Source: an uncultured Mycobacteriales bacterium
Lineage (GTDB): Bacteria > Actinomycetota > Actinomycetes > Mycobacteriales > CADCTP01
Assembly: GCA_902805565.1 (NCBI GenBank)
Contig: CADCTP010000128.1
Coordinates: 1-43,137 of the forward strand
Length of the DNA: 43,137 nt
Reading direction: 5' to 3'
Part shown: in pieces, positions 1 to 43,137 of the stretch
How the letters are laid out: each line of letters begins with the position of its first letter
Numbering within the stretch: the first letter of the stretch is position 1
Program-made: the position numbers and the translations under genes
Notes under the pieces: model-generated
What the model was told of the DNA's origin: nothing
The model's database searches: none
What the model saw: only the letters and a program-made list of their open reading frames with translations

Positions 1-1287
1 GCCGGCCTCCGGGCCCGCCTCGGCAGCACGTACGGCGGCTCCTGGCTGGCCGCGGACGGCACCCTGCGGGTCGCCACCACCGCCCCGGGCCGGGCCGCCG
101 CGGTCCGCGCGGCCGGCGCGACCCCGGTCGTGGTGACCCGCACCCTGGCCGAGCTGGAGGCGGCCCGGGCCCGCCTGGACAAGGCTCCGGCCCCGCGCGC
201 CGTGCACGCCTGGTACGTCGACGTCACCACCAACAGCGTCGTCGTCCGGGCCGCCACCGCCGCCGCCGGCCGCGCGCTCGGCGGCCGCGGCGGCCGGGTC
301 GTCGTGGCCGCCGACGCCCCCCGCCCGCTGTACGACGTCCGCGGTGGCGACCAGTACGTGATCAACGGCAACACGCTCTGCTCGGTCGGCTTCTCCGTCG
401 TCGGCGGGTTCGTCACCGCCGGTCACTGCGGCCGCGTCGGCAGCCCCACGGCGGGCTACAACAACGTCGCCCAGGGCACCGTCGCCGGCTCCTCGTTCCC
501 GAACGACGACCACGGCTGGGTGCGGGTCAACGGCAACTGGACGCCACAGCCCTGGGTGAAGAACCAGGCCGGCGGCAACGCCCCGGTCGCCGGCGCCCAG
601 GAGGCCGGCATCGGCGCCTCGGTCTGCCGGTCCGGCCGCACCACCGGCTGGCGCTGCGGTGTCATCCAGGCCAAGAACGTGACCGTCAACTACCCGCAGG
701 GCCCGGTGTACGGCCTGACCCAGAGCAACGCCTGCGCCGAGGGCGGCGACTCCGGCGGCGCCTGGATCTCCGGCGACCAGGCCCAGGGCGTCACCTCGGG
801 CGGCTCCGGCAACTGCACCACCGGCGGCACGACGTTCTTCCAGCCGCTCGGCGAGATCCTCGGCACGTACGGCCTGTCGCTGGTCACGACCGGGGGCGGC
901 GGTTCCGGCACCAGCCGCATCGTCGGCTACGCGGGCAAGTGCATCGACGTGCCCGGCTCCAACGGGGTGGACGGGCAGTTCCTGCAGCTGTGGGAGTGCA
1001 ACGGCACGGCCGCCCAGGCCTGGACCTTCGCCGGTGACGGCACGGTGCGGGCGTTCGGCCGGTGCATGGACGTCGCCGGCGGCTCCCGGGACAACGGGGC
1101 GGTGATCCAGCTGGCCAACTGCAGCGGCAACCCGGCCCAGCAGTTCGTGCTGTCCGGCGCGGGCGACCTGGTCAATCCCCAGTCGAACAAGTGCGTGGAC
1201 GTCAAGGACTGGAGCAGCGCGAACGGCGCCCGGCTGATCCAGTGGGAGTGCACCGGCGGCGCCAACCAGAAGTGGCGCCGCGGCTGA
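1..1287 (+). CDS. Secreted S1 serine protease (streptogrisin/alpha-lytic type) with C-terminal ricin B lectin; 5' partial
   Basis: The frame is open from base 1, so the signal peptide and the start of the pro-region lie outside the window. The first ~110 codons match the end of an alpha-lytic protease prodomain (TYGGSW near base 40). The mature protease follows from about base 330. Its catalytic triad is visible: His in TAGHCG (codon at 424), an Asp in NDDHGW (about 505) and Ser in GGDSGG (codon at 751), with paired Cys as in this family. After a GGGGSGT linker (about 890) comes a ricin-type beta-trefoil of about 125 residues with three repeats ending in QAW, QQF and QKW. Family knowledge: these proteases are exported as zymogens and self-cleave, and the lectin is expected to target glycans. 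The substrate is unknown. A GC-rich hairpin follows the stop. Confidence 0.95.
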   Translation, partial: AGLRARLGSTYGGSWLAADGTLRVATTAPGRAAAVRAAGATPVVVTRTLAELEAARARLDKAPAPRAVHAWYVDVTTNSVVVRAATAAAGRALGGRGGRVVVAADAPRPLYDVRGGDQYVINGNTLCSVGFSVVGGFVTAGHCGRVGSPTAGYNNVAQGTVAGSSFPNDDHGWVRVNGNWTPQPWVKNQAGGNAPVAGAQEAGIGASVCRSGRTTGWRCGVIQAKNVTVNYPQGPVYGLTQSNACAEGGDSGGAWISGDQAQGVTSGGSGNCTTGGTTFFQPLGEILGTYGLSLVTTGGGGSGTSRIVGYAGKCIDVPGSNGVDGQFLQLWECNGTAAQAWTFAGDGTVRAFGRCMDVAGGSRDNGAVIQLANCSGNPAQQFVLSGAGDLVNPQSNKCVDVKDWSSANGARLIQWECTGGANQKWRRG

Positions 1288-1294
1288 GCCGCAC

Positions 1295-1323
1295 GCCGGC
1301 CGCCCCGGTCCGGGGCGGCCGGC
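1295..1323. terminator. Bidirectional hairpin between convergent genes
   Basis: A perfect 14-bp inverted repeat (GCCGGCCGCCCCGG, then its complement) around a single central base lies between the protease stop and the stop of the cupin gene on the other strand. In practice the innermost pairs must open to form a loop. There is no T-tract, as is usual in high-GC actinomycetes. The position between two converging stops supports a shared terminator. Confidence 0.7.
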
Positions 1324-1332
1324 CGGCGCCGC

Positions 1333-1725
1333 CTAGGAGGTCGGCGGCTCGTCCTGGCCGGACTCCTCGGCCGCGTCGGCCTCCTCCTTGGTGTGGTGCA
1401 CCGCGCCGTCGGCGTGCTCCGGCGGGCCGTACACGGTGTAGAGGACCAGCGGGTTCGGGCCGGTGTTGACGAAGTTGTGCTTGGTCCCCGCGGGCACCGC
1501 GACCAGGTGACCGGGCTCCACCTTGCGCTTCTGCCCGCCCACCCGGGCCTCGCCGACGCCGCTGACGAAGCTCAGCACCTGGTCGGTGTCCTCGTGGACC
1601 TCCTCGCCGATCTCCCCACCGGGCGGGATGGTCATGATCACCAGCTGGCTGTGCTCGCCGGTCCAGAGCACCTGCCGGAAGTCGGCGCTCTTCTCGGCGA
1701 CGGTCGCGATCGTGAAGTGATTCAT
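1333..1725 (-). CDS. Single-domain cupin protein
   Basis: 130 residues. The cupin beta-barrel is seen as a PGGEIGEEVHEDTDQVLSF segment (motif 1, with H and E as possible metal ligands) and a PGHLVAVPAGTKHNFVNTG segment (motif 2). The tail is acidic and Glu/Ala-rich and probably disordered. The ATG at 1725 is preceded by a GAGGGA ribosome-binding site. Small stand-alone cupins of this type are common in bacteria and bind a metal or small ligand. Neither the ligand nor an enzyme activity can be read from the sequence. It converges on the protease gene and is not in an evident operon. Confidence 0.85.
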   Translation of the reverse strand: MNHFTIATVAEKSADFRQVLWTGEHSQLVIMTIPPGGEIGEEVHEDTDQVLSFVSGVGEARVGGQKRKVEPGHLVAVPAGTKHNFVNTGPNPLVLYTVYGPPEHADGAVHHTKEEADAAEESGQDEPPTS

Positions 1726-1831
1726 GGTCCCTCGGTGCCCCGCGGGGGCCCGGTCGACACCCGCGCTTGGGCCCGGCCGGCGGCGGGACGGGACCGGCCG
1801 GGTCCGGTGCGGACCCGGCCGGCCGGTGCGG

Positions 1832-2038
1832 TCACCCGCCCTTGCGGGCCGCGTAGTTGCGGGCCTTCGCCGGCGGCGGGGTGAGCGGGGTCGCCGCCGG
1901 GCCGTGGACCTTCTGCGTCGGGCCCTTGCCGCGGGCCGCGGCGCGCCGGTCCCGGCGGCTCAGCGTCGGCGCCTCGGTCTCGTCGGTCGCCGGCAGGTCG
2001 AGGTCGGGGTGCGGGGTGTCGTCGTGCTGAGCAGCCAC
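1832..2038 (-). CDS. Small basic hypothetical protein
   Basis: 68 residues from a GTG start at 2038, with a GGAGG ribosome-binding site 5 nt upstream. The N-terminal third is acidic (DDTPHPDLDLPATDETE). The rest is strongly basic with RRDRRAAARGKG and a proline-rich stretch ending NYAARKGG. There is no membrane segment or recognised domain, and the composition suggests a disordered nucleic-acid-binding protein. Coding status rests on the good ribosome-binding site, the split acidic/basic composition and the lack of a competing gene on the plus strand. Similar short basic proteins are common in actinobacteria, but I know no assigned function. Confidence 0.55.
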   Translation of the reverse strand: MAAQHDDTPHPDLDLPATDETEAPTLSRRDRRAAARGKGPTQKVHGPAATPLTPPPAKARNYAARKGG

Positions 2039-2294
2039 GGTGGCCTCCAGGAGGGGTTGCGTGGGCGGCCGCCGGAAGGGGCCGTCGAGGACAGCAGAAA
2101 CCGGCGTACGCCACTAGGGGGCGGGTCTCTGGGTGACGCCGGTCGGATTTCCCGTGCCCGGCGTGGCGCGTGCATCGCGCGCCTGTCCTCAGCTCGTCAC
2201 CCGCCGACCATAGCGCCGGTCCGGCCGGGAACTCCAGTCCTTGAGCGGACGGCGGCTCAGACTTTCGGTGGTGTCCGGCCTCCGGGGGCGTTCC

Positions 2295-2300
2295 TACGCT
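2295..2300 (+). promoter_or_regulatory. -10 element TACGCT, predicted leaderless start
   Basis: The hexamer TACGCT sits exactly 6 nt before the ATG at 2307, so transcription is expected to begin at or next to the start codon. No Shine-Dalgarno sequence lies in between. The same spacing recurs at many other genes of the window. Confidence 0.6.
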
Positions 2301-2306
2301 CGCGGC

Positions 2307-3482
2307 ATGACCCCGGCAGCCCTGGCCCGGCCGCGCCGCCCCGGCGGCGGCGCGCTGACGCTCGCCACCCTCGCGGCCGGCCAGGTCGCGATGGCGGTCG
2401 TCACCCTCCAGGCCGAGTACGCGTCGTTCGTGCGGCCGCCGAACCTCGCCGTCGCCGTCGACGTCGCGGCCGGCATCCTCAGCCTGGTCCTGCTGCCGCT
2501 GGTCCGCCGGGCGCCGGTCCGGCTGGCGCTGCTGCAGTCCCTGCTGGTCACCGTGTCCGCCGCCGCCACCCCGGCCGCCGGTACGGCCGAGCTGTGGGTG
2601 GCCCAGCGCCGCCGGCTGCCGGTGGCGGTCGCGGTCGGCTGCGCCGGCGTGCTGGGGCACGTGGTCCGGGCATCGTGGCGGCCGGTGCCGGACCGGCCGC
2701 TGGGGCTGTGGGTGCTGGTGATCGTGGTGTCGTACGCGGCCCTGGTCGGCTGGGGGGCGCAGACCCAGGCCCGGCGGGCGCTGCTGTCCTCGCTGCGCGA
2801 CCGGGCCCGGCGGGCCGAGCAGGAGCAGGCGCACCGGATCGACGAGGCCCGGCGGGGCGAGCGGACCCGGATCGCCCGGGAGATGCACGACGTGCTGGCG
2901 CACCGGCTGACGCTGCTGGCGGCGTACGCGGGGGCGCTGGAGTTCCGGCCGGACGCGCCGCCGGAGGAGCTGGCCCGGGCGAGCGGGGTGGTCCGGGCCG
3001 GTGCCCACGAGGCGCTGGAGGAGCTGCGCGAGGTGATCGGCCTGCTCCGGGACGACCCCGGGGCCGACGGGGCCGAACGGGACCGGCCGCAGCCGACCCT
3101 GGCCGACCTGCCCCGGCTGCTGGACGAGACCCGCGCCGCCGGCACCCCGGTCGCGCTGCGCGACCGGCTCGGGCCGGCCGCGGCCGAGGTGCCGGACGGG
3201 GCCGGGCGGACGGTCCACCGGGTGGTGCAGGAGGCGCTGACCAACGCCCGCAAGCACGCCTCCGGCCGGCCGGTCACCGTGCTGCTCGCCGGCCGGCCCG
3301 GGAAACGGCTGCTGGTCGTGGTGACGAACCCGGTGTCCGGGGCGGCCGCCGAGCCGGTGCCGGGCAGCGGGACCGGGCTGGTCGGGCTGCGGGAGCGGGT
3401 CGCGCTGGCCGGCGGCTCGCTGGACACCCGGACCGGTGGGGGAGACTTCCGGTTGTGGGTGGTGCTCCCGTGGCCGCGGTGA
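2307..3482 (+). CDS. NarL-family sensor histidine kinase (HisKA_3)
   Basis: 391 residues. The first ~155 residues hold about four to five hydrophobic segments, so the sensor region is membrane-embedded with little periplasmic domain. The HisKA_3 phosphoacceptor motif REMHDVLAHR has His194, followed by the dimerisation helices (EALEELREVIGLLRD). The ATPase domain has the N-box VVQEALTNARKHA and a GTGLVGLRERV G-box. The ATG at 2307 is chosen because it follows the -10 hexamer and a plausible N-terminus; an upstream GTG would include the promoter. It overlaps the next gene, its response regulator. The signal sensed is unknown. In actinomycetes such pairs often control a neighbouring exporter or secondary metabolism, but no obvious target lies next door. 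Confidence 0.93.
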   Translation: MTPAALARPRRPGGGALTLATLAAGQVAMAVVTLQAEYASFVRPPNLAVAVDVAAGILSLVLLPLVRRAPVRLALLQSLLVTVSAAATPAAGTAELWVAQRRRLPVAVAVGCAGVLGHVVRASWRPVPDRPLGLWVLVIVVSYAALVGWGAQTQARRALLSSLRDRARRAEQEQAHRIDEARRGERTRIAREMHDVLAHRLTLLAAYAGALEFRPDAPPEELARASGVVRAGAHEALEELREVIGLLRDDPGADGAERDRPQPTLADLPRLLDETRAAGTPVALRDRLGPAAAEVPDGAGRTVHRVVQEALTNARKHASGRPVTVLLAGRPGKRLLVVVTNPVSGAAAEPVPGSGTGLVGLRERVALAGGSLDTRTGGGDFRLWVVLPWPR

Positions 3483-4120
3483 AGGTCCTGATCGTGGACG
3501 ACGACGCGCTGGTGCGCGGTGCGCTGCGGATGATGCTGAGCGGGGCGGCCGGGATCGAGGTGGTCGGCGAGGCGGGCGACGGCGCCGAGGTGCCGGCGGC
3601 GGTGGACGAGCACCGGCCGGACGTGGTGCTGATGGACATCCGGATGCCGCGGGTGGACGGGATCAGCGCGACCCGGGACCTGCGCCGCCGGCCCCGGCCG
3701 CCGGAGGTCATCGTGCTGACCACCTTCGACGCCGACGAGAACGTGCTGCGCGCGCTGCGGGCCGGGGCGAGCGGCTTCCTGCTCAAGGACACCCCGCCGG
3801 CCCGGATCGTCGAGGCGGTGCTGCGGGTGGCGGCCGGCGACCCGATCCTGTCCCCGGCGGTCACCCGGCGGCTCATCGCCCGGGCGACCGCCGGCGACGG
3901 CGCGGCCGAGCGGTCCCGGGCCACCTTCCGCCGGCTCACCGAGCGGGAGGCGGACGTGGTGCTGGCCGTCGCCCGGGGCGGGTCGAACGCGGAGATCGCC
4001 GCCGAGCTGTGCCTGTCGGTGGCCACGGTGAAGACCCACATCTCGCACGCGATGACCAAGCTGGACCTGGCCAACCGCACCCAGCTGGCGCTGCTCGCCC
4101 ACGACGCCGGGCTGGCCTGA
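3470..4120 (+). CDS. NarL/FixJ-family response regulator
   Basis: 216 residues from GTG 3470, which overlaps the kinase stop by 13 nt; a second GTG at 3479 is an alternative start. The receiver domain has the acidic pocket IVDDD and phosphoacceptor Asp56 in VVLMDIRMPRVDG, with the conserved Thr in LTTFDADE and Lys in FLLKDT. The C-terminal LuxR-type helix-turn-helix reads RLTEREADVVLAVARGGSNA, then CLSVATVKTHIS. The overlap means translation is coupled to the kinase and the two proteins form a cognate pair. DNA targets are unknown. No paired inverted repeats typical of NarL-type operators were identified close to the operon. Confidence 0.94.
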   Translation: MAAVKVLIVDDDALVRGALRMMLSGAAGIEVVGEAGDGAEVPAAVDEHRPDVVLMDIRMPRVDGISATRDLRRRPRPPEVIVLTTFDADENVLRALRAGASGFLLKDTPPARIVEAVLRVAAGDPILSPAVTRRLIARATAGDGAAERSRATFRRLTEREADVVLAVARGGSNAEIAAELCLSVATVKTHISHAMTKLDLANRTQLALLAHDAGLA

Positions 4121-4147
4121 GCCGGGCGGGATGGCAGCATCGGGGCG

Positions 4148-5053
4148 GTGCGCATCGTCTCCCTGCTCCCGGCGGCCACCGACCTGGTCGTGACGCTCGG
4201 TCTGGCCGACTCGCTCGTCGGCCGTACGCACGAGTGCGACTGGCCGCCGGGAGAGCTGGAGCACGCCGCCGTGGTCACCCGGACGACGCTGGACGACGGG
4301 CTGGGCAGCCGGGAGATCAGCGCCGCGGTGGCCGCGGACCGGGCGCACGCCGGCTCCTCGCTGTACGTGCTGGACGAGGCCGCGCTGGCCGCGCTCGCCC
4401 CGGACCTGGTGCTCACCCAGGAGCTGTGCGACGTGTGCGCGGTGTCGTACGAGCGGGTGGCCGGGGCGGTGCGGGTGGCCGACACCGGGCCGCGGCTGGT
4501 GTCGCTGGAGCCGCGGACGCTGGCCGAGGTGCTCGGCACGCTCACCACGCTGGGCGGGCTGACCGGCCGGGAGACCGAGGCCGCGGCGGCCCGGGCCGAC
4601 GCCGACCGCCGGCTGGCCGCCGTGGCGGCCGCGGTCGCCGACCGCCCCCGGCCCCGGGTGGTGGTGCTGGAGTGGCTGGACCCGGTCTGGCCGGTCGGGC
4701 ACTGGGTGCCCGAGCAGGTCGCGGCGGCCGGCGGCACCGAGGTGCTGGGCACGGCCGGCGCGCACACCGACCCGGTGCCGTGGGAGCGGGTGCTCGACGC
4801 CGCACCCGAGGTGCTGGTGCTGGCGCCGTGCGGGTTCCCGCCGGAGCGCACGCTGCGCGAGCTGCCGGTGCTGACCGACCGGCCGGGGTGGGCCGACCTC
4901 CCGGCGGTGCGGGCCGGGCAGGTCTGGGTGGTCGACGGCCCGGCCCATTACAACCGGCCCGGGCCCCGGGTGGTCCGCGGCGTCGAGGTGCTGGCGCACC
5001 TGCTGCACGGGGTCGGAACCCTGTCGGCCGGCGAGGCCGTACGCCTACGGTGA
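4148..5053 (+). CDS. BtuF-like cobalamin/heme-type binding protein without signal peptide
   Basis: 301 residues. The N-terminus [19 protein letters not shown] followed by [12 protein letters not shown] is characteristic of the periplasmic-binding-protein (PF01497, COG0614) subfamily annotated as cobalamin-binding. There is no signal peptide or lipobox, so the protein appears cytoplasmic, and no BtuCD-type permease or ATPase is adjacent. Two lobes are expected, joined by the helix near residues 140-160. Cys residues in [11 protein letters not shown] (about 95-104) are typical of this group. The start GTG 4148 is supported by the CAGCAT -10 hexamer 7 nt upstream. Function beyond ligand binding is not established, and a transport role is doubtful without partners. 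Confidence 0.8.
5046..5051 (+). promoter_or_regulatory. -10 element TACGGT, predicted leaderless start
   Basis: TACGGT lies within the last codons of the preceding gene, exactly 6 nt before the ATG at 5058. It gives the flavoprotein gene its own promoter, although it is only 4 bp downstream of the previous stop. Confidence 0.55.
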
Positions 5054-5057
5054 GGCC

Positions 5058-5678
5058 ATGTTCGACCACGTCGTGACGTCGGTGGGCGAGTTGCGGGACC
5101 TGCTGGGCGAGCCGGGCCCGACGACCAGCGCGAAGTCGCTGCCGGGCCTGGACCCGCACTCCCGGGCGTTCCTGGCGCTGTCGCCGTTCGCGCTGCTGGC
5201 GACCTCGGGGGCGGACGGCACCTGTGACGTCTCGCCGCGCGGGGACGCGGCCGGCTTCGTCCGGGTCCTCGACGACAACACCGTCGCGCTGCCGGAGCGG
5301 CCCGGCAACCGCCGGCTGGACAGCCTGGTGAACGTGCTGGGCAACCCGCACGTCGGCCTGCTGTTCCTGGTGCCCGGCGTCCGGGAGACGCTGCGGCTGA
5401 ACGGCACGGCCTCGATCGTCCGGGACCCGGCGCTGCTGGCCTCCTTCGCGGTGGACGGGCGGGAGCCGCTGGTGGCGCTGGCGGTCCGGGTGGAGGAGGT
5501 GTTCCTGCACTGCCAGAAGGCGTTCCGGCGGTCCGCGCTGTGGCGGCCGGAGACCTGGCCGGCGCCCGGCGCGCTGCCCACGCTGGGCCGGATGCTGGTC
5601 GACCAGCTCGCCCTGGAGCAGACGGCGGAGGACCTCGACGCCGAGCTGGAAGAGGACTACGCGGGGCACCTCTACTGA
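5058..5678 (+). CDS. Pyridoxamine 5'-phosphate oxidase-family FMN flavoprotein (MSMEG_1061-like)
   Basis: 206 residues with the split beta-barrel of FMN-binding PPOX proteins: FALLATSGADGTCDVSPRGD (about 49-68), ALPERPGNRRLDSLVNVLGN (about 76-95) and VGLLFLVPGVRETLRLNG (about 98-115). The FMN-binding GNRRLDS segment and the late HCQKAFRRSALW motif (about 151) are hallmarks of this subfamily, whose members are mostly uncharacterised oxidoreductases. A catalytic reaction cannot be assigned. Four bases separate it from the previous stop, but the TACGGT hexamer suggests separate transcription. An inverted repeat directly after the stop may end the transcript or regulate the next operon. Confidence 0.88.
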   Translation: MFDHVVTSVGELRDLLGEPGPTTSAKSLPGLDPHSRAFLALSPFALLATSGADGTCDVSPRGDAAGFVRVLDDNTVALPERPGNRRLDSLVNVLGNPHVGLLFLVPGVRETLRLNGTASIVRDPALLASFAVDGREPLVALAVRVEEVFLHCQKAFRRSALWRPETWPAPGALPTLGRMLVDQLALEQTAEDLDAELEEDYAGHLY

Positions 5679-5679
5679 C

Positions 5680-5694
5680 GATTCCGCGGGAATC
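5680..5694. promoter_or_regulatory. Inverted repeat GATTCC-N3-GGAATC at the egt promoter
   Basis: Perfect 6-bp arms around GCG. It overlaps the expected -35 region of the TACGGT promoter (-10 at 5711-5716) of the ergothioneine operon, so it fits an operator better than a terminator, although it also follows a stop codon. The cognate regulator is unknown. Confidence 0.45.
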
Positions 5695-5710
5695 CGTCGG
5701 ACCTCGGGCG

Positions 5711-5716
5711 TACGGT
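5711..5716 (+). promoter_or_regulatory. -10 element TACGGT of the egt operon
   Basis: TACGGT places the transcription start near 5723. That leaves a leader of about 35 nt that carries a GGAGGGGG ribosome-binding site before GTG 5757. Unlike most genes here, this operon therefore keeps a Shine-Dalgarno leader. Confidence 0.45.
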
Positions 5717-5756
5717 GGGCCGATCGCGACGCACCGGAGCCGGAGGGGGTCTGAGC

Positions 5757-5930
5757 GTGATCGACGTGCTCACCGCGGAGCTGACGGCCCCGCTGACCGA
5801 GGAGTCCGCCGAGCTGTACGTCGGCGGCACCGTCTTCAAGACCGGGCCCCCGACGCCGGGGTGCCTCGAGCCGGAGCCGCGCGGCCGGCCCGCGTCGGCC
5901 GGCGCCGTCCTCCCCGGGGAGGGCACATGA
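5757..5930 (+). pseudogene. egtA: Collapsed egtA (glutamate-cysteine ligase) remnant
   Basis: The 57-codon frame starts at GTG 5757 behind a strong GGAGGGGG ribosome-binding site. Its first ~33 residues end in SAELYVGGTVFKTGPPTP, which matches the conserved N-terminus of EgtA (an FKTGPP-type motif). A complete EgtA has roughly 400 or more residues. Here homology stops after the motif and about 23 unrelated residues follow to a TGA that overlaps the egtB start (ATGA). The body of the enzyme is gone, but promoter, start signal and coupling to egtB are intact. EgtA normally makes gamma-glutamylcysteine for EgtB. The remnant probably still acts as a leader peptide. The family match is from recall, not alignment. 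Confidence 0.7.
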
Positions 5931-7222
5931 CCGACCCTCGACAGCGCATCGCCGCGGACCTGGAGCGGGCCCGCCGCCGTTCCGAGGCCCTGACCACCGA
6001 CCTGCTCGACACCGACGAGCTGACCGCCCAGCACTCGCCGATCATGTCCCCGCTGGTCTGGGACCTGGCCCACGTCGGCAACCAGGAGGAGCTCTGGCTG
6101 GTCCGGGACGCCGGCGGCCGGGAGCCGGTCCGGCACGACATCGACGACCTGTACGACGCCTTCAAGCACCCCCGCAAGGACCGGCCGGCCCTGCCGCTGC
6201 TGGACCCGGCGCAGTCGCTGGCGTACACGCGGGAGGTCCGGCGCAAGGCGCTGGAGGTGCTGGAGGCGGCGCCGCTGGAGGGCCACCGGCTCACCGCGGA
6301 CGGGTTCGTCTTCGGGATGATCGTCCAGCACGAGCAGCAGCACGTGGAGACCATGCTGGCGACCCACCAGCTGCGGACCGGCCCGCCGGTGCTGGACGCG
6401 CCCCCGGCGCCCCGGGCCGCGCCCGGCCACAGCCGGCCGCGGGACGTGCTGGTGCCCGGCGGGAGCTTCTCGATGGGGACCAGCGTCGAGCCGTGGGCCC
6501 TGGACAACGAGCGGCCGGCGCACCGGGTGCACGTGCCGGCGTTCCGGATCGACACCGTCCCGGTGGCCAACCGGGACTACTGGGCCTTCCTGGCCGACGG
6601 GGGCTACGCCGACCCCCGCTGGTGGGCGCCGGCGGGCTGGGAGCAGCGGGTCCGGGCCGGCTGGGAGGCGCCGATGGACTGGTTCCGGGAGGGCGACGGC
6701 TGGTGGCGGCGGCGGTTCGGCCGGCCGGAGCCGGTGCCGCCGGACGAGCCGGTCCAGCACGTCAGCTGGTACGAGGCCGACGCGTACGCGCGCTGGGCCG
6801 GCGCCCGGCTGCCCACCGAGGCCGAGTGGGAGAAGGCCGCCCGCTGGGACCCGGCGACCGGGCGGTCCCGGCGCTACCCGTGGGGTGACGAGGACCCGAC
6901 CCCGCAGCGGGCCAACCTCGGCGGGGCGCACCTCGGCCCGGCCGAGGTCGGCGCCCTGCCGGCCGGGGCGTCCCCGCTCGGCGTGCAGCAGCTGATCGGC
7001 GACGTCTGGGAGTGGCTGTCCAGCGACTTCCGCGGCTACCCCGGCTTCGAGGCCTACCCGTACGAGGAGTACTCGAAGGTCTTCTTCGGCGGCGGCTACC
7101 GGATGCTGCGCGGCGGCTCCTGGGCGACCGACCCGGCCGCCTGCCGGGCCACCTTCCGCAACTGGGACCTGCCGATCCGCCGGCAGATCTTCACCGGCTT
7201 CCGGCTGGCCCGGGATGTGTAG
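5927..7222 (+). CDS. egtB: Ergothioneine sulfoxide synthase EgtB
   Basis: 431 residues. The N-terminal DinB-like domain supplies the non-haem iron ligands His49 (DLAHVGNQEE) plus His135 and His139 (QHEQQH). The C-terminal formylglycine-enzyme-like domain runs from about 165 (VPGGSFSMGT) to the end, with RLPTEAEWEKAARWD and GGSWATDPA. EgtB joins gamma-glutamylcysteine to hercynine with O2, forming the sulfoxide. The C-terminal W413-D414-x3-R418 matches the residues that bind gamma-glutamylcysteine in mycobacterial EgtB, so this looks like the type that needs the EgtA product. ATG 5927 overlaps the egtA-remnant stop and the gene ends inside the egtC start, so translation is coupled. Confidence 0.96.
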   Translation: MTDPRQRIAADLERARRRSEALTTDLLDTDELTAQHSPIMSPLVWDLAHVGNQEELWLVRDAGGREPVRHDIDDLYDAFKHPRKDRPALPLLDPAQSLAYTREVRRKALEVLEAAPLEGHRLTADGFVFGMIVQHEQQHVETMLATHQLRTGPPVLDAPPAPRAAPGHSRPRDVLVPGGSFSMGTSVEPWALDNERPAHRVHVPAFRIDTVPVANRDYWAFLADGGYADPRWWAPAGWEQRVRAGWEAPMDWFREGDGWWRRRFGRPEPVPPDEPVQHVSWYEADAYARWAGARLPTEAEWEKAARWDPATGRSRRYPWGDEDPTPQRANLGGAHLGPAEVGALPAGASPLGVQQLIGDVWEWLSSDFRGYPGFEAYPYEEYSKVFFGGGYRMLRGGSWATDPAACRATFRNWDLPIRRQIFTGFRLARDV

Positions 7223-7985
7223 GCACCTGGCGTACCTGGGGCGGCCGCGGCCGCTGCGGGAGCTGCTCACCGACCCGCCGCACGCGCTGCTGCGGCAGTC
7301 CTGGCAGCCGCGCCGGCAGCGGTACGGCACGGTGAACGCCGACGGCTTCGGCGTGGGCTGGTACGCCGACGGCGACCCGGTGCCGGCCCGCTACCGCCGG
7401 GAGGTCCCGATGTGGGCGGACCGCTCGTTCCCCGACGTGGCCCGGGTGGTGCGCTCCGGCGCCGTGCTGGCGGCGGTCCGCTCGGCGACGGACGGGATGG
7501 CGCAGGGCGAGGCCGCGGTGGCGCCGTTCGCCGCCGGACCGTTCCTGTTCTCGCACAACGGCGTGGTCCCCGGCTGGCCGGCCTCGGCCGACCCGCTGGT
7601 CGCCGGGATGTCCGCGGCCGAGCTGCTGGCGATGGAGGCGGTCTCCGACGCGGCCCTGCTCTGGACGGTCGTGCACCGGCGGCTGGCCGGCGGGGCGCGG
7701 ATGCCCGAGGCGCTGGCCGCCGTGGTGCGGCTGGCCGCGTCCACCGCCGGCGGCCGGCTCAACCTGCTCCTCACCGACGGCCGCAGCATCGCCGCCACCA
7801 CCTGGGGGGACACGCTCAGCTGGCGGGCCGACGCGACCGGCGTCATCGTCGCCTCAGAGCCGTACGACGACGACCCCGGCTGGGTCGACGTCCCCGACCG
7901 CACCCTGCTCGTCGCCACCCCGGACGGCGTGGACACCGCGCCCCTATCCCTGGACATCGCCCCGGAGGCACCGTGGAGTCACTGA
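7215..7985 (+). CDS. egtC: Gamma-glutamyl-hercynylcysteine sulfoxide amidohydrolase EgtC
   Basis: 256 residues beginning MCRHLAYLGRP. Cys2 is the N-terminal nucleophile of class-II glutamine-amidotransferase-type hydrolases once Met is removed. Further family motifs are NADGFGVGWY (about 37-46), SATDGM and FLFSHNGVVPGW (about 111-122). EgtC cleaves the glutamyl group from the EgtB product. The ATG overlaps the end of egtB by 8 nt and the gene overlaps egtD by 13 nt, so the three proteins are translated from one transcript. Keeping EgtC implies that the pathway still runs through a gamma-glutamyl intermediate despite the broken egtA. Confidence 0.95.
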   Translation: MCRHLAYLGRPRPLRELLTDPPHALLRQSWQPRRQRYGTVNADGFGVGWYADGDPVPARYRREVPMWADRSFPDVARVVRSGAVLAAVRSATDGMAQGEAAVAPFAAGPFLFSHNGVVPGWPASADPLVAGMSAAELLAMEAVSDAALLWTVVHRRLAGGARMPEALAAVVRLAASTAGGRLNLLLTDGRSIAATTWGDTLSWRADATGVIVASEPYDDDPGWVDVPDRTLLVATPDGVDTAPLSLDIAPEAPWSH

Positions 7986-8944
7986 CCCTGAAGTCCCACC
8001 TCCCGCCCGACTTCCTGGCCGACGCGCTGCGGGCCGACGTGTCCGCCGGGTTGACCGGGAGCCCGAAGAGCCTGCCGCCCAAGTGGTTCTACGACGAGCG
8101 CGGCAGCATCCTGTTCGAGCAGATCACCCGGCTGGAGGAGTATTACCCCACCCGCGCCGAGCGGGAGATCCTCGTCGCCCGCGCCGCGGAGGTCGCCGCG
8201 CTCACCGGCGCGGTCACGCTGGTCGAGCTGGGGTCCGGCTCGGGGGACAAGACCCGGCTGCTGATCGAGGCGCTGCGGGCCGCCGGCACGCTGCGGACGT
8301 ACGTGCCGATGGACGTCAGCCCCTCCGCGTTGCTGGAGTCCGGCCGGCTGCTGGTCCGGGACCACCCGGGGCTGGTGGTCAACGCGGTGATGGCCGACTT
8401 CGAGCACCAGCTGGGAGTGCTGCCGGTCGGGGAGCGGCGGCTCACCGCGTTCCTCGGCGGCACCGTCGGCAACCTGGAGCCGGGGCCGCGGGCGGTGTTC
8501 CTGGCCGACCTGCGCGCGTCCACCGCGCCGGGCGACTGGCTGCTGCTGGGCACCGACCTGGTCAAGGACCCGGCGGTGCTGGTGCCGGCGTACGACGACC
8601 GGAAGGGCATCACCGCCCGGTTCAACAAGAACGTGCTCGACGTGGTGAACCGCGAGCTGCGGGCGGACTTCGACCGGGACGCGTTCGAGCACGTCGCGCT
8701 GTGGGACCCGGAGGCCGAGTGGATCGAGATGCGGCTGCGCTCGACCCGGGACCAGAAGGTGCGGGTGGACGGGCTGGACCTGGTCGTGCCGTTCTCGGCC
8801 GGGGAGGAGATGCGGACCGAGGTGTCGGCGAAGTTCCGCCCGGACGGCATCCGGGCCGAGCTGGCCGCCGCCGGGTTCGCGGTGCGCGGGTCGTGGACCG
8901 ACGAGGCCGGCCGGTTCCTGGTGACGCTGTCCGAGGCACGGTAA
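7973..8944 (+). CDS. egtD: L-histidine N-alpha-methyltransferase EgtD
   Basis: 323 residues from GTG 7973 inside the end of egtC. The N-terminal segment LPPKWFYDERGSILFEQI, then EEYYPTRAERE, is diagnostic for EgtD. The SAM-binding motif is LVELGSGSGDKTRLL (about 84-98), followed by YVPMDVSPSALL and FLGGTVGNLEP. EgtD trimethylates histidine to hercynine, the first committed step and the co-substrate of EgtB. It is the last gene of the operon. No egtE (PLP-dependent lyase) follows, so the final C-S cleavage must be done by an enzyme encoded elsewhere. Confidence 0.96.
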   Translation: MESLTLKSHLPPDFLADALRADVSAGLTGSPKSLPPKWFYDERGSILFEQITRLEEYYPTRAEREILVARAAEVAALTGAVTLVELGSGSGDKTRLLIEALRAAGTLRTYVPMDVSPSALLESGRLLVRDHPGLVVNAVMADFEHQLGVLPVGERRLTAFLGGTVGNLEPGPRAVFLADLRASTAPGDWLLLGTDLVKDPAVLVPAYDDRKGITARFNKNVLDVVNRELRADFDRDAFEHVALWDPEAEWIEMRLRSTRDQKVRVDGLDLVVPFSAGEEMRTEVSAKFRPDGIRAELAAAGFAVRGSWTDEAGRFLVTLSEAR

Positions 8945-8978
8945 CTGTCCGGAGCTGCGCGGAAAATCTTCGGTCGGG

Positions 8979-8984
8979 CACGAT
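8979..8984 (+). promoter_or_regulatory. -10-like CACGAT, 6 nt before tenA start
   Basis: CACGAT (A at position 2, T at position 6) lies exactly 6 nt before ATG 8991. This fits a leaderless promoter for the TenA pair, in a relatively AT-richer spot after egtD. Confidence 0.4.
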
Positions 8985-8990
8985 AGGGGC

Positions 8991-9611
8991 ATGGTGTCGC
9001 TGTCCGACCGGCTGGCCGAGCGCGGCATGCCCTCCGTCCTGGCCCAGCTCGAGCACCCGACAGTCGCCGGGATAGGCCGCGGGGACCTCGACCCGGCGGT
9101 GTTCCGGTCCTGGCTGGAGCAGGACTACCTGTTCCTCCTGGACTACGTCCGGGTCTTCTCCCGGCTGGCCTGGCAGGCGCCCGACCAGCACGTCGGCGAC
9201 CTGGTCGACCTGGCCCACTCCACCTGGCACGAGGAGCTGACCCTGCACCGGGAGCTCGCCGCCGGGTTCGACGCGGACCTGGCCGGGGCGGTGAAGGGCC
9301 CGGTGACCACGGCGTACACGGCGTTCCTGCTGCACGCGGCGGCCGACTACGGCCGCGGGCTGGCCGCGCTGCTGCCCTGCATGTGGGGCTACTCCACGCT
9401 CGGGCAGCTGCTGGCGAAGGACCCGCCGGCCGAGCCGCGGTACGCCCGCTGGGTCGGCACGTACGCCGATCCCGGGTTCGCCGAGCTGGCCCGGCGGTGC
9501 GCGGCGATGCTGGACGAGGCGCACGCGGCCGGGCTGGTCGACGAGCCGACGGCCACCGCCGCGTTCGACGAGGCGCTGGGCCACGAGCTGGCCTTCTGGG
9601 ACGTGCCGTGA
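8991..9611 (+). CDS. tenA: TenA-family aminopyrimidine aminohydrolase (Cys type)
   Basis: 206 residues, the usual TenA length, all-helical. Likely active-site residues by comparison with B. subtilis TenA are Asp45 (EQDYLF), Cys130 (LLPCMWGY) and Glu199 (LGHELAFWD). TenA_C enzymes hydrolyse the amino group of thiamine-derived aminopyrimidines to hydroxymethylpyrimidine for salvage. The stop overlaps the GTG of a second TenA-family gene, so the two are co-translated. A TPP-riboswitch-controlled pyrimidine transporter lies elsewhere in the window (32.7 kb) and fits the same salvage route. No TPP riboswitch was found in front of this pair. Confidence 0.88.
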   Translation: MVSLSDRLAERGMPSVLAQLEHPTVAGIGRGDLDPAVFRSWLEQDYLFLLDYVRVFSRLAWQAPDQHVGDLVDLAHSTWHEELTLHRELAAGFDADLAGAVKGPVTTAYTAFLLHAAADYGRGLAALLPCMWGYSTLGQLLAKDPPAEPRYARWVGTYADPGFAELARRCAAMLDEAHAAGLVDEPTATAAFDEALGHELAFWDVP

Positions 9612-10246
9612 CCGGCGGCACCTGCGCGGGGGCGCTGCTGGCCGGGTCCGGGGCGCCGTGGTCCGAGCTCGGCGAGCACCCGTTCGTGACCGAGGCGTCC
9701 GACGGCTCGCTGCCCCGGGCGGTCTTCGACCGCTGGCTGGTGGCCGACCACTACTTCGTCGTCGGCTTCCGCCGCTTCCTCACCGGCATGGTCACGCTGG
9801 CGCCGGACGAGCACGCGGCGGACGTGCTCGCCGCGGGGACGGCGACGCTGCAGGGCGAGCTGGACCTGTTCCGCCGCGAGGCGGCGGCCCGCGGGCTCGA
9901 CCTGGGCGCGGAGCCGGGACCGATCGCGCTGGGATACACCGCGTTCCTGCGGGCGTCCCTGCAGGACGGCTACCCGGTCGCGCTGGCCGTCCTCTACGGC
10001 GCCGAGAAGGCGTACTTCGACGCGTGGTCGGCGGTCCGGGCCACCGCCAGCCGGGACAGCGACTACTGGGCGTTCGTCGACAACTGGTCCTCGCCCGCCT
10101 TCGCCGGCTGGGTGGCGTCCCTGGCCGGGCTGCTGGACGCGGTGGCGCCGCACGGGCCGACCGACGCGATGCGGGAGGCGTTCGACCGGGTGGTGCGGTT
10201 CGAGCTGCGGTTCTGGAGCGCGGTCCACACCGGCGACCCCTGGTGA
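9608..10246 (+). CDS. Second TenA-family protein lacking the catalytic Cys
   Basis: 212 residues from GTG 9608, overlapping the preceding tenA stop (GTGA). The fold is recognisable from LPRAVFDRWLVADHYFVVGF and the closing FELRFWSAV, with an Asp (VADHYF) and a late Glu retained. At the place of the catalytic Cys the sequence is VALAVLYGAEKAYFDAW, so this is not a Cys-type TenA. It resembles TenA_E-like paralogues, for which amidohydrolase activity on formylaminopyrimidine has been proposed. A regulatory or heteromeric partner role for the Cys-type protein is also possible. A strong hairpin follows. Confidence 0.8.
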   Translation: MTGGTCAGALLAGSGAPWSELGEHPFVTEASDGSLPRAVFDRWLVADHYFVVGFRRFLTGMVTLAPDEHAADVLAAGTATLQGELDLFRREAAARGLDLGAEPGPIALGYTAFLRASLQDGYPVALAVLYGAEKAYFDAWSAVRATASRDSDYWAFVDNWSSPAFAGWVASLAGLLDAVAPHGPTDAMREAFDRVVRFELRFWSAVHTGDPW

Positions 10247-10273
10247 CCGACCCCGGACGTACGACGGCCCCGG

Positions 10274-10309
10274 GCCGTCCGGTGGCCACGGGGTTCGCCA
10301 CCGGACGGC
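10274..10309 (+). terminator. Hairpin after the TenA pair
   Basis: Perfect 13-bp arms GCCGTCCGGTGGC / GCCACCGGACGGC around a 10-nt loop, 28 nt after the second TenA stop. There is no T-tract. Position and stem strength support a terminator. Confidence 0.75.
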
Positions 10310-10580
10310 ACCCGGGACCGCCCCGGGTCCGGACCACGGGGGTAGCCCGGACCACGTCCGGCATTGAGGGAAACATCTCCGGGGCGCCGGGTCGAGCAGC
10401 CCACCGCACAAGTTGTACTACGCCCAGTGACCAACTCGCGTCGTCGACCGTCCACTCGCGACTCAGGATCCGGCCAGCTCAGGCCGTTCGTTTCTCGATC
10501 ATGAACCGATGAGCGGGCTGGCGCGAACGCCAATGTTCGACTCTGCGTGACCAGTGCGCGGAATGGTGCACACTGGACGG
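10310..10580. other. Intergenic region between the TenA pair and the glycosylase gene
   Basis: With the terminator it makes a 334-bp gap without a supported gene. It is less GC-rich than its surroundings from about 10370. It holds the short palindrome ACAAGTTGT near 10408 and spaced AGTTG/CAACT half-sites, which could be regulator sites. No tRNA or conserved RNA was recognised. Confidence 0.4.
10569..10574 (+). promoter_or_regulatory. -10-like CACACT, 6 nt before glycosylase start
   Basis: CACACT ends exactly 6 nt before GTG 10581, with GGACGG between. A leaderless start is predicted. Confidence 0.45.
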
Positions 10581-11465
10581 GTGCCCGAGCTGCCCGAGGT
10601 GGAGGCGCTCGCCGCGTTCCTGCGCGAGCGGGCGGTGGGCCACGCGGTCGCCCGGCTGGACACGCCGGCGTTCAGCGCGCTGAAGACGTTCGACCCGCCG
10701 CCGACGGCCATCGCCGGGCTCGAGGTCAGCGGGGCCGGCCGGCACGGCAAGTTCCTGGACCTGGAGATCGGCGGCTCCGCGCCCGGCGCCCCGGACGCCC
10801 TGCACCTGGTCACCCACCTGTCCCGGGCCGGCTGGCTGCAGTGGCGGGAGAAGCTGCCGGCCGCCCCGCCGAAGCCCGGTCGCGGCCCCATCGCCGCCCG
10901 GCTGCGCCTGGACGACGACAGCGGCTTCGACCTCACCGAGCAGGGCACCCAGAAGCGGCTCGCGCTCTACCTGGTCCGCGCCGTCACCGACGTGCCCGGC
11001 ATCGCCCGGCTCGGCCCGGACGCGCTGGACCCGGAGCTGACCGTCGAGCGGCTCGGCGAGCTGCTCACCGCGCACGGCGGCCAGCTCAAGGGCGCGCTCA
11101 CCGACCAGACCATGATCGCCGGCGTGGGCAACGCGTACTCGGACGAGATCCTGCACGTGGCCCGGCTGTCGCCGTTCAAGCCGGCCGGCCGGCTGTCCGA
11201 GGCGGAGCTGGCGAGGGTCCACTCGGCGATGGTCGGCACGCTGCGGGACGCGGTCGAGCGGTCCATCGGCCAGCGGGCCGCGACGCTGAAGGCGGAGAAG
11301 CGCTCCGGTCTGCGGGTGCACGCCCGGACCGGGCTGCCCTGCCCGGTCTGCGGGGACACCGTCCGCGAGGTGTCCTTCGCCAGCAAGTCCATGCAGTACT
11401 GCCCCACCTGCCAGACCGGTGGCCAGCTGCTGGCCGACCGGCGGCTGTCCAAGCTGCTGAAGTAG
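10581..11465 (+). CDS. Fpg/Nei-family DNA glycosylase
   Basis: 294 residues beginning MPELPEVEAL, with the catalytic Pro2 (Schiff-base nucleophile after Met removal) and Glu3 of the family. The helix-two-turn-helix segment is near residues 165-185 (DQTMIAGVGNAYSDEILHVA). The C-terminal zinc finger has CPVC and CPTC pairs (about 255-285), followed by RLSKLLK. These enzymes excise oxidised bases and nick the strand in base-excision repair. The GHAVARLDTPAFSALKTF segment and overall length fit an actinobacterial subgroup distinct from classical MutM. Substrate preference cannot be told. It is probably transcribed alone. Confidence 0.93.
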   Translation: MPELPEVEALAAFLRERAVGHAVARLDTPAFSALKTFDPPPTAIAGLEVSGAGRHGKFLDLEIGGSAPGAPDALHLVTHLSRAGWLQWREKLPAAPPKPGRGPIAARLRLDDDSGFDLTEQGTQKRLALYLVRAVTDVPGIARLGPDALDPELTVERLGELLTAHGGQLKGALTDQTMIAGVGNAYSDEILHVARLSPFKPAGRLSEAELARVHSAMVGTLRDAVERSIGQRAATLKAEKRSGLRVHARTGLPCPVCGDTVREVSFASKSMQYCPTCQTGGQLLADRRLSKLLK

Positions 11466-11533
11466 GCCCCGGCCCGACCGGCCGGGCGTGCCGGTGGGGG
11501 TGGCGGGTCCGGACTGCGGCAGGATCGACGGTC

Positions 11534-12445
11534 GTGCGGGTCGTGGTGGTGGGGGCGGGCGTCATCGGGCTGACCTGCGCGCACCGGCTGGTGCGGGCGG
11601 GACACCGGGTCGAGGTGTGGAGCCGGGACGCGTTCGAGGACACGACGTCGGCGGTGGCCGGCGGGCTGTGGTACCCGTACCTGGCCAAGCCCGAGGATGC
11701 GGTGACCCGCTGGTCGGCGGCGACCTACGACATGCTGTCGATCCTGTCCGTACGGCCCGAGACGAACGTGACCCTGCGGCGCGGGCGGGAGCTGTTCCGC
11801 GAGCCGGTCCCGGACCCGTGGTGGATGGCCGCGGTGCCGCGGCTGCGCCGGGTCCGCGACCTGCCGCCCGGCTACGCCGACGGCTACGAGTTCGCCGCCC
11901 CCGTCGTCCGGCTGCCGGCGTACCTGCACTGGCTGGTCGACGAGCTGGCCGCGGCCGACGTCCCGTTCACCCACCAGGACGTGCGCGACCTGGCCGACGT
12001 GCCCGCCGACGTGGTGGTGAACGCCACCGGGCTGGGCGCCCGGGAGCTGGTCGGCGACCGGGAGCTGACCGGGGTCCGCGGGCAGGTCGTCCGGGTCGCC
12101 GACCCCGGGCTGGCCGGCTGGACGCTGGACGGCGAGCACCCCGACGGCGACGTGTACGTCATCCCGCGCGGCACCGACGTCGTCTGCGGTGGCACCGCCG
12201 ACGCCGGGCCCGACCCGCGGCCGGACCCGGACGTGGCGGCGGCGATCCTGCGGCGCTGCGTCGAGCTGGTCCCCGAGCTGGCCGGCGCACCGGTGCTCGG
12301 CCACGCGGTCGGCTTCCGGCCGGTCCGGCCGGAGGTCCGGCTGGAGCGGGTCGGGAACGTCGTGCACTGCTACGGACACGGCGGCGCCGGCATCACGCTG
12401 TCCTGGGGCTGCGCCGACGACGTCGCCCGGCTCGTCGCGGGCTGA
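11534..12445 (+). CDS. FAD-dependent D-amino-acid oxidase-like protein
   Basis: 303 residues. The N-terminal Rossmann motif VVGAGVIGLTCAHRL binds FAD. The family signature in TTSAVAGGLWYPYLAKP follows, and the C-terminal GHGGAGITLSWGCADDVARLV closes the FAD-binding domain, as in DAAO/DASPO enzymes. An Arg near VGFRPVRPEVRLE (about 262-274) fits the substrate-carboxylate Arg. The enzyme would oxidise D-amino acids (or a related amine) to the oxo-acid, giving H2O2 and ammonia. The length is slightly under that of eukaryotic DAAO but normal for bacteria. There is no signal peptide and no evident operon partner. A CAGGAT hexamer lies 8 nt before the GTG. Confidence 0.88.
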   Translation: MRVVVVGAGVIGLTCAHRLVRAGHRVEVWSRDAFEDTTSAVAGGLWYPYLAKPEDAVTRWSAATYDMLSILSVRPETNVTLRRGRELFREPVPDPWWMAAVPRLRRVRDLPPGYADGYEFAAPVVRLPAYLHWLVDELAAADVPFTHQDVRDLADVPADVVVNATGLGARELVGDRELTGVRGQVVRVADPGLAGWTLDGEHPDGDVYVIPRGTDVVCGGTADAGPDPRPDPDVAAAILRRCVELVPELAGAPVLGHAVGFRPVRPEVRLERVGNVVHCYGHGGAGITLSWGCADDVARLVAG

Positions 12446-12521
12446 CGGGGTCGGCGGAGGGACCCGACCGGGCCCACCCGGTGCGCGGACCGGGCGGTGG
12501 TCCGGCGGAGCGGGGAGCCCG

Positions 12522-12803
12522 TCAGCCCCCGCCCGCCGGGCCGCAGGAGCCCGGCTCCGCCCGCTCCGGAACGGCCCGTCGCACGATCCGCAGCAGCGCC
12601 TCCTGGTCCGCCGCGGACAGCCGGCGCAGCGCCTCGGGGGCCCGGAACGCCCCGGCCCGCGCCTGCTCCCGGACCCGCGCCCCGAGCGGCGTCAGCGCGA
12701 TCGTCTTCACCCGGCGGTCCGCGGCGGACGGCCGGCGCTCGGCGTACCCGTGCCGTTCCAGCCGGTCGACCAGCCCGGTGACGAACGACGGCGGCCGGGC
12801 GCT
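12522..12803 (-). pseudogene. MarR-family regulator, C-terminal remnant
   Basis: The minus frame reads PPSFVTGLVDRLERHGYAERRP, then DRRVKTIALTPLGARVREQA, the recognition helix, wing and dimer helix of a MarR-family regulator. This runs to the stop at 12522. The N-terminal dimerisation and first DNA-binding helices are missing. Upstream of about 12803 the same frame continues only as the antisense of an ABC-ATPase fragment. The join is therefore a deletion breakpoint (about 12790-12812), and the regulator cannot be functional as it stands. Its position suggests that it once lay divergent from, and regulated, the adjacent drug-type ABC transporter. Confidence 0.75.
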
Positions 12804-12924
12804 GTTCCCGGTCACCCGGGCGCTCGACCTCGCCGGCATCGTGCCCGACTCGCTCGCCGTCCGGGAGCCGAGCCTGGACGACGCCTTCCTCGCCCTGACC
12901 GGCCGCACCCCCGCGACGGCCTGA
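12803..12924 (+). pseudogene. ABC-transporter ATP-binding subunit, C-terminal remnant
   Basis: About 40 codons read ALFPVTRALDLAGIVPDSL and then EPSLDDAFLALTGR before the stop at 12924. This is the typical end of DrrA-type ATPases (a ...PSLDDVFLALTGR-like tail). Walker A, signature and Walker B regions are absent from the window. The fragment abuts a MarR remnant on the other strand at about 12790-12812 and lies 25 bp before the ABC-2 permease, exactly where its intact partner ATPase should end. The gene appears to have lost its 5' part in the same deletion that truncated the regulator. Confidence 0.78.
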
Positions 12925-12949
12925 CCCCCCGATCTCCCAGGAGACCTCC

Positions 12950-13768
12950 GTGACCACCACAGTCGCCGCCGCGCCCCGCGACCTGTCCGCCCGCCCGGCC
13001 CGCACCGCGCCGCCCGTCGTCCGGCACACCCTCGCCATCGCCGGCCGCAACCTGCGCCAGCTCGCCCGCACCCCGCAGCTGCTCGTCTTCAGCCTGGTCC
13101 AGCCGGTCCTGTTCGTGCTCATGTTCCGGTACGTCTTCGGCGGCGCGATCACCGCGCCGGGCGGTGTCGACTACGTCGACTACCTGATGCCGGGGATCTT
13201 CGGGCAGACCATCGTCTTCGGGGTCATCGCCACCGGCATCGGGCTGGCCGAGGACCGGCACAAGGGGGTCTTCGACCGGTTCCGGGCCCTGCCCACCGCC
13301 CGCTCGGCCGTGCTGGCCGGACGCTCCCTGGCCGACCTCGTCCGGGTGGTCGGCGTGGTCGTGGTGATGGTCGGCGTCGGGCTGCTGGTCGGCTTCCGGG
13401 TGCACACCGGCCCGCTGGCGCTGCTCGCCGCGATCGGCCTGCTGGTGGTCTTCGCGTTCGCGATGTCCTGGGTGTTCGCGCTGATCGGGCTGATGTCCGC
13501 GAACGCCGAGACCGCCCAGGCCACCAGCTTCCCGCTGTCCGCCCCGCTGGTGTTCGGCAGCAGCGCGTTCGTGCCGCCGGCGACCATGCCGGACTGGCTG
13601 CGGGTGTTCGCGGAGAACCAGCCGGTGTCGGTGACGATCGAGGCCGTCCGGGCCCTGGTGCTGGGCGGCCCGACCGCCGAGCACGTCGTCCCGGCGCTGC
13701 TCTGGTCCGCCGCGCTGGTCCTGGTGTTCGCGCCGCTGTCCGTGCGTCGCTACCGCCGGACGGGCTGA
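12950..13768 (+). CDS. ABC-2 type permease (DrrB-like), orphaned
   Basis: 272 residues from GTG 12950 behind a CAGGAG ribosome-binding site. The N-terminal cytoplasmic tail is followed by about six transmembrane helices. The ABC-2 features NLRQLARTPQLLVFSLVQPVLFVLMF, GVFDRFRALPTAR and the FVPPATMPDWLRVFAENQPV loop match daunorubicin-resistance DrrB proteins. Such permeases export drugs or lipids with a DrrA ATPase. Here the ATPase gene immediately upstream is reduced to its tail, so the permease lacks its partner and probably its native promoter. It may be non-functional or may borrow another ATPase. The reading frame is fully intact. Confidence 0.9.
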   Translation: MTTTVAAAPRDLSARPARTAPPVVRHTLAIAGRNLRQLARTPQLLVFSLVQPVLFVLMFRYVFGGAITAPGGVDYVDYLMPGIFGQTIVFGVIATGIGLAEDRHKGVFDRFRALPTARSAVLAGRSLADLVRVVGVVVVMVGVGLLVGFRVHTGPLALLAAIGLLVVFAFAMSWVFALIGLMSANAETAQATSFPLSAPLVFGSSAFVPPATMPDWLRVFAENQPVSVTIEAVRALVLGGPTAEHVVPALLWSAALVLVFAPLSVRRYRRTG

Positions 13769-13831
13769 CCGGGCCGGTCGCGGTGGGTGGTCGGTGACGG
13801 CCCGCCCTTGCCGTACGGGGACCGGGGCGGA

Positions 13832-13837
13832 CACCAT
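13832..13837 (+). promoter_or_regulatory. -10-like CACCAT, 6 nt before LytS start
   Basis: CACCAT ends exactly 6 nt before GTG 13844. This supports the shorter N-terminus of the kinase and leaderless transcription. Confidence 0.4.
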
Positions 13838-13843
13838 GCGGGG

Positions 13844-15019
13844 GTGCGCGCGGCCTGGGTAGTGGCGGTGCTGCTGCTGGTCGCGGGGCTGTCCGTGTGG
13901 GCGGTCGGCCGGGTCCGGTCGCGGCGTCGGTTCGCCACGTCCGCCGAGCGGGTCACCTTCGAGACCTTGCACACCGCGTCGCTGGCCGCCCCGCCGCTGC
14001 GGCTGGGGCTCACCGAGACCTCTGCCGGCAAGTCGGCCCGGCACCTGCGCACCCTGCTCGGCACCCCGGCCATCGCGATCTCCGACACCGAGCGGTCGCT
14101 GGTCTGGGAGGGCCCGGGGGACCACCACGGCGACCGGCTCTGGCGGGCCGCCGCGGACGGGCCGCTGGCCACCGGCCGGCCGGTCGTCGTCCCGCCCGAG
14201 GACCTGCTCTGCGCGGACCCGATGTGCCAGGTCCGCGGGGCGGTGGTCGTGCCGATCACGGTGGACGAGCGGACCGTCGGGTCGCTGGCCGCGGTCACCG
14301 CCACCGAGCCCGGGCCCGGGCTGGTGCAGGCCGCGCTGGAGACGGCGCGCTGGGTCTCCACCCAGCTGGAGCTGGCCGAGCTGGACCAGTCCAAGGCCCG
14401 GCTGGTGCGGGCCGAGGTGCGGGCGCTGCGGGCCCAGATCAGCCCGCACTTCGTCTACAACGCGCTCACCACGATCGCCTCGTTCGTCCGTACGGACCCG
14501 GAGCGGGCCCGCGAGCTGCTGCTGGAGTTCGCGGACTTCACCCGCTACTCGTTCCGGTCGCACGGCGAGTTCACCACCCTGGCCGAGGAGCTGCGCTCGA
14601 TCGACCGCTACCTGACCCTGGAGCGGGCCCGGTTCGGCGACCGGCTGGAGGTACGGCTGCAGATCGCGCCGGAGGTGCTGCCGGTCGCGGTGCCGTTCCT
14701 CGGGGTGCAGCCGCTGGTGGAGAACGCCGTCCGGCACGGCCTGGCGGCCAAGACCGGGGTCGGCACGGTGTCGATCGTGGCCGAGGACGCCGGGACGGCC
14801 TGCCTGATCAGCGTCGAGGACGACGGCGTCGGGATGGACCCGGACATCCTGCGGCAGCGGGCCGAGGGCGGCGGGCACGTCGGGCTGGGCAACATCGACG
14901 ACCGGCTGCGGTCGGTGTTCGGCGACGAGTTCGGCCTGGTGGTCGAGACCGCGCCCGGTGCGGGGACCAAGGTCAGCATGCGGATCCCGAAGTTCCACGC
15001 CGACGTGCGGGCGTCGTGA
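13844..15019 (+). CDS. LytS/YehU-type sensor histidine kinase
   Basis: 391 residues. A single N-terminal membrane helix (about 4-22) is followed by a GAF-like domain (about 35-165) that contains two Cys in LLCADPMCQVRG. The His_kinase domain has phosphoacceptor His202 in RAQISPHFVYNALTTI, and the ATPase domain has VENAVRHGL, EDDGVGM and GLGNIDDRL. The Cys pair could bind metal or sense redox, but this is inference. It stands 20 bp before its LytTR partner. In E. coli such kinases (BtsS, YpdA) sense pyruvate and control transporters. Two solute:sodium symporter modules lie 5-9 kb downstream, one carrying a LytTR-like site, and are plausible targets. Confidence 0.93.
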   Translation: MRAAWVVAVLLLVAGLSVWAVGRVRSRRRFATSAERVTFETLHTASLAAPPLRLGLTETSAGKSARHLRTLLGTPAIAISDTERSLVWEGPGDHHGDRLWRAAADGPLATGRPVVVPPEDLLCADPMCQVRGAVVVPITVDERTVGSLAAVTATEPGPGLVQAALETARWVSTQLELAELDQSKARLVRAEVRALRAQISPHFVYNALTTIASFVRTDPERARELLLEFADFTRYSFRSHGEFTTLAEELRSIDRYLTLERARFGDRLEVRLQIAPEVLPVAVPFLGVQPLVENAVRHGLAAKTGVGTVSIVAEDAGTACLISVEDDGVGMDPDILRQRAEGGGHVGLGNIDDRLRSVFGDEFGLVVETAPGAGTKVSMRIPKFHADVRAS

Positions 15020-15038
15020 CCGGCGGCCAGGGGGCACT

Positions 15039-15782
15039 GTGAGCAGACCGATGCGGGTGCTGGCCGTGGACGACGAGCCGCCGGCCCTGGACGAGCTGGG
15101 CTACCTGCTCGAGGCCGACCCGCGGGTGGCGTCGGTGCTGCGGGCCGGCGACGCCCCGGCGGCGCTGCGGCTGCTGCGGGACAGCGAGATCGACGCGGTG
15201 TTCCTGGACATCCGGATGCCGGGGATGGACGGCCTGGAGCTGGCCCGGGCGCTGCGCCGGCAGCCGGTGCCGCCGCCGGTCGTCTTCGTCACCGCGCACG
15301 ACGACCGGGCGGTGGACGCCTTCGACCTGGGCGCGGTCGACTACCTGCTCAAGCCGCTGCGGCCGGAGCGGCTGGCCGAGTCGCTGCGCCGGGTCTGCGC
15401 GGCCCGCACCACCCCGGACCCCGGGCCCAGCGACGACGACGTCATCCCGGTCGAGCTGGCCGGGCGGACCACGATGCTGCCCCGGGCCGACGTCCGCTGG
15501 GTCGAGGCCCAGGGCGACTACGCCCGGCTGCACACCGCGGAGACCTCGCACCTGATCCGGGTGCCGCTGTCGGTGCTGGCCGAACGCTGGGCCGACGCCG
15601 GCTTCGTCCGCATCCACCGGTCGTACCTGGTCTCGCTGCGGGACGTCCGCGAGCTGCGGCTGACCGGCTCCGGCTACGTCGTCCTCACCGGCGACCGCGA
15701 GCTGCCCGTCTCCCGCCGCCACACCCGCGAGCTCAAGGACCGCCTCATCCGCGCCACCAAGGCCGACTGGTCCCGCTCCTGA
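15039..15782 (+). CDS. LytTR-family response regulator
   Basis: 247 residues from GTG 15039. The receiver domain has VDDEPPAL, phosphoacceptor Asp57 in AVFLDIRMPGMDG, VTAHDDRAVDAFDLGAVDYL and the LKP Lys. The LytTR DNA-binding domain occupies about 140-245 (RWVEAQGDYARLHT, FVRIHRSYLVSL, LPVSRRHTRELKDRL). LytTR proteins bind two direct repeats of about 10 bp one face of the helix apart (21-22 bp period). Just such a repeat is found at 22311-22341 before the DUF485/ActP operon. It is co-transcribed with the LytS kinase. The adjacent AlbA-type gene is separately regulated. Confidence 0.94.
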   Translation: MSRPMRVLAVDDEPPALDELGYLLEADPRVASVLRAGDAPAALRLLRDSEIDAVFLDIRMPGMDGLELARALRRQPVPPPVVFVTAHDDRAVDAFDLGAVDYLLKPLRPERLAESLRRVCAARTTPDPGPSDDDVIPVELAGRTTMLPRADVRWVEAQGDYARLHTAETSHLIRVPLSVLAERWADAGFVRIHRSYLVSLRDVRELRLTGSGYVVLTGDRELPVSRRHTRELKDRLIRATKADWSRS

Positions 15783-15802
15783 CCGGCTGGATACCACTTC
15801 CG

Positions 15803-15868
15803 GATCAATGTTGATCGGTTATGCCATACTTCTCCGATGATCGGTGGCGCCCGAAGATCTATGCCATA
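15803..15868 (+). promoter_or_regulatory. Operator-like repeats at the AlbA-type gene
   Basis: GATCAATGTTGATC (15803-15816) is an inverted repeat with perfect 6-bp arms. TATGCCATA occurs at 15820-15828 and again at 15860-15868, 40 bp apart. The first copy overlaps the -10-like CATACT (15825-15830), which lies 6 nt before ATG 15837. TGATCGGT also occurs twice. This AT-rich patch is unlike the flanking DNA and fits autoregulation. Confidence 0.5.
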
Positions 15869-17528
15869 TCCGCTGTTCCATCCCGAGGGTTCGGGCGACC
15901 TGCCGATGGCGATGACGTCGGAGGACTTCCGCGCCGCTTTTCCCGGCGAGACCGGACACCTGGAGTTCAAGCAGGGCCTGCCGGAGCACAAGGTCCAGGA
16001 GGCTGTCGTCGCCTTCTCGAACACTGCCGGCGGCGTCATCGTCCTCGGGGTGGCGCCCGACGGGAGTCCGCGTGGGCTGACCGTCGACGGGGAGTTCCTC
16101 GCCCGGGTCCACAGGGCGGTCGCCCAGGCCCGGGACCCCGGCCGGTACGAGGTGTTCGAGCTGGTGGTGGGCGACCGCGGGCTGGTGGTCCTCTCGGTCG
16201 CCCGCCGTCGGGAGGGCTTCGCCCAGACCACGGACGGGCGGGTCCTCGTCCGGCGCGGTGCCATGAACACGGCGCTGTTCGGGTCGGCGCTGGGGGAGTT
16301 CGTCGCGAGCCGCGTGCTCGGCCGGTTCGAGGCGACACCGACGGACATCCCGCTGTCCGGCGCCGCGCCGGAGCTGCTCGCCGACCTGGCGGCCGCCTGG
16401 GGCTGGCCACTCGACGACACGCTGACCGACCGACTTGTCGAACAGGGCCTCGTGGACGTCCGGGACGGCGACCGGTTGACCGTCGCGGGCGCCCTCTACC
16501 TCGTGCGTGAACCCCACCTGGCCCTCGGTAAGACCTACGTCGAGATCTTCCGGTACCGGGACCGCGGCACGGCCTACGACCGGCGGATCCTGATCACCGG
16601 ACCGCTCACCGACCAGGTGGCCGCGGCCACCGGGGCGATCGCGGACGAGCTCGGCAGCGACCTCGTCGTCCTGGGCGTACGACGGTACGACCTGCCCCGT
16701 CTCCCGGAGGGCGTGCTGCGGGAGGCCGTCGCGAATGCCGTCGCCCACCGCGTCTACGAGAACCGGCGCAGCGCCGTACGCGTCGAGATCCGGCCCGACA
16801 GCGTCACCATCACCTCGCCGGGCCCGCTGCCGGAGCCGGTCACCGTGGCCAACATCCGGGACCAGAACGCGGCCCGGAACATGAGCGTCATCGCGACCCT
16901 CCGGCGGTTCCGCCTCGCGGAGGATGCCGGCCGCGGTGTCGACCTCATGGAGGACGTCATGGCGGCGAACCTGCTCGACCCGCCGGAGTTCATCGACGAC
17001 GGGGCGTCGGTGACCGTTCGGCTCCGCCTGTCCACCACGGTCACGCCGGCCGAGCGGGCCTGGCTCCAGGAGGTCGAGCGTCGCGGTGAGATCCGCCCTC
17101 CCGACCGGGTCCTTCTCGTCCATGCGGCCCGAGGTGTGCCGCTGACGAACAGCTACGCCCGGGAGGTGCTGGGCGTCGACAGCGTCGACGCGCGCAGTTC
17201 GCTGCAGCGGCTGCGCGATGCCGACCTGTTGCGCCAGTCCGGCGAACGTGGTGGCGCCGTGTACTTCCTGTCGCCCGACCTGGCACCCCCGGCGGGTCTC
17301 CGGTTGGAGCCCGCCGAGCTCGACGCGCTGATCGTCTCCCTGGCGGACGAGGGTCCGCTCACCAATCAGGTGGTGCGCGACCGCACGGGCCTCGACCGGG
17401 CCAGGGCCCTCGCCGTCCTGACGACCCTGGTGGAAGAGGGACGGCTCGTCCGCCGGGGTGAGCGGCGGGGCTCCTGGTACGAGCGTCCCGCCGCGGAACC
17501 GGCGGGCCAGCGCAGGTTGTCCGACTGA
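15837..17528 (+). CDS. AlbA_2/Schlafen-type putative transcriptional regulator (RecG-like ATP-binding family)
   Basis: 563 residues. The AlbA_2 domain is seen at about 29-150 (GETGHLEFKQGLPE, VVAFSNTAGGVIVLGV). The HATPase_c_4-type region (about 280-400) has LREAVANAVAHRVYE and DAGRGVDLMEDVM. Two winged-helix-like segments end the protein (about 430-550). Proteins of this build are called transcriptional regulators or, historically, ATP-dependent helicase RecG-like, and helicase motifs are absent. Starts at ATG 15837, 15861 or 15906 are possible. 15837 is preferred because a -10-like element lies 6 nt upstream, but the second TATGCCATA repeat would then be inside the gene. Roles in gene control or defence are both conceivable. 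Confidence 0.82.
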   Translation: MIGGARRSMPYPLFHPEGSGDLPMAMTSEDFRAAFPGETGHLEFKQGLPEHKVQEAVVAFSNTAGGVIVLGVAPDGSPRGLTVDGEFLARVHRAVAQARDPGRYEVFELVVGDRGLVVLSVARRREGFAQTTDGRVLVRRGAMNTALFGSALGEFVASRVLGRFEATPTDIPLSGAAPELLADLAAAWGWPLDDTLTDRLVEQGLVDVRDGDRLTVAGALYLVREPHLALGKTYVEIFRYRDRGTAYDRRILITGPLTDQVAAATGAIADELGSDLVVLGVRRYDLPRLPEGVLREAVANAVAHRVYENRRSAVRVEIRPDSVTITSPGPLPEPVTVANIRDQNAARNMSVIATLRRFRLAEDAGRGVDLMEDVMAANLLDPPEFIDDGASVTVRLRLSTTVTPAERAWLQEVERRGEIRPPDRVLLVHAARGVPLTNSYAREVLGVDSVDARSSLQRLRDADLLRQSGERGGAVYFLSPDLAPPAGLRLEPAELDALIVSLADEGPLTNQVVRDRTGLDRARALAVLTTLVEEGRLVRRGERRGSWYERPAAEPAGQRRLSD

Positions 17529-17532
17529 CCGG

Positions 17533-18912
17533 TCAGGGGGTGAGGAGGACCGAGAGGAAGAGGGTGAGGAGCGCCTCGCGGGACGGGACGGGCAGGCCGT
17601 CCAGGGCCTTGTTGACCGCGGCCATCGACGGCCGGCCCGCGGGGTCGGCCAGGGACAGGCCGGAGGCGGCGAGCAGCCGCACGAAGCCGTCCTCGTCCAG
17701 GGTGGTCAGGTCGGCCGCGCCCAGCGCGTCGGCGGTCTGCGCGGACAGCACCACCGGGCCCCGCTCCCGGGCGGCGTCGGTCGCCGCGGCCAGGGCCGTG
17801 ACCAGGTCGTCGACGGTGGCCGGCGAGACGCCGTGCGAGGAGAAGTGCAGGGTGGGCGGCACGTCGCCGAGGGACAGCTGGACCTGGGCGTAGAAGCCGC
17901 GGTGCCGCAGCTCGTCGGCGACCACGAACACGTCCACGCCCGACCCGGCCACCGCGAGCAGGGTGGTGTCCGGGACCCCGAGCACCGCCAGGCCGTCGAT
18001 CGAGGAGACGCCCTTGACCAGGGTGTGCAGCGCGGACCGGGCGTCCAGGGCGAGCGTCCGGTAGCCGTCGAGGCCGACGTGCTCCAGCACCGCCCAGGCC
18101 GCGGCGAGCGGGCCGGCGGTCTTCGCCGACTGGGTGGTCGGGTTGAGCACCGGATACCCCGGCCACCCCGCGTACGCGAACCACGCCTTGCGGCGCAGCG
18201 CCCGGTCGGCGAACAGCAGCACCGACGCACCCTTGGGGGCGTACGCGTACTTGTGCAGGTCCACCGACAGCGACGTCACCCCCGGCACCCGCAGGTCGAA
18301 CGGCGGGGCGTCCGGCAGGAACGGCAGCACCCAGCCGCCGATGCAGGCGTCGACGTGGCAGAGCACGCCGCGGGCGGCGGCCAGCGCGGCGATCTCCGGG
18401 ACCGGGTCGACGGTCCCGGTCGGGTACGACGGCGCGGACGCCACCACCAGCACGGTCCGGTCGGTGATCGCGTCGGCCACCGCCGCCGGCACGGCCCGGA
18501 AGTCCGCGTCGACCGGCACCGGCACGACGGTCAGCCCGAAGTAGTGCGCCGCCTTGTGGAACGCCGGGTGCGCGGTCACCGGCAGCACGATCTCCGGGTC
18601 GCGCACGTCCCGGGCGTCCCGGGCCGCCTTGACCGCGAGCAGGCAGGACTCGGTGCCGCCGCTGGTGAAGATGCCGGCCGCCCCGCCGAGCAGCCCGGTC
18701 GCGGTGCGGACGACCGAGTTCTCCAGCGCCACCACCGACGGGAACGCGGTCGGGTCGAGCCCGTTGACGTCGAGCATCTCCGCGTACGCCCGGGCGCCGA
18801 CCTCGTGCGCCGAGTCGGAGCCGGAGTCGTAGACGTACGCCCAGGTGGTGCCGCCGCGGACCGGGAGGTCGGCGGCCCGCAGCGCGGTCAGCTCCGCGAA
18901 CAGGTCCCTCAT
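17533..18912 (-). CDS. PLP-dependent decarboxylase/lyase, sphingosine-1-phosphate lyase-like
   Basis: 459 residues of the group-II decarboxylase fold. PLP-binding features are TSGGTESCLLAV (83-94), Asp188 in HVDACIGGW and the Schiff-base Lys221 in SVDLHKYAYAPKGAS. The SVDLHKY-x-YAPKG form is typical of sphingosine-1-phosphate lyase rather than of glutamate or aromatic amino-acid decarboxylases, as is LENSVVRTATGLLGG. Unlike eukaryotic lyases there is no membrane anchor. The ATG overlaps the stop of the upstream transporter (ATGA), so the two form an operon on the minus strand. The substrate is unknown: phosphorylated long-chain base, a related phosphoamino alcohol or an amino acid. It converges on the AlbA-type gene with only 4 bp between stops. 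Confidence 0.85.
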   Translation of the reverse strand: MRDLFAELTALRAADLPVRGGTTWAYVYDSGSDSAHEVGARAYAEMLDVNGLDPTAFPSVVALENSVVRTATGLLGGAAGIFTSGGTESCLLAVKAARDARDVRDPEIVLPVTAHPAFHKAAHYFGLTVVPVPVDADFRAVPAAVADAITDRTVLVVASAPSYPTGTVDPVPEIAALAAARGVLCHVDACIGGWVLPFLPDAPPFDLRVPGVTSLSVDLHKYAYAPKGASVLLFADRALRRKAWFAYAGWPGYPVLNPTTQSAKTAGPLAAAWAVLEHVGLDGYRTLALDARSALHTLVKGVSSIDGLAVLGVPDTTLLAVAGSGVDVFVVADELRHRGFYAQVQLSLGDVPPTLHFSSHGVSPATVDDLVTALAAATDAARERGPVVLSAQTADALGAADLTTLDEDGFVRLLAASGLSLADPAGRPSMAAVNKALDGLPVPSREALLTLFLSVLLTP

Positions 18913-20234
18913 GCCGGCACCGTCACCGGCGCCGGGCCGACCTGCCGGGCGAACCGGGCCAGCAGCGGGAGGCTCACCAGCAACAGCACCGCGGGCAGCA
19001 CGGTCATCCCCACCAGGACTCCTGTCAGCGCGGACGACGGCTGCGTCACCCGCTCGTCGGCAGGTGACGACACGAACGACGTCACCGCGAGCACCAGAGC
19101 GTAGAGCGCGGGACCGGCCGCGGCCCCGACCACCTCGCCCGCCGTCCAGACCCCGGTCAGCGCGCCGGCCTGGCGCTGGCCGGTCCGGGCCTCGTCGTCG
19201 CTGACCGTGTCCGGCAGCAGCGAGATCGCCAGCAGCTGCATCGCGGCGTACCCGACGCCGAGCAGCACGCACTGCCCGACGACCAGCCAGACCTGCCCGG
19301 GCGAGCCGGTGAAAAGCATGGACAGGGTGACCAGCGCGTACCCGAGGGTGGCCACGAAGAGGCACGGCGCCTTGCCCCAGCGGCGCGCCGCCCGTACCCA
19401 CAGCGGCATCACCACGACCGACGGGGCGACCAGGGCCACGAAGAGCACCGACGTCCAGCCGTAGTCGTCCAGCCGGTACGTCGCCAGGTAGGGCGCGCCG
19501 GCCAGCATCACGTTCACCGCCAGCGACTGGAGCACCCAGGTCACCAGGAGCACCAGGAACGGCTTGTTGCCGCGGGCCAGCGCGAAGGACTCCCGCAGCC
19601 CCAACTGCCGGGCCGGCCGGGACCGCACCCAGCGGGTGCTCAGCGTCGCGGTGATCATGGACACCGCCAGCACCAGGCCGACGACCAGGCCCATCACCGC
19701 GTGCCCGGCCCGTCCGCCGCCGGCCAGCTCGGTCAGCGCCGGGGCCAGCCCGCCGCCGACGAGGATGCCGACGGTCATCAGCACGACCCGCCAGGACACG
19801 ATCCGGGTCCGGGCCTGCTTGTCGTCGGTCATCTCCGCCGGCAGCGCCACGTAGTTGACCTGGAAGGGCGAGTACGCCGTGGCGGCCAGCAGGAAGAACA
19901 GCGCCACCCACAGCCCGCCGGACACCGGCCCGTCGAACGGCACCGCGAACATCGCCAGGAACAGCACCGGCAGCCCGACCGCGCCGGCCATCAGGTACGG
20001 CGTACGGGACCCGCCGGCGGCCGCGGTCCGGTCCGCCCACGCCCCGACGATCGGGTTGAGCAGCGCGTCCCACGCCTTGGGCACGAGCAGGATCAGCCCG
20101 GCCCAGCCGGCGGCGACGCCCAGGGTGTCGGTGAGGAAGAACAGCAGCAGCAGGCCGGGCACGGCGCCGAAGATGCCGGTCCCGACCGACCCGACGCCGT
20201 AGCCGAACAGTCGGCCCCGGTCCAGCTGATCCAT
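18909..20234 (-). CDS. MFS_2/GPH-family cation symporter
   Basis: 441 residues with about 12 transmembrane helices. The N-terminal GYGVGSVGTGIFGAVPG and KAWDALLNPIVGAWADRT motifs identify the glycoside-pentoside-hexuronide (MFS_2) group, as does LPAEMTDDKQARTRIVSWR in the middle. This group includes sugar symporters and, in animals, the lysolipid and sphingosine-phosphate carriers MFSD2A/B. It is translationally coupled to the lyase-like gene downstream, so it probably moves that enzyme's substrate or product. TAGCTT lies exactly 6 nt before the ATG, predicting a leaderless operon transcript. The direction of transport and the substrate are open. Confidence 0.87.
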   Translation of the reverse strand: MDQLDRGRLFGYGVGSVGTGIFGAVPGLLLLFFLTDTLGVAAGWAGLILLVPKAWDALLNPIVGAWADRTAAAGGSRTPYLMAGAVGLPVLFLAMFAVPFDGPVSGGLWVALFFLLAATAYSPFQVNYVALPAEMTDDKQARTRIVSWRVVLMTVGILVGGGLAPALTELAGGGRAGHAVMGLVVGLVLAVSMITATLSTRWVRSRPARQLGLRESFALARGNKPFLVLLVTWVLQSLAVNVMLAGAPYLATYRLDDYGWTSVLFVALVAPSVVVMPLWVRAARRWGKAPCLFVATLGYALVTLSMLFTGSPGQVWLVVGQCVLLGVGYAAMQLLAISLLPDTVSDDEARTGQRQAGALTGVWTAGEVVGAAAGPALYALVLAVTSFVSSPADERVTQPSSALTGVLVGMTVLPAVLLLVSLPLLARFARQVGPAPVTVPA

Positions 20235-20240
20235 CCGCGG

Positions 20241-20246
20241 AAGCTA
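20241..20246 (-). promoter_or_regulatory. -10 element TAGCTT, leaderless start of the MFS_2/lyase operon
   Basis: On the minus strand TAGCTT is followed by CCGCGG and the ATG at 20234, a 6-nt spacing. No Shine-Dalgarno sequence is present. Confidence 0.6.
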
Positions 20247-20270
20247 ACCGGACACCGACCCTCACCACGT

Positions 20271-20293
20271 CACCCGGTCAGGTGATCCGGGTG
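20271..20293. promoter_or_regulatory. Inverted repeat CACCCGG-N9-CCGGGTG
   Basis: Perfect 7-bp arms lie in the divergent gap between the MFS_2/lyase operon and the first symporter module, about 25 bp upstream of the minus-strand -10. It could serve either promoter. Confidence 0.4.
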
Positions 20294-20393
20294 CCCAGCC
20301 GGCCGGGCCCGGCACCGCGGCGGGTTCCGGCCGGACCGCCGAAGTCGGCCCGGGACCTGCCGGAACGCCCCCGCTGGTGGCACTCTCGCGGGC

Positions 20394-20765
20394 ATGGACG
20401 AGCAGCCGCCGCAGCGGGTACGGGTGGTGCTCGCCGGTGGCGAGCGCCGGCCGCGGCCGGAGGCGGCCGCCCGGGAGATCGAGGAGCAGACCCCGGTGGG
20501 CGAGGTGCTGGTCCGCGGCCTGATCCGCACCCAGCTCGCGCTGGCGCTGCGGGTGTCCCTGCTGGTGGGTCTCCTGTTCGGGGTCCAGCCGGTGCTGTTC
20601 GCCCTCTACCCGGGGGCGGCCCGGACCGAGGTCCTCGGCCTGCCGCTGCCCTGGCTGCTGCTGGGGCTGCTGGCCTACCCGGTCGTCTTCGGCATCGCCT
20701 GGGCGTACGTGCGGGCCGCGGAGCGCAACGAGCGGCACTTCACCGACCTGGTCAACCGGTCGTGA
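20394..20765 (+). CDS. Small two-helix membrane protein, likely accessory to the next symporter
   Basis: 123 residues. A hydrophilic N-terminus of about 45 residues is followed by two membrane helices (about 52-72 and 80-104) and a charged tail ERNERHFTDLVNRS. It is not clearly DUF485 by sequence, but size, two-helix topology and place directly before a solute:sodium symporter mirror the DUF485 protein of the second module. The gene ends 7 bp before the symporter GTG. CACTCT lies 7 nt before the ATG, fitting a leaderless start. Function unknown. It may be a small subunit that stabilises or tunes the symporter. Confidence 0.75.
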   Translation: MDEQPPQRVRVVLAGGERRPRPEAAAREIEEQTPVGEVLVRGLIRTQLALALRVSLLVGLLFGVQPVLFALYPGAARTEVLGLPLPWLLLGLLAYPVVFGIAWAYVRAAERNERHFTDLVNRS

Positions 20766-20772
20766 CCCGCCC

Positions 20773-22284
20773 GTGAGCGACGTGAGCCCGTACGCGGTCC
20801 CGGCGATCGTGCTGATCACGGTGGCCACCCTGGCCATCGGCGCCTTCGGCTACCGGATCTCCCGGAACACCTCCGACTTCCTGGTCGCCTCCCGGACGGT
20901 GAGCCCGCGGCTGAACGCCTCCGCGATCAGCGGCGAGTACCTGTCCGCCGCCAGCTTCCTCGGCGTCGCCGGGCTGATCATGACCTACGGCGTCGACATG
21001 CTCTGGTACCCGGTCGGCTTCACCGCCGGCTACCTGGCGATGCTGCTCTACGTCGCGGCGCCGCTGCGCAGGTCCGGGGCGTACACGCTGCCGGACTTCG
21101 CCCAGGCCCGGCTCCGCTCGACCTGGGTACGGGCGCTGGCCACCGGGTTCGTGGTGCTGATCGGCTGGCTCTACCTGGTGCCGCAGCTGCAGGGCGCCGG
21201 GCTGACCCTGTCCACGGTGACCGGGGCGCCGGCCTGGGTCGGGGCGGTCGTGGTGGGCGTGGTCGTCACGCTGAACGTCGCGGTGGGCGGGATGCGCAGC
21301 ATCACCTTCGTCCAGGCCTTCCAGTACTGGGTGAAGCTGACCGCGATCGCGTTCCCGGCGATGGTCCTGCTGCTGGTGTGGTTCCACCGGGACGGGGCGC
21401 CGCCGCCGCCCGCGCCGGCGGAGTGGGTGGTGCCGCTGGCCGGCCTGCCGGGGGAGCACCCGCTGTTCGCGACGTACTCGCTGATCCTGGCCACGTTCCT
21501 GGGCACCATGGGCCTGCCGCACGTGCTGGTCCGCTTCTACACCAACCCCGACGGCCGGGCCGCCCGCACCACGACCCTGGTCGTGCTGGGCATGCTCGGC
21601 GTCTTCTACCTCTTCCCGACCGTGTACGGCGCGCTGGGCCGGATCTACGTCCCGGAGCTGCTCGGCGAGGACAACGCCGACGCGGTGGTGCTGGTGCTGC
21701 CGGGCGCGGCCGTCGGCGGGCTGCCCGGCGACCTGCTGTCCGGGCTGGTCGCGGCGGGCGCGTTCGCCGCCTTCCTGTCCACCTCCAGCGGGCTGCTGGT
21801 GTCGGTGTCCGGGGTGCTGTCCACCGACGTGCTCGGCCGCTGGTCGGGCAGTCACGGCTCGGTCCGGGACTTCCGCCGCTCGGCGATGGTCGCCGGGATC
21901 GTCCCGCTCGTGCTGGCCCTGCAGGCCGGCGGCCTGTCGCTGTCCACGGTGGTGGGGCTGGCGTTCGCGGTGGCGGCGTCGACGTTCTGCCCGCTGCTGG
22001 TGCTCGGGATCTGGTGGCGCCGGCTGACCCCGGTCGGCGCCGGCGCCGGGCTGCTGGTCGGCGGCGGGCTGTCCGGGGCCGCGGTGCTGCTCACGGTGCT
22101 GGGCCCGCCCCTGGACGGCTGGCCGGGGGCGCTGCTGGCCCAGCCCGCGGCCTGGACCGTTCCGGCGGCGTTCGCGGTGATGGTGCTGGTGTCGCTGGCG
22201 ACCCCGGGCCGGGTGCCGGTCGACGTCGGCCGGACCATGGTCCAGCTGCACGCGCCCGAACGGCTCCGTCTGCCGCAGCGCTGA
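20773..22284 (+). CDS. Solute:sodium symporter (ActP/monocarboxylate type)
   Basis: 503 residues and about 13 membrane helices. SSS-family motifs are seen: SDFLVASRTVSPRLNA, SGEYLSAASFLGVAGLIM (about 55-72), VGGMRSITFVQAFQYWVK and TMGLPHVLVRFYT. The ISGEYLSAASFLG and GLPH-RFYT segments are those of acetate/pyruvate carriers (ActP, MctC). The GTG at 20773 lies 7 bp after the small membrane protein. A second, more ActP-like copy follows 0.5 kb downstream with its own regulatory region. The two may have different substrates or affinity. Which monocarboxylate is carried cannot be told. Confidence 0.9.
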   Translation: MSDVSPYAVPAIVLITVATLAIGAFGYRISRNTSDFLVASRTVSPRLNASAISGEYLSAASFLGVAGLIMTYGVDMLWYPVGFTAGYLAMLLYVAAPLRRSGAYTLPDFAQARLRSTWVRALATGFVVLIGWLYLVPQLQGAGLTLSTVTGAPAWVGAVVVGVVVTLNVAVGGMRSITFVQAFQYWVKLTAIAFPAMVLLLVWFHRDGAPPPPAPAEWVVPLAGLPGEHPLFATYSLILATFLGTMGLPHVLVRFYTNPDGRAARTTTLVVLGMLGVFYLFPTVYGALGRIYVPELLGEDNADAVVLVLPGAAVGGLPGDLLSGLVAAGAFAAFLSTSSGLLVSVSGVLSTDVLGRWSGSHGSVRDFRRSAMVAGIVPLVLALQAGGLSLSTVVGLAFAVAASTFCPLLVLGIWWRRLTPVGAGAGLLVGGGLSGAAVLLTVLGPPLDGWPGALLAQPAAWTVPAAFAVMVLVSLATPGRVPVDVGRTMVQLHAPERLRLPQR

Positions 22285-22297
22285 GCGCGACCCCGGC

Positions 22298-22311
22298 GTG
22301 ACCCGGGTCAC
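22298..22311. promoter_or_regulatory. Crp-like palindrome GTGACCCGGGTCAC
   Basis: A perfect 14-bp palindrome of the form GTGA-N6-TCAC, the core recognised by Crp/GlxR-type regulators. It directly abuts the LytTR-like repeat. A partial copy (ACCCGGGTCAC) lies at 22353-22363. It is upstream of the DUF485/ActP-like operon. Confidence 0.55.
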
Positions 22312-22341
22312 TCGGCGCACGCGACGTGCCGCTCGGCGCAC
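22311..22341. promoter_or_regulatory. LytTR-type direct repeat CTCGGCGCAC-N11-CTCGGCGCAC
   Basis: Two identical 10-bp direct repeats (22311-22320 and 22332-22341) with an 11-bp spacer give a 21-bp period, the arrangement bound by LytTR regulators such as YpdB. The repeats lie about 40 bp before the TACGGT -10 and 93 bp before the DUF485 start. Confidence 0.6.
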
Positions 22342-22380
22342 CCCGGCGGCGAACCCGGGTCACCGGACCGGCCCTCCTCC

Positions 22381-22386
22381 TACGGT
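22381..22386 (+). promoter_or_regulatory. -10 element TACGGT of the DUF485/actP-like operon
   Basis: It predicts a start near 22393 and a 41-nt leader that carries AGGAGG at 22418-22423, 10 nt before ATG 22434. No good -35 is present, as expected for an activator-dependent promoter. Confidence 0.5.
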
Positions 22387-22433
22387 CCCCGTGACGAGCT
22401 GCCGTCTATGTCGTCGCAGGAGGTGCATCCCCA

Positions 22434-22781
22434 ATGACAAGCAGCGAGACCCGTCCCGGCCAGGGGCAGCCCACGGCCGATGCGTACTCCCGGATGAACG
22501 CCGACCCGAGATTCGCCGACCTGCGCAAGCGGTTCCGCAACTTCGTGTTCCCGGCGACCGTGGCCTTCCTGGCCTGGTACCTGCTCTACGTGCTGCTGTC
22601 GGCCTTCGGTCGCGGCTTCATGGACACCAAGATCCTGGGCAACCTCAACGTCGCCTTCTTCTTCGGGATCCTCCAGTTCGTGTCCACCTTCGGGATCGCG
22701 ATCCTCTACTCGCGGTACGCGGACGACAAGCTGGACCCGGTCTCGTCCGACCTGCGCAACGAGCTGGAGGGCCGGCGGTGA
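22434..22781 (+). CDS. DUF485-domain membrane protein
   Basis: 115 residues. The DUF485 core DPRFADLRKRFRNFVFPATV (about 23-42), two membrane helices (about 37-57 and 71-92) and YSRYADDKLDPVSSDLRNEL at the end are typical. DUF485 genes regularly precede acetate/monocarboxylate symporters (yjcH-actP in E. coli, the cg0952-mctC pair in Corynebacterium), and their products are presumed accessory subunits. The stop overlaps the symporter GTG (GTGA), so the two are translationally coupled. The AGGAGG ribosome-binding site is strong. Regulation probably involves the upstream LytTR-like repeat and Crp-like palindrome. Confidence 0.94.
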   Translation: MTSSETRPGQGQPTADAYSRMNADPRFADLRKRFRNFVFPATVAFLAWYLLYVLLSAFGRGFMDTKILGNLNVAFFFGILQFVSTFGIAILYSRYADDKLDPVSSDLRNELEGRR

Positions 22782-24424
22782 ACGACCTGACCATCCTCGC
22801 CGCGAGCGAGGCCACCCGGCGCACCCTGACGCTGGGCCTCTTCGCGGTCTTCATCGCGGTGACGCTCTACATCACGCTGTGGGCGAGCCGGCAGAACAAG
22901 ACGGCCTCGGACTTCTACGACGGCGGCCGGTCGTTCTCCGCTGTGCAGAACGGGTTCGCCATCGGCGGCGACTACATGTCGGCGGCGTCGTTCCTCGGGA
23001 TCGCCGGCATCATCGCCCTGTACGGCTACGACGGCTTCCTCTACTCGATCGGCTTCCTGGTCGCCTGGCTGGTCGCGCTGCTGCTCGTCGCCGAGCTGCT
23101 GCGGAACTCCGGCCGCTACACGATGGGCGACGTGCTGGCGTTCCGGATGCGGCAGCGCCCGGTCCGCACCGCCGCCGGTGTCTCCACCATCACCGTGTCG
23201 ATCTTCTACCTGATCGCGCAGATGGTCGGCGCCGGCTCGCTCGTCGCGCTGCTGCTCGGCATCGGCAAGGGCGAGGAGTTCCTCGGCCTGTCCCAGGGCG
23301 CCGCGAAGAACGTCACGGTCGTCATCGTCGGCGCGCTCATGATCACGTACGTGATCGTCGGCGGCATGCGCGGCACGACCTGGGTGCAGATCGTCAAGGC
23401 CGGCCTGCTGATGACCGGCGCGACGCTGATGACGATCTTCGTCATGGTGAAGTTCAACTTCAACCCGTCCTCGCTGCTGGGCTCCGCGGCCACCGAGAGC
23501 GGCAAGGGCGACGCCTTCCTCAACCCGGGCCTGCGGTACGGCGCCGGGGACTGGAAGACCAAGGTCGACCTGATCAGCCTGGGCCTGGCCCTGGTGCTCG
23601 GCACCGCCGGCCTGCCGCACATCCTGATCCGCTTCTACACCGTGCCGACGGCCAAGGACGCCCGCCGCTCGGTGCAGTGGGCGATCGGCATCATCGGCTC
23701 GTTCTACCTCCTCACGCTGGCCCTCGGCTTCGGTGCCGCGGCGCTGGTCGGCAGCGACGCCATCCGGGCGCAGAACCCGGGCGGCAACACCGCGGCCCCA
23801 CAGTTGGCGGAGGAGCTGGGCGGCGGCGCCGGCTCGCTGGGCGGGGCGATCTTCCTGGCCTTCATCGCCTCGGTGGCGTTCGCGACGATCCTGGCGGTGG
23901 TGGCCGGCCTGACGCTGGCGTCGTCGTCCTCCGTGGCGCACGACGTCTACGCCAACGTCATCCGCAAGGGCGACGTCGACGAGCGGTCCGAGGTCCGGGT
24001 GGCCCGGCTGGCGGCGATCGTGATCGGTGCGGTCGCGATCGTGTTGTCCATCTTCGCCCAGAACCTGAACGTGGCGTTCCTGGTCGCATTGGCCTTCGCG
24101 GTCGCCGCGTCCGGAAACCTGCCGGCGATCCTCTACAGCCTGTTCTGGCGGAAGTTCAACACGCAGGGTGCGACCTGGGCCATCTACGGCGGTCTCGGGG
24201 TGGCGCTGTTCCTGGTGATCTTCTCGCCGGTGGTCTCCGGCAGCCCGACGGCGATGATCAGCGACCGGGACTTCTCCTGGTTCCCGCTGGAGAACCCCGG
24301 GATCATCTCCATCCCGGCCGGCTTCTTCTTCGGCTGGCTCGGCACCGTCCTGTCGAAGGAGCGGGACGACGCCAAGTACGACGAGCTCGAGGTCAGGTCG
24401 CTGACCGGAGCCGGGGCGCACTAG
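22778..24424 (+). CDS. actP: Cation:acetate (monocarboxylate) symporter, ActP-like
   Basis: 548 residues and about 13-14 membrane helices from GTG 22778. ActP/MctC features are SDFYDGGRSFSAVQNGFAIG, GDYMSAASFLGIAGIIALYG, VGGMRGTTWVQIVKA and AGLPHILIRFYTVPTAKDARRS. GDYMSAASFLG and the RFYTVPTAKDARRS segment are the strongest markers for acetate/pyruvate/propionate carriers. With the DUF485 protein it forms one operon, ended by a hairpin 33 nt after the stop. The LytS/LytTR system in the window is the best candidate regulator, with catabolite control through the Crp-like site. The exact substrate is not proven. Confidence 0.94.
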   Translation: MNDLTILAASEATRRTLTLGLFAVFIAVTLYITLWASRQNKTASDFYDGGRSFSAVQNGFAIGGDYMSAASFLGIAGIIALYGYDGFLYSIGFLVAWLVALLLVAELLRNSGRYTMGDVLAFRMRQRPVRTAAGVSTITVSIFYLIAQMVGAGSLVALLLGIGKGEEFLGLSQGAAKNVTVVIVGALMITYVIVGGMRGTTWVQIVKAGLLMTGATLMTIFVMVKFNFNPSSLLGSAATESGKGDAFLNPGLRYGAGDWKTKVDLISLGLALVLGTAGLPHILIRFYTVPTAKDARRSVQWAIGIIGSFYLLTLALGFGAAALVGSDAIRAQNPGGNTAAPQLAEELGGGAGSLGGAIFLAFIASVAFATILAVVAGLTLASSSSVAHDVYANVIRKGDVDERSEVRVARLAAIVIGAVAIVLSIFAQNLNVAFLVALAFAVAASGNLPAILYSLFWRKFNTQGATWAIYGGLGVALFLVIFSPVVSGSPTAMISDRDFSWFPLENPGIISIPAGFFFGWLGTVLSKERDDAKYDELEVRSLTGAGAH

Positions 24425-24456
24425 GCCCCCAGGGCTCCGGGCGACATCCCGGAACG

Positions 24457-24495
24457 GCGGCGTCGGTGGGTGGTCGGTCCCCCCACCGGCGCCGC
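24457..24495 (+). terminator. Hairpin after the actP-like operon
   Basis: 14-bp arms (GCGGCGTCGGTGGG / CCCACCGGCGCCGC, one G-T pair) around an 11-nt loop, 33 nt after the stop. Confidence 0.7.
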
Positions 24496-24555
24496 TTCCA
24501 CGTCCGGGGGCGGGCCGGCCGGTGTGGCGGTCCGCCCCCCGGGTAGCGAGGACGC

Positions 24556-24774
24556 ATGACCGAGAGCACGTACGACCGCGAGGACGACGTCGACACCGAC
24601 GACAATGTGGCCAACTCCCGGGCGACCGGCGGCGAGCCGACCGAGGCCGGGGACGCCGGCTCGACCACCGGCACCGGCACCTCCGAGGAATTCGTCGGCC
24701 GCACCGCCGGCCAGGACGAGGGGTACGCCGGCGAGACCGGCGCCGAGGCCCGCGCCCAGGCCCAGGGCAGCTGA
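24556..24774 (+). CDS. Small acidic hypothetical protein
   Basis: 72 residues, rich in Asp, Glu, Gly and Thr (DDVDTDDNVANSRATGGEP, then EEFVGRTAGQDEGYAGETGA). It is low in hydrophobic residues and presumably disordered. The start ATG 24556 is preceded by TAGCGA with a 6-nt gap, so it is probably leaderless, although GAGGA also lies there and could be a weak ribosome-binding site. Short acidic proteins with a GYAGETGAEARA-like tail occur in actinobacteria, but I know no function. Coding is supported by the promoter spacing and composition rather than by a recognised domain. Confidence 0.6.
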   Translation: MTESTYDREDDVDTDDNVANSRATGGEPTEAGDAGSTTGTGTSEEFVGRTAGQDEGYAGETGAEARAQAQGS

Positions 24775-24797
24775 GCGTCGCCCGGCCGGGCCGCCGC

Positions 24798-25658
24798 TCA
24801 GAGCGGCCCGAGCCGGGCCAGCCGGTCCGGGTCCAGCAGCATGTCGATCTGCGTGATCACCCCGCCGGCCACCGTGAACGCGACCACCGCGTGCAGCCGG
24901 TCGCCCATCCGCACCACCGCCCCCGCACCGCCGTTGACCGGCACCGGCCGCAGCCGGGCCGCCGGGTCGGCGAACATCGCCGCCCGCCCGGCCACCGTCC
25001 CGTTCCCGCGCAGCAATGTGCCCCGGCCGGGCCCGGCGTCGGCCCGCAGCACGACCTGCGGGTGCAGCAGCCCGGCCAGCCGCTCGACGTCGCCGGCCCG
25101 GGCGGCCGCGAAGAAGGCGTCGGCCAGCTCCCGCTGCCGGGCCGGATCGGCGTCCGGCCCCGGACCGTCCGCGTCCCGCACCCGCCGGCGGGCCCGGGAC
25201 GCCAGCTGGCGGGTCGCCACCGGCGACCGGTCGAGCATCCGGGCGATGTCCTCGAACGGCACCGCGAACATGTCGTGCAGCACGAACGCCAGCCGCTCGG
25301 CCGGGGTGAGCGTGTCCAGCACCACCCGCATCGCCAGCCCGACCGCGTCCCCCAGCACCGCCTCGTGCTCCGGGTCGCCGCCGCTGTCCGGCCCGATCAC
25401 CGGGTCCGGCACGTACGGGTCGTACGGGTCCTCGCGCCGGCCCGCCCGCGTGCGCAGCAGGTTCAGGCAGATCCGGGCGACGACCGTGGTGAGCCAGGCC
25501 GGCAGCACCTCGATCGTCGCGGGGTCGGTGCGGGCCAGCCGGAGCCACGCCTCCTGCACGGCGTCGTCGGCCTCGGTGGCCGAGCCGAGCATCCGGTGGG
25601 CCACCGACCGCAGGTGCGGTCGCAGTTGCTCGAACCTGCCGGCGAGCTCGTCGTCCAT
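24798..25658 (-). CDS. ECF41/SigJ-like RNA polymerase sigma factor with SnoaL-like C-terminal domain
   Basis: 286 residues. Sigma region 2 reads FEQLRPHLRSVAHRMLGSATEADDAVQEAWLRL (in part) and region 4 reads FVLHDMFAVPFEDIARMLDR followed by SPVATRQLASRARRRV. The C-terminal SnoaL/NTF2-like domain (about 175-280) and the late DPDRLARLG resemble the NPDKL-type motif of ECF41 sigma factors. In these the extra domain controls activity in place of an anti-sigma factor, and YVPDPVI may equal their WLPEP motif. Typical partners are small oxidoreductases or monooxygenases; here a small monooxygenase-like gene is divergent, 75 bp away. The inducing signal is unknown. Confidence 0.88.
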   Translation of the reverse strand: MDDELAGRFEQLRPHLRSVAHRMLGSATEADDAVQEAWLRLARTDPATIEVLPAWLTTVVARICLNLLRTRAGRREDPYDPYVPDPVIGPDSGGDPEHEAVLGDAVGLAMRVVLDTLTPAERLAFVLHDMFAVPFEDIARMLDRSPVATRQLASRARRRVRDADGPGPDADPARQRELADAFFAAARAGDVERLAGLLHPQVVLRADAGPGRGTLLRGNGTVAGRAAMFADPAARLRPVPVNGGAGAVVRMGDRLHAVVAFTVAGGVITQIDMLLDPDRLARLGPL

Positions 25659-25733
25659 CGGTCACACCACTCCGTCGTCCGGGGTCATCCGATCGACCCG
25701 CGCGCCGGCGCGGACGTGACCGGAGGAGACCCG

Positions 25734-26036
25734 ATGACCGTTCTCGTCACCCTGGCGACGATCGCCCCCGAGCACGTCGAGGCCGTGGAGGACGCCGGGC
25801 GGCGGCTGTTCGCGGCCGTAGACGCGGCGGGCCCGGCGGACTTCCGGTACGCGGTGTGCCGGCTGCCCGACGGCACCTACCTCACGCTGCTGGAGGTGCC
25901 GGACAGCGGGAATCCGCTGACCGCGCTGCCCGAGTACCACGACTTCGTCACCGGGCTCAGGGGCTGGCTGGCCGCGCCGACGACCGGCGGGCCCGCCACG
26001 GTGATCGGCTCCTACCGCGTTCTCGGCCCGGCCTGA
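25734..26036 (+). CDS. Small ABM-like (antibiotic biosynthesis monooxygenase-fold) protein
   Basis: 100 residues with a ferredoxin-like alpha/beta pattern: VTLATIAPEHVEAVEDAGRR, then FRYAVCRLPDGTYLTLLEV and a closing VIGSYRVLGPA strand. It resembles stress-response dimeric barrel proteins of the ABM/DUF1330-like kind; exact family is uncertain. ATG 25734 follows GGAGGAG. It is divergent from the ECF41-like sigma gene, a usual position for the target of such a sigma factor. No catalytic residue can be named. Confidence 0.65.
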   Translation: MTVLVTLATIAPEHVEAVEDAGRRLFAAVDAAGPADFRYAVCRLPDGTYLTLLEVPDSGNPLTALPEYHDFVTGLRGWLAAPTTGGPATVIGSYRVLGPA

Positions 26037-26037
26037 G

Positions 26038-26130
26038 GGCTCCGGCCGAGGCCCCGCCTGACGGTTCGGTCGAGGCCCGGGGGTTCGGTCGAGGCCCGGC
26101 CCGGCGGCTCCGGCCGGCGCCCGGCCCGAC
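26038..26130. repeat. Four imperfect tandem repeats of 19-25 bp
   Basis: Units begin GGCTCCGGCCGAGGCCC (26038), GGTTCGGTCGAGGCCC (26063), the same (26082) and GGCTCCGGCCGGCGCCC (26106). Units 2 and 3 share 18 identical bases. They fill the whole gap between the convergent monooxygenase-like and rhodanese genes and may serve as a structured terminator zone. Confidence 0.6.
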
Positions 26131-26134
26131 GGTC

Positions 26135-26458
26135 TCAGACGACGCGCCCCGGGGTGCCGTCGTCGGTGACCAGCGGGCGGCCGGCCGCGGTCCAGGCCTC
26201 CAGGCCGCCGGTGAGGTTGGTGGCCTCCCGACCCTGGCCGCGCAGCCAGGAGGTGACCTGCGCGGACCGGCCGCCGACCCGGCAGACCACGACCAGCGGG
26301 TCGGTGTCGGGCACGTCGGCGGCGCGGCCGGGCAGTTGGCTCAGCGGGACGTGGGTGGAGCCGGCGATGTGCCCGGCCGCCCACTCGTCGTCCTCGCGGA
26401 CGTCGAGGACGACCGCGTCGTCCGCGACCTGGCTCGCCTGCACGCTCGGGATCTGCAC
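26135..26458 (-). CDS. Single-domain rhodanese-like protein
   Basis: 107 residues, the usual size for a one-domain rhodanese. LDVREDDEWAAGHIAGSTHVPL (about 18-39, given here in part) is the family N-terminal signature. The active-site loop is VVVCRVGGRS, with the catalytic Cys near residue 59. LTGGLEAWTAAGRPL ends the domain. Rhodaneses carry persulfide sulfur between acceptors, and the physiological acceptor is not indicated by the neighbours. No signal peptide. Confidence 0.93.
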   Translation of the reverse strand: MQIPSVQASQVADDAVVLDVREDDEWAAGHIAGSTHVPLSQLPGRAADVPDTDPLVVVCRVGGRSAQVTSWLRGQGREATNLTGGLEAWTAAGRPLVTDDGTPGRVV

Positions 26459-26538
26459 GCGTTCGATACTAGAGAGAGCCCTCGCCCGGCCGGCCGGGGC
26501 GGCGGCCCGGCCGACCGGACGAGGGGGTCCGGGTGGGT

Positions 26539-29082
<2,544 letters not shown>

Positions 29083-29136
29083 CTAGGGCTCCGACCCCCG
29101 GACCCGGGTGCCGTCGACGTGGGCGGTGACGCGCGG
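29083..29136 (-). pseudogene. C-terminal tail of a lost second CBM3 cellulase
   Basis: The last 18 codons read APRVTAHVDGTRVRGSEP and stop at 29083, nearly matching the end of the intact cellulase ([18 protein letters not shown]). DNA similarity also continues about 10 bp past the stop. Just upstream lies GGAAGGAG, a ribosome-binding site without a start codon, and then the CebR/CelR box. So the control region and the extreme 3' end of a cellulase gene remain, with everything between removed. No other part of that gene is in the window. Confidence 0.75.
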
Positions 29137-29184
29137 GGCCCGGGGTGGACCCGTTCTCCTTCCGGTCGGCACGGACGGCGGCGA

Positions 29185-29198
29185 TGGGAGCGCTCCCA
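29185..29198. promoter_or_regulatory. CebR/CelR operator TGGGAGCGCTCCCA
   Basis: A perfect 14-bp palindrome identical to the known CebR (Streptomyces) / CelR (Thermobifida) operator; it extends to 16 bp with flanking A/T. It overlaps a possible minus-strand -10 (TAATGG, 29196-29201). Repression would be lifted by cello-oligosaccharides. It is the only copy seen in the window. Confidence 0.88.
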
Positions 29199-29376
29199 TT
29201 ACTGACCGGGTCATCTCTCCTCCTCGCTGAGGAACGCGAACAACTCGCCGAGAGGGCCGCCGCGCCCGGTCCGGCATCGACATTCCACGGGCCCGTGCCG
29301 CACGTGGACTGTCCGGTCGAAAGCCTCACTGGGCCGACGGCACCGTGTCAAGCCCTCGATCGGCTGTACGTCGCGT

Positions 29377-29397
29377 CACGGATGTGACCCATCCGTG
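29377..29397. promoter_or_regulatory. Inverted repeat CACGGATG-N5-CATCCGTG
   Basis: Perfect 8-bp arms around TGACC, 71 bp before the start of the unrecognised membrane protein and in the AT-richer part of the gap. It may be an operator for that gene. The region 29215-29376 before it holds no supported gene. Confidence 0.5.
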
Positions 29398-29453
29398 TCC
29401 TACTAGATGTGCACCCTTGGTGACGTCATGGCTACTCTAGTAGTACCACACCG

Positions 29454-29469
29454 CTGATCGGAGGATCAG
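29454..29469 (+). promoter_or_regulatory. Hairpin with ribosome-binding site in its loop
   Basis: CTGATC-GGAG-GATCAG has perfect 6-bp arms. The loop GGAG, extended by the next G of the stem, is the only ribosome-binding site of the gene, and the last base of the stem is the G of start codon GTG 29469. This could mask translation. Confidence 0.5.
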
Positions 29470-30575
29470 TGACCGACCCGACCCTGAGCCGCACGGACCA
29501 TTCCGCCACCGCTGAGAAGAGCAACATCCAGCTCACCTGGAAGGATTTCAGTACGGCCGTGCACGGCACGGCGGTCGGGACGAACGGCCTGCTCGCGGCC
29601 GTGTCGACCGGCCTGGCGGTCTGGGCCGACGGACTGGGCCGCTGGGTCCTGTGCGGGCTCGCCGCCGTGTTGCTGGTGCTGTTCGTGGGACAGGTCGTCG
29701 TCGGGTCGATCCGGGCGCGCCAGCGGGAGCGGGCGCGGCTGGCCGAGGAACGGCACCGCACCGAGTTGACCGCCCTCCGGGAGGAGAGCGCCGCCGCCCA
29801 GCAGGAGGCGGTCGAGGCCCGCGAGGAGGCCGCCCGCACCGCCGAGCGGGCCGCCGGGCACGCGGCCGAGGCGACCGCCGAGCGCGCCCGCACCCAGGCG
29901 CTGCACAGCCGGCACGGTGCCGCGCTGACCGCGCTGCACGACATGTGGCTGGGCTACCCCGCGCCGTACACCGACGACGTGGAGCTGACCTACCTGGTGG
30001 GGGCGGACACCGGTGGCGACCGGGTGGTCGAGCACCGCCGCACCACCCCGGAGCCGGGCTCCAGCCTGCCGTTCCTGCAGGGCCGGCTGACCACCCCGAC
30101 CCAGCTCGACGCGGACGCGGTCTCGCTGGCCGACGTGGAGATGGTGACCCGGTCCGAGGACGACCGGACCGCGATCCGGCAGATCGCGCTGTCCGAGGCC
30201 CCGGGCCTGCTGCGTTGCATGTTCGTGTTCCGGCCGGCGATCACCGAGCCGGTCAGCTGGTACGCCCGCTACCGGATGCCCGGGATGTGGGACGTCCTGC
30301 GCGACACCGGCCACGACCGGCTCACCTGGACCCCGTCCCCGCGGGTCGAGGACCCGGAGCGGTCCACGCTGATTCGGCTGGTGGTCAACTTCGACTTCCC
30401 ACCGGACGCCGGCGAGGACGTGTTCGTCCGCGACCAGGACAACCACGAGCTCAAGCGGCTGACCGGGCCGGACGGGTCGCTGCGCTACCGGTGGGAGACG
30501 GAGGCTCCGCGGCCGGAACGGTACGGGTGGGACCTGTGGTGGGCCCGGCCACTGGAGGGTCGCCGGGCCCGGTGA
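29469..30575 (+). CDS. Unrecognised membrane-anchored coiled-coil protein with C-terminal soluble domain
   Basis: 368 residues. Residues 1-35 are polar. Two adjacent hydrophobic segments (about 38-52 and 57-78) place both ends in the cytoplasm. A charged Ala/Glu/Arg-rich coiled coil follows (about 82-150, AEERHRTELTALREES, EAREEAARTAERAAG). The remaining ~215 residues look like a mixed or beta-rich domain with conserved-looking aromatic patches (WYARYRMPGMWDVL, YGWDLWWARPL). I do not recognise the family. It stands alone, with an unusually AT-rich promoter region, an 8-bp inverted repeat and a hairpin at the start codon, so its expression seems tightly controlled. A membrane sensor or effector scaffold is a guess. 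Confidence 0.8.
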   Translation: MTDPTLSRTDHSATAEKSNIQLTWKDFSTAVHGTAVGTNGLLAAVSTGLAVWADGLGRWVLCGLAAVLLVLFVGQVVVGSIRARQRERARLAEERHRTELTALREESAAAQQEAVEAREEAARTAERAAGHAAEATAERARTQALHSRHGAALTALHDMWLGYPAPYTDDVELTYLVGADTGGDRVVEHRRTTPEPGSSLPFLQGRLTTPTQLDADAVSLADVEMVTRSEDDRTAIRQIALSEAPGLLRCMFVFRPAITEPVSWYARYRMPGMWDVLRDTGHDRLTWTPSPRVEDPERSTLIRLVVNFDFPPDAGEDVFVRDQDNHELKRLTGPDGSLRYRWETEAPRPERYGWDLWWARPLEGRRAR

Positions 30576-30750
30576 AGCGGGTCAGCCGCCGCCGCCGTCG
30601 CCGCCGGCCGCACGCGCGTATCCCGGTCCCTGCATCCCGACCACACCTTTCGGTGACAAGAAGTGAGCACCGCCAGCCCGATCCGGGGACGGAGTTCACT
30701 CCGATGACGTTTGCACACTACTCAACGGCATTGCCAGGGCCGTCGGGTGC

Positions 30751-32526
30751 TCAGCTCGCCGCCGCGTCCCGCCGCCACCAGCGGGACCGGCGGCGGGCCG
30801 GCTCGGCCGGCGGCGGCTCCAGCGAGGTCAGCAGGTCGTGCTCGGCCACCACGTCCAGGGACAGCGTCTTGTAGCCGACCTGCTCGAAGAGGACCACCAC
30901 CCGGTCGCCCTCCTCGTACGTCTGGACCGTGCCGCGGCCCCACTCCGGGTGCTCGACCCGGGAGCCCACCGCGTACGGCCGGTCGGCGCTGTCCACGCTC
31001 TCGCCGCGGTCGCAGTTGTCGCAGTGCCCGCAGCGCTCCGGGTGGGACTCGCCGAGCAGCTCCAGGATGATCCGGCGCCGGCAGTCGGTGGACTCGGCGT
31101 ACGTCCGGACCATCTCCACCGAGGTCTTGGTGTACTCGCGCTGCACCTCCCGCCGGTCCGCCGCCGCCTGCGCGACCGAGGCGGCCGGGACGTCGGCGCG
31201 GGACCGGGCGCCGGAGACCCGGCGGTCCTTGCCGGAGCGGACCGCGCCGGTGGCCTCCAGCTCGTTGACGATCGCGGTGATCTTCGCCGTGGACAGCCCG
31301 GTCGAGGTGGCGAGGTCCTTGCGGGAGACCGGCCCGTCCGCCCGGACGGCCTCCAGCACGCCGGCCAGCTCCGGCACCGTCGGCCCACCGCCGGCCGCGA
31401 AGAACCGCGGCAGGGTCAGGTCCTTGGGCAGGTAGAACAGGGCCGCGCGGGCCGGCTCCCGGTCCCGGCCGGCCCGCCCGATCTCCTGGTAGTACGAGTC
31501 CAGGCTGTCCGGCGGCTCGGTGTGGAAGACGAACCGGACGTCCGGCTTGTCGACCCCCATCCCGAACGCGCTGGTCGCCACGATCACCTCGACCTTGTCG
31601 CTCATGAACGCGTCCTGGGCGGCCTCGCGGTCGGCCCGGGACAGCCCGCCGTGGTAGTGCACGGCGTCCACGCCGTTGTCCCGCAGCAGGGCGGCCAGCT
31701 CCTCGGTGCCGCGCTGGGTGGCCGCGTACACGATCCCGGGGCCGCCGGGCTCGACGCCGCCGGAGCCGACCGGGAGCGTCGGCGCCTGCAGCCGGGTGCT
31801 GCCGTCGATCTCCTCGTGGTCGGGCTCGCCGTGCAGGGCCAGCAGCACCTGCCGGACCAGCTCGTCGCGCTTGGCGCCCTCCGAGCCGACCAGGTCCACG
31901 CCGAGCCAGATGTTCGGCCGGTCGGCGTCCCGGACTATCACCGCCGGCTCCCGCATCCGCAGCCGGCGGACGACCTCCTCCCGCACCCGCGGGGACGCGG
32001 TCGCGGTCAGCGCGAGCAGCCGGGGGGTGCCCAGCGCCCGGACCACCGTGCCCAGCGCGAGGTAGTCCGGCCGGAAGTCGTGGCCCCACTCGCTGATGCA
32101 GTGCGCCTCGTCGACGACCACCAGCGAGACGTGCGCCCGGCGCAGCTCGGCCAGCACGTCGTCGTTGGCCAGCTGCTCCGGGGCCAGCAGCAGGAACTCG
32201 ACGTCCCCGGCCGTGAAGTCGGCCAGCGCCCGCTTCCGCTCCGAGACCTTCATCGTGCCGTTGAGCAGGGCGGCCTGCTGGCCGGCCTCGGTCAGCGCCC
32301 GCAGCTGGTCGTGCTGCAGCGCGATCGTCGGCGAGACGACCAGCGTGCCGCCGTCGATGAGGTTCGCCGCGACGGTGTAGATCAAGGTCTTGCCGGTGCC
32401 CGAGGCGAGCACCGCGAGCGTGTCCCGCTCCAGCACGGCGTCGATCGCCTCGGCCTGCCCCGGGCGGAACCGCGCCCGGCTGCCGAGCACCTCCCTGGCG
32501 GTCTTCTTGACCGCGGCACTGGTCAC
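30751..32526 (-). CDS. recQ: RecQ-type ATP-dependent DNA helicase
   Basis: 591 residues. Helicase motifs are in order: Walker A ASGTGKT (41-47), SPTIALQHDQ, LLLAPEQL, the DEAH box VVDEAHCISEWGHDF (137-151), LALTATAS, the YHGGLS region and the motif-VI segment YYQEIGRAGRD. A RecQ zinc-binding segment ends with RCGHCDNCDRGES (about 500-515), preceded by a winged-helix-like insertion (RKDLATSTGLSTAKITAIVN). The C-terminal part (VGSRVEHPEWGRGTVQ...) is an unusual small beta domain in place of HRDC. RecQ unwinds DNA 3'-5' in recombination and fork repair. The GTG start has TAGCGA 6 nt upstream. Confidence 0.94.
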   Translation of the reverse strand: MTSAAVKKTAREVLGSRARFRPGQAEAIDAVLERDTLAVLASGTGKTLIYTVAANLIDGGTLVVSPTIALQHDQLRALTEAGQQAALLNGTMKVSERKRALADFTAGDVEFLLLAPEQLANDDVLAELRRAHVSLVVVDEAHCISEWGHDFRPDYLALGTVVRALGTPRLLALTATASPRVREEVVRRLRMREPAVIVRDADRPNIWLGVDLVGSEGAKRDELVRQVLLALHGEPDHEEIDGSTRLQAPTLPVGSGGVEPGGPGIVYAATQRGTEELAALLRDNGVDAVHYHGGLSRADREAAQDAFMSDKVEVIVATSAFGMGVDKPDVRFVFHTEPPDSLDSYYQEIGRAGRDREPARAALFYLPKDLTLPRFFAAGGGPTVPELAGVLEAVRADGPVSRKDLATSTGLSTAKITAIVNELEATGAVRSGKDRRVSGARSRADVPAASVAQAAADRREVQREYTKTSVEMVRTYAESTDCRRRIILELLGESHPERCGHCDNCDRGESVDSADRPYAVGSRVEHPEWGRGTVQTYEEGDRVVVLFEQVGYKTLSLDVVAEHDLLTSLEPPPAEPARRRSRWWRRDAAAS

Positions 32527-32532
32527 CCGCGG

Positions 32533-32538
32533 TCGCTA
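32533..32538 (-). promoter_or_regulatory. -10-like TAGCGA, leaderless start of recQ-like gene
   Basis: On the minus strand TAGCGA-CCGCGG-GTG gives a 6-nt spacing and no Shine-Dalgarno sequence. Confidence 0.5.
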
Positions 32539-32623
32539 CCCGCCGCCCCTCGGGTCGACACCCGGCCCGCTCGCGCGGACCTGTCGCACGGGTCACCCGT
32601 AGAGCGGGAGCCGCCCGGACCGG

Positions 32624-32629
32624 TACGGT
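32624..32629 (+). promoter_or_regulatory. -10 element TACGGT of the TPP-riboswitch transcript
   Basis: TACGGT places the transcript start near 32636, directly at the 5' edge of the riboswitch aptamer. Confidence 0.5.
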
Positions 32630-32635
32630 GACGAC

Positions 32636-32726
32636 GTCACGCGGGAGCCCGGCGCACCGGGCTGAGAGGGCGGGCACGCGGCCGCCGACCGTCGGAACCT
32701 GTCCGGGTCATGCCGGCGTAGGGAGT
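32636..32726 (+). ncRNA. TPP (THI-box) riboswitch
   Basis: The two conserved THI-box blocks are present: GGGCTGAGAGGGC at 32659-32671 (CTGAGA core) and GGAACCTGTCCGGGTCATG followed by CCGGCGTAGGGA at 32694-32724. Flanking stems are GC-rich and the variable arm is short. The aptamer ends about 5 nt before the ATG of the CytX-like gene. The GGGAG of its conserved 3' strand is the only ribosome-binding site, so binding of TPP would directly hide it. No separate terminator or expression platform fits in the gap. Confidence 0.93.
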
Positions 32727-32731
32727 GCTCG

Positions 32732-34045
32732 ATGACGGCGACATCCGACCGCACGTCCGAGGCCCCGGTCACCCTGACCGAGGACCAGCCGCGGACGCTG
32801 GGGTTCACCGACCAGCTCGGCCTGTGGGCGAACCTGGGGATCAGCCTGCTCATCCCGGTCACCGCGACCTTCCTGGTGGTGCCGGGGCAGTCGTTCGTCG
32901 CCACCGTGGCCGCGATCGTCGCCGGCACCGTGATCGGCTGCGTGCTGCTCGGCCTGGTCGCCCGGGCCGGCGCGGTCACCGGCGCGCCGACGATGGTGCT
33001 GCTGCGCGGCCTGCTCGGCCGCTCCGGGTCGTACGGGCCGACGGTGCTCAACCTGCTGCAGTGCGTGGGCTGGGCGACGTACGAGATCTGGATCATCTCC
33101 TACGCCGCCCACGCGGTCTGGGACGACCTGCCGCGCTGGGTGTACGTGCTGATCGCCGGGGTGATCGCGACCCTGATGGCGCTGCGGCCGCTGGGGTCGG
33201 TGCGGCTGCTCAAGCGGATCGCCGTCGTCGCGGTGGTGGCCTGCTCGGCGTACTTCATGATCGAGACGCTCCGCCGGCCGCTGGGCGACCTCACCGAGGG
33301 CGGCTTCACCGGCTTCTGGACGTCGATGGACCTGGTCATCGCGCTGCCGGTGTCCTGGATCCCGTTGGTCGCCGACTACTCCCGGTTCAGCCGGTCGCCG
33401 CGGGCCGCCGGCCTCGGCACCGCGCTGGGGTACGCCGCCTCCAGCGCGGTGTTCTTCCTGCTCGGAGTGCTGGCGCTGCGCGCGTACGCCGGGGCCGACC
33501 AGGACGTCATCGGGGCGCTGCTGGCCGTCCCGGCCGGGGCGCTCGCGCTGGTCATCCTGGCCACCGGCGAGGTGGACGAGGCGTTCGCCAACATCTACTC
33601 GACCGCGACGTCCGGGCAGAACCTGGTCCCGAAGGCCGACCGGCGGGTGCTGGCGGTGCTCGTCGGCGGGGTGGCGACGCTGCTCGCGCTGGCCGTCGAC
33701 GGCGGCGCGTACGAGCCGTTCCTGTTCCTGATCGGGTCGGTGTTCGTTCCGCTGGCCGCGACGCTGGTGGTGGACTTCGCGCTGTCCCGCGGCCGGTACG
33801 ACACCTCGGACGCCGCGCCGGCCCGGTGGGCGATGCTGGTGCCGTGGGTGGCCGGGTTCGTCGCCTACCAGCTGACCGCGCCGACGATCCTGGCCGACTG
33901 GGCGTCCTGGGAGGGCTTCTGGCGGGACGCGCAGGACCTGCTCGGCGTCTCCCCGACCAACGGCTTCTCCGCCTCCCTGGTCGCCCTGGCCGTCGCCGGC
34001 CTCCTCACCCCGGTCGCCCGGAAGGTCGCTACTGTCCGGTCGTGA
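32732..34045 (+). CDS. cytX: NCS1-family hydroxymethylpyrimidine/thiamine-precursor transporter (CytX-like)
   Basis: 437 residues and about 12 membrane helices. The NCS1 (cytosine/purine permease) pattern is seen in LGLWANLGISLLIPVTATFL, VLLRGLLGRSGSYGPTVLN, LPVSWIPLVADYSRFSRSP and SGQNLVPKADRRVLA. Control by a TPP riboswitch directly before the ATG is the key evidence that the substrate is a thiamine precursor, as for CytX. The TenA pair at 9-10 kb would process related pyrimidines. The stop overlaps the GTG of the next gene (GTGA), although that gene also has its own -10 hexamer. Confidence 0.9.
   Translation: MTATSDRTSEAPVTLTEDQPRTLGFTDQLGLWANLGISLLIPVTATFLVVPGQSFVATVAAIVAGTVIGCVLLGLVARAGAVTGAPTMVLLRGLLGRSGSYGPTVLNLLQCVGWATYEIWIISYAAHAVWDDLPRWVYVLIAGVIATLMALRPLGSVRLLKRIAVVAVVACSAYFMIETLRRPLGDLTEGGFTGFWTSMDLVIALPVSWIPLVADYSRFSRSPRAAGLGTALGYAASSAVFFLLGVLALRAYAGADQDVIGALLAVPAGALALVILATGEVDEAFANIYSTATSGQNLVPKADRRVLAVLVGGVATLLALAVDGGAYEPFLFLIGSVFVPLAATLVVDFALSRGRYDTSDAAPARWAMLVPWVAGFVAYQLTAPTILADWASWEGFWRDAQDLLGVSPTNGFSASLVALAVAGLLTPVARKVATVRS
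34030..34035 (+). promoter_or_regulatory. -10 element TACTGT, 6 nt before GTG 34042
   Basis: It lies inside the end of cytX and could give the next gene riboswitch-independent leaderless expression. Confidence 0.45.
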
Positions 34046-34566
34046 GCTTCTCCCGGTGGTGGTCGACCCGACCGTGGCCGGTCTGGTTCGTGACCCTGCT
34101 GGCCTCGCTGGTCGCCCTGGCCTTGATGTTCGCCTGGATCTACCACGAGGACGACGACCTGCCGATCGGTCCGGTCATGCTGGGTCTCGCCCCGGTGCTC
34201 GCGGTCGGCGAGACGGTCCACCTGGCGGTCCGCCGGCGGCGGGAGCGGGCCGCCGGTGTGTTCGAGCTGCGGCTGGACGCCCGCGAGGCGATGGCCGGCG
34301 GCGGGATCCCGGCGGATCCGCGGGTCCGCGCCGAGATGTGGCGGATGCTGCCGGCCGCCCGGCAGGCGGTGCGCCCACAGGCGCGGTGGCTGTCGGTCGT
34401 GCCCGGGCTGCTGGCCGTGAGCCAGCTGTTCGTCGCGCTGGACGACCCGCGGCACTGGCTCCTGGCCGTCTTCCTCGCCGCCATCGCGGTCGCCGGTCCC
34501 GCCTGGTACCCGCGGCAGCGGAGGCGGTTGGAGGAGCTGGAGCACGCCCTACGATCCGGCGCATGA
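34042..34566 (+). CDS. Hypothetical membrane protein
   Basis: 174 residues. About four hydrophobic helices are visible: PVWFVTLLASLVALALMFAW (about 13-32), PVMLGLAPVLAVGETVHLA (about 43-61), WLSVVPGLLAVSQLFVAL (about 115-132) and WLLAVFLAAIAVAGPAWY (about 138-155). The central part (about 63-112) and the C-terminus are cytoplasmic and rich in Arg. No family is recognised. The start GTG overlaps the cytX stop and the gene itself overlaps the next ATG (ATGA), so a short operon is possible. A TACTGT hexamer 6 nt before the start suggests an extra internal promoter. Confidence 0.7.
   Translation: MSFSRWWSTRPWPVWFVTLLASLVALALMFAWIYHEDDDLPIGPVMLGLAPVLAVGETVHLAVRRRRERAAGVFELRLDAREAMAGGGIPADPRVRAEMWRMLPAARQAVRPQARWLSVVPGLLAVSQLFVALDDPRHWLLAVFLAAIAVAGPAWYPRQRRRLEELEHALRSGA
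34550..34555 (+). promoter_or_regulatory. -10 element TACGAT, 7 nt before ATG 34563
   Basis: It lies within the end of the membrane-protein gene. It fits the leaderless pattern of the window. Confidence 0.4.
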
Positions 34567-34781
34567 GCGTGCTCACCGAGAAGGAGTTCGCGGCCGGCGA
34601 GGCGTACGGGATCGAGCCGCGCTGCCGGGCCGAGGCGCACGAGGCCGGCGGCGGGACGATCAACCCGCGGTTCCCCGGCTTCGACCCGCAGTTCCTCCGG
34701 CTCCGGCCGCACCGGATCGTCACCTGGGGCGTCGAGGTGCCCTCATCGGTGGACCGCGGCGCGTACGGGCGGGACGTCTGA
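34563..34781 (+). CDS. Small hypothetical protein; C-terminal half resembles the end of PPOX-type flavoproteins
   Basis: 72 residues. The last ~40, GFDPQFLRLRPHRIVTWGVE and the following SSVDRGAYGRDV, resemble the C-terminal strand and tail of pyridoxamine-phosphate-oxidase-fold proteins. The first ~30 (MSVLTEKEFAAGEAYGIEP) match nothing I recognise. It is far too short for the complete fold (usually 130 residues or more), so it may be a truncated gene or an unrelated small protein. ATG overlaps the upstream stop and its own stop overlaps a CTG that probably starts the next gene. Family likeness is low-confidence. Confidence 0.5.
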   Translation: MSVLTEKEFAAGEAYGIEPRCRAEAHEAGGGTINPRFPGFDPQFLRLRPHRIVTWGVEVPSSVDRGAYGRDV

Positions 34782-35926
34782 GCCCGACCTGGCCCCAGGT
34801 CGTCGCCCGGCGGCTGGAGCGGCAGTTCCTGGCCGCCCCCGGGCCGGGACCGGCCGAGGTGGTCGCGGCGATGTGCGGCGCGCACGCCCAGATCGCGACG
34901 GCCGGGGAGCTGTCGGTCGGGCTGCGGCTGGCCGGCGCGGTCCGGGACGACGTGCGCCGGGCGGTGTGGGAGGACCGGACGCTGGTCCGGACCTTCGGCC
35001 CGCGCGGGACCGTGCACCTGCTGACCACCCGGGACCTTCCGATGTGGACCGGGGCGCTGTCCGCGCTGGACCGGCCGCTGCCGTCGTTCGACCGGTCGGT
35101 GCGGCTCACCCCGGACGAGGTCGACCAGGTCGTCGCGGGCATCGCCACGGTGCTGGCCGACGCGGCGCTGACCGTCGACGACCTGACCGAGGCGCTGGCC
35201 GAGGAGGTCGGGCCGTGGGCGGTCGAGCGGACCATGCCGGCCTTCCAGCAGCTCTGGCCGCGCTGGCGGATGGCGGTGGACGTCGCGGCCAACCGGGGCG
35301 CGCTGTGCTTCGGCCCGGACTCCGGCCGGAAGGTCACCTACACCAACCCGCACCGGTGGCTGCCCGGCTTCACCCCGATGCCGGGGCCGGCGGCCGAGCG
35401 GCTGCTGCTGCGCCGCTACTTGGCGACGTACGGGCCGGCGACCGCGGCCCACGTCGGCCGGTGGCTGAGCGCGCCGGCGGGCTGGGCCGACCGGGTGGTC
35501 GCGGCCGCGGCGGCGGCCGGGGAGATCGAGCCGGTGCGGGTCGGCGCCTGGACCGGCTGGCTGCCGGCCGGTGACCTGGCGGTCCCGGACACCGCGCCGT
35601 CCGGCGTGCGGCTGCTGCCGTACTTCGACGCGTACGGGGTCGGCTGCCACCCGCGGGACCTCGTCTTCCCCGGCCGGGCGGCCGACCGGGCGCTCAACCG
35701 CGGCCAGGCCGGCAACTACCCGGTCCTGCTGGTCGACGGCACGGTGGCCGGGGTCTGGCACCAGAAGCGCGCCGGCCGGTTCCTCGACGTCACCGTCGAG
35801 CCGCTGGACCCGCCGGCCCCGGCCCGGCGGCGGGAGCTGACCGAGCAGGCCGAGCGGGTCGCCGCGTTCCAGGGGCTGACCCCGCGGCTCACCATCGGGC
35901 CGGTCACGGTCGGCCCGCACGCCTAG
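34778..35926 (+). CDS. AlkZ-like winged-helix DNA-binding protein (HTH_42), probable CTG start
   Basis: 382 residues if translation starts at CTG 34778, which overlaps the previous stop (CTGA); 355 from GTG 34859. The longer form is preferred: it restores the family's N-terminal helix (WPQVVARRLERQFL) and puts the motif HAQ at residues 36-38, where AlkZ has its catalytic Gln-x-Gln (37/39). No ATG, GTG or TTG lies in frame between. Other marks are RTFGPRGTVHLLTTRDL, three winged-helix repeats, LLPYFDAYGVG and GVWHQKRAGR. HTH_42 proteins include glycosylases that remove bulky or crosslinked alkyl lesions and serve as self-resistance in antibiotic producers. It ends 9 bp from the convergent PKS gene. 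Confidence 0.85.
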   Translation: MSPTWPQVVARRLERQFLAAPGPGPAEVVAAMCGAHAQIATAGELSVGLRLAGAVRDDVRRAVWEDRTLVRTFGPRGTVHLLTTRDLPMWTGALSALDRPLPSFDRSVRLTPDEVDQVVAGIATVLADAALTVDDLTEALAEEVGPWAVERTMPAFQQLWPRWRMAVDVAANRGALCFGPDSGRKVTYTNPHRWLPGFTPMPGPAAERLLLRRYLATYGPATAAHVGRWLSAPAGWADRVVAAAAAAGEIEPVRVGAWTGWLPAGDLAVPDTAPSGVRLLPYFDAYGVGCHPRDLVFPGRAADRALNRGQAGNYPVLLVDGTVAGVWHQKRAGRFLDVTVEPLDPPAPARRRELTEQAERVAAFQGLTPRLTIGPVTVGPHA

Positions 35927-35935
35927 CGACGCCCC

Positions 35936-38900
35936 TCACGTGCCCGGCCCCGGCGGCACCGGGCCGGGCGCCGCGTCCGGGTCGGGCACCAGCCGCAGCG
36001 CCACCGAGCCGGCGTGGAAGGCGCGCAGGCCGTCCACGGTGCACACCAGGTCGGCGACCAGCTCCGGCTCCGCGCCGGCCCGCAGCTCCCGGACGAACAC
36101 CTCGTAGACCAGCTCCCGGGACGCCGGCGTCACCTGCCCGCGGCAGCGCATCCGGTACGGCCGCTCCGGCACCGGCTCGAACAGCCAGCCGTCCCGGTCC
36201 AGCGTGCAGCCCAACCCGGCCAGGTAGAACGACATCGCCTGGAAGCAGCCCTCGAACATCAGGCTGCCCGGCATGCACGGGTCGTTGTGGAAGTGGCCGG
36301 CGAAGAACCAGTCGTTGTCCGCGACCGCCGTCCGGGCCCGCAGGTAGCCGCGCCCCCACGGGCCGCCCAGCGGGTCCAGGTCGGTCACCTCGTCCAGCAG
36401 CAGCAGGTCCCCGTCGCAGACCCGGGGCGTACGCAGGTGCTCCAGGGTCGGCTCCCAGCCCGGGCCGAAGCACTCCAGCGGCTTGCCGTCGGCGAACGCC
36501 CGCACCTCGTCCCGGCCGAACGACCGCGCCGCGGGCACCAGCACCGGCGGGTCCACCCGGCCGCCGGCCGGCGGGTCCGCCGCCGGGGTCCACAGCAGAC
36601 CGTCCGTCCCGGCCAGCTCGGCGTCGGTGAAGAAGCCGGCCTGGGCGGAGCGGAGGCTCAGCCGGCGCTCGGTGCCGACGTGGCAGTCGTACCGGAAGAA
36701 GAACAGGCGGATGCCGTCGTACTCGGCGTGCCCGTCGATCGCGATGTCGAAGCGGAGGGTCTCGCCGACCTTGGCGACCGGGCCGTGGAAGGTCAGCTCG
36801 GCGCCGAGCAGCCGGTAGACCCGCTCGCCCCGGTTGAGCAGGTCGACGCCGAGCCAGCTGATCAGCAGCAGGTCGGCCTGCCCGGCCTCCATCATCACGC
36901 CCGCCGGCATCCGGCCGGCGTGGTCCAGATACCAGGAGTCGGGGCGGACGTCGGTCTCGGTGGACATCGAGCCGGTCCCCATCGTGGCCGGCTCCGCATC
37001 GATGGCGGTCACCCGGTCGGCCAGCAGCATCGGCGGGGCCGGCATCCGGGTCTGCCGCCGGTACGCGTCCTGGGCGGCGAAGGCGGGTCCGAAGAGGACG
37101 GAGAGGTCGCCGGTGGACCCGTACTCGAGCTGCTGCCGATCCAGCACCGGCACCCGGGCCAGGTCCACCGGCCGGGCACCGGGGTGCGGTACCGGCCGCT
37201 GCGCCGCGGCCCGGACCGGGAGCTCGCCCGCGGGTTCGTCCGTGCCGGCCGGGGTCCCGCGGGCGGGCGCGTCGGTTCCGGTGGCCGTCCGGGTCCGGGC
37301 CGGGTCCGCGGGGCCGGTGCCGGTCGGGTCGACGAGGCCGGCCAGGCCGGCCCGCAAGGTCAGGTAGCGCTCGTGGACGGCGGCCTGTCGGGCCAGGAAG
37401 TCGGCGTGCACCTCGGCGATCCGCCGGTGCTCCAGCACCGCCACCCCGGCCCCGACGGGCGTCGCGGGGGCCGGCCGCAGCGGGAGCAGGTGCAGCGCGG
37501 GGAGGTGGACCGGGACGGGGACCGTGCGGGTGGGGGCGGGCGCCGGGAGGTGCGCCGCGTCCAGGCCGTCCAGGTACGCCGCCGCGTCCACCGGCACCCC
37601 CGCCGCCAGCAGTTCCGCCACCGCCCCGGCCACCCCGGACCCGCCGTCCAGCGCGACCGCCACGTGCTCCCGGTCGCCGAGCGTCGCGCCGATCCAGTCC
37701 GTGCACAGCCGCCGCGGCCCGTGCTCGACGAACACCCGTACCCCGTCCTCCCAGGCCAGCCGTACGGTCGCCGCGAAGTCCATGGTCCCCATCGCCTGGC
37801 TGGTGAGCGCGTCCGCGCAGGCGTCCGGCGACGGGTCGTACGACCGGACCTCTCCGCAGGTGTAGAGCCGCGGCCCCGGGACGGTGTCGTGCCGGTTGAG
37901 CCGCCGCCACTCGTCCCGGACCTCGCGGGTCTCCGGCACGTGCACCGCCAGGTCGTACGGGACCCGCAGCGCGTATCCCGGCAGCCGGGCCAGCACCTCG
38001 GCGAGCCGGTCCGCGTGCCCGCCGACCACGCAGGACGCCGGCGCGTTCACCGCCACCAGGTGCGTCCCCGGCAGCAGCGCGGCCCGGACCTCCGCCGCCG
38101 GCGCGCCGACCAGCCAGGTCGCCCAGTCGCCGGGCGGGATCCCGTCCCGCGCCCAGGCCCGCCGCACCGCCCGGAACTCGCCGGCCACCTCGCGGCTGAA
38201 CATCCCGGCCGCGGTGAGCGCCGCCACGTGCCCGGCCACGTCCCCGGGCCAGATGCCCAGCGCGACCAGCGCGGCCGACTCGCCGGCCGAGTAGCCGAGC
38301 ACGGCGTCCGGCCGCAGCCCGAGCACGTCCCGGCTGATCCGCGCGTGCACCACCGACAGCACCCCGGAGCCCCAGATGCGGTCGGCGACCGGCACCTCGG
38401 CCGCGGGATCGCCGTACGCCCAGCCGGTCATCCGGCGCACCAGCCCCGGCCGGTCGGTCAGCCCGCCGGTGCCGCGGGCGAGCAGCAGCTCCCGGCCCAT
38501 CTCGGGATAGGCGGAGATGCCCCCGGCGAAGACGTACGCCAGCCGGCCGGCGACCGGTCGGTCCCGGAACGCGACGCCGGCCGGGCCGAGGGCCTCGCCG
38601 GCCAGCCAGGCCGCGGCGGCGGTACGGCGGGCGTCGAGGTCCGCGGGGTCGGCCAGCACCACCAGCCGGGCCGGGCCGTCCCCGCCCTCGCGGCCGGCCC
38701 GGGCCGCGGCGACCGCGGCGGCCCGGTCGGCACCCGAGTAGACGTGCGGGCGGGCGGGGCGGCGGGCGACCCAGCCGACCGTACGGCCGGCGCGCAGCCG
38801 GACCCGGCCACCGGGCAGGCCGGTCGAGTCGACCCGGACCTCCGCGGTCCGCGCGTCCAGCGCCGCCGCCGCGGCCGCGCCGGCCCGCGCGACCGCCTGG

Positions 38901-41086
38901 TGCCGCAGGCAGAGCACCGCCGCCACCACGTCGAGCAGCCCCCGGGCCGCCTGCGCCGTCCCGACCAGCTCCCCGGTGTCGATCCCACCCGGCCCGAAGG
39001 ACAGGTCCGCCGCCGCCTCGGTCACCCGGTCCTCGGGGTCGGCGCCGATCCTGACGTCCTCGAGCAGGGCCAGGATGTCCTGGCCGGCACGGCGGGCGTC
39101 GGACTCCCGGCGCAGGACCAGGGCCACGGCGGCGTCGGTGGTCCGTACGGTCCGGCCCAGGGCGGCCTGCGCGGCCCGGTGCACCGGCTCGTCGACGGCG
39201 TCGACCGCGCCGACCACCACCGCGTCCGCCTCGCCGCGGCGCAGCGCCCCGGCGGCCAGCGACAGCGCCAGCACCCCGGACGCCTCCTCGGCCAGCACCG
39301 CGAACCCGGGGCCGGTCAGGTCGAGCTGGGAGTTGATCCGGTTGACCACCAGGTTCGGCATCGAGCCGAGGACGTCGACCGCCTCCATCACCGGGGCGAC
39401 CGCGTCGGCCTGCCCCGCCGCGACGTGCTCGCGGGTGCGGAACCGGGACGGCTCGGGGTCCACCGCCATCCCGAGCACCACCATCGTCCGCGGTCCGGCC
39501 AGGTCCAGCCCGGCGGCGGCCTCCCGCGCCGCCTCCAGGACCAGGGTCTGCTGCCCGAGCGCCCGGGTGAGGTCGCGCGGCGGGAACCGCAGCCCGGCCA
39601 GCGCGACGTCCACGCTCCGCGCCGGATCGCCGGTGCCGGCCGCCCCGTCCGCCCGGTCGGCCGCGCCGGCCCCGTCGAAGAGCAGCCGCCGCAGGTCCAC
39701 CGCGCTGGCCCCGCCCGCCACCCGGGCCCCCACCGCCACCACCGCCACCGCCTCGGCCGCCGGCCCGGTCCCGGCCGCGTGGCCGTACGGTCCGGCGGTG
39801 GGCATCGGGGCGGCCCACCCGGCCGTGCCGGGGTCGCCCGCGTCCACCACCAGGTGGGCGTTGTTCCCGCCGAACCCGAACGAGCTCAGCGCCGCCCGCC
39901 GCCGCCCCGTCCACTCCTCGGCCTCGGTGACCACCCGCAGGCCGGTCCCGGTCAGCGCCGGCAGCGGCTCGGTCAGGCCCGGCGTCGGCGGCCGCACCCC
40001 GGCCTCCATCGCGGCCAGGATCTTCAGCAGCCCGGCCAGCCCGGCGACGGCGAACGAGTGCCCGAAGTTCGCCTTCACCGACCCGATCGGCAGCCCGCCG
40101 CCCGGGAACACCCCGGCCATGCTGCGCACCTCGGCCGCGTCGCCGAGCGCGGTCCCGGTGGCGTGGCACTCGACCAGCGAGACCGTCCCCGGGTCCACCC
40201 CCGCCGACGCGTACGCCGAGCGCATCGCCCGCCGCTGCCCGTCCTCGGACGGGGTGAGCAGCCCGGCCGCCCGGCCGTCGTTGGACAGCCCGATCCCGGA
40301 GATCACGCCGAGCACCGGTGTCCCGGCGGCGCGGGCGTCGGCCAGCCGCATCAGCGCGACCGCCGCGGCCCCCTGCGCCGGCAGCAGCCCGTCGGCGTCC
40401 CGCTGGAACGGCCGGCTCCGCCCGGTCGGGCTCATCGCGCCGACCGCCCGGAACGCCAGGTGCAGCAGCAGCGTGTCGGTGCCGTTCACGCCGCCGGCCA
40501 GCATGAGGTCGGCGGACCGGTCGTGCAGCCGGTCGCAGGCCAGCTTCAGCGCGTACAGGGAGGAGGCGCAGGCGGCCTCGACGGCGTAGCCGCCGGCGGA
40601 CAGGCCCAGCGCGCGCGCCGCCAGCTGCGCGGACAGCCCGGCCATGAAGTGGTTGCGCGGGTCGACCGGCGCCCCGCCCAGCCACACCGACTCGGCGAAC
40701 CGGGCCATCCCGGTCGACGGCGACGCCAGGATCCCCAGCACCAGGCCGGCCCGCCGGCCCGGCGCCACCCCGAGCCCCGCCTCGGCCAGCGCGGACCGCC
40801 CCGAGTGCAGCACCCAGTGCACGAACGGGTCCAACCCGGCCAGCTCGTCCCGGGCCAGCAGCAGCCCGGCCGGGTCGAGCGCGAAGTCCCGGACGAAGCC
40901 CCCCACGTCACCGAGCGGCCGCTCGGTCCCCACCGGCGTGTACGGCCGGGGCAGCTCCCAGCGCTCCTCCGGCGCCGGCCCGAGGCTGACCACCCCGGAC
41001 AGGACGTTGCGGCCGAAGGTGACCGGGTCGGCCGCGCCGGGCAGCGCGCAGCCGCGGCCGACGACGGCGATCGGTTCGAAGGACAC
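35936..41086 (-). CDS. PUFA-synthase-like type I PKS: KS-CLF-AT-DH-DH
   Basis: 1716 residues. Ketosynthase, about 1-420: Cys173 (VEAACASSLYAL), His308 (ECHATGT), His343 (KANFGHS). A KS-like chain-length-factor domain, about 490-770, has Glu in place of the Cys (FAVLAEEASGVLAL, 595-608), as in PfaC CLF domains. Acyltransferase, about 845-1170, with Ser933 in GYSAGES. A Pro/Ala/Thr-rich linker, about 1180-1305. Two FabA-type dehydratase halves: about 1310-1500 (HAGRMPAGVMMEAGQADLLL) and 1515-1716 (NDWFFAGHFHNDPCMPG, His1598). There is no ACP, KR or ER. The order combines PfaC (KS-CLF-DH-DH) with an AT, as in omega-3 PUFA or related secondary-lipid synthases. It must work with ACPs of the partner PKS upstream, 6 bp away. 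The product is unknown. Confidence 0.93.
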   Translation of the reverse strand: MSFEPIAVVGRGCALPGAADPVTFGRNVLSGVVSLGPAPEERWELPRPYTPVGTERPLGDVGGFVRDFALDPAGLLLARDELAGLDPFVHWVLHSGRSALAEAGLGVAPGRRAGLVLGILASPSTGMARFAESVWLGGAPVDPRNHFMAGLSAQLAARALGLSAGGYAVEAACASSLYALKLACDRLHDRSADLMLAGGVNGTDTLLLHLAFRAVGAMSPTGRSRPFQRDADGLLPAQGAAAVALMRLADARAAGTPVLGVISGIGLSNDGRAAGLLTPSEDGQRRAMRSAYASAGVDPGTVSLVECHATGTALGDAAEVRSMAGVFPGGGLPIGSVKANFGHSFAVAGLAGLLKILAAMEAGVRPPTPGLTEPLPALTGTGLRVVTEAEEWTGRRRAALSSFGFGGNNAHLVVDAGDPGTAGWAAPMPTAGPYGHAAGTGPAAEAVAVVAVGARVAGGASAVDLRRLLFDGAGAADRADGAAGTGDPARSVDVALAGLRFPPRDLTRALGQQTLVLEAAREAAAGLDLAGPRTMVVLGMAVDPEPSRFRTREHVAAGQADAVAPVMEAVDVLGSMPNLVVNRINSQLDLTGPGFAVLAEEASGVLALSLAAGALRRGEADAVVVGAVDAVDEPVHRAAQAALGRTVRTTDAAVALVLRRESDARRAGQDILALLEDVRIGADPEDRVTEAAADLSFGPGGIDTGELVGTAQAARGLLDVVAAVLCLRHQAVARAGAAAAAALDARTAEVRVDSTGLPGGRVRLRAGRTVGWVARRPARPHVYSGADRAAAVAAARAGREGGDGPARLVVLADPADLDARRTAAAAWLAGEALGPAGVAFRDRPVAGRLAYVFAGGISAYPEMGRELLLARGTGGLTDRPGLVRRMTGWAYGDPAAEVPVADRIWGSGVLSVVHARISRDVLGLRPDAVLGYSAGESAALVALGIWPGDVAGHVAALTAAGMFSREVAGEFRAVRRAWARDGIPPGDWATWLVGAPAAEVRAALLPGTHLVAVNAPASCVVGGHADRLAEVLARLPGYALRVPYDLAVHVPETREVRDEWRRLNRHDTVPGPRLYTCGEVRSYDPSPDACADALTSQAMGTMDFAATVRLAWEDGVRVFVEHGPRRLCTDWIGATLGDREHVAVALDGGSGVAGAVAELLAAGVPVDAAAYLDGLDAAHLPAPAPTRTVPVPVHLPALHLLPLRPAPATPVGAGVAVLEHRRIAEVHADFLARQAAVHERYLTLRAGLAGLVDPTGTGPADPARTRTATGTDAPARGTPAGTDEPAGELPVRAAAQRPVPHPGARPVDLARVPVLDRQQLEYGSTGDLSVLFGPAFAAQDAYRRQTRMPAPPMLLADRVTAIDAEPATMGTGSMSTETDVRPDSWYLDHAGRMPAGVMMEAGQADLLLISWLGVDLLNRGERVYRLLGAELTFHGPVAKVGETLRFDIAIDGHAEYDGIRLFFFRYDCHVGTERRLSLRSAQAGFFTDAELAGTDGLLWTPAADPPAGGRVDPPVLVPAARSFGRDEVRAFADGKPLECFGPGWEPTLEHLRTPRVCDGDLLLLDEVTDLDPLGGPWGRGYLRARTAVADNDWFFAGHFHNDPCMPGSLMFEGCFQAMSFYLAGLGCTLDRDGWLFEPVPERPYRMRCRGQVTPASRELVYEVFVRELRAGAEPELVADLVCTVDGLRAFHAGSVALRLVPDPDAAPGPVPPGPGT

Positions 41087-41092
41087 GCGTGC

Positions 41093-43137
41093 TCACCCGG
41101 TCTCGTCGGGGGCCGCCGCGGCGGCCCAGGGCGGTGCACCGGGCTCGCGCAGCTCCACCGCGACGCCGGTCAGCTCGTAGATCCGCAGGCCGGGCTTCCA
41201 GACGCTGGCCCGCCCGTACGCCCGGACCCGGCCGGGGGCGTGCGCCACGTCCAGGACGTGCACCTCCAGGGTGACCTCCCCGTCGCCGGCCAGGAACTGC
41301 CCGCGGTACCGCCAGTCCAGCCGCACCCCCACCGGCAGCACGAACTCCGGGTCCCGCAGCCCGGCCGCGTGCCCGGAGTCGACCAGCCACTCCTGCAGCG
41401 CCTGCAGCACCGTCTCGATCCCGATGGAGCCGGGGATCACCGGGTCCAGGTGGAAGTGCCGGGCGAAGAACCAGGCCGCGGGGTCGATCGGCCGCCGGGC
41501 GTGCAGGTCGCCGCGGCCGGCGTCGCCGCCGCCGTCGACCACGCCGACCGAGTCGAGCAGGGCCAGCTCGCCGCTGCCGGCCCGCGGCCCGGTCCCGGCG
41601 GCCCGCCGCGCCGCCACGTCGATCGTCCGGACCGGCCGGTCGCCCAGCCACGGCGGCACGTGCCGGCCGCCGTCCAGGCCGGCCTGCGCGGTCATGTCCC
41701 GGAAGTGGCCGAACAGCGTGCTGCCCCGGTAGAACGGCTCGCCGCCGGTGGCCAGCTCGAAGTCGAACCGCTGCAGCAGCGCCCCGCGCACGCCGGTCGT
41801 GGCGGTCAGCAGCGTGCGCTGCCGGACGGTCCGGTCGCGCAGGTCGACCTCGCGCAGGACGGTGGCGTGCCCCTCCAGGTTGCGCAGGCTCAGCTCGTCG
41901 GTGTCCGGCGGCGGCTCGGCCCCGAGGTAGTAGCCGGGCACCAGCGCGGACTGCAGCGCGGTCTCCAGCAGCACCAGGTTCGGGGCCGACGCGGTGGAGG
42001 TGCGGGCGTAGTACCAGGCGTCGGCGGGGGAGTCGTACTCCGTCTCGTGCTCGGCCCCGCCCGGCACCTCGTGCGGCGCCACCAGCACCCGGTCCAGCAG
42101 CTGGAGGCCGTACGCGGGCAGCCGGGCCGACCGCCGCCCGTCGAACCGGGCCCAGCGCGGCCCGAACGCCGTGCTCAGCGAGCCCCGGGCGCAGTGGGTC
42201 AGGTGGTGCTCGGTCCGTACCGCCCGCGCGGTCGGCCCGGCACCGGGACGCAGCCGGACGGTCAGGCCGGTCACCCGCCCGTGCGGCCCGACCGCGTCCA
42301 CCCGCAGCCACGGCACCGGGACCAGGTCGATCCCGGTGGCGGTCACCGTCAGCGGGCCCTCCGCCGTCCCGGTCACCGTGTCCGCGGCGTCCCGCTCGAC
42401 GGTCGGGTCGGCCACCGTGACGTGCAGGCCGGCGGCGACCGCGAGCAGCTCGGCGGCCTGCGCGGTCGCCTTCTCCAGGTCCGCGCCCGGCCGGCACCGG
42501 GCGGTCAGCGCGAACCGGCCGGTCGCCACGGTCAGGTCGGTCACCTCGGCCAGCGCGTCCAGGGTCAGCGGGAACGTCCCGTGCCGCGGGCCGAGGACCG
42601 TCGTGCCGGTCTCCAGCGCGACCAGCTCGGCGCCGGTCAGCGCGCCGCGGGTGGGCCGCTCCGGCGGCCGGAACGCGTCCTCCGGAGCGCCCTCCCGGTC
42701 CCGTACGGCCCGGGCGAAGCGGTCGGCCATCCCCGGCGTCGCCACCACGGTGACGTCGGCGAGCCGGTGCAGCACCCGGCCGGCCGGGTCGGTCGCGGTC
42801 ACGTCGACCACGAGGCTGTCGGCGGCGACCCGGACGTGGTCGACGACCGCGGTGAACGGCGTCCCGTCCGGCAGCGGGGCCGGCAGGTCCACCCGGCCGA
42901 TCGACAAGGGCAGGCAGGCCTGCCCGAGCACCCGGCGGGCCAGGATCGTCGGGCCGTGCAGCAGCACGTCGGCCAGCACGGGGGAGTAGGTGCGGCCGGC
43001 GTACCCGGGCAGCGGCGCGTCCGGCAGCCGGCACGCCAGCTCCAGCCGGTCATCGGCGGCGGCCACCACCCGGCGCACGCCCTGCAGGACCGGCCCGTGG
43101 AACAGCGTCCCGTCCCGGTAGACGTCCGCGCCGGCCG
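41093..43137 (-). CDS. PUFA-synthase-like PKS, C-terminal part with PKS-type DH and two FabA-type DH domains; 5' partial
   Basis: The frame stays open to the window edge, so the gene begins beyond 43137 and a GTG at 43078 is internal. At the edge YRDGTLFHGPVLQGVRRV marks the hot-dog dehydratase of a type I PKS (LFHGP motif). Then come two FabA-like halves: one around CARGSLSTAFGPRWARF and ETEYDSPADAWYYA, the second with WFFARHFHLDPVIPGS and GIETVLQALQEWL. The protein ends in DETG. This matches a PfaA-like C-terminal DH fused to a PfaC-like DH pair. KS, AT, ACP and KR domains would be expected upstream but cannot be seen. The stop is 6 bp before the next PKS gene, so the two are one operon. 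Confidence 0.9.
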   Translation of the reverse strand, partial: AGADVYRDGTLFHGPVLQGVRRVVAAADDRLELACRLPDAPLPGYAGRTYSPVLADVLLHGPTILARRVLGQACLPLSIGRVDLPAPLPDGTPFTAVVDHVRVAADSLVVDVTATDPAGRVLHRLADVTVVATPGMADRFARAVRDREGAPEDAFRPPERPTRGALTGAELVALETGTTVLGPRHGTFPLTLDALAEVTDLTVATGRFALTARCRPGADLEKATAQAAELLAVAAGLHVTVADPTVERDAADTVTGTAEGPLTVTATGIDLVPVPWLRVDAVGPHGRVTGLTVRLRPGAGPTARAVRTEHHLTHCARGSLSTAFGPRWARFDGRRSARLPAYGLQLLDRVLVAPHEVPGGAEHETEYDSPADAWYYARTSTASAPNLVLLETALQSALVPGYYLGAEPPPDTDELSLRNLEGHATVLREVDLRDRTVRQRTLLTATTGVRGALLQRFDFELATGGEPFYRGSTLFGHFRDMTAQAGLDGGRHVPPWLGDRPVRTIDVAARRAAGTGPRAGSGELALLDSVGVVDGGGDAGRGDLHARRPIDPAAWFFARHFHLDPVIPGSIGIETVLQALQEWLVDSGHAAGLRDPEFVLPVGVRLDWRYRGQFLAGDGEVTLEVHVLDVAHAPGRVRAYGRASVWKPGLRIYELTGVAVELREPGAPPWAAAAAPDETG

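Follow-up and report, generated by a model that had tools for sequence, protein, structure and literature searches.

LytTR regulators and carboxylate uptake

LytTR-type response regulators bind operators made of two direct (or inverted) repeats, each 9-11 bp long and separated by a spacer of 11-13 bp (PMC4847170). Control of carboxylate uptake by LytS/LytTR pairs has been described in enterobacteria. In the YpdAB (PyrSR)-yhjX system of E. coli, a LytTR regulator acts on a carboxylate-transporter gene, and the YpdB operator at yhjX is a pair of identical 10-bp direct repeats on either side of an 11-bp spacer (GGCATTTCAT, PMC4847170). In the second E. coli example, the LytS/LytTR pair BtsSR switches on a transporter gene, btsT, which encodes a pyruvate transporter and whose expression requires both BtsR and cAMP-CRP (PMC10653868). 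In rhizobia, the two-component systems RpuSR or MctSR control the DUF3311-mctP operon for a pyruvate/monocarboxylate permease, in which a DUF3311 gene is combined with that of an SSS permease (PMC9100948).

The locus considered here lies in an uncultured Mycobacteriales bacterium (assembly GCA_902805565.1, contig CADCTP010000128.1), and the window is the whole stretch of 43,137 nucleotides that was analysed. A first-pass annotation, made from the letters alone, had placed a LytTR-type operator before a DUF485/actP-like operon and a LytS/LytTR pair upstream of it, and had predicted a carboxylate-sensing circuit. As judged from sequence comparison, the repeat very probably serves as the binding site for the two-component regulator encoded nearby. 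It is likely, with rather high confidence, that the LytTR regulator would activate DUF485-mctC from this operator, with CRP as a second input, within a regulon of at least two operons.

The repeat and its promoter

Two identical copies of CTCGGCGCAC, separated by 11 bp (22321-22331), lie between a symporter gene and the DUF485 gene (Table 1), exactly where the annotation had put a perfect repeat. The 10-N11-10 arrangement is that of the YpdB site, as had also been claimed, and agrees in repeat length and spacer with LytTR-type operators (PMC4847170). With up to three mismatches allowed, the window contains 3 repeat matches against 0.10 expected from dinucleotide shuffling, and only 22311-22341 has no mismatch. 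The genome scan for the 10-N11-10 motif that the annotation had proposed found this to be the sole exact copy in 4.64 Mb. A one-mismatch match (C165) falls within a short coding frame with no transporter downstream and a two-mismatch match precedes no transporter; these candidates, on C165 and C187, were set aside as further sites.

Table 1. Coordinates of the regulatory elements and genes discussed, numbered within the window
Feature	Position	Strand	Basis or remark
LytS-like His_kinase-family sensor kinase with GAF; start codon uncertain	13787-15019	+	PF06580, PF02518, PF01590
LytTR response regulator, proposed binder of the repeat	15039-15782	+	PF00072, PF04397
DUF485-like small protein, SSS2 partner	20394-20765	+	PF04341, 8e-5, below curated cut-off; synteny
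Second SSS symporter (SSS2), constant neighbour of the LytTR gene	20773-22284	+	PF00474; synteny
CRP/GlxR-type palindrome GTGACCCGGGTCAC (GTG-N8-CAC)	22298-22311		one base shared with half-site A
Putative LytTR half-site A, CTCGGCGCAC	22311-22320	+	same letters in sister species (L012)
Putative LytTR half-site B, CTCGGCGCAC	22332-22341	+	conserved CCG (22329-22331) just before
-10-like hexamer TACGGT	22381-22386	+	39 bp after half-site B
DUF485 small membrane protein, first gene of the operon	22434-22781	+	PF04341, 4.6e-30
mctC, monocarboxylic acid symporter (SSS family)	22778-24424	+	NF058657, 840 bits

The position upstream of a -10 element is likewise borne out by the hexamer TACGGT. For spacing, 42 motif-bearing promoters were examined, and every TA...T hexamer located 20-75 bp beyond half-site B was included. 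Distances lie at 38-39, 49-50 and 59-61 bp, with three exceptions (47, 51 and 71), which gives a Rayleigh resultant of 0.93 at a 10.5-bp period (n=40), and 0.88 (p 5e-7) when one value is kept per family and distance. In the DUF3311 promoters of family f15 the distance is always 40. With distances phased in this way, the operator is kept on the same helical face with respect to RNA polymerase, which is what an activator site would show.

The CRP/GlxR-type palindrome near the promoter follows the pattern GTG-N8-CAC, the reported CRP/GlxR consensus of actinobacteria as quoted in PMC10033298. An exact GTG-N8-CAC occurs in 33 of the 42 motif-bearing promoters against 3.1 expected from shuffles, most commonly starting 13 bases before half-site A (-13), which is the window's own offset. 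It starts at +48 to +50 in promoters of Rhodococcus, Nocardia, Gordonia and Hoyosella, six helical turns from the -13 offset, and at -24/-25 in Saccharothrix and Kibdelosporangium; in DUF3311 promoters its end lies about 7 bp upstream of the TA...T hexamer. A CRP close to that of M. tuberculosis (structure matches at E 1e-105) is encoded in the genome and is a candidate for binding at 22298-22311.

Another short duplication, ACCCGGGTCAC, is present at 22301-22311 and 22353-22363, 52 bp apart; its second copy spans the expected -35 region and is absent from the sister species. A reading of the region as a hairpin was rejected, as the single strand folds only slightly better than shuffled sequence (z -2.4) and the fold derives from this second, non-conserved copy.

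The two-component pair and its gene cluster

The regulator combines a CheY-like receiver with a LytTR domain, the composition of a LytS/LytTR response regulator, and scores 150 bits against the BtsR equivalog model PRK11697, below its cut-off of 246. A LytTR profile search of the genome, which is 96.5% complete, returned this one protein only, which makes it the sole visible candidate binder if the repeat is a LytTR operator. In the kinase, GAF, His_kinase and HATPase_c domains were found and no 5TMR_LYT domain was detected; the pair works like a LytS system, yet its sensor is not a receptor of the LytS/BtsS type. The label "carboxylate-sensing" is therefore unsupported as worded in the annotation, and a carboxylate signal would be suggested by the target genes only. 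The pair also offers a way into the kind of signal perceived by a LytS-like kinase in which no receptor domain was detected. Autoregulation was considered and dropped: at a score of at least 18, the named loci have no site immediately upstream of the genes for the kinase, LytTR or SSS2.

The pair ends at 15782, consistent with the annotated distance of 6.5 kb upstream of the operon, and the linkage of the LytTR gene to its proposed target is syntenic across actinobacteria. Named genomes were scanned with an alignment of the regulator, and the order kinase - LytTR - small DUF485-like protein - SSS2 - DUF485 - MctC was found in Rhodococcus, Nocardia, Gordonia, Mycolicibacterium, Hoyosella, Saccharothrix, Actinomadura, Actinoplanes and others. 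Wherever enough sequence was available (34 named actinobacterial loci), SSS2 comes after LytTR, and 25 of these loci also contain DUF485/MctC. The DUF485-like gene and SSS2 (20394-22284) are the most constant neighbours of LytTR, even where mctC lies elsewhere, and their products may be a co-sensor or a second transporter.

In the window, three unrelated genes (15837-20234) separate LytTR from its usual partner and split the usual cluster. They encode a Schlafen/AlbA_2 + HATPase_c_4 protein and, on the minus strand, a PLP-dependent decarboxylase/aminotransferase-like protein and an MFS_2 sugar transporter; the corresponding gap in the sister genome is shorter, about 1.9 kb. The Streptomyces cluster runs LytTR - DUF485-like - SSS2 - kinase, without mctC nearby. 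Three such clusters (L102, L103, L107) have no site at threshold in the retrieved DNA, mctC being located elsewhere. This order is compatible with SCO1220-SCO1217 of S. coelicolor, a candidate match; PMC9739842, the source of the gene numbers, lists no function for the LytTR gene SCO1220.

Conservation of the putative operator with LytTR genes

In the sole other genome of the genus compared (G001), both half-sites upstream of the orthologous operon are letter-identical, in contrast to the spacer and flanks. Across wider distances, upstream regions were scored with the consensus yTCgnCGCAs-N8-CCG-yTCgnCGCAs (21 scored positions), read from the window's relatives, against dinucleotide shuffles, and a region was called positive at a shuffle p of at most 0.05. 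The consensus was written after part of the relatives had been viewed; the named genomes and the scan of 397 genomes represent new loci.

The first-pass annotation had made its proposal depend on retention of the repeat upstream of orthologous operons with the pair still close by. The hypothesis survived this comparison: the motif exceeds shuffled background in 22 of 25 DUF485 promoters with an adjacent LytTR gene, against 2 of 17 DUF485 genes with no LytTR nearby (Fisher p 9e-7, although the genomes are related and the counts therefore do not represent independent events). Among DUF485 paralogues distant from LytTR, 2 of 6 were positive, marginally (L039, L225). In genomes lacking the LytTR ortholog the motif is found in 0 of 11 DUF485 promoters, and these 11 genomes have no LytTR domain at all. 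An independent scan of named genomes, outside the building of the consensus, found the motif in 18 of 24. The contrast holds within a genus, where G008 and G033 carry the motif and G042 lacks both LytTR and motif, and within a family (G016 against G028, G038, G047 and G056). LytTR-adjacent promoters without a clear site are L026, L082, L086, L100 and L137.

In the f14 promoters L024, L028, L031 and L036, three successive words of the CTCGTCG/TTCGTCG type are present, the third directly after half-site B, which suggests an extended operator.

Probable target operons

The coordinates given earlier for the DUF485-symporter gene pair hold; the name "ActP-like" is better replaced by MctC, as the symporter scores 840 bits against the NCBIfam MctC equivalog cut-off of 670. 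Target specificity was addressed with a relaxed pattern in 397 genomes of the order, which gave 62 matches against 2 for a reversed control pattern; exact-pattern matches are concentrated in one family, f15. All 25 newly inspected loci (L160-L184) precede either DUF485-mctC or DUF3311 with an SSS permease (mctP). One relaxed match, G026:C1:981479, lies before small non-transport genes and was taken as chance.

The organism's own DUF3311-SSS operon carries an imperfect site, CTCGCCGCGC-N11-TCCGTCGCGG, which scores 18/21 and is located on the reverse strand at about 1600-1660 of its contig (L195, G000:C138), with a CRP-type sequence, GTGTGATCCACACC, beside it. Relatives in f12 (L209-L211) have a weaker repeat at the same DUF3311 position and several other relatives have no repeat before this operon, so inclusion of this operon in the regulon is less secure beyond f15. 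The regulon thus probably comprises at least two symporter operons, DUF485-mctC and DUF3311-mctP.

Proposed mechanism and alternative explanations

In the favoured model, the kinase, activated by some signal, would phosphorylate the LytTR regulator, which would bind as two subunits to half-sites A and B on one face of the DNA. From there, an integral number of helical turns before the -10, it would activate DUF485-mctC rather than repress it, and the product would take up short monocarboxylates; DUF3311-mctP would probably be activated likewise. CRP would add general carbon-status control. With a CRP-type site that overlaps half-site A, the promoter would integrate two inputs, and the circuit would probably read a specific signal through LytSR together with general carbon status through CRP. 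Conservation, fixed phasing and the usual CRP-type neighbour point to a shared actinobacterial switch for the uptake of short organic acids.

A functionless duplication in GC-rich DNA, arisen by chance or mutation, is highly improbable as an explanation of the repeat. The surroundings are GC-rich and contain a further local duplication, ACCCGGGTCAC, but a chance origin is contradicted by the 0.10 matches expected at three mismatches or fewer, by conservation across the sister species and distant families, and by the phasing. It is also unlikely that another regulator (for example of the LuxR, MerR/BldC or RamA type) binds the repeat and that the LytTR pair is merely syntenic. BldC is among the proteins that bind direct repeats, according to PMC5859096; against this proposal, the motif comes and goes with the LytTR gene among genomes, also within single families, and the 10-N11-10 geometry is that of LytTR operators. 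Conservation, co-occurrence with the LytTR gene and YpdB-like geometry together support the LytTR-type operator interpretation.

Within the LytTR-operator interpretation, the relationship with CRP could take another form, in which the two proteins antagonise each other and CRP, bound over half-site A or close to the -10 as in the DUF3311 operons, blocks LytTR or RNA polymerase. This is conceivable, though doubtful. It would fit the one-base overlap at half-site A and the DUF3311 promoters, where the CRP-type site occupies a position typical of repressors; it fits less well with the analogous E. coli btsT promoter, which needs both BtsR and CRP (PMC10653868), and with the -13 offset, which is helically in phase with +48 to +50 and suits side-by-side binding. 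A more elaborate proposal, tentative and rather less probable still, is a widespread actinobacterial two-input switch for the SSS monocarboxylate symporters of the cell: LytTR and CRP would stand in fixed helical register on one short operator, the kinase would lack a membrane receptor domain, and SSS2 with its DUF485-like partner would serve as a separate membrane sensor. SSS2 is a candidate co-sensor because it is constantly linked to the regulator and by analogy with CrbS and RpuS (PMC5715377, PMC9100948); hypothetically, the arrangement would be a split version of these SLC5-fused kinases.

Comparison with known systems

Compared with YpdAB-yhjX, the locus differs in half-site sequence, in its SSS-type targets instead of the yhjX transporter, in the lack of a detected 5TMR_LYT domain in the kinase, and in the CRP-type site that overlaps the operator. 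The BtsSR-btsT system differs in that BtsS senses through a 7-TM receptor domain, none of which was detected here, and in that BtsT is a CstA-family carrier, unrelated to the SSS transporters targeted here; helical phasing and LytTR-CRP overlap at the present locus are known from sequence only. The target transporter family is shared with Corynebacterium glutamicum, whose cg0952-mctC is presumably the same DUF485-mctC gene pair. There, mctC is controlled by other regulators, RamA and RamB, and C. glutamicum, used as a control in the LytTR profile search, gave no LytTR match. The rhizobial systems differ in their regulatory proteins, as RpuR is LuxR-type and RpuS an SLC5/STAC kinase, whereas the candidate here is a LytTR regulator.

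Both the operator geometry and the principle that LytTR proteins control carboxylate uptake are thus already known. The actinobacterial regulon, its consensus, the CRP coupling and the phasing are apparently undescribed, as no target, operator or function for an actinobacterial LytS/LytTR pair was found in the literature searched, which left subscription papers mostly outside. Set beside the enterobacterial systems, the locus offers an operator consensus, a candidate regulator and two probable target operons that are testable in Rhodococcus, Mycolicibacterium or Micromonospora, and probably couples the system to CRP; the sharing of DNA by a LytTR regulator and CRP can be addressed cleanly here.

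What the first reader, a model, noticed from the sequence alone, without database searches (positions are those of the whole stretch)
35936..41086. Unusual KS-CLF-AT-DH-DH PUFA-synthase-like megasynthase
One 1716-residue protein joins a complete KS, a KS-like CLF with Glu for Cys, an AT and a FabA-type DH pair, without ACP, KR or ER. Classical bacterial omega-3 systems split KS-CLF-DH-DH (PfaC) and AT (PfaB). The fused order with the AT between CLF and DH in an actinomycete points to a little-studied secondary-lipid pathway with an unknown product.
Basis: partly seen in the sequence, partly recalled or inferred. Interest (0 to 1): 0.8.

Follow-up and report, generated by a model that had tools for sequence, protein, structure and literature searches.

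The report
Mosaic PUFA-synthase-like lipid megasynthase
The big enzyme is a standard subunit of an actinomycete "secondary lipid" factory related to omega-3 fatty-acid synthases; what is unusual is that one of its two double-bond-making dehydratase units is missing and a different version, from another lineage, is fused to the neighbouring subunit instead.

Summary
It is a fused PfaBC of a type-L-like PUFA/secondary-lipid synthase. The missing partners are on contig C89 (PfaD, KS-AT of PfaA); a PptT-like PPTase is on C163. The real oddity was not noticed. In 85 of 86 related loci a second DH'-DH pair follows the first; the exception is cut by a contig end. The window protein stops cleanly after pair 1. 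A second DH'-DH instead forms the C-terminus of the upstream PfaA-like protein (41093-43135), and it and its PS-DH belong to a different lineage (PfaA-DH-PfaD clusters without KS-CLF). So this looks like a natural chimera of two synthase lineages, with exchange of dehydratase parts known to steer product structure. A divergent aminotransferase-thioester reductase operon next to PfaD suggests reductive release and amination, an inference only. Product unknown. The ACP-KR stretch of PfaA is not in the assembly.

The parts
35936..41086 (-). Fused PfaBC subunit, 1716 aa, KS-CLF-AT-DH'-DH; only one dehydratase didomain
39839..41077 (-). KS domain (residues 4-416), Cys-His-His intact
   Evidence: type-L-like PfaBC KS clade
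38747..39748 (-). CLF domain (about residues 447-780), Glu replaces the active Cys (AEEASG)
37652..38569 (-). PfaB-type acyltransferase domain (about residues 840-1145), GYSAGE Ser and His present
   Evidence: (TIGR02816 44 bits, below its cut-off)
36587..37141 (-). DH'1 pseudo-dehydratase hotdog (about residues 1316-1500)
35987..36424 (-). DH1 FabA-like dehydratase hotdog (about residues 1555-1700), HFHNDPCMPG motif; type-L pair-1 clade
41093..43135 (-). C-terminal 680 aa of a PfaA-like protein cut by the contig end: second half of PS-DH, linker domain, DH'-DH
42692..43135 (-). PS-DH, second half (P0003 residues 1-148), 49% to X-type and 31% to type-L PfaA
41141..42202 (-). Second DH'-DH didomain (P0003 residues about 312-665), HFHLDPVIPG motif; X lineage, fused to PfaA; predicted double hotdog
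41087..41092 (-). 6-nt gap between the PfaA stop (TGA) and the PfaBC start (GTG): one operon

Best explanation
35936-41086 (minus) is the PfaBC subunit of a type-L-like, iterative, PUFA-synthase-like secondary lipid synthase, encoded as ECH-PfaD-PfaA-PfaBC and split over contigs C89 and C128. How it most likely works: PfaA loads malonyl units on its ACPs and condenses some cycles (its KS and AT are seen; ACP and KR are inferred, in the assembly gap); the KS-CLF of PfaBC condenses other chain lengths; KR reduces; a PKS-type DH and two FabA-like DH didomains dehydrate and possibly isomerise; PfaD reduces selected enoyl groups; the AT of PfaBC transfers the finished chain. The distinctive feature is a natural domain exchange: PfaBC has lost its second DH didomain, and PfaA ends in a PS-DH plus DH'-DH block from another actinomycete lineage (PfaA - DH - PfaD clusters without KS-CLF), so the second dehydratase works from PfaA instead of PfaBC and is a foreign version. 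Because DH exchanges change chain length and double-bond pattern in experiments on related synthases, the product probably differs from that of ordinary type-L synthases. Shown: domain content, lineage of each domain, gene order within each contig. Inferred: that C89 and C128 carry the same PfaA, the catalytic roles, the altered product.
For: Domains and active sites. Best identity to type-L / X-type by segment: PfaD 61/53, PfaA KS 69/52 (74 to L163), PfaA AT 52/41, PS-DH 31/49, DH' 36/53, DH 39/60, PfaBC KS 61/34, CLF 51/29, AT 54/30, DH1 65/36. DH tree: pair 1, pair 2 and X-type are each one clade with high support; the window PfaBC DH lies inside type-L pair 1 (100/99), the window PfaA DH inside X (8 rows, 100/98) and outside pair 2 (100/97). 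KS tree. DH2 follows DH1 in 85 of 86 loci; the exception L062 is contig-truncated. The window protein stops at the DH1/DH2 boundary and no FabA-like remnant lies downstream. P0003 as one continuous ORF was found only in the window among 399 genomes sampled from the order. PfaD and PfaA KS-AT on C89; one PPTase. DH swaps change products: PMC6731297, PMC9113149; roles of DH types: PMC9702510.
Against: The C89-C128 join is not in the assembly; the ACP-KR and PS-DH N-terminal stretch was not found, so the ACP number and the catalytic His of the PS-DH are unseen. Draft genome in 460 contigs: a misassembly in C128 cannot be wholly excluded, though PfaBC's clean lack of DH2 next to a PfaA that carries one argues against it. 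The search of the order was a sample, so other genomes may share the arrangement. No product is known.
Confidence: 0.8

Rival explanations
1. The genome holds two PUFA-like loci: an ordinary type-L PfaD-PfaA on C89, and on C128 the end of a second, X-type PfaA-DH that happens to precede a PfaBC which has lost its DH2.
For: The PfaA C-terminus is X-type while the C89 PfaA is type-L-like; the contigs are not joined.
Against: Only one PfaD and one strong PfaA KS were found in the genome; the PfaA C-terminus and PfaBC are 6 nt apart in one operon; X-type clusters continue into PfaD, not PfaBC.
Confidence: 0.12
2. Assembly chimera: X-type and type-L sequences were joined artificially near 41090.
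For: Fragmented draft genome (460 contigs); repeated KS and ACP sequences are prone to misjoins.
Against: A misjoin at the PfaA/PfaBC border would leave PfaBC with its normal DH2; instead it ends with its own stop codon at the domain border, and the next gene ends within 10 bases on the other strand. No further FabA-like domain or PfaD was seen in the genome.
Confidence: 0.06
3. The cluster makes a long-chain unsaturated amine (or aldehyde or alcohol): the divergent aminotransferase and thioester reductase on C89 reductively release and aminate the chain, in the logic of the zeamine and fabclavine pathways. This adds to, rather than excludes, the mosaic reading.
For: AMT (PF00202; second-best NCBIfam match is PigE) and a thioester-reductase-like SDR (PF07993, 119 bits) overlap by 4 nt and lie divergent to ECH-PfaD with about 210 bp between; thioester-reductase-like genes also lie just upstream of PfaD in five Streptomyces relatives; precedent in PMC9113149 and PMC12964715.
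Against: The TIGR01746 score of 103 is below its cut-off of 213; AMT is closest to putrescine aminotransferase models; the end of a modular PKS is also next door, so the pair could serve that cluster.
Confidence: 0.35
4. It makes membrane omega-3/omega-6 PUFAs like Aetherobacter or Minicystis.
For: Same overall type-L logic; KS, CLF, AT and DH1 conserved.
Against: No AGPAT domain on the protein; the DH set is altered; PMC3098273 notes that PUFA production had not been demonstrated in S. coelicolor; TR/AMT neighbours.
Confidence: 0.2

Closest known systems
Type L secondary lipid / PUFA synthases (S. coelicolor, Sorangium; Aetherobacter classed as type L in PMC4882568; Minicystis alike)
   Same: PfaD 5' of PfaA; fused PfaBC; both KS domains, CLF, AT and DH1 are nearest to loci of this organisation
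   Different: PfaBC lacks the second DH didomain and has no AGPAT; PfaA carries a foreign PS-DH plus DH'-DH
X-type clusters PfaA-DH-PfaD without KS-CLF (L149-L155; probably the Nocardia pfaA clusters of PMC4035055)
   Same: PS-DH and DH'-DH of the window PfaA are about 49-60% identical and form one clade with them
   Different: There the DH is a separate gene and no PfaBC is found within the 15-20 kb read; here it is fused to PfaA of a synthase that has a type-L-like PfaBC
Type D pfa (Psychroflexus, Aureispira)
   Same: AT fused between CLF and DH' in PfaC
   Different: KR on a separate gene; DH2 set in PfaBC; makes ARA/EPA
Zeamine/fabclavine PUFA-like synthases
   Same: PUFA-like synthase with aminotransferase and thioester reductase nearby
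   Different: There the AMT is fused to the ER protein and polyamines are made together with PKS-NRPS; here AMT and TR are separate divergent genes and no role is shown

Membership tests
Type L secondary lipid synthase | Fused pfaBC with KS, CLF and AT | tested here: met
   The 2011 text writes the order KS-CLF-DH2-AT; relatives here and Aetherobacter have the AT before the DHs
Type L secondary lipid synthase | Two DH didomains in pfaBC | tested here: not met
Type L secondary lipid synthase | pfaD at the 5' end of the cluster | tested here: met
   C89: PfaD directly before PfaA; joined to C128 only by inference
Type L secondary lipid synthase | Proximal (PfaA) KS in the type L clade | tested here: met
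   The clade is built from loci of type-L gene order; no named type-L reference sequence was included
Type L secondary lipid synthase | Tandem ACPs and KR in PfaA | tested here: inconclusive
   assembly gap, not found
Type L secondary lipid synthase | Lipid product | not testable with these tools
   no chemistry
Canonical omega-3 Pfa (types A/B) | AT on a separate PfaB | tested here: not met
   the AT is inside the fused protein
X-type PfaA-DH-PfaD clusters | PS-DH and DH'-DH of this lineage | tested here: met
X-type PfaA-DH-PfaD clusters | DH encoded separately, followed by PfaD, no KS-CLF protein | tested here: not met
   fused to PfaA and followed by PfaBC
Zeamine/fabclavine-like synthase | Aminotransferase and thioester reductase acting on the PUFA-like chain | tested here: inconclusive
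   genes present next to PfaD; their action is not testable here

The most novel reading that the evidence does not exclude
A naturally recombined PUFA synthase in which evolution carried out the dehydratase swap that engineers perform, importing a PS-DH plus DH'-DH block from another lineage and dropping its own second DH, to make a long-chain unsaturated amine or aldehyde-derived metabolite not known from actinomycetes.
Probability: 0.25. Interest if true: 0.65.

Novelty: new variant of a known kind. Interest (0 to 1): 0.45.

Why it matters
Which domains set chain length and double-bond position in PUFA synthases is an open question, and DH swaps between synthases change the product. A native synthase whose two FabA-like dehydratase didomains come from different lineages and sit on different subunits is a natural experiment: it indicates that the second DH need not be on PfaBC, suggests a recombination border that evolution tolerated, and gives a direct expression test of which DH writes which double bond.

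Tried and rejected
Reading the KS-CLF-AT-DH order or the CLF Glu as novel: rejected (literature). The PfaA DH being the type-L DH2 simply moved from PfaBC: rejected by the tree, it is X-lineage. Finding the ACP-KR piece elsewhere in the assembly: only KRs of ordinary PKSs at about 32-40%. The plasmid search gave only distant fused homologues, best Azospirillum lipoferum at 48% over 78% of the query. Inferring double-bond geometry from the His/Glu dyad (both window DHs carry Glu): not used, because type-L relatives share it. Structure prediction of the PfaA DH'-DH gave moderate confidence (mean pLDDT 68, pTM 0.73) but two clear hotdogs, and the fold search matched dehydratases among other hotdog proteins.

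Full report
Observation. The open reading frame 35936-41086 lies on the minus strand and encodes 1716 aa, with the codon-position bias of a real gene. Pfam and NCBIfam give KS, an AT weakly related to PfaB, and FabA-like dehydratase domains; ACP, KR and ER are absent. The best solved relative of the KS-CLF part is PDB 6riw, 'ORF10', which from memory is Moritella PfaC. KS catalytic residues are intact, the CLF carries Glu for Cys, and the AT Ser and His are present. The window is the whole contig C128 of a 4.64-Mb, 460-contig genome.

The arrangement is common. A scan of GTDB genomes returned 80 relatives from Streptomyces, Amycolatopsis, Actinoplanes, Asanoa, Myxococcota, Hyphomonas and others, and 15 further loci came from genomes of the same order. 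Of 71 loci with a PfaBC KS and DH1, 62 have a recognisable AT, listed between CLF and DH1. Published: pfaBC [KS-CLF-AT-DH2] in types C and D (PMC3098273); Aetherobacter and Minicystis Pfa3 with KS, CLF, AT, DH, DH' and AGPAT (PMC8436480); AT relocated to the middle of pfa3, type L (PMC4882568); a fused pfaB-pfaC homologue with two DH/I domains in Streptomyces (PMC13291983).

Partners. Contig C89 (8444 bp, L017) carries, on one strand, an enoyl-CoA hydratase, PfaD (TIGR02814, 576 bits) and the start of PfaA (KS-AT), cut by the contig end. A single strong PfaA-type KS and a single PfaD were found in the genome. A PptT-like phosphopantetheinyl transferase is on C163. The stretch between C89 and C128 (end of AT, ACPs, KR, first half of PS-DH) is not in the assembly; a break at tandem ACP repeats is plausible. 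The only other genome of the genus that is held has no PfaD, so the cluster is patchy.

The unusual feature. In relatives PfaBC carries two DH'-DH pairs, in agreement with the description of PfaC as having four FabA-like domains (PMC4882568). DH2 follows DH1 within 700 bp in 85 of 86 loci, the exception being truncated by its contig. The window PfaBC stops at that border, and no FabA-like remnant lies downstream. A DH'-DH didomain is instead the C-terminus of the upstream PfaA-like protein (41093-43135). That protein's PS-DH and DH'-DH are about 49-60% identical to a different set of clusters (L149-L155), in which PfaA, a separate DH gene and PfaD follow one another with no KS-CLF protein in the 15-20 kb read; these resemble the Nocardia pfaA clusters of PMC4035055. 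PfaD, PfaA KS and AT, and all of PfaBC are instead type-L-like. A dehydratase tree of 66 didomains separates type-L pair 1, type-L pair 2 and X-type DHs with high support and puts the window PfaBC DH in the first and the window PfaA DH in the third. A KS tree puts both window KS domains in the type-L-like clades. A structure model of the PfaA DH'-DH shows two hotdogs and matches dehydratases; its active His segment is intact.

Mechanism. From the published roles of these domains (PMC9702510; PMC12895367), the synthase should extend acyl-ACP iteratively, with PfaA KS and the KS-CLF sharing chain lengths, PS-DH feeding PfaD reduction, FabA-like DHs leading to retained or shifted double bonds, and the PfaBC AT moving the finished chain. 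DH swaps in myxobacterial synthases change chain length and double-bond pattern (PMC6731297), and in Xenorhabdus a DH acts in cis or in trans (PMC9113149), so a relocated, foreign DH2 can plausibly work from PfaA and change the product. This is inference.

Release. Divergent from the pfa operon are a class III aminotransferase, a thioester-reductase-like SDR overlapping it by 4 nt, and a polyketide-cyclase-like protein. Thioester-reductase-like genes also sit just upstream of PfaD in five Streptomyces relatives. By analogy with fabclavine and zeamine, reductive release and amination are possible (about 0.35). The end of a modular PKS is adjacent, so the pair could belong to it.

Verdict. A real PUFA-synthase-like PfaBC with the usual KS-CLF-AT order, inside an unnoticed, well-supported mosaic: a new variant of a known kind. 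It is not filed as a plain type L member because one defining feature (two DH didomains in PfaBC) was tested and not met. Interest is moderate, limited by the assembly gap and the unknown product.

Noticed in passing
L017 (contig C89) 4934-7769 +: Aminotransferase, thioester-reductase-like SDR and polyketide-cyclase-like genes in a divergent operon about 210 bp from the ECH-PfaD-PfaA operon.
   Followed up: partly
L149-L155: PUFA-like clusters PfaA - separate DH'-DH - PfaD with no KS-CLF protein in the 15-20 kb read, in genomes of the same order; probably the Nocardia pfaA clusters. No product was found in the papers read.
   Followed up: partly
L076 14276-17902: Amycolatopsis sp. A133 has an extra stand-alone DH1-DH2 protein near a PfaBC whose own DH2 is very divergent (branch 1.39): another possible case of dehydratase replacement.
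   Followed up: no
L083: A type-L-like cluster in a record labelled Klebsiella pneumoniae MAG; the label is probably wrong or the bin contaminated.
   Followed up: no
window 26539-29001 -: GH9 cellulase with CBM3 domains, unrelated to the finding.
   Followed up: no
genome G000: 65 carrier-protein domain matches in a 4.6-Mb genome: rich in PKS/NRPS for its size.
   Followed up: no
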